20,454 nt of DNA from a virus. Position numbers and translations under genes: made by a program. Shown piece after piece: positions 1 through 20,454 of the stretch. How positions within the stretch are numbered: position 1 is the stretch's first letter; each line of letters starts with the position of its first letter. The notes under the pieces are model-generated. The model did no database searches, had not been told where the DNA came from, and worked only from the letters and a program-made list of their open reading frames with translations. The stretch is from positions 1 to 20,454 of IMG/VR virus record IMGVR_UViG_3300028115_000151; one strand, written 5' to 3'.

Positions 1-111
1 GTAAATATAACGTGCTACTGTTTCTTCCCATGTTTCTCTTCGTTGTAGTTCTGGTATATACCTTGCGTACCTTGACTTGTGAATGTAGGATTCATATAAA
101 CCCATTTCCAT
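1..111 (-). CDS. Class II ribonucleotide reductase, N-terminal fragment (partial)
   Basis: The first 37 codons of a gene that leaves the window at its left edge. The start ATG (111-109) overlaps the TAA stop of the upstream small gene by one base (TAATG), which suggests translational coupling. The visible residues include SRYARYIPELQRRETWEETV. This resembles the N-terminus of adenosylcobalamin-dependent (NrdJ/RTPR-type) ribonucleotide reductases of phages and bacteria, where a YARY...RRETWEETV.RY segment is typical. The enzyme would reduce ribonucleotides to deoxyribonucleotides in the cytoplasm for phage replication, which fits its place at the end of a replication operon. No catalytic residue is visible, so the class assignment rests on this short segment alone. 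A second in-frame ATG lies two codons downstream. Confidence 0.72.
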   Translation of the reverse strand, partial: MEMGLYESYIHKSRYARYIPELQRRETWEETVARYIY

Positions 112-359
112 TATTCTTTCTCCAATAAGTTATAAACAATAAAAAAACCAAATAGTACAAACTGTACTAAGAAACATTCTACTTCTACTTCCCCCTCTAT
201 TTCTGATTCGTCAATAAATAAAGTGGTAAACCCAATGTAAGGCAACCAGAAGCCAAACAATGGTAGACCAAATAACAAAATTCTTCCAAATTCTTTGCTA
301 AAAGATAGTGGCTTAAAGGTTGGTGTCAGTCCATATTCAGCCATAAATACTATTTGCAT
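111..359 (-). CDS. Small predicted membrane protein, unknown function
   Basis: This 82-aa protein has two clearly hydrophobic stretches, roughly residues 26-49 (rich in L, F, G, W) and 62-79 (rich in F, V, L), separated by a short acidic loop with several E and D residues. It is therefore probably a two-pass inner-membrane protein. The start ATG at 359 overlaps the end of the phosphoesterase gene by 10 bases and is preceded by AAAGGA at good spacing; a second ATG at residue 6 is possible. Its stop overlaps the RNR start. No family is recognised. A holin is conceivable from size and topology, but the neighbours are nucleotide and DNA metabolism genes and no lysin is adjacent, so that function is not assigned. 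Confidence 0.7.
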   Translation of the reverse strand: MQIVFMAEYGLTPTFKPLSFSKEFGRILLFGLPLFGFWLPYIGFTTLFIDESEIEGEVEVECFLVQFVLFGFFIVYNLLEKE

Positions 360-1132
360 TTTGTTTTCCTTTTGTTATCTGAATACTTGTCTTTAAGGAA
401 CCTTAACGAAACAGGCATCTCATCAAAACTTCCGTTATCAACCTCATGAAGCATCCAGATACCAGACCAATTATTGTTTCCTTGGTGTCCTAGATACCCC
501 TCACTGTGCTGATAGAAGATCCCAGCAAAGATACCAGTAATAGCAGTACCATCACCCCTTCTGCTAAATGCTATGTCTCTGTCCTGCACATGGCCCATAA
601 CACAGCTCATGTGTTTCTTGGTAATCATAGCCCTGGCACTGGATACCGGCCTACCCATAACACCAGACGTAAAGAAATGAGAGAACCCTACGCCATTGAT
701 CATTACAGGCTCAAGGTAATCAAACACTTCCCAATCAGACAGGTTAAGATCGCGGTAACCAATCACATCTTCTAAGATGGCATCGGCATCTACAGCACGC
801 TCTATCCGTTGTTCGTGATTACCAAGCAGAAACACAAGACTTGGCTTCCAACCCTTTTTCTTGTTTCGTTTTAGCCTTTGGATTTCTTTCTTGATTGGTG
901 CAAGAAACAAGTTCATTGCTCTGTTCCCTGACTCTACATCCTTACTGTACCTACGACCTTCAAAGTCCTTCTTTCCTTTATCGTAACTACTAAGTGAAGG
1001 CATATCCCAGAAGTCACCAAGGTTTACAATCACATCTGGTTTCTTATCTACGATATACTTTGCAGCCCATTCAAGATGGTCTATTGGTACACCATCCTTG
1101 ACCTGACAGTCAGGTATCACTGCTATCTTCAT
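350..1132 (-). CDS. Calcineurin-like metallophosphoesterase
   Basis: A 260-aa protein with the motif series of the calcineurin-like phosphoesterase superfamily. These are D8-C-Q10 near the N-terminus (the usual D-x-H has Gln here), N37-L-G-D-F-W-D43 matching the GD.(V/H)D block, G104-N-H-E-Q-R109 matching GNH(E/D), and a later M-G-H-V-Q-D segment matching the GH metal-binding block. Such enzymes hydrolyse phosphomono- or diesters using two metal ions, and many phages carry one near replication genes; the substrate is not known. The start is preceded by GGAGGAAGC, a strong ribosome binding site. The gene starts inside the end of the endonuclease gene (23-base overlap) and is followed by a small membrane protein gene. 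It could act on nucleic acid or on a nucleotide; the sequence does not decide. Confidence 0.85.
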   Translation of the reverse strand: MKIAVIPDCQVKDGVPIDHLEWAAKYIVDKKPDVIVNLGDFWDMPSLSSYDKGKKDFEGRRYSKDVESGNRAMNLFLAPIKKEIQRLKRNKKKGWKPSLVFLLGNHEQRIERAVDADAILEDVIGYRDLNLSDWEVFDYLEPVMINGVGFSHFFTSGVMGRPVSSARAMITKKHMSCVMGHVQDRDIAFSRRGDGTAITGIFAGIFYQHSEGYLGHQGNNNWSGIWMLHEVDNGSFDEMPVSLRFLKDKYSDNKRKTKCK

Positions 1133-1538
1133 GCTTCCTCCTACTTTGTATGTAGTTATCTAGCTTCTTGTCTTCGTAAACAGTGAAGTGTTTTATTCCT
1201 TCCTTCTCACACCACTGGCCCATTGTTAGTTTACTTCCTTTGCGTACTTTCTTATTTGGATCAGAGAGTACAAAAACTAACTCATAATCTGGCAAGCTAT
1301 CCCGTATTGATTTGTACTTTAAGGTGTCACCAGGACGAAAGAAACCTTTACATTCGATCAGGACATCATCCAGTACAAAATCAGGCTTATAGTTTCGTTT
1401 CATAACGTATGGCACTGAGAATGGTTCGTACTGATAACCCTTGCCACTGTTATTCGCTGCAAACTTAGCCTCTAAACTACTCCTGTACTTGCTGTTTACT
1501 GCTTTCTTTCTGCTTACTGCTTTCTTTCTGGTTGGCAT
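1110..1538 (-). CDS. Endonuclease I (T7 gp3-like Holliday-junction resolvase)
   Basis: A 142-aa protein, close to the 149 aa of T7 endonuclease I, which cleaves branched DNA and helps resolve junctions and degrade host DNA. The conserved pattern is present in order: Y18-R-S-S-L-E23, Y37-E38 with VPYV just after, K51-P-D53-F, and I-E62-C-K64-G. E23, E38, D53, E62 and K64 are the likely metal and catalytic residues. A later WCEKEGIKH stretch also matches T7. The reading frame stays open upstream as far as 1751, but that would overlap the exonuclease by 275 bases and add non-family sequence, so ATG at 1538 is chosen. No strong ribosome site precedes it, so expression probably depends on coupling to the exonuclease, whose last 62 bases it overlaps. 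Its basic N-terminus (RKKAVS, RKKAVN) comes from an 18-bp tandem repeat. Confidence 0.9.
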   Translation of the reverse strand: MPTRKKAVSRKKAVNSKYRSSLEAKFAANNSGKGYQYEPFSVPYVMKRNYKPDFVLDDVLIECKGFFRPGDTLKYKSIRDSLPDYELVFVLSDPNKKVRKGSKLTMGQWCEKEGIKHFTVYEDKKLDNYIQSRRKHEDSSDT

Positions 1539-2238
1539 TATGAAAATCCATTGGTATTGTTCTACCGCGTTGTAACATCCATAGCAGGTGGCTGTTCTCA
1601 ACTGCTCTTTGGAACCCGTCTTCACCAAACTCTTCAATGTACAGATCAATAACCAGATTGTCCCAAGTTTCCCTGTCGTTATCAGACAATAGTTTCTCAG
1701 CTTTCTTAGGGCCAATACCATTGATTCCAATAATGTTATCAACCTTATCACCAGTTAACATCTGAGTGTAAAAGAACTTAGTACCAGATTCCTCTGTTAC
1801 TTCTTTCCACTCTTTCTTAATGTAGTTATAGTGAAGGCCGGGAACCATCAACAAGTCTTTATCAATGGTGGCTATTGCGGTATCGTCAGTCTGGAGTAAC
1901 GCCATTGCATCGTCAGCTTCCATTCCGTCTACAACCTGTGCGTCATAGTACTCAATCAGATAGCCCCTAATGTTTTCGTAATGATAGGGTTTCTTTGAGC
2001 CTGATCTGTTTTCTTTGTAGTCACTCCTAATCTTATGTCTAAAGTTGTTTTTACCAGTTAGGAATATCTTATAGGATTCGCATTGCGTATCCTTGATGAT
2101 TCCATTTACAAACAACTTACAACTATGTAGCGTAAACGAATCGGGGTCAGCCGTAACCAACCCCGTTTCCTTGTTCGTACTTTGGCAAGCGAACCCTATC
2201 CGATAAACAATAGGGTCGCCATCAATCAAGAGTTTCAT
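1477..2238 (-). CDS. 5'-3' exonuclease (T7 gp6-like, FEN/PIN-type fold)
   Basis: This 253-aa protein carries the acidic motifs of the phage and Pol I-type 5' nucleases: D6-G-D near the N-terminus, R71-x-x-Y-K, E107-A-D-D110, I-D126-K-D128, and G163-D-K-V-D-N168. These are followed by the helix-hairpin-helix-like GINGIGPKKAEKLL at 171-184. The enzyme removes RNA primers and resects ends from the 5' side during replication and recombination. Start ATG at 2238 has AAGGG upstream, and the gene lies 11 bases after the SSB gene. The C-terminal tail (KESSKQ twice, then QVQE) is low-complexity and encoded by a tandem repeat that is also the N-terminus of the overlapping endonuclease gene. Confidence 0.9.
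   Translation of the reverse strand: MKLLIDGDPIVYRIGFACQSTNKETGLVTADPDSFTLHSCKLFVNGIIKDTQCESYKIFLTGKNNFRHKIRSDYKENRSGSKKPYHYENIRGYLIEYYDAQVVDGMEADDAMALLQTDDTAIATIDKDLLMVPGLHYNYIKKEWKEVTEESGTKFFYTQMLTGDKVDNIIGINGIGPKKAEKLLSDNDRETWDNLVIDLYIEEFGEDGFQRAVENSHLLWMLQRGRTIPMDFHNANQKESSKQKESSKQQVQE
1496..1531. repeat. 18-bp tandem duplication in the exonuclease/endonuclease overlap
   Basis: Two adjacent 18-base units on the plus strand, beginning TTACTGCTTTCTTTCTG at 1496 and 1514, differ only at the last base (C or G). They lie within the 62-base overlap of the two genes. Because 18 is a multiple of three, the duplication is read as KESSKQ twice at the exonuclease C-terminus and as RKKAVS then RKKAVN at the endonuclease N-terminus. 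Confidence 0.95.
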
Positions 2239-2249
2239 TGTGATAGCCC

Positions 2250-2888
2250 TTAGAAGGGTATGTCGTCGTCAAACTCTTCATGTGCATCTGACTGCACTGC
2301 CTTAAGATGTGGCTTGTTTGACTCTGTAATACGCTTCTCATGAATGTACTTAGCCAACCCAAACAGAGACTTGATTGCAGGGCTATCGCTATCCTCAGCA
2401 CCAGCCAAACATTGATCTGTAAAACTAGACTTAGTTACTGAGTCTCGGTACTTAGCTGGAATAGGAGCAAGACCTGCAACCTCATCGTATACTTTGTCTT
2501 GTACTTGTTTGTTCTTAATCACTACAGTACATGGAATACCCAGTACGGATTCCCAGTCAGCAACCTGATCTTCTTCTGCTGATGGTTTGAATGCTTTGTA
2601 GTATTCAAGTTCTTTGCCAAGTCCAGACATAGTACGGAAGATATTAAAAGGCTTAGTCCACAAAATGCGTGGTGCTTCTTTGCCATCAATAGTTACAGTG
2701 TTATTAAGAATCTCAACACAGAGTGAGATCTGTTGGCATGGTGGTTTCTCTTCCCCTGCATAGTTTCGTTCCTGCATACCAAGGTCAGCTACATACACCA
2801 GCCTTCCTTCATATTCACCAGGTTCAAGGTTTGAGTATTCGGTTTTACTGCTAGATACTTCTTGACTCATTGCTCGTTCAAAAGCCAT
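2250..2888 (-). CDS. Single-stranded DNA-binding protein
   Basis: A 212-aa protein between polymerase and exonuclease, the place where T7-like phages carry their ssDNA-binding protein. The N-terminal two thirds could be an OB-fold core (GEYEGRLVYVADLG, CQQISLCVEIL). The C-terminus is acidic and ends E-E-F-D-D-D-I-P-F212, the same final residues as bacterial SSB tails, which recruit replication and repair partners; T7 gp2.5 instead ends in its own acidic tail finishing with Phe. The protein would coat ssDNA at the phage fork. The start ATG has a perfect AAGGAG eight bases upstream. The call rests on context, the acidic C-terminus and the tip motif; the core alone was not matched to a precise family. 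Confidence 0.8.
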   Translation of the reverse strand: MAFERAMSQEVSSSKTEYSNLEPGEYEGRLVYVADLGMQERNYAGEEKPPCQQISLCVEILNNTVTIDGKEAPRILWTKPFNIFRTMSGLGKELEYYKAFKPSAEEDQVADWESVLGIPCTVVIKNKQVQDKVYDEVAGLAPIPAKYRDSVTKSSFTDQCLAGAEDSDSPAIKSLFGLAKYIHEKRITESNKPHLKAVQSDAHEEFDDDIPF

Positions 2889-2898
2889 GATAATCTCC

Positions 2899-4752
2899 TT
2901 AGTGGATTTCAGAATAATCTTTAGCGAACTTTATGTCGCATTCTAACTCACGATTTAAGTGTAACAATTTGTTGACTTTTTGTATAGACTTGTTTAATAA
3001 CTCCTTTATATCATTTTGTTTGGTTTCGTTTAGTTCTAAGATTACTTCGTCATGGAACTGTGCTGTAAGTTGTGGTCTTTCCTGAATGATATAAGCAACC
3101 CACATATCAAAACAGAATGTCCCAGTGCCTTGATTTAATGTACTGAACTTATCTTTATCAGTTTTAAGGTGGTAGTAGATCTTTGCAACAGGATTCCATA
3201 GCCACATCTTGTCGCCTTCTATTCTTCGTATTCCTACGTTGTCAGCAATGGTTTCCAAAGACCAGTTACGTTTCCAGTATGCCTCTCGTACTGTCTTAGC
3301 ATCTTCCTGACTGATACCTAGTTGACGAGAAAGGGTAGCCACTCCAGCACCATAAGTACAGGCATAGTTACCGCCCTTGTATATATGCCTGATCTTAACT
3401 ATATCTTCAGGCTGAAACCCAGCCTTATAATCTGCTACCTCTTGTTTAGTCAATACACCCGCAGACAATGCAAGGTCAAGGTGTGGATCAAAGTCGGGTG
3501 TCATCATCTCCTTAACGTACTGTGGATCGTAGTCCCACATATAATGCTGCTTAGTGCGATCCTCAAGTGATGCCATGTCTGAGCCACAAAGTATATTGTC
3601 TGGACTACGAACAGTAAGTAGTGATCTTATCTCAGCACCATACGGCTTACGGCTTGAAGGAATGTTTACACAGACAGCGTGTTTAAATCTCAGCGTGTTA
3701 GTGAACCCTTGTATCTGGGCCTTTACATATCCGTCTGAGTCTACGTTATCAAGGAAGCCCTTTACCAATCCTATTCTATGCTTAACTACAGTCATAGTCT
3801 CAAGGTGAGCAAGTTCAGGGTGCTTGTCAAACATCTTAGTTACTGACTTGCACATACTTCCATCGTTGTTCTTGATTTGTTCTACTGCTTTGCCTGTTTG
3901 TTTTGAGAACTTAAATGTCTCAGCCTTCCAGCCCAAACTCTTAAGCCAGTCCTTTAATTGCTGAACACTTCCGGGATTAGGTTGTTCTGTTCCAACCACA
4001 ACTTCGATAGCTTCTTTTGTGTCAAAGTCTTTCCCAGCCTCTTCGGTTATTTCTTTCCACCTTAGTCCAGTAACAGAAAGAGAACCATCAATCTTGTATG
4101 GCTTTGCTGGACGCTTGCACTTCTTGATCTTCTTTACTTCAGGCATTACAGCAAACAATGTGTCAACTGATCCCTGATAAGAACTTTCAAGCTGCTGTAG
4201 TAACGACTTAGCTTTCTCAACGTCCAGCTTCCACCTAGACTTCTCTTGCAAGGCAGCACAACGCATCTTCAACGAAAGGTAACGAATAGCACGATCAGGA
4301 TTAGCATCGTTATAAAGGTTTGAAAGGTACTCTGACTGCTTTTCCCAAAGCATAGTGTTGATCTTTACGTCCTCAACACAACGTCTGCAATACTCTCCGA
4401 TATCAAGGTTTTCCCAGTCGTCAATCTTTGGCTTGGCAATACCGAATCTTTCTCCCCATTGTTCAAGACCATGCTTTACTACATCTGGATACAAGTACCA
4501 TGACAAGGCAAGGGTGTCTACAATGAACGCTTTAGTCTCGACCTTAAGGATCCTAGATAGGACAGGCCAGTCATAGCGGATAAAGTTATGACCAATAATC
4601 CTGTCACTATCCCGAAGAGAACCCAGAAAAGAGCGTATGTCGTCGTATACTGTATGAACCTGAATGTGCCCAGACTCTTCTCTAACAGCCATGCAATGTA
4701 TTTTTGTAGCATCTATTCCGTCCGTTTCAATATCAATTATGTAGTCAGCCAT
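2899..4752 (-). CDS. DNA polymerase, family A (T7-type, with 3'-5' exonuclease)
   Basis: This 617-aa replicative polymerase is somewhat shorter than T7 gp5 (704 aa). The proofreading domain shows Exo I D7-I-E9, Exo II N56-F-I-R-Y-D61 and Exo III around C125-V-E-D128. Polymerase motif A is S391-D-M-A-S-L-E397-D-R. Motif B is R455-H-I-Y-K459-G-G-N-Y463-A-C-T-Y467-G, and motif C is H567-D568-E569. Tyr463 sits at the position equivalent to E. coli Phe762 and T7 Tyr526; work on marine virus polymerases links Tyr or Phe here with lytic phages and Leu with temperate ones. The stop of the primase gene abuts the start codon (TAA-ATG), so the two are probably co-translated. The SSB gene follows after a 10-base gap. 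Confidence 0.97.
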   Translation of the reverse strand: MADYIIDIETDGIDATKIHCMAVREESGHIQVHTVYDDIRSFLGSLRDSDRIIGHNFIRYDWPVLSRILKVETKAFIVDTLALSWYLYPDVVKHGLEQWGERFGIAKPKIDDWENLDIGEYCRRCVEDVKINTMLWEKQSEYLSNLYNDANPDRAIRYLSLKMRCAALQEKSRWKLDVEKAKSLLQQLESSYQGSVDTLFAVMPEVKKIKKCKRPAKPYKIDGSLSVTGLRWKEITEEAGKDFDTKEAIEVVVGTEQPNPGSVQQLKDWLKSLGWKAETFKFSKQTGKAVEQIKNNDGSMCKSVTKMFDKHPELAHLETMTVVKHRIGLVKGFLDNVDSDGYVKAQIQGFTNTLRFKHAVCVNIPSSRKPYGAEIRSLLTVRSPDNILCGSDMASLEDRTKQHYMWDYDPQYVKEMMTPDFDPHLDLALSAGVLTKQEVADYKAGFQPEDIVKIRHIYKGGNYACTYGAGVATLSRQLGISQEDAKTVREAYWKRNWSLETIADNVGIRRIEGDKMWLWNPVAKIYYHLKTDKDKFSTLNQGTGTFCFDMWVAYIIQERPQLTAQFHDEVILELNETKQNDIKELLNKSIQKVNKLLHLNRELECDIKFAKDYSEIH

Positions 4753-6414
4753 TTACCACCCCTTCTTAGGCTCAAGGTAAGTAACAGTTGCTTCGTCAAA
4801 GAACACATCACAGTTATAAGTCTGTCCATACTCACGATCAAACAACATATAAAACTGGGACATATTTTTGTTTTCTTCAGGGCAGTCGTCCGTACGATCC
4901 CTACTAATCCCATGACCATAGTGAAACCATTTCTCCATAGCTCTTGAACCAGTGAACTCACTGCTCAATACCTTAGCCCCTGCTTCGTGTGGTTTAGAAC
5001 CTTTTGGTTTTGGGTTTACATGGGAATAACAGAATAGAGTAATCGGGTAAGACTGGACAAGGTCAGCCATATCTGTTGCTATCTCGTTCAGCTTGTCATT
5101 AGCTTCAGACGAAGAATAACGAGAGACCAGTGCAGTAAGTGGGTCAAGGATAAAGATATTGATACCATCAAGCAAGTGCATTTCCTGCATTGCCACCCTG
5201 ATATCATCCCAATCACGACTTGCTCCACGATCATAGAACCTAACCATACCATTCATTGAGAGTAGGGTGCTTCTCAATAGCTCATCTGAGTATTCTTTGT
5301 CAGGTCTGGTGAAATCTACCTTAGCGTGTTTACTTGCTAACTTCTTAGCAGTTCTTACAGGACTGTTCTCAAGGTCAAACATACCAACCCTGACTTTCTC
5401 GTTAAAGATCAGGTGGTGAACCAGTTGATGTTGATGATCCGTCTTACCAATCTTAGGTGCTGCACCTACGCAGTGAATGGTGTGTGGTCTTATACCAAAA
5501 CAAGCCTTAGTTACAGTAGGCCAAGGAAATGGGATACCCATCTGCGGGCGTTCCATAGCCTTTTCTATTACGTCTATTACGTCAACAACCTCACCCATGC
5601 GTACAGGCTGTGCATTCCAAACAGCCAGGTCAAACAACTCTGCACTACGACCAGCTATCAGCATATCACTGGCATCCTTGAGTGGCAGAGTAACAGCTTT
5701 AGCAGTGGGGATAATCTTAATGCAGTCCCTCAATGCTTTCTGTCCTGCCTGATCCATGTCAAAACAAAGTATGATATCATCAAAATTATTTAAGTACTTA
5801 CGATTGTTAATTAAATCACTGGCTGCACCCTGTGCGCCTCTAGTAAGAGACACAACTGCTGGTGTGTACTTGCTGTACTTTTCTGGTCTGTTCTCTATGA
5901 TGGATTGAAACAAGGACATAGCATCTAGGCGACCTTCAGTAATAAATAACTTCTTACCACTGGTTACAAGGTGGCAACCCCATAGATCTATGTCCCCCTT
6001 ACGATCACCAACAGCACTGAACTTCTTATCCCTAGTGTCTCTTACTTCATACCCTACGATATCTCCATTACGAGTATCAGGATAGTAATGCTTGATTATC
6101 TCTCCAGTTTCTTCTGAGTGTTCAACCCCTACTGAGAAGTGTTCTACTGTGTCCTTACTTAGGTTTCTGTCCTTGATCTCAGAACTAGGTAGTTTCTTGA
6201 TCTTATTTAAATCCATCTTAGTTTCCTGTCTAACCATAGGAACAACTACTGAACTGTGTGGTTTTGGATTCCCATTAATATCAGATGCACTGTAGTACTT
6301 TCCACAAGCAAAACAGTATCCATCTTCTGTTCCATCGTCTTGAAGAAACACCTGTATTCCGTCACTACTACCACACTCACAGGACAATCTCTTACTTAAA
6401 CACTTGCCACCCAT
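4753..6414 (-). CDS. Primase-helicase fusion (T7 gp4-like)
   Basis: A 553-aa protein close to the 566 aa of T7 gp4. It primes lagging-strand synthesis and unwinds the fork as a hexamer. The N-terminal zinc finger has C12-E-C14-G-S-S-D-G and C34-F-A-C37. The TOPRIM primase core shows F-I-T-E160-G-R-L-D and C-F-D219-M-D221-Q-A-G. The RecA/DnaB-like helicase half has Walker A G317-A-A-P-K-I-G-K-T325 and Walker B I-N-I-F-I-L-D-P. The first zinc pair is C-x-C rather than the usual C-x2-C, a small departure. The ATG overlaps the stop of the upstream 70-aa gene by one base (TAATG), and the gene ends against the polymerase start, making a tightly coupled replication operon. Confidence 0.97.
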   Translation of the reverse strand: MGGKCLSKRLSCECGSSDGIQVFLQDDGTEDGYCFACGKYYSASDINGNPKPHSSVVVPMVRQETKMDLNKIKKLPSSEIKDRNLSKDTVEHFSVGVEHSEETGEIIKHYYPDTRNGDIVGYEVRDTRDKKFSAVGDRKGDIDLWGCHLVTSGKKLFITEGRLDAMSLFQSIIENRPEKYSKYTPAVVSLTRGAQGAASDLINNRKYLNNFDDIILCFDMDQAGQKALRDCIKIIPTAKAVTLPLKDASDMLIAGRSAELFDLAVWNAQPVRMGEVVDVIDVIEKAMERPQMGIPFPWPTVTKACFGIRPHTIHCVGAAPKIGKTDHQHQLVHHLIFNEKVRVGMFDLENSPVRTAKKLASKHAKVDFTRPDKEYSDELLRSTLLSMNGMVRFYDRGASRDWDDIRVAMQEMHLLDGINIFILDPLTALVSRYSSSEANDKLNEIATDMADLVQSYPITLFCYSHVNPKPKGSKPHEAGAKVLSSEFTGSRAMEKWFHYGHGISRDRTDDCPEENKNMSQFYMLFDREYGQTYNCDVFFDEATVTYLEPKKGW

Positions 6415-6626
6415 TAGTACAGCTCCTGTTCAGACTGTTCTTTGTAACGAAGAAAGGATGCCATTTGTTCCACGTAATGTTCTTCCAGCTTGGTATTCAG
6501 TTTGTTTCTGAACTGTTCATAACCATTCAGTTTGATATAACCCATGATATCAGAGAGCAGGTATGCCTCTTCCATCTCTGATGTGAAGTCCTGCATTACA
6601 TCGTATTCTTCTATTAGATCTTTCAT
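6414..6626 (-). CDS. Unknown 70-aa acidic helical protein, first gene of the replication operon
   Basis: Start ATG at 6626 is chosen because AAGGAG lies eight bases upstream; the frame is open 15 codons further up, but without a ribosome site. The protein is acidic and likely all-helical (KDLIEEYDVMQDF, KLEEHYVEQMASFLRYKEQ) with no recognised domain. It begins the leftward operon that continues with the primase-helicase, and its TAA stop overlaps that start codon, so it may set translation of the replication genes or encode a helicase accessory factor; that is inference only. Confidence 0.72.
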   Translation of the reverse strand: MKDLIEEYDVMQDFTSEMEEAYLLSDIMGYIKLNGYEQFRNKLNTKLEEHYVEQMASFLRYKEQSEQELY

Positions 6627-6690
6627 TTCGTAATCTCCTTGTTTGTTTTTCTGTGAACAATGGTAATACAAAATACAAAAAAAGTTATAG

Positions 6691-6702
6691 ACTCTTTCGT
6701 TA
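6691..6702. repeat. 12-mer shared, inverted, with the main divergent region
   Basis: ACTCTTTCGTTA here is the exact reverse complement of 12272-12283. Both copies lie outside genes in the two divergent control regions. It could be a binding site for a phage regulator or just a favoured AT-rich word; TTCGT-type words are common in this genome. Confidence 0.5.
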
Positions 6703-6709
6703 TAAGAAC

Positions 6710-6731
6710 ACGAAGAAACAGAACGAAGAAA
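6710..6731. repeat. Direct repeat ACGAAGAAA, 13 bp apart, upstream of a strong promoter
   Basis: ACGAAGAAA occurs at 6710-6718 and again at 6723-6731, ending four bases before the -35 box of the rightward promoter at 6736. The position suits activator or UP-element-like contacts, but the same word also occurs once inside the neighbouring coding sequence (around 6447), so function is uncertain. Confidence 0.45.
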
Positions 6732-6735
6732 GTAT

Positions 6736-6764
6736 TTGACAAGTTTTTAAGCCAGCAATACAAT
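6736..6764 (+). promoter_or_regulatory. Sigma70-type promoter for the DUF3310 gene
   Basis: A perfect -35 TTGACA at 6736-6741, a 17-base spacer, and -10 TACAAT (5 of 6) at 6759-6764. Transcription would begin near 6771 and leave a leader of about 90 bases, purine-rich and carrying a 14-bp palindrome, before the DUF3310 start. It points rightward, against both flanking gene blocks. Confidence 0.82.
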
Positions 6765-6819
6765 GCCTTTAAGGAAAAGCCAAGAAGATATAAGAAAGAA
6801 ACAATAAGAAATAAACAAA

Positions 6820-6832
6820 TTCCTATAAACTT
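6820..6832. repeat. 13-mer TTCCTATAAACTT, repeated at 12118-12130
   Basis: The same 13 bases occur in same orientation here and in the main divergent region next to the Fur-like box; CTTATTAA follows soon after in both places. TATAAA inside could serve as a -10 box, but neither copy has a convincing -35 at 16-18 bases. It is the second word shared by these two intergenic regions. Confidence 0.55.
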
Positions 6833-6833
6833 C

Positions 6834-6847
6834 TAAGAATATTCTTA
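6834..6847. promoter_or_regulatory. 14-bp perfect palindrome before the DUF3310 start
   Basis: TAAGAATATTCTTA is a perfect palindrome ending 14 bases before the ATG and just upstream of the AAGG ribosome site (6849-6852). It could be an operator for a dimeric repressor or a weak RNA hairpin; being all AT except for two G-C pairs, an operator is more likely than a stable hairpin. Confidence 0.5.
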
Positions 6848-6861
6848 TTAAGGCTATAACT

Positions 6862-7074
6862 ATGTCTAAAGCAAGTTCAAAACAGGAAGGCGGTAGCCAC
6901 TACAAAGAGATGGCTATACAGCCGATAGAGTATATCCAGGCAAACAGTTTGGATTACCTAGAAGGGAATGTAATCAAGTACATCTCAAGACATAAGTCAA
7001 AGAATGGGCAAGAAGATATCAAGAAGGCAATGCACTACTGCCAACTGATACTAGAATATCAGTACAAGGATTAA
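6862..7074 (+). CDS. DUF3310 protein (family of the T7 gp1.7 nucleotide kinase region)
   Basis: This 70-aa protein matches the DUF3310 pattern: GGSHYKEMAIQPIEYIQAN near residues 10-28, then LDYLEGNVIKYISRHKSKNG and a helical EDIKKAMHYCQLILE end. DUF3310 is found in many phages, alone or in larger proteins, including T7 gp1.7, which has been reported to phosphorylate nucleoside monophosphates. A role in nucleotide supply would fit the RNR and replication genes, but this short protein may only be a module. It is the only plus-strand gene in the left half, has its own strong promoter at 6736, and is read convergently with the tiny gene ending at 7100. AAGG at 6849 gives a normal ribosome site. 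Confidence 0.85.
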   Translation: MSKASSKQEGGSHYKEMAIQPIEYIQANSLDYLEGNVIKYISRHKSKNGQEDIKKAMHYCQLILEYQYKD

Positions 7075-7099
7075 GGTACTCTTCCATTACCCATAATTA

Positions 7100-7255
7100 C
7101 TAAAGTAGTTCGTTACAAATAACTGCACTCTTGTTAATCACCAAAATACATTCAGTACACATATCAAGGTACTCACCCGCTTTAGAATGTTCAGGTGGGT
7201 ACTTCAGTGTTACCTCGTAGTTATTTAACTCTGAATCACAAACACAACATCTCAT
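7100..7255 (-). CDS. Tiny putative zinc-ribbon protein (51 aa)
   Basis: The minus frame from ATG 7255 to TAG 7100 encodes 51 aa with two cysteine pairs, C3-C4-V-C6 and C33-T-E-C36, spaced like a treble-clef or zinc-ribbon knuckle, plus C47. The middle is soluble and mixed (NNYEVTLKYPPEHSKAGEYL). The ribosome site is weak (GAG at about 10 bases) and the T-tract of a terminator lies only about 12 bases upstream of the start, so the gene is read only from transcripts that pass the terminator. It fills a 180-base gap otherwise empty and ends 25 bases from the convergent DUF3310 gene. Function unknown; DNA, RNA or protein binding is possible. Confidence 0.6.
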   Translation of the reverse strand: MRCCVCDSELNNYEVTLKYPPEHSKAGEYLDMCTECILVINKSAVICNELL

Positions 7256-7266
7256 AATACTAGCTC

Positions 7267-7299
7267 AAAAAAAAGCCCCTTCCATTTCTGGTTGGGGCT
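7267..7299 (-). terminator. Rho-independent terminator of the leftward accessory operon
   Basis: On the minus strand, AGCCCC (7299-7294) pairs with GGGGCT (7279-7274). An inner GG/CC pair is separated from them by a symmetric TT/TT bulge, and a run of eight T follows (7274-7267). The stem and T-tract orientation stop leftward transcription. It divides the accessory arm from the tiny zinc-ribbon gene and the replication operon. Confidence 0.85.
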
Positions 7300-7332
7300 A
7301 ATGAGGATATACCTATGGGAGATACTGAGTTA

Positions 7333-7361
7333 AGTATTAACTATACAATCTGTTCTGTCAA
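7333..7361 (-). promoter_or_regulatory. Candidate leftward promoter just upstream of the terminator
   Basis: On the minus strand there is a perfect -35 TTGACA (7361-7356), a 17-base spacer, and -10 AATACT (4 of 6, 7338-7333). A transcript would start near 7326 and meet the terminator about 30-60 bases later, so it would give either a short RNA or, by readthrough, the message of the 51-aa gene. The -35 overlaps the stop of the 52-aa gene. The weak -10 keeps confidence low. Confidence 0.4.
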
Positions 7362-7516
7362 GTGTTTTTGTTCATTATTTTATACCTTATGTATTTGTTT
7401 ACCATCCCTGCCGATACGAATGCTATGTAATGCAGCTCTTCTGGTACCTCATATAGAATTACACATTCATTTGGACTCCATTTAGTGTGATCTAAGTTAC
7501 CTTTATCTTCAGTCAT
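7358..7516 (-). CDS. Tiny hypothetical protein (52 aa)
   Basis: ATG at 7516 to TGA at 7358 encodes 52 aa with AAGGA ten bases upstream. The product is acidic at the start (MTEDKGNLDHTKWSPNE) and more hydrophobic, then basic, towards the end (LHYIAFVSAGMVNKYIRYK). No family is recognised. It is in line with its leftward neighbours and fills what would otherwise be an empty stretch of about 300 bases before the terminator. A nine-codon frame (MIEGTQHYD) overlaps its start out of frame and is not called. Confidence 0.55.
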   Translation of the reverse strand: MTEDKGNLDHTKWSPNECVILYEVPEELHYIAFVSAGMVNKYIRYKIMNKNT

Positions 7517-7610
7517 AGTGTTGTGTTCCTTCAATCATGTTATTCTATCCCCCTGAGAGGCTCTGTATTGCGTTCTAACGGCGTTTAAGATACTACCCTA
7601 TACCACCCTA

Positions 7611-7838
7611 CTAGATAGTAATAGAAGCCCCTCTCTTCGTTTTATTTTTTAAGTTGGATTTCTTACGTTGTTGTTTCTGTAGCTCTGTTTGGTAGAAACT
7701 TTCTGTTCTTGATGATGCGCCGAAAGGATAGACTGTTACCTTCCCACCATTTTTAAGGTAGTCATCTATTAGCTTTCTGTTCTTTTCCCTTTTCTTTTTG
7801 TTTACGTCAGTGTTACTTACTGCGCTGATGATTGTCAT
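7611..7838 (-). CDS. Unknown small basic protein (75 aa)
   Basis: The 75-aa product is strongly basic, with lysine/arginine-rich ends (VNKKKREKNRKLIDDYL, KQQRKKSNLKNKTKRG) around a central GGKVTVYPFGASSR segment. This suggests nucleic acid or ribosome binding, but no family is recognised. A GGGGGTG ribosome site precedes the ATG at 7838. The stretch 7517-7610 downstream holds no gene that could be supported. Confidence 0.65.
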   Translation of the reverse strand: MTIISAVSNTDVNKKKREKNRKLIDDYLKNGGKVTVYPFGASSRTESFYQTELQKQQRKKSNLKNKTKRGASITI

Positions 7839-7887
7839 GATGCACCCCCAGTTAGGTCAGATTCTTTAACAAATACCACTAAAATAC

Positions 7888-8154
7888 TCATTGGAATAAC
7901 TCCCGTCCTAAATCTGTCATTACGAATAAAGATCGTTTGATTCCTTTCCCTTCCTTCTTAGGGACATATCTCTTTTCAATCAGTCCTTTCTCAACCAGCA
8001 CCAATGCTGCTCTGTACGTGGATGGATCATCTTTCTGCAATGCACTAGCTAACTCTGATCTATAGGTGGGTTTCTCGTATAATTCTGTGAGAATACCTGC
8101 CTGGAATAGTGATAGATTGTTGCTAATCATATTGAATAGTGTTTGCTTGTTCAT
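7888..8154 (-). CDS. Winged helix-turn-helix DNA-binding protein
   Basis: This 88-aa protein looks like a single winged-helix domain of MarR/PadR-like layout. Helix 1 is around residues 14-27, the helix-turn-helix runs through TYRSELASALQKDDPSTYRA at 30-49 and the following helix LVLVEKGLIEKR, and a basic wing (YVPKKEGKGIKRSLFVMT) spans about 63-80, ending in DLGRELF. It probably binds a phage or host promoter as a dimer and may control the change from accessory to replication or late genes. AGGAG precedes the ATG at 8154. The palindrome at 6834 and the palindromic core at 12100-12112 are possible targets, which is conjecture. A degenerate fold-only role in another DNA transaction is the alternative. 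Confidence 0.72.
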   Translation of the reverse strand: MNKQTLFNMISNNLSLFQAGILTELYEKPTYRSELASALQKDDPSTYRAALVLVEKGLIEKRYVPKKEGKGIKRSLFVMTDLGRELFQ

Positions 8155-8163
8155 TTTTGTCTC

Positions 8164-8361
8164 CTAGTGTTTAAGTCTGCCAAGACCTTGCATATATGCT
8201 GCAAGCATTTGATCATATGGTACTAAGTAATCACTGCACAGATCCAGTGCTAGTTTCTTTTGATTCCATGCTGCTGCTCTGTCCTGTTCTGTTACTGCTA
8301 GCTCTGCTAGTTCACCAGCCCGCTTCATTGCTTCAAGGGCTTTCTGTTTGTCTTCAATCAT
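8164..8361 (-). CDS. Unknown 65-aa helical protein
   Basis: A short, mainly helical product (DKQKALEAMKRAGELAELAVTEQDRAAAWNQKK) with a middle C and a tail rich in Y, M and G. No family is recognised. Its ATG overlaps the stop of the upstream 111-aa gene (ATGA), so the two are translationally coupled and may act together. Confidence 0.65.
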   Translation of the reverse strand: MIEDKQKALEAMKRAGELAELAVTEQDRAAAWNQKKLALDLCSDYLVPYDQMLAAYMQGLGRLKH

Positions 8362-8693
8362 TGCTGTTCTCCGTAGTCTTCAGATAATAATTGTTCATAA
8401 TAGGTGTCGCACATTTCCCTTAAAGCGTCTTCGCTTTCTTTGTACAGAACATTACGGATAATCTCATGGAGCCTTGATTCTGTTTCTGGTTCGTATATCT
8501 CAGCTAGTGCTTGCTCTACGCCTAGTGCGTAGGACATTGCGGGAAAAGCCTCCTCAAGAAACCAAGGCTTGTTTTTGTAGTACATACAAACAAGCTCATC
8601 CTTTAGGGTATCACTCAATGCCATGTATTCACCATCCCACCCCTCATGGCACCACGAATAAGCGTGGCTTGCTATCTGGTAATCTGTTTTCAT
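8358..8693 (-). CDS. Unknown acidic protein (111 aa)
   Basis: Starts MKTDYQIASHAYSWCHEGW and is acidic and aromatic-rich, with several W, Y and E/D clusters (EIYEPETESRLHEIIRN, ESEDALREMCDTYYEQ). The acidity would suit a DNA-mimic or a protein-binding partner, but no family is recognised. It follows the pentapeptide-repeat gene by three bases and overlaps the next gene by four. Confidence 0.65.
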   Translation of the reverse strand: MKTDYQIASHAYSWCHEGWDGEYMALSDTLKDELVCMYYKNKPWFLEEAFPAMSYALGVEQALAEIYEPETESRLHEIIRNVLYKESEDALREMCDTYYEQLLSEDYGEQQ

Positions 8694-8696
8694 TTC

Positions 8697-9422
8697 TCAC
8701 ACTCCTGTTGGTTCTGCTGGTGACATTTCGATCAGCGTTTTTATCTGACACTTCCATCTATCCCACCAGATAACAGCTTGCTTTCCATCCATCTTGTTTA
8801 TCTGTTCTTGGTCAAAGCCCCACCAATCTGTAATAGGATGTCGCTCACATCCGATTTGTAAGATATCAGAAGTATAACTTATTGGGTACGTTTCAAGAAA
8901 AATTGATTTGATGTGCTTTAGATTTCCAAAAACGCCTCTTATACTAGCTCCAGTCAGATCAGCTTCAGTAAGATTAGCTCCATTCAGATTAGCCCCAGTA
9001 AGAAGGGCTCTAGTAAGATTAGCCTCAGTAAGGTCAGCCCCAGTAAGGTCCGCCCAGTTGAGCCAAGCCCTAGTCAGATTGGCTTCAGTAAGATTAGCTC
9101 CAGTAAGATTAGCCCTAGTAAGACAAGCTCCAGCCAGATCAGCTTCAGTAAGATCTACTCCGGACAGATTAGCCATAGTAAGATAAGCTCCAGTAAGATT
9201 AGCCCTAGCAAGACAAGCCCCAATGAGATCAGCTTCGGTAAGATCCACTCCAGTAAGATCCGCTCCAGCAAGATAAGCCCCAGTAAGATCCGCCCCAGCC
9301 AGGTCAGCTCCATTCAGATCAGCTCTAGTCAGATTAGCTCCAATAAGATCAGCTCGTTCCCCTCCTTCAGTGCCATCGAGCCATCTTTTATGCTTTTTTA
9401 AGATTTCATAATTAATGTTCAT
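8697..9422 (-). CDS. Pentapeptide-repeat protein
   Basis: A 241-aa protein. Residues 23-162 are about 28 tandem pentapeptides of the A(D/N)LxG type, enough for roughly seven turns of the right-handed quadrilateral beta helix typical of this family. Residues 58-87 and 88-117 are near copies of each other, so the array grew by duplication of a 30-residue block. The C-terminal 79 residues form a separate Trp-rich region ([18 protein letters not shown]). Some pentapeptide-repeat proteins, such as MfpA and Qnr, mimic DNA and bind gyrase; others have unrelated roles, so gyrase action is only possible. ATG 9422 is chosen for its GGAG eight bases upstream; a GTG three codons earlier has no ribosome site. 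The start overlaps the stop of the upstream 57-aa gene (ATGA). Confidence 0.88.
9072..9251. repeat. Duplicated 90-bp block inside the pentapeptide-repeat gene
   Basis: Two adjacent 90-bp blocks encode near-identical 30-residue segments, each beginning GVDLTEADL. At finer scale the region 8940-9355 is a run of imperfect 15-bp repeats with the core AGTAAGATTAGC or similar. Confidence 0.85.
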
Positions 9423-9592
9423 TCTATACACTCCGGTTTGTCGTAACGATAATCAGGCCAGTGTCCAGCGCATACCATTTTTATATAATGAGCCTCTTCT
9501 ACTAGCTCGTCTTGATAGTCCATGCTGCTGGCCCAGATAACCAAGTGAGCAAGGATTGTTGCGATTACTGCGGTTAAAAGTAGTTTGTTCAT
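9419..9592 (-). CDS. Small membrane-anchored or secreted peptide (57 aa)
   Basis: The minus frame from ATG 9592 to TGA 9419 begins MNKLLLTAVIATILAHLVIW, a single hydrophobic segment after one Lys, as in a signal anchor or signal peptide. It continues with an acidic, Cys- and aromatic-containing outer part (SSMDYQDELVEEAHYIKM, then two Cys near the end). GAGG lies eight bases before the ATG, and the stop overlaps the pentapeptide-repeat start (ATGA), so it is a real operon member. It is preferred over an open frame in the same region (9453-9638), which has no ribosome site and an odd composition. Function unknown; periplasmic exposure is inferred. Confidence 0.7.
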   Translation of the reverse strand: MNKLLLTAVIATILAHLVIWASSMDYQDELVEEAHYIKMVCAGHWPDYRYDKPECIE

Positions 9593-9649
9593 TTGTATGT
9601 CCTCTGTGTTGTGTTTTGGTATGGTTACTGTAATGCACTTTGCATGGTG

Positions 9650-10312
9650 TTACAAGTTAATACTAGCAATTATTTTATATTGCTTTGCAATCTTCTTTCC
9701 ATGCGCTGGATAGGCGATTACCTTTGTTCCTTTGTCCCAACATGCGCGACAGTCGCCGCACTTGCCTTCTCTCTCGTATGCTTGGCAAACTGTCATGCCA
9801 TCCTTTGCAGAACCCGCGCTCTCTATAATAGTGCTGCTATTCTGGCCTTCTATTGTCTCGCCGGTGATTGAGTCACTTGATAGGCGAACAACAACATTAG
9901 GCAAGGCCTCCATTTGTGCCAATATTCCAGAGAATTTCTTAAATTTATACATTCTAGTGGGTAGCCAATGGCGAACCCATGGTGTCGCCTTCATTACGGC
10001 CAGAATCTTTTTAGCTAAGTCTAAGCTGTACATATCCCCGCTATCAAACCATCTAAAGTAACGGTCGTTATCCAGTTCTTTAACCATTGTTGCTGTCCAG
10101 TCTGTGTTCTTCCAGTCCTCGCGGTTATGCTCACGTGGTGCTTTCACATTAGGGAATCTGTAATTGCCAGTTGTTGCATAGCATCCTGAACAAGCTGCTA
10201 CCAGTTCGCCATTATCCCCAATTGAACCAGGGCAAGTATCTAAAGCTTGGAGTGACCAAGAACGGCAAGGCATTTTTGACGCTTTGCTTAATTTTGGGCT
10301 TGCTGTTTTCAT
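9650..10312 (-). CDS. GP88-family phage protein, cysteine-rich
   Basis: This 220-aa protein matches the GP88 (gene product 88) family found in phages and plasmids. It has KMPCRSWSLQALDTCPGS, C41-S-G-C44-Y-A, Y-F-R-W-F-D-S-G-D around 85-93 and V-R-H-W-L-P-T-R at 113-120. A C-terminal cluster C176, C185, C188, C191 is followed by W. The cysteine sets look like metal or iron-sulfur ligands. No activity is established for the family as far as I know. ATG 10312 is chosen because GAGG stands 10-13 bases upstream; an in-frame TTG five codons earlier contains that same ribosome site. The gene follows ArdC and shares a leader sequence with the gene at 11502. Confidence 0.78.
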   Translation of the reverse strand: MKTASPKLSKASKMPCRSWSLQALDTCPGSIGDNGELVAACSGCYATTGNYRFPNVKAPREHNREDWKNTDWTATMVKELDNDRYFRWFDSGDMYSLDLAKKILAVMKATPWVRHWLPTRMYKFKKFSGILAQMEALPNVVVRLSSDSITGETIEGQNSSTIIESAGSAKDGMTVCQAYEREGKCGDCRACWDKGTKVIAYPAHGKKIAKQYKIIASINL

Positions 10313-10341
10313 TGTGTCTAACCTCAATCAGTTTGGTTTTT
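10313..10341 (-). repeat. Repeated gene leader, copy 1 (before the GP88-family gene)
   Basis: Read on the minus strand, this short intergenic leader contains ATTGAGGTTAGA just before the ATG and a CCAAACTG-like stretch further up. It is nearly identical to the leader at 11503-11534 and related to that at 11223-11252. It includes the ribosome site. Confidence 0.75.
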
Positions 10342-10364
10342 ACCATCCTTGGCCGCTGTGGTGT

Positions 10365-11222
10365 TTATTCCGCATCCGGTTTGGTAATCAGTTCATATGC
10401 TTTGCTGGCCTTCGCTGCGGCTTTGAATATCAGTGTACGATCATCTTTGAGGGCTTTGAGCCAGCTATCAATGTAGCTCGCGTGTTGTTCCAGTTCGTTA
10501 GTGATGCCCAGGTCACAGCAAAGGAAAGCGGCTCCAATTTCTGCTACCAGTTCTTCAAAGGCATATCCCTTTTTGCTGGTATCCTTGAGGCGATCAAGGC
10601 GATCTCTGTGGCCCGTACTGTGAACCGCCTCGTGAAGGAGTGTTGCAGCGTATCCGCTTTCTTTGGTGAAGGTTTCGCGCTCCGGCATCTGGATGGTGTC
10701 ATGTGATGGTGAGTAAAAGGCGCGATCCCCACCGGTTGAGAAGCCGATTCCAGCGCGTTCGGTGTAGCATTCAAAGAGTCGTACCGCTGCGTCTGTTCTT
10801 TCGTCCGCTGTGAACTCTTGGGCGGTATCAGTTGTTTCTGGCATTTCCAGCCCGTCAATCTGGTCAGTGTTGAAAACGGTGAATGTTTTCATCATGGGGA
10901 TGGTTTTTTCTTCACCTTCCTTCTCGATCTGGATGGGCTTATAGAAAGTGATCGTGGTTCCTTTCTCACCCTTGCGGACTTGACCGCCAGCTGCTTGGGC
11001 TTGTTTGTAGGTCAGCCATGCGCTGCTGTTGAAACCACGCTCTGCCGCAGCTGCCCATAAGATCAGAACATTAATACCTTGATACGCTTTGCCGGTGCCG
11101 TGATTGTGCGGCATCCCTGATGATCCATCGGAACCCCAAGGTTTGACCCAAGGGCTGGTTCCGGCTTCAAGTATGTCAACGATCTGGTCTGTGACGTGCT
11201 GTTGTAGGTCGGTTGTTTTCAT
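10365..11222 (-). CDS. ArdC-type antirestriction protein (ssDNA-binding domain plus zinc metallopeptidase-like domain)
   Basis: A 285-aa protein with the ArdC layout. The N-terminal domain (about 1-125) has SPWVKPW, GKAYQGIN, SSAWLTYKQAQAAGGQVRKGEKG and a VFN-D-QIDGL end, as in the ArdC ssDNA-binding domain. The C-terminal zincin-like domain has H197-E-A-V-H201-S-T-G-H205 and a downstream E-E-L-V-A-E-I-G. Plasmid ArdC proteins protect incoming ssDNA from restriction; the phage protein may protect its genome on entry, a role consistent with its place near the start of the first leftward operon. The base composition is richer in G+C than the replication genes (33 of 60 bases at 10621-10680 against 20 of 60 at 3001-3060), which hints at later acquisition. 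The ATG is preceded by GAGG. Confidence 0.9.
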   Translation of the reverse strand: MKTTDLQQHVTDQIVDILEAGTSPWVKPWGSDGSSGMPHNHGTGKAYQGINVLILWAAAAERGFNSSAWLTYKQAQAAGGQVRKGEKGTTITFYKPIQIEKEGEEKTIPMMKTFTVFNTDQIDGLEMPETTDTAQEFTADERTDAAVRLFECYTERAGIGFSTGGDRAFYSPSHDTIQMPERETFTKESGYAATLLHEAVHSTGHRDRLDRLKDTSKKGYAFEELVAEIGAAFLCCDLGITNELEQHASYIDSWLKALKDDRTLIFKAAAKASKAYELITKPDAE

Positions 11223-11252
11223 TGTGTATAGCCTCTGTCTGTTTGCTTTGAT
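11223..11252 (-). repeat. Repeated gene leader, copy 2 (before ardC-like gene)
   Basis: On the minus strand it contains CAAACAGACAGAGGCTATAC followed by ACAATG, a diverged version of the leaders at 10313-10341 and 11503-11534. It carries the GAGG ribosome site. Confidence 0.55.
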
Positions 11253-11268
11253 ATGGCTGTTTATGCGG

Positions 11269-11502
11269 TCAATTAGCGACGCGGAGTAGCCCGTTTAATC
11301 CCTCTTTTTCGCACTGCACGTTGTAAATTTCTACCGCCTCTTGGTAAAGGTCAAAGTTTCCATTGATTATATCTTGGTGCATTCCGTTGTTCACTGACTC
11401 TCGCCAAAACCTGCGGGCATCATCCAGCCTTGAGCGAAGCTCTTTCAGGTAGTCGCTGGCACTTTCTTTTTGTGCTTCTGCGAGTTTGTTACGAATAATC
11501 AT
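11269..11502 (-). CDS. Unknown 77-aa helical protein
   Basis: Predicted to be almost wholly helical and charged (NKLAEAQKESASDYLKELRS, RLDDARRFWRESVNN), perhaps a coiled coil. No family is recognised. ATG 11502 is preferred to an in-frame TTG five codons upstream because GAGG falls at the right distance from the ATG. It lies between the first gene of the operon and the ArdC gene and shares a leader with the GP88-family gene. Confidence 0.65.
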   Translation of the reverse strand: MIIRNKLAEAQKESASDYLKELRSRLDDARRFWRESVNNGMHQDIINGNFDLYQEAVEIYNVQCEKEGLNGLLRVAN

Positions 11503-11534
11503 GATATCTAACCTCAATCTGTTTTGGTTTTAGT
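11503..11534 (-). repeat. Repeated gene leader, copy 3
   Basis: On the minus strand it reads AAACAGATTGAGGTTAGATA shortly before the ATG, almost identical to the leader at 10313-10341, including the ribosome site. It overlaps the end of the upstream gene by a few bases. Confidence 0.75.
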
Positions 11535-11886
11535 ACCCAAGCCAAGCCAGAACCGCTTGTGCCTGATAGGTTTCGTGGTGTCCATGGTCGTCGTAGAATT
11601 CCTTTAGATCAGTTACCCCGTTATTCCTTAGCTCTTTTATAGCCCTCTTATGGGTAATTGTGGTGCCCTCTGCGCTGTCAAAGTATGTCATCTGTGTTTC
11701 ACCATAAACCTCAGGGTCGGGAGTTTCTTGAACCTCGCGGCTTACTACTTTTAAGCCCTTATAGCCTTGCGACCTCAAAGTAGTTTGCTCACACTCTTTT
11801 TCTTCCTGAACTTCGCTTTTAATAAAGCTACCAAAGAGAACCTCTTGAACCCCTTCGGTTGTACCTACTAACTCGTAATAGTTCAT
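11530..11886 (-). CDS. Unknown 118-aa protein, first gene of the leftward accessory operon
   Basis: Starts MNYYELVGTTEGVQEVLFGSF and is acidic and soluble, with a His-rich stretch near the end (EFYDDHGHHETYQAQ) followed by AVLAWLGY. No family is recognised. AAAGGTG lies seven bases before the ATG at 11886, and a good leftward promoter is at 11922-11949, so it is probably among the first phage genes read after entry. Early leader genes of this sort often modify host functions; nothing in the sequence proves that here. Confidence 0.7.
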   Translation of the reverse strand: MNYYELVGTTEGVQEVLFGSFIKSEVQEEKECEQTTLRSQGYKGLKVVSREVQETPDPEVYGETQMTYFDSAEGTTITHKRAIKELRNNGVTDLKEFYDDHGHHETYQAQAVLAWLGY

Positions 11887-11917
11887 AATGTCACCTTTAT
11901 ATATAATTGATTGATGC

Positions 11918-11933
11918 GGTCAGTATAGGTCAG
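11918..11933. repeat. Direct repeat GGTCAG spaced by one helical turn, over the -10 box
   Basis: GGTCAG occurs at 11918-11923 and 11928-11933, ten bases apart centre to centre, straddling the -10 box of the leftward promoter. Two half sites on one face of the helix over a promoter would suit a repressor, but the motif is short and could be chance. Confidence 0.4.
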
Positions 11934-11949
11934 GTTGTATGCTTGTCAA
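11922..11949 (-). promoter_or_regulatory. Leftward sigma70-type promoter of the accessory operon
   Basis: Minus strand: perfect -35 TTGACA (11949-11944), 16-base spacer, -10 TATACT (5 of 6, 11927-11922). Transcription would start near 11915, about 30 bases before the first gene. Confidence 0.8.
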
Positions 11950-12096
11950 TACTATCAATCATAATCCACAACAATAGTGCAGATAACTTTGATGAATGGT
12001 ACCAGGTGATCATTATATAGTGGTATAGATATGAACCAGGGTAACCATATAAAGAGTCAATGGGGCAACCCCAACAACACTCATCCTTTGCCAATT

Positions 12097-12115
12097 GATA
12101 ATGATAATCATTTGC
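12097..12115 (+). promoter_or_regulatory. Fur-box-like sequence (17 of 19 match)
   Basis: GATAATGATAATCATTTGC matches the classical 19-bp Fur consensus GATAATGATAATCATTATC at 17 positions, failing only at positions 17 and 18. The core AATGAT-A-ATCATT (12100-12112) is a perfect inverted repeat. Fur is the iron-responsive repressor of many gammaproteobacteria. The site lies about 150 bases from the leftward promoter and 330 from the rightward one, and just before TATAAA (12122-12127), which lacks a good -35. It could instead bind a phage-encoded regulator. Confidence 0.6.
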
Positions 12116-12117
12116 AT

Positions 12118-12130
12118 TTCCTATAAACTT
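12118..12130. repeat. 13-mer TTCCTATAAACTT, second copy
   Basis: Exact copy of 6820-6832, starting three bases after the Fur-like box, again followed by CTTATTAA. It may mark a common promoter or binding element of the two divergent control regions. Confidence 0.55.
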
Positions 12131-12271
12131 TCCTTATTAATTTGCTTCATTTATAAATAGAAAGGTCGGGGGAGGGAATTGTGGTTTTTTATTTTTAGTA
12201 GTACCACCCTAGATACAAAAAAAGGTGGATTTGGAACCCCCAATTTTTCCATATTTAATTTAACGAGAAAT

Positions 12272-12283
12272 TAACGAAAGAGT
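12272..12283. repeat. 12-mer TAACGAAAGAGT, inverted copy of 6691-6702
   Basis: An exact reverse-complement match to the other divergent region. A related CGAAAGAAA follows at 12286, so the site has some local repetition. Confidence 0.5.
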
Positions 12284-12294
12284 ACCGAAAGAAA

Positions 12295-12349
12295 CCCTGT
12301 CCAAGTGCTTGTTTATATTATATTTTTTTGTAAAAAACAAAAGACAGGG
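12295..12349. repeat. Inverted repeat CCCTGTC/GACAGGG with a nested TTGTTT/AAACAA
   Basis: CCCTGTC (12295-12301) and GACAGGG (12343-12349) are perfect complements. Within the 41-base loop, TTGTTT (12309-12314) can pair with AAACAA (12335-12340), giving a long two-part stem around an AT tract. There is no T-run on the correct side for a simple terminator on the plus strand. It may be an origin-type structure, a recombination site or an RNA fold, and is not assigned. Confidence 0.6.
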
Positions 12350-12444
12350 AAAATCACAGGCCAGAACAGGACAGAAAAAGCAGAATCTGTACTGATTGAT
12401 CGCTACGCGATGAGATATATCTTAATCTTTTTTTCGTTAAACTC

Positions 12445-12473
12445 TTGATTCTTTCGTAAAAATATGATATAAT
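12445..12473 (+). promoter_or_regulatory. Rightward promoter of the packaging and structural operon
   Basis: -35 TTGATT (4 of 6) at 12445-12450, 17-base spacer, perfect -10 TATAAT at 12468-12473 with an extended TGA just before it. Transcription would start near 12480, at the first base of the paired hairpins, giving a leader of about 165 bases before the small terminase gene. Confidence 0.82.
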
Positions 12474-12480
12474 ATACTTA

Positions 12481-12553
12481 TCCTTAGAAGTTACTAAGGA
12501 AATAATAATAAACAAAACAAACGATCTCTTAAACTTCCTTAGTTTTGCTAAGG
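12481..12553 (+). promoter_or_regulatory. Two hairpins with the same stem in the late-operon leader
   Basis: TCCTTAG-AAGTTA-CTAAGGA at 12481-12500 and CCTTAG-TTTTG-CTAAGG at 12537-12553 have the same stem sequence. The first arm of one can therefore also pair with the second arm of the other. At the 5' end of the predicted transcript they may protect the RNA, bind a protein, or switch between folds. No start codon or clear T-tract terminator follows directly. Confidence 0.65.
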
Positions 12554-12644
12554 CAACCTCCAAGAATATATGATAAGCAGCGAAGCTATTGCCTGTTTAT
12601 TTTGTAGAATCATAGTCTCTCCGTTAAGGGTAAAGAGTATCAGA

Positions 12645-13127
12645 ATGTCCGAGAATCCAGTAGAGAAAGAAGATACTACTTTAAAAGCAAAAGCAGAAGA
12701 ACGAAAGAACAGTACAGAAGCAAAGGAGCAACGAGCTAGAAAGAGGGGCAGAGGAAGGCCCAAGAAAACAGAGATTGCTAAAAGGAAGAAACCTGGAACC
12801 ATTGGTAGACCTAAAGGGGATGCTGATGCAATCAGGGAATACAAAGCAAGGCTCTTAGCTTCACCCAAGTCCAGAAGGGTTTTGGATTCTATTCTTAATG
12901 CTGCACTGGATGATGAACATAAGAATCAAGCAGCAGCATGGAAACTACTGGTTGATCGTCTAATGCCTCTTTCGTACTTTGATAAGGACAAGGCAGGGAC
13001 AGGGAAAGCCAGTGTTAACATTACAATTACAGGTGTAGGTGGTGAGATAGAAACCATAGGAACAGGAGATCCTGAACCGATTGAGGGGGACTACATTAAC
13101 CTAATGCCTAGTGACGAGGAGACATAG
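12645..13127 (+). CDS. Putative terminase small subunit (AT-hook DNA-binding protein)
   Basis: A 160-aa protein, first gene of the rightward operon, two genes before the large terminase. Its N-terminal third is very basic and holds an AT-hook core (G35-R-G-R-P-K-K41) and a second GRP-type element (I53-G-R-P-K57), which bind the minor groove of AT-rich DNA. The centre (LDSILNAALDDEHKNQAAAWKLLVDRLMP) is helical and resembles proteins preceding large terminases in marine podoviruses. The tail is acidic. The small terminase role (recognising phage DNA and loading the motor) is inferred from position and DNA binding. ATG 12645 has AAGAG upstream; an in-frame ATG at 12570 has no ribosome site. Its TAG stop overlaps the next gene's GTG start. 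Confidence 0.65.
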   Translation: MSENPVEKEDTTLKAKAEERKNSTEAKEQRARKRGRGRPKKTEIAKRKKPGTIGRPKGDADAIREYKARLLASPKSRRVLDSILNAALDDEHKNQAAAWKLLVDRLMPLSYFDKDKAGTGKASVNITITGVGGEIETIGTGDPEPIEGDYINLMPSDEET

Positions 13128-13468
13128 TGAAGTATTTTGATATCTCTGAATTTGATTGTAAGCACACAGGAAAGAACAAGATGGATCCTTTGTTTTTGTC
13201 TAGGCTGGATAGTCTTAGGGATATCTGTAATTTTTCTTTCGTTATAACATCTGGATATCGTGATCTTAGCCATCCTGTAGAGACAGTAAAATCTAAAGGT
13301 GGAACACATACACAAGGAATTGCTGCTGATATTGCAGTTAACTTTGGAAGTCAAAGGTATACTATTGTAAGAGAGGCAATGAAACTAGGATTTACTGGAA
13401 TAGGTATTGCTGATTCTTTTATTCACGTTGATCTTCGTAAAACAACCCCTGTTGTTTGGGCTTATTAG
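13127..13468 (+). CDS. Peptidase M15-type lysin (L-alanyl-D-glutamate or D-Ala-D-Ala peptidase)
   Basis: This 113-aa protein has the zinc-ligand pattern of M15 peptidases: S42-G-Y-R, T60-H61-T-Q-G-I-A-A-D68-I, and F98-I-H100-V-D. H61, D68 and H100 are the expected zinc ligands. Phage members cut peptidoglycan stem peptides as endolysins, so this is the likely lysis enzyme. It lacks an obvious signal peptide, so export would need a holin, which is not identified here. The start codon is GTG, supported by GAGGAG five bases upstream and by its one-base overlap with the preceding TAG. It sits, unusually, between the small and large terminase genes. Confidence 0.87.
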   Translation: MKYFDISEFDCKHTGKNKMDPLFLSRLDSLRDICNFSFVITSGYRDLSHPVETVKSKGGTHTQGIAADIAVNFGSQRYTIVREAMKLGFTGIGIADSFIHVDLRKTTPVVWAY

Positions 13469-13471
13469 GTT

Positions 13472-14725
13472 TTGAGTACCGACCTAAACATCAAGCTATT
13501 ACCCTGGCAACAAGAAGTCTGGGACAGCAAAGCAAGGTTTAAAGTTGTAGCTGCTGGACGAAGGACTGGTAAATCCAGACTGGCTGCTTATCAGCTTATC
13601 TTCTATGCCTTGCAGGTTAAGTCTGGTCATGTGTTCTATGTTGCTCCTACACAGGGACAGGCTAGGGACATTATGTGGCAAGCCTTGCTTGAGGTAGGAC
13701 ATCCTGTTGTTAGGAGTAGTCACATTAACAACCTACAGATAACCCTAATTAACGGGGCTACTATTTCGTTAAAAGGGGCAGACAGACCAGAGACAATGCG
13801 TGGTGTGTCATTGAAGTTCTTGGTCATGGATGAATATGCAGATATGAAACCAAGCGTCTGGGAACAAATCCTAAGACCTGCACTGGCTGATCAGAAGGGT
13901 TCAGCTATGTTTATTGGTACACCAATGGGTCGTAACCACTTTTATGATCTGCATCAATTAGCTTCAAGTGGAATAGACGATACGTATCAAGGTTGGCATT
14001 TTACTTCGTATGATAACCCAATGCTTGATCCAGAGGAGATAGACACAGCAAAGAAAACAATGTCCTCCTTTGCTTTTCGTCAAGAGTTCTTGGCTTCGTT
14101 TGAGGCACAAGGTTCTAATATTTTTAAGGAAGAGTGGATCAAAATTGATACAGAAGAACCTGATGATGGTGAATACTACATTGCTGTTGACCTTGCTGGT
14201 TTTGATGATGGAACCAAAAGAAGCAGGAAATCCAAACTGGATAACACAGCAATATCAATCGTCAAGGCAAACCAGGATGGTTGGTACGTAAAAGAGATAG
14301 TCTATGGTAGATGGACTTTTGATAAAACAGCAGAACAGATATTCAATGCTGTAGAAAAATACGATGCTGTATCAGTTGGGATTGAGAAAGGGATAGCAAG
14401 ACAGGCAATCATGTCACCCTTAACCGACTTAATGAAAAGACGTAATAAGTTCTTTCGTATTGAAGAACTAACACATGGTAATAAGAAGAAAACAGATCGT
14501 ATTGTTGCTGCACTGCAAGGTAGGTTTGAACATAAACGTATTGTGATAGAGGAAGGAGACTGGAATATAGAGTTTCTTGACCAGTTGTTTCAATTCCCTA
14601 ACCCATTAGTTCACGATGACTTGATTGATTCATTGGCATACATAGACCAACTTGCAAAAATTGCATATTCGTATGATTTTGAGCAAGACAACTACGAAGT
14701 ATTTGACGAGATAGCAGGATACTAA
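13472..14725 (+). CDS. Terminase large subunit (ATPase and nuclease)
   Basis: A 417-aa packaging motor protein. Walker A is A27-A-G-R-R-T-G-K-S35, Walker B is L117-V-M-D120-E121, and a coupling motif I148-G-T-P-M-G follows. The C-terminal nuclease begins Y-I-A-V-D240-L-A-G and contains VGIEKGIARQ and HDDLIDSLAYI, the last carrying the typical acidic pair. It pumps DNA into the prohead at the portal and cuts the concatemer. The start is TTG, three bases after the lysin stop, with only a weak AGG close by; no in-frame ATG exists before the ATPase domain, so TTG with coupling to the lysin is the best choice. The portal gene follows after three bases. Confidence 0.96.
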   Translation: MSTDLNIKLLPWQQEVWDSKARFKVVAAGRRTGKSRLAAYQLIFYALQVKSGHVFYVAPTQGQARDIMWQALLEVGHPVVRSSHINNLQITLINGATISLKGADRPETMRGVSLKFLVMDEYADMKPSVWEQILRPALADQKGSAMFIGTPMGRNHFYDLHQLASSGIDDTYQGWHFTSYDNPMLDPEEIDTAKKTMSSFAFRQEFLASFEAQGSNIFKEEWIKIDTEEPDDGEYYIAVDLAGFDDGTKRSRKSKLDNTAISIVKANQDGWYVKEIVYGRWTFDKTAEQIFNAVEKYDAVSVGIEKGIARQAIMSPLTDLMKRRNKFFRIEELTHGNKKKTDRIVAALQGRFEHKRIVIEEGDWNIEFLDQLFQFPNPLVHDDLIDSLAYIDQLAKIAYSYDFEQDNYEVFDEIAGY

Positions 14726-14728
14726 ATA

Positions 14729-16690
14729 ATGAGTAAAGACTACGACACAACAGACACCCTAGAAGCATGGGTAATGAACAAATGTGATGGGTGGCGTGAC
14801 CATTTTGAGACAAACTATTCAGGGCGTTTTGACGAATACTACAGGATTTGGCGTGGAATCTGGGATGCAAGTGATTCTATGCGTATGTCAGAGCGTTCTC
14901 GTCTTATTTCGCCCGCTACACAGCAAGCAGTAGAATCATCCGTTGCTGAGATTGAAGAAGCCACCTTTGGCCGTGGTAATTTCTTTGATATTCGTGATGA
15001 TCTTCAAGATCCTGATCCTCGTGATGTAGGTTTTCTTAAGAAACAGCTAACAGAAGACCTGAACTTTGCTAAGACACGTAGCTCTGTTGCTGAATGTTTG
15101 ATTAATGCTGCTGTCTTTGGTACTGGTATTGGGGAACTAATGCTGGAAGAGACAACAGAACTTACTCCAGCAACACAACCAGCAATGGATGGTCAAATGA
15201 CTGCCATTGGTGTTATGAAAAAAGACAGGTTTATTGTAAAACTTGATCCTGTAATGCCACAAAACTTTTTGATTGATCCGCTTGCTACTAGTATTGAAGA
15301 TGCTTTGGGTGTTGCAATTGATAAGATGGTGCCAGAACATCAGGTTAGAATGAACATAGACTCTGGTATCTACATGGACGTAGACTTTGAGTGTACTCCG
15401 TCTGATCCTGACCTAGAAGATGCCAGTAAAGTAAACCCTGTTTACGAAGATGGAATGGTACGACTGACCAAATACTATGGTCTTGTACCAACAGAACTTC
15501 TTAAAGAGTCAATTAATGTTGAACTAAGTCAAGATGGCGACGAAACAGAGGAAGTAATAGAACTTGCAGATGAAGACGATGAAAGCAGTTACACAGAAGT
15601 TATTTTGGTAATTGCTAATGGATCTACACTGCTTAAGGTAGAAAAGAATCCCTACATGAAGGGTGATCGTCCTGTTGTTGCATTCTCTTGGGATATTGTA
15701 CCTTCTCGTTTCTGGGGCCGTGGCATTTGTGAGAAGGCTTACAACAGTCAGAAAGCCCTTGATACAGAGCTTCGTGCGCGTGTTGATGCTCTTGCATTAA
15801 CTGTACACCCAATGATGGCTATTGACGCTTCTCGTATGCCTCGTGGTGCTAAGTTGGATATACGTCCTGGTAAAACATTGCTTACAAACGGGAACCCTGC
15901 TGAAATCCTACAACCATTTAATTTTGGTTCTTTGGATAAGGTGACTTTTAGCCAAGCACAACAGCTACAATCAATGGTACAACAGTCTACTGGTGCTATT
16001 GATTCTGCTGGAATTCCTGCTTCTATTAATGGAGAAGGAACAGCAGCGGGTATTTCAATGGGATTGGGAGCAATAATTAAGCGTCATAAGCGCACCTTGA
16101 TTAACTTCCAAGAGAACTTCTTGATTCCGTTTATTGAGAAAGCTGCTTGTCGTTATATGCAGTTTGTTCCTGAGTTGTATCCTGTTAAAGACTACAAGTT
16201 TGTAGCAACCAGTACTCTTGGCATCATTGCTCGTGAGTATGAGACTACACAACTTGTTCAGTTGTTGCAAACCATGCCACAGGAATCTCCTGTTTATAAT
16301 CTGCTTGTTACTGCTGTTGTTGATAACATGGCTATTTCTAATCGTGATGAAATCATTGCAGCAATTCAGCAAGCAGCACAGCCTAATCCACAATCACAAC
16401 AGTTGCAACAAGTACAAACTCAAATGCAGATGGAATCTGCTATGGCACAGCTTGAGAATATTAAAGCACAAACTGCTGAGGTTGTTAGTCGTGTACAACA
16501 GAACAATGTTGAGACTCAGTTGCTGCCAATTGAAGAAGAAACTCGTCGTATTGCTGCTATGTCTAAGAACATGCCAGTGGATGAGTTTAAGAAATTGGTG
16601 GAATACGCCAAGTTACAATTAAAAGAAAAGGAAATTAACGTTAAGGAAAACATGGTGGAGATGCAAATGCGTCAGGCTGGTAATAACTAG
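14729..16690 (+). CDS. Portal protein
   Basis: This 653-aa protein lies directly after the large terminase. It has the style of podovirus portals: an N-terminal helical region (WRDHFETNYSGRFDEYYRIWRG), a central part with SRFWGRGICEKAYNSQKALD, and GIPASINGEGTAAGISMGLG. A long C-terminal Gln-rich coiled coil (roughly 540-640) follows. The portal forms the dodecameric DNA channel in the head vertex. An acidic segment at about 265-290 (DGDETEEVIELADEDDESS) is notable. Identification rests on size, position and these segments rather than a single catalytic motif. Confidence 0.9.
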   Translation: MSKDYDTTDTLEAWVMNKCDGWRDHFETNYSGRFDEYYRIWRGIWDASDSMRMSERSRLISPATQQAVESSVAEIEEATFGRGNFFDIRDDLQDPDPRDVGFLKKQLTEDLNFAKTRSSVAECLINAAVFGTGIGELMLEETTELTPATQPAMDGQMTAIGVMKKDRFIVKLDPVMPQNFLIDPLATSIEDALGVAIDKMVPEHQVRMNIDSGIYMDVDFECTPSDPDLEDASKVNPVYEDGMVRLTKYYGLVPTELLKESINVELSQDGDETEEVIELADEDDESSYTEVILVIANGSTLLKVEKNPYMKGDRPVVAFSWDIVPSRFWGRGICEKAYNSQKALDTELRARVDALALTVHPMMAIDASRMPRGAKLDIRPGKTLLTNGNPAEILQPFNFGSLDKVTFSQAQQLQSMVQQSTGAIDSAGIPASINGEGTAAGISMGLGAIIKRHKRTLINFQENFLIPFIEKAACRYMQFVPELYPVKDYKFVATSTLGIIAREYETTQLVQLLQTMPQESPVYNLLVTAVVDNMAISNRDEIIAAIQQAAQPNPQSQQLQQVQTQMQMESAMAQLENIKAQTAEVVSRVQQNNVETQLLPIEEETRRIAAMSKNMPVDEFKKLVEYAKLQLKEKEINVKENMVEMQMRQAGNN

Positions 16691-16702
16691 TAGTTATACT
16701 GC

Positions 16703-16731
16703 TTGACATATCCATTCATTTGTGTTATAAT
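16703..16731 (+). promoter_or_regulatory. Perfect consensus sigma70 promoter inside the structural operon
   Basis: TTGACA at 16703-16708, exactly 17 bases, then TATAAT at 16726-16731: all 12 consensus bases. The next start codon is at 16745, so a start 7 bases after the -10 would leave a leader of about seven bases, without a full ribosome site. It would boost the genes from here to the capsid terminator, which include scaffold and capsid. Confidence 0.93.
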
Positions 16732-16744
16732 ATGAGAGTAGCCA

Positions 16745-16993
16745 ATGAGTATTGAGAAATACTACGAAAACTACATGGACTTATTTCAACAAGAAGGTTG
16801 GAAGCAGTTAAAGGAAGATTTACAAGACACTGCTGACTCCATTCATATCCTAAGTCTTAATGACTCTAAGGATTTACACCTAGCACAAGGACAGCTTAAT
16901 GTCCTGCATAGACTATTGTCATGGGAGGAAGCCATTGGCAATAGCTACGATGAGTTTTTACGAGAGGGATTGAACGATGAAACGTCTGTTTGA
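16745..16993 (+). CDS. Unknown 82-aa protein between portal and zinc-ribbon gene
   Basis: An acidic helical product (MSIEKYYENYMDLFQQEGWKQL, then DLHLAQGQLNVLHRLLSWEE). It has the style of a small, conserved phage protein placed before the head genes, but no family name is certain. The start follows the consensus promoter by 13 bases, and GAGAG at 16734-16738 would act as ribosome site only for transcripts coming from further upstream. The end overlaps the next gene by 17 bases. Confidence 0.75.
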   Translation: MSIEKYYENYMDLFQQEGWKQLKEDLQDTADSIHILSLNDSKDLHLAQGQLNVLHRLLSWEEAIGNSYDEFLREGLNDETSV

Positions 16994-17183
16994 TTTCACT
17001 TGTGATAAAGGCCACACAGAGGAACAATACGTTGATCCAGAAATAAAGGAATCAACCTGTACTCAGTGTGGTTCAACCAGTAAGCGGATAATCTCAGGAA
17101 CATCCTTTAAGCTAGATCATACCTTTCCATCGGTTAATTTGAAATGGGCTAGGGATCATGAAAGAGCCGCTAAAAAGAACTAA
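16977..17183 (+). CDS. FmdB-like zinc-ribbon protein (68 aa)
   Basis: Starts MKRLFDFTCDKGHTEEQYV and has C9, H13, then C28-T-Q-C31-G-S, the arrangement of the small FmdB-type regulatory zinc ribbon seen in many phage head modules. The remainder (KRIISGTSFKLDHTFPS) is basic and lacks other domains. A structural or regulatory DNA or protein contact is likely, but its role in phages is not known. It overlaps the preceding gene by 17 bases. Confidence 0.8.
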   Translation: MKRLFDFTCDKGHTEEQYVDPEIKESTCTQCGSTSKRIISGTSFKLDHTFPSVNLKWARDHERAAKKN

Positions 17184-17227
17184 CCACAATCTTCACAATA
17201 CTTTTAAAGTACGGAGAAATACATTAA

Positions 17228-18064
17228 ATGACTAGAATAGTTGATCCTCTTGATAACCAAGAATTGAGTCTAGGCGAAAACGAAGAACTTGTAAACCCTT
17301 CTGATACTGACAACCCTAAAGAACAGGAATTAGTGGCAGAGGTAGAAGAACAAGACCAATCAGTACAAGAAGAACAGAAAGAGTCTTTTGAACTTCCCGA
17401 TAAGTACAAAGACAAGCCTGTTGAAGAACTTGTACGTATGCACCAAGAAGCTGAGAAGTTACTTGGCAGACAAGGTACAGAGGTTGGTGAACTTCGTAGA
17501 GCCGTAGACGACTTGCTCAAGACAAAACTAGACGAGTTTAAAGGTGGTAATGAAGTAGAAGATCAAGAAGAAGATTTTGATTTCTACGAGAACCCCAAAG
17601 AGGCTGTTAACCGCACACTTGAGAAAAGCGAAACAATCCAGCAAATGAAACAGATGCTTGCACAACAACAGCAAGCAGAAATTTTAAAGATGATTGAGAA
17701 CAAATATCCTGACTATAGAGACACCATTCAAAATGAAAACTTTGTTGAGTGGATCAAAGCATCTAAAGTTAGGACTGAGCTTTTACAAAGGGCTGATAAA
17801 TACGATCTTGACGCTGCACTTGAATTACTTGAAAACTGGAAAGAGCTAAAAGGCACAGTTGAAAAAGTAAAAGGAGTGAATGAAAAGGATCGTAAACTAC
17901 AGCGTAAGGCGGCCAGCACTGGTGGGGGCGGTTCATCTGAACCAGTTTCTCGTAAGATCTATCGTCGTACTGATCTAGTTAATTTAATGAGAACCAACCC
18001 TCGCAAGTATATGGCTAGTGTTGAAGAGTATGACAGAGCCTATGCTGAAGGGAGGGTTAAATAA
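17228..18064 (+). CDS. Head scaffolding protein
   Basis: This 278-aa protein lies directly before the capsid gene. The first 80 residues are very acidic and Gln/Glu-rich. The middle (about 80-215) is helical and likely coiled-coil (SETIQQMKQMLAQQQQAEIL). The C-terminus is basic (RKIYRRTDLVNLM, RKYMASVEEYDRAYAEGRVK), as expected for scaffolds whose C-terminal helices bind coat protein. This composition and position are typical of T7- and P22-type scaffolds. GGAG is nine bases before the ATG. A protease fusion is not seen. Confidence 0.85.
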   Translation: MTRIVDPLDNQELSLGENEELVNPSDTDNPKEQELVAEVEEQDQSVQEEQKESFELPDKYKDKPVEELVRMHQEAEKLLGRQGTEVGELRRAVDDLLKTKLDEFKGGNEVEDQEEDFDFYENPKEAVNRTLEKSETIQQMKQMLAQQQQAEILKMIENKYPDYRDTIQNENFVEWIKASKVRTELLQRADKYDLDAALELLENWKELKGTVEKVKGVNEKDRKLQRKAASTGGGGSSEPVSRKIYRRTDLVNLMRTNPRKYMASVEEYDRAYAEGRVK

Positions 18065-18090
18065 TCCAAACTTTTTAAAGGTATTTTATC

Positions 18091-19029
18091 ATGGCACTTG
18101 GAACTGACCACGTAACAAACACAACCGCAGCAACTTTTATTCCAGAAATTTGGAGTGATGAGATCGTTGCTGCATACCAGAGCAATCTGGTACTGGCTAA
18201 CCTTGTAAAGAAAATGTCCCACGCTGGTAAGAAAGGCGATACTATCCATATCCCTAAACCTACCCGTGGTACTGCTTCTGCTAAAGCTGCTTCTAGTCAG
18301 GTTACCCTGATTGCTGCTACTGAATCAGAAGTACAGGTTTCAATCAACAAGCACTACGAGTATTCTCGTCTGATTGAAGACATCACTGACGTCCAATCGC
18401 AGCCTTCACTGCGCCAATTCTACACTCAAGATGCTGGCTATGCTCTGGCTAAACAAGTTGACGATGACCTGTTTGCTTTGGGTAAGTCCTTGGGTGATAG
18501 CGATGGTGCTGACTGGGTTCACAGCAACTCTTTCTACATTGATGGCTCTAACGGTTTGGCTGCTTACGCTGTTGATACTGTAGCTTCTACTGATCTGTTC
18601 ACTGACCTGGCTTTCCGTGGCGCAGTACAACAACTGGATGATGCTGACGTACCGATGGATGGACGTTTTATTGTTGTTCCTCCGTCTGTTCGTAACACCA
18701 TTATGGGCATTGATCGTTACAACTCTAGCGACTTCGTAGATGGTCGTGGTGTAATGAATGGTCAAATTGGCTCACTGTATGGTGTAGACGTTTACGTTTC
18801 TAGCAACTGTCCTGTCATTGAAACTGCTGCTGAGAATGCTGCTGGTGGTGACGTTAAAGCTGCTATCTTTGGCCACCAAGACGCTTTTGTTCTGGCTGAA
18901 CAATTGGGTGTTCGTACTCAAACTCAGTACAAACAAGAGTACTTGGGTGACTTGATGACTGCTGATACCCTGTATGGTGTACAAGTAGTTCGTCCTGAGT
19001 CTGCTATTGTAATTGCTGTTAATGCTTAA
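18091..19029 (+). CDS. Major capsid protein
   Basis: A 312-aa protein following the scaffold gene. It begins MALGTDHVTNTTAATFIPEI and has WSDEIVAAYQSNLVLANLVKKM, typical of podovirus coat proteins with the HK97 fold. It contains a basic, glycine-rich loop (GKKGDTIHIPKPTRGTASAKA) and a PPSVRNTIMGIDRYNSSDFVDG stretch. The C-terminus ends TLYGVQVVRPESAIVIAVNA, also usual for these proteins. Codons and base choice become more uniform and slightly richer in G+C than in the flanking genes, as is common for a highly expressed gene. A weak AAAGG is upstream, and a terminator follows. Confidence 0.9.
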   Translation: MALGTDHVTNTTAATFIPEIWSDEIVAAYQSNLVLANLVKKMSHAGKKGDTIHIPKPTRGTASAKAASSQVTLIAATESEVQVSINKHYEYSRLIEDITDVQSQPSLRQFYTQDAGYALAKQVDDDLFALGKSLGDSDGADWVHSNSFYIDGSNGLAAYAVDTVASTDLFTDLAFRGAVQQLDDADVPMDGRFIVVPPSVRNTIMGIDRYNSSDFVDGRGVMNGQIGSLYGVDVYVSSNCPVIETAAENAAGGDVKAAIFGHQDAFVLAEQLGVRTQTQYKQEYLGDLMTADTLYGVQVVRPESAIVIAVNA

Positions 19030-19039
19030 GGCTTAACAC

Positions 19040-19076
19040 ACAGGGGAAAGCCATTAGGTGAGTACCCTGTTTTTTA
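19040..19076 (+). terminator. Rho-independent terminator after the major capsid gene
   Basis: ACAGGG (19040-19045) pairs with CCCTGT (19065-19070) around a 19-base loop, followed by a run of six T (19070-19075). An alternative stem, GGCTT (19030-19034) with AAGCC (19048-19052), overlaps it and could compete. It would limit readthrough from the capsid gene into the fibre gene. Confidence 0.7.
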
Positions 19077-19108
19077 CGTTTAAAAGATTACAATGGGCAG
19101 GTACTTAA

Positions 19109-20454
19109 ATGGCTATATATCGTGGTGATGGTGGTGCTGGTGATGCTACAAATAACATTACCATTAACCAAATTACAGAGCTAAGTTCAGACGCACAAGC
19201 TGCTGCTGTTGCTGCTGCAAGTTCTGCTACATCTGCTTCTTCATCTGCTAGTGCAGCAAGCACATCTGCTACTAATGCTGCAAGTTCTGCTACATCTGCT
19301 GGTACATCAGCTACCAATGCTGCTTCTTCTGCCTCTTCTGCTTCTACTTCTGCAAGTAATGCAAGTACAAGTGAAACCAATGCCGCAGCTTCTGAAACCG
19401 CTGCTGCTGCAAGTGAGGCTGCTGCCGCACTAAGTGAAACTGCTGCTGCTGCTTCTGAAACTAATGCTGCTAGTTCTGCATCTTCGGCCAGCACATCAGC
19501 AAGTACAGCAACTACTCAAGCAACTAATGCTGCAACTTCAGCAACTAATGCAGCTACTTCTGCTAGTGCTGCTTCTACATCTGAAACAAATGCAGCTACT
19601 TCAGAAACTAATGCTGCAACCTCTGAGACAAATGCCGCAGCCAGTGCTACTAGCGCATCAAACGATGCAGCAACAGCCACTACAAAAGCATCAGAGGCTT
19701 CTACAAGCGCATCTAATGCTGCTACTTCAGAAACCAATGCTGCTGCTTCAGAGTCTGCGGCTGCAACATCTGCTACAAATGCAAGCACCTCTGAGACCAA
19801 CGCTGCTGCCTCTGAGACAGCCGCTGCTAGTTCTGCCAGTGCTGCTGCTACATCAGCAACAAACGCAGCGACAAGCGCATCCAGTGCGTCTACTAGTGCT
19901 TCTAACGCTGCTACCTCTGCAAGCAATGCTGCAACCTCTGAAACAAATGCTGCTACTAGCGAAACAAATGCTGCTGCATCTGCTACTGCGGCTGCTGCTA
20001 GTGCTGCTTCTGCTGCATCTTCTGACTATGCTGTTTCTTCCTGGTTCAGTACAACCAACAACGCAAGTAATTGGGACACAGCATACGGCTGGGGAGATCA
20101 TGCTAGTGTTGGCTACTATTCAGCATCTGGCGGTACTATCTCTGGAGATGTTACTGTCACAGGGACATTAAACGTTCAAACCGCAATTGGCTTAGGAGAC
20201 AGCGACAGACTGCGTTTTGGCACAGATGATAACTGTGAGCTTTTTTGTAATGGCAACAGTATGCTCCTGGATCTCAATACAGGTAACTTCTATATCCGCG
20301 ATGGAACTACAGTCATATACACATTTGATGATAATGGCAGCTTTACAGCCACAGGTGACGTAACAGCTTACTCAGATGAAAGACTAAAAGAAAACTGGAA
20401 AGACTTACCAGAAAACTTTGTTGCCAATCTTGCTGGTGTTAAGTCTGGTACTTA
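19109..20454 (+). CDS. Tail fibre protein with heptad Ala/Ser/Thr repeats and start of an S74 chaperone domain (partial)
   Basis: 448 codons are visible and the gene continues beyond the window. It starts MAIYRGDGGAGDATNNITIN, a common short head for fibres of aquatic phages. Residues about 27-302 are low-complexity A/S/T/N/E repeats with a seven-residue period, for example SETNAAT, like the stalk of lambda side-tail fibre. A beta-rich part follows (SSWFSTTNNASNWDTAYGWG, SGGTISGDVTVTGTLN). From about residue 421, YSDERLKENWKDL marks the start of the S74 intramolecular chaperone peptidase domain, which is usually cut off after trimer folding. The protein would mediate host attachment. The terminator at 19040-19076 precedes it, so it may need its own or readthrough transcription; only a weak ribosome site is visible. 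Confidence 0.9.
   Translation, partial: MAIYRGDGGAGDATNNITINQITELSSDAQAAAVAAASSATSASSSASAASTSATNAASSATSAGTSATNAASSASSASTSASNASTSETNAAASETAAAASEAAAALSETAAAASETNAASSASSASTSASTATTQATNAATSATNAATSASAASTSETNAATSETNAATSETNAAASATSASNDAATATTKASEASTSASNAATSETNAAASESAAATSATNASTSETNAAASETAAASSASAAATSATNAATSASSASTSASNAATSASNAATSETNAATSETNAAASATAAAASAASAASSDYAVSSWFSTTNNASNWDTAYGWGDHASVGYYSASGGTISGDVTVTGTLNVQTAIGLGDSDRLRFGTDDNCELFCNGNSMLLDLNTGNFYIRDGTTVIYTFDDNGSFTATGDVTAYSDERLKENWKDLPENFVANLAGVKSGT
19187..20016. repeat. Low-complexity repeat tract of the tail fibre gene
   Basis: About 830 bases made of imperfect 21-base (seven-codon) units rich in GCT, TCT, ACT, AAT and GAA codons. The tract leaves long open frames on the opposite strand and in a second plus frame, which are by-products of the repeat rather than genes. 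Confidence 0.85.

Follow-up and report, generated by a model that had tools for sequence, protein, structure and literature searches.

Bacterial SSBs of the E. coli type end in a short acidic tip, DFDDDIPF, in which the side chain of the terminal Phe enters a hydrophobic pocket of the partner protein, while a basic lip holds its carboxylate and a basic ridge the Asp residues (PMC10164576). In E. coli SSB, loss of this Phe abolishes partner binding and a Pro-to-Ser change weakens it (PMC10164576). The tail of the phage protein T7 gp2.5 has been implicated in contacts with the T7 polymerase and primase-helicase, and action of the tail in cis has been reported both for gp2.5 and for Enc34 ORF6 (PMC5686142). 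The last six residues of the HK620 SSB (DUF669), NDYPPF, are needed for bringing the phage Sak4 to SSB-coated ssDNA (PMC5928155). Furthermore, PrgE of plasmid pCF10 is an atypical OB-fold ssDNA binder, which binds dsDNA equally well (PMC11137577). Phage OB-fold SSBs with a C-terminal docking tail are known already; if our reading is right, what is new is such a member in a functionally unannotated family, PHROG 862/6599, on which no paper was found in the literature searched.

The window analysed in this work is a stretch of 20,454 nucleotides of marine phage DNA. Its SSB-like gene, delimited by the ORF, the PHROG 862/6599 matches, the relatives and the predicted OB fold, lies on the minus strand at 2250..2888 and encodes 212 aa. 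The predicted OB-fold core (residues 16-186, 2331..2843, minus strand; AlphaFold2 pLDDT mostly about 90) is followed by a linker that is disordered and weakly conserved, judged from pLDDT and conservation (residues 187-206, 2271..2330), and by the C-terminal tip DDDIPF (residues 207-212, 2253..2270), which is conserved as protein with varied codons. The last eight codons (GAG TTT GAC GAC GAC ATA CCC TTC, 2253-2276) encode the tip with the preceding EF, the C-terminus reads HEEFDDDIPF, and the stop codon is TAA (2250-2252). The predicted identity of this end to the tip of E. coli SSB was confirmed from these codons; the two agree over DDDIPF plus the preceding Phe, and the window protein has EFDDDIPF for the bacterial DFDDDIPF (PMC10164576). 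The chance of the window tip, calculated from the residue composition of the family, is about 4e-8. As a background set, 1370 ORFs that do not belong to the family and have a length of 100 aa or more were taken from the window and the fetched loci, and the tip form (D/E)(D/E)x(I/V/L/C)P(F/W) occurred in one of them; because many of these ORFs are mechanical, the figure should be read as a background rate, not as a census of genes. The sole such ORF comes from Rhizobium phage RHph_N3_19, where it sits between the genes for DNA polymerase and exonuclease. A chance match as the origin of the tip was ruled out by the composition figure together with the ORF background.

The SSB-like protein matched no Pfam family in the profile search, and a PDB sequence search gave no meaningful match. 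Over its core it matches PHROG 862 and PHROG 6599 (E 3.6e-15 and 8.5e-14), families of Zobellviridae-type hypothetical proteins that carry no functional annotation. Membership of known SSB families was rejected by sequence. PF00436 was matched neither by the protein nor by 25 relatives; for DUF669/N4-HK620 the hhalign probability was 0.1% (7-row set), and PHROG 743 was absent; for T7 gp2.5, beside the missing Pfam match, hhalign gave 0.5% against the single T7 sequence. A weak DUF669 signal (best E 0.014) was obtained in 5 of 25 relatives, and the profile search did not find DUF669 in the related genomes. By sequence, the protein stands outside PF00436, DUF669/PHROG 743 and T7 gp2.5; it would nevertheless work like the SSBs of these three groups, provided that the reading proposed below holds.

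In the AlphaFold2 model of the window protein, made with 25 relatives, the core is confident (most blocks near 90), helices follow the barrel and the tail is disordered, with pLDDT below 50 from residue 195; all structure models were of single chains. The best solved Foldseek match of this model was PrgE (E 2e-4), followed by SSB, RPA and PriB OB folds, mostly bacterial SSBs at E 0.01 to 0.1. VIA-align superposed 114 residues on PrgE at 5.3 A, with Z 7.3. The sister clade described below was modelled separately from 32 sequences; its best solved match, too, was PrgE (Foldseek E 5e-4), aligned with Z 8.2 over 110 residues at 3.5 A, and SSB, RPA and PriB chains were among those that followed. 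The PrgE match is modest in both cases (Z 7.3 and 8.2, TM at most 0.52). Taken singly, each Z is no higher than common arrangements give; the stronger point is that two separate predicted models agree on OB-fold DNA binders. DUF669 models were among the viral fold matches; T7 gp2.5 and Enc34 ORF6 were not among the fold matches listed, and their absence there excludes neither fold.

Relatives were collected in two scans. The first had the tip peptide among its patterns, and its tip counts were therefore not taken as evidence; the second used core patterns only ([LM]WTKPFN and YV[AG]DLG[LM]Q), with the tip left out. The core-pattern scan gave 80 loci, 77 of them with a C-terminus, and 53 distinct proteins. 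Each of these has Pro-Phe as its last two residues, except for one with Pro-Trp; the residue before Pro is Ile or Val in 51 and Cys in 2, and the usual end is (D/E)(D/E)x(I/V)PF. By comparing 44 distinct 3' ends, Pro was found to be invariant with all four of its codons in use, Phe to use both codons, and the fourth tip residue to be Ile or Val in 42. The varied codons for fixed residues indicate that selection acts at the protein level. The mean fraction of the majority residue is 0.70 in the core, 0.37 in the linker and 0.82 in the tip. The tip is thus a selected peptide of the extreme C-terminus under purifying selection, and the conservation among relatives on which the original prediction had been made to depend was borne out within the window's clade, in 53/53 distinct proteins. 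The exceptions are more distant members of the first scan. One lacks the tip and ends in SDPV (L051:4001-4588), another carries DDDIPF capped by SKVAA (L048:3238-3927), a third ends in AHIPF, stripped of acids (L050:3962-4552), and in L045 DDIPF is joined straight to the core, the linker being absent. A frameshift was rejected as the cause of these odd ends, as the other frames downstream hold no tip.

Three loci, L145:6115-6729, L161:4450-5160 and L008:3938-4672, may carry tips in tandem, with a second acidic end behind an internal (D/E)xxPF; examples are NDEIPFGGSSDDKLPW (Rhizobium phage), DDDLPFEPDNTEEDDDDNW and DDVPF with a longer acidic extension. Separately, a DUF669-type SSB of Citrobacter phage Omnitron (L143:589-1320) has an internal DFDDDIPF with further residues after it.

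A scan with Zobellviridae-type sequences yielded 80 loci and recovered a sister clade represented by 69 distinct C-termini. This clade matches the PHROG 862/6599 family at E 2e-52, and the two clades are homologous by profile comparison (99.6%, E 4e-24). They are separated by fully supported branches in a tree of the core only; L229 was left out of the sister-clade count because it was found by a window-clade query and falls within the window's clade on the tree. The sister clade keeps the predicted fold and the operon position of the window's clade. Its last residue is W in 45 proteins, Y in 12 and F in 5, and the remaining 7 of the 69 have W one or two residues from the end. The ends include EEEETW, DDDGDW, GGDDEW, DEDAPY and DDDIPW; Pro precedes the aromatic residue in about half of the proteins, and an (I/V)PF end was found in none of the 69. 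Isolates of the sister family have Pseudomonas, Vibrio and Salinivibrio as hosts, bacteria whose own SSBs end in -IPF. The C-terminus of T7 gp2.5, EEADEDGDF, is an acidic run plus Phe, and with this EDGDF end the family rule of an acidic run with a terminal aromatic residue resembles the T7 rule. The original prediction had set the T7 end apart as different; this holds for Ile/Val-Pro-Phe, which T7 lacks, but not for the acidic run plus Phe, which T7 also has. From these ends, the exact bacterial form of the tip is particular to the window's clade and looks like one version of a general phage rule. One sister-clade SSB-like protein (L003:3941-4618; PQ867854.1, XPQ50114.1) is labelled 'RNA polymerase sigma factor', likely a misannotation.

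The SSB-like gene is part of a replication operon of T7-like order on the minus strand: primase-helicase, family A polymerase, SSB-like gene, 5'-3' exonuclease and endonuclease I. The family A DNA polymerase (2899..4752; PF00476, phrog_17) is directly upstream of the SSB-like gene, and it and the primase-helicase with Toprim and DnaB C-terminal domains (4753..6414; PF13155, PF03796, phrog_239) are the candidate tip partners. The 5'-3' exonuclease (1477..2238; PF02739, phrog_107) is directly downstream, and a T7-type endonuclease I (1110..1523; PF05367, 6e-21; phrog_945) completes the module. In the testable relatives of the first and second scans, which partly overlap, the polymerase was directly upstream in 34/35 and 50/50 and the exonuclease downstream in 39/41 and 64/64; the same neighbour test gave 59/62 and 77/77 in the sister clade. 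A search of 13 related genomes or fragments for a canonical SSB (PF00436) gave none; eight of them are phage-collection records of 47-54 kb, most labelled complete; its absence from the window counts for little because the window is a 20 kb fragment. Sak4 was rejected as a tip partner, since 15 related records yielded no Sak4 annealase of phage origin. Outside phages, a relative of the SSB-like protein occurs on one MAG contig only (Desulfuromonadales), which is too slender for naming a host. By the fold matches, the T7-like operon slot and the lack of any other detected SSB, SSB is the likeliest function. The first guess that the gene encodes an SSB is thus upheld as very probable. The protein matches no Pfam family; its predicted fold, operon position and tail suggest that it is very probably the phage's own SSB.

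Elsewhere on the minus strand, the window encodes a long pentapeptide-repeat protein (8697-9431; PF00805, 7e-67), of a fold known from gyrase-protecting proteins, a GP88-family protein (9650-10327; PF17338) and an ArdC-type antirestriction protein (10365-11222) with an N-terminal ArdC domain and a zincin-like metallopeptidase. A tail-fibre-like ORF with Ala/Ser/Thr-rich repeats (19109-20454, plus strand) runs off the window end; spurious ORFs arise in its low-complexity DNA, in other frames as well as on the opposite strand.

We hypothesize that the tail is a docking peptide mainly for the phage's own replisome proteins, and we regard this as rather probable by analogy with the described phage systems. 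The OB-fold core would coat ssDNA at the phage fork, and beyond the flexible linker the free C-terminus DDDIPF would serve as the docking peptide. Its acidic residues, terminal aromatic side chain and carboxylate would dock into a basic, hydrophobic pocket of the partner, and the docking would draw partner enzymes to ssDNA. The likeliest main partners would be the family A polymerase and the primase-helicase of the same operon, possibly also the exonuclease or endonuclease I, as in T7, and the exact bacterial resemblance would be a clade-specific version of the acidic and aromatic rule. This docking on the phage's own replisome is favoured because the sister clade has an acidic run with W, Y or F, like T7 gp2.5, and because of the precedents of HK620 NDYPPF with Sak4 and of the T7 gp2.5 tail contacts. 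It is backed by the tip conservation, the protein-level selection, the operon position, the predicted fold and the lack of any other detectable SSB. Against it, the protein is tied by sequence only weakly or not at all to known SSB families, its fold match to PrgE is modest, and the tip of the window's clade is tighter than acid plus aromatic, with Ile/Val-Pro-Phe nearly fixed. The latter is exactly what bacterial SSB partners require, and binding to host partners explains it equally well.

Such host binding, in which DDDIPF would occupy the SSB-Ct pockets of host proteins (PriA, RecG, RecQ, ExoI, chi, DnaG and others) and either draw them to phage ssDNA or compete them away from host SSB, is compatible with docking on the phage's own enzymes, and we consider it possible at a clearly lower probability. 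The window tip matches the bacterial SSB-Ct exactly, (I/V)PF is near-fixed at the extreme C-terminus of the window's clade, the pockets hold a free terminal Phe and its carboxylate (PMC10164576), and no phage-encoded Sak4 turned up in the 15 related records. On the other hand, none of the 69 proteins of the sister clade, several of whose isolates infect Pseudomonas and Vibrio, ends in (I/V)PF, about half of that clade has lost the Pro whose change to Ser cuts partner affinity in E. coli (PMC10164576), and the T7-like replisome appears self-contained. The idea of the original prediction that the tip mimics host SSB or titrates its interactome finds no support as the leading explanation, as the sister clade swaps the tip and keeps the fold and the operon slot; the use of the tip on the phage's own enzymes, its alternative, seems to fit better given the sister-clade tips. 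Host binding stays alive because the window's clade fixes (I/V)PF beyond the need for acid plus aromatic. Slightly more speculative is a combination in which one SSB family would have two tail codes, a private T7-like one (acidic run with W/Y) and that of bacterial SSB, (I/V)PF, with the window's clade drawing on host SSB partners and the sister clade on phage enzymes only. A tail acting mainly in cis, as an ssDNA mimic on the OB groove that tunes DNA binding or the choice between ssDNA and dsDNA, seems unlikely. Removal of the acidic tail does raise the DNA affinity of T7 gp2.5 and let Enc34 ORF6 bind dsDNA (PMC5686142), and acidic character is common to both clades, but this action alone leaves unexplained the fixed Pro and terminal aromatic residue beside a drifting linker, as well as the absolute C-terminal position. 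Least probable of all, in our estimate, is that the protein serves replication as an OB-fold accessory factor other than an SSB, such as a polymerase cofactor or an annealing protein, and shares the tail rule. The modest fold match and the absence of a functional family assignment would allow it; against it, ssDNA-binding proteins head the solved matches, the related genomes yielded no second SSB and the gene sits in the SSB slot of a T7-like module.

With this analysis a probable SSB function can be assigned to a widespread family of the Zobellviridae and their marine relatives, so far hypothetical and once called a 'sigma factor'. The family also offers a natural tip series, IPF, IPW, APY and EEW, on one fold and in one operon slot, which makes the tip needs for phage versus host partners directly testable.

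Compared with the described systems, the window protein shares with bacterial SSB (E. coli type, PF00436) the OB fold, predicted here, the variable disordered linker and the terminal DDDIPF, but it lacks PF00436, has helices after the barrel and belongs to a family that is phage-only apart from the one MAG contig. The HK620 SSB (HkaK, DUF669 / PHROG 743, N4-type) is likewise of a phage SSB type with bacterial-like last six residues; it shows no sequence homology to the window family by profile comparison, belongs to another PHROG family, and its partner Sak4 was not found in window-family related records. PrgE, the best solved fold match of both clades (PMC11137577), differs in its plasmid conjugation context, about 8-11% identity and a modest Z. 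T7 gp2.5 (T7-type SSB, DUF2815 group) also acts next to a family A polymerase, a primase-helicase, an exonuclease and endonuclease I, and it has, as in both clades, an acidic tail with a terminal aromatic residue (EDGDF); the sequence relation is undetectable, and Ile/Val-Pro-Phe, present in the window's clade, is missing from T7. PHROG 862 / 6599 is the window protein's own family, and there the sister clade does without the (I/V)PF end.
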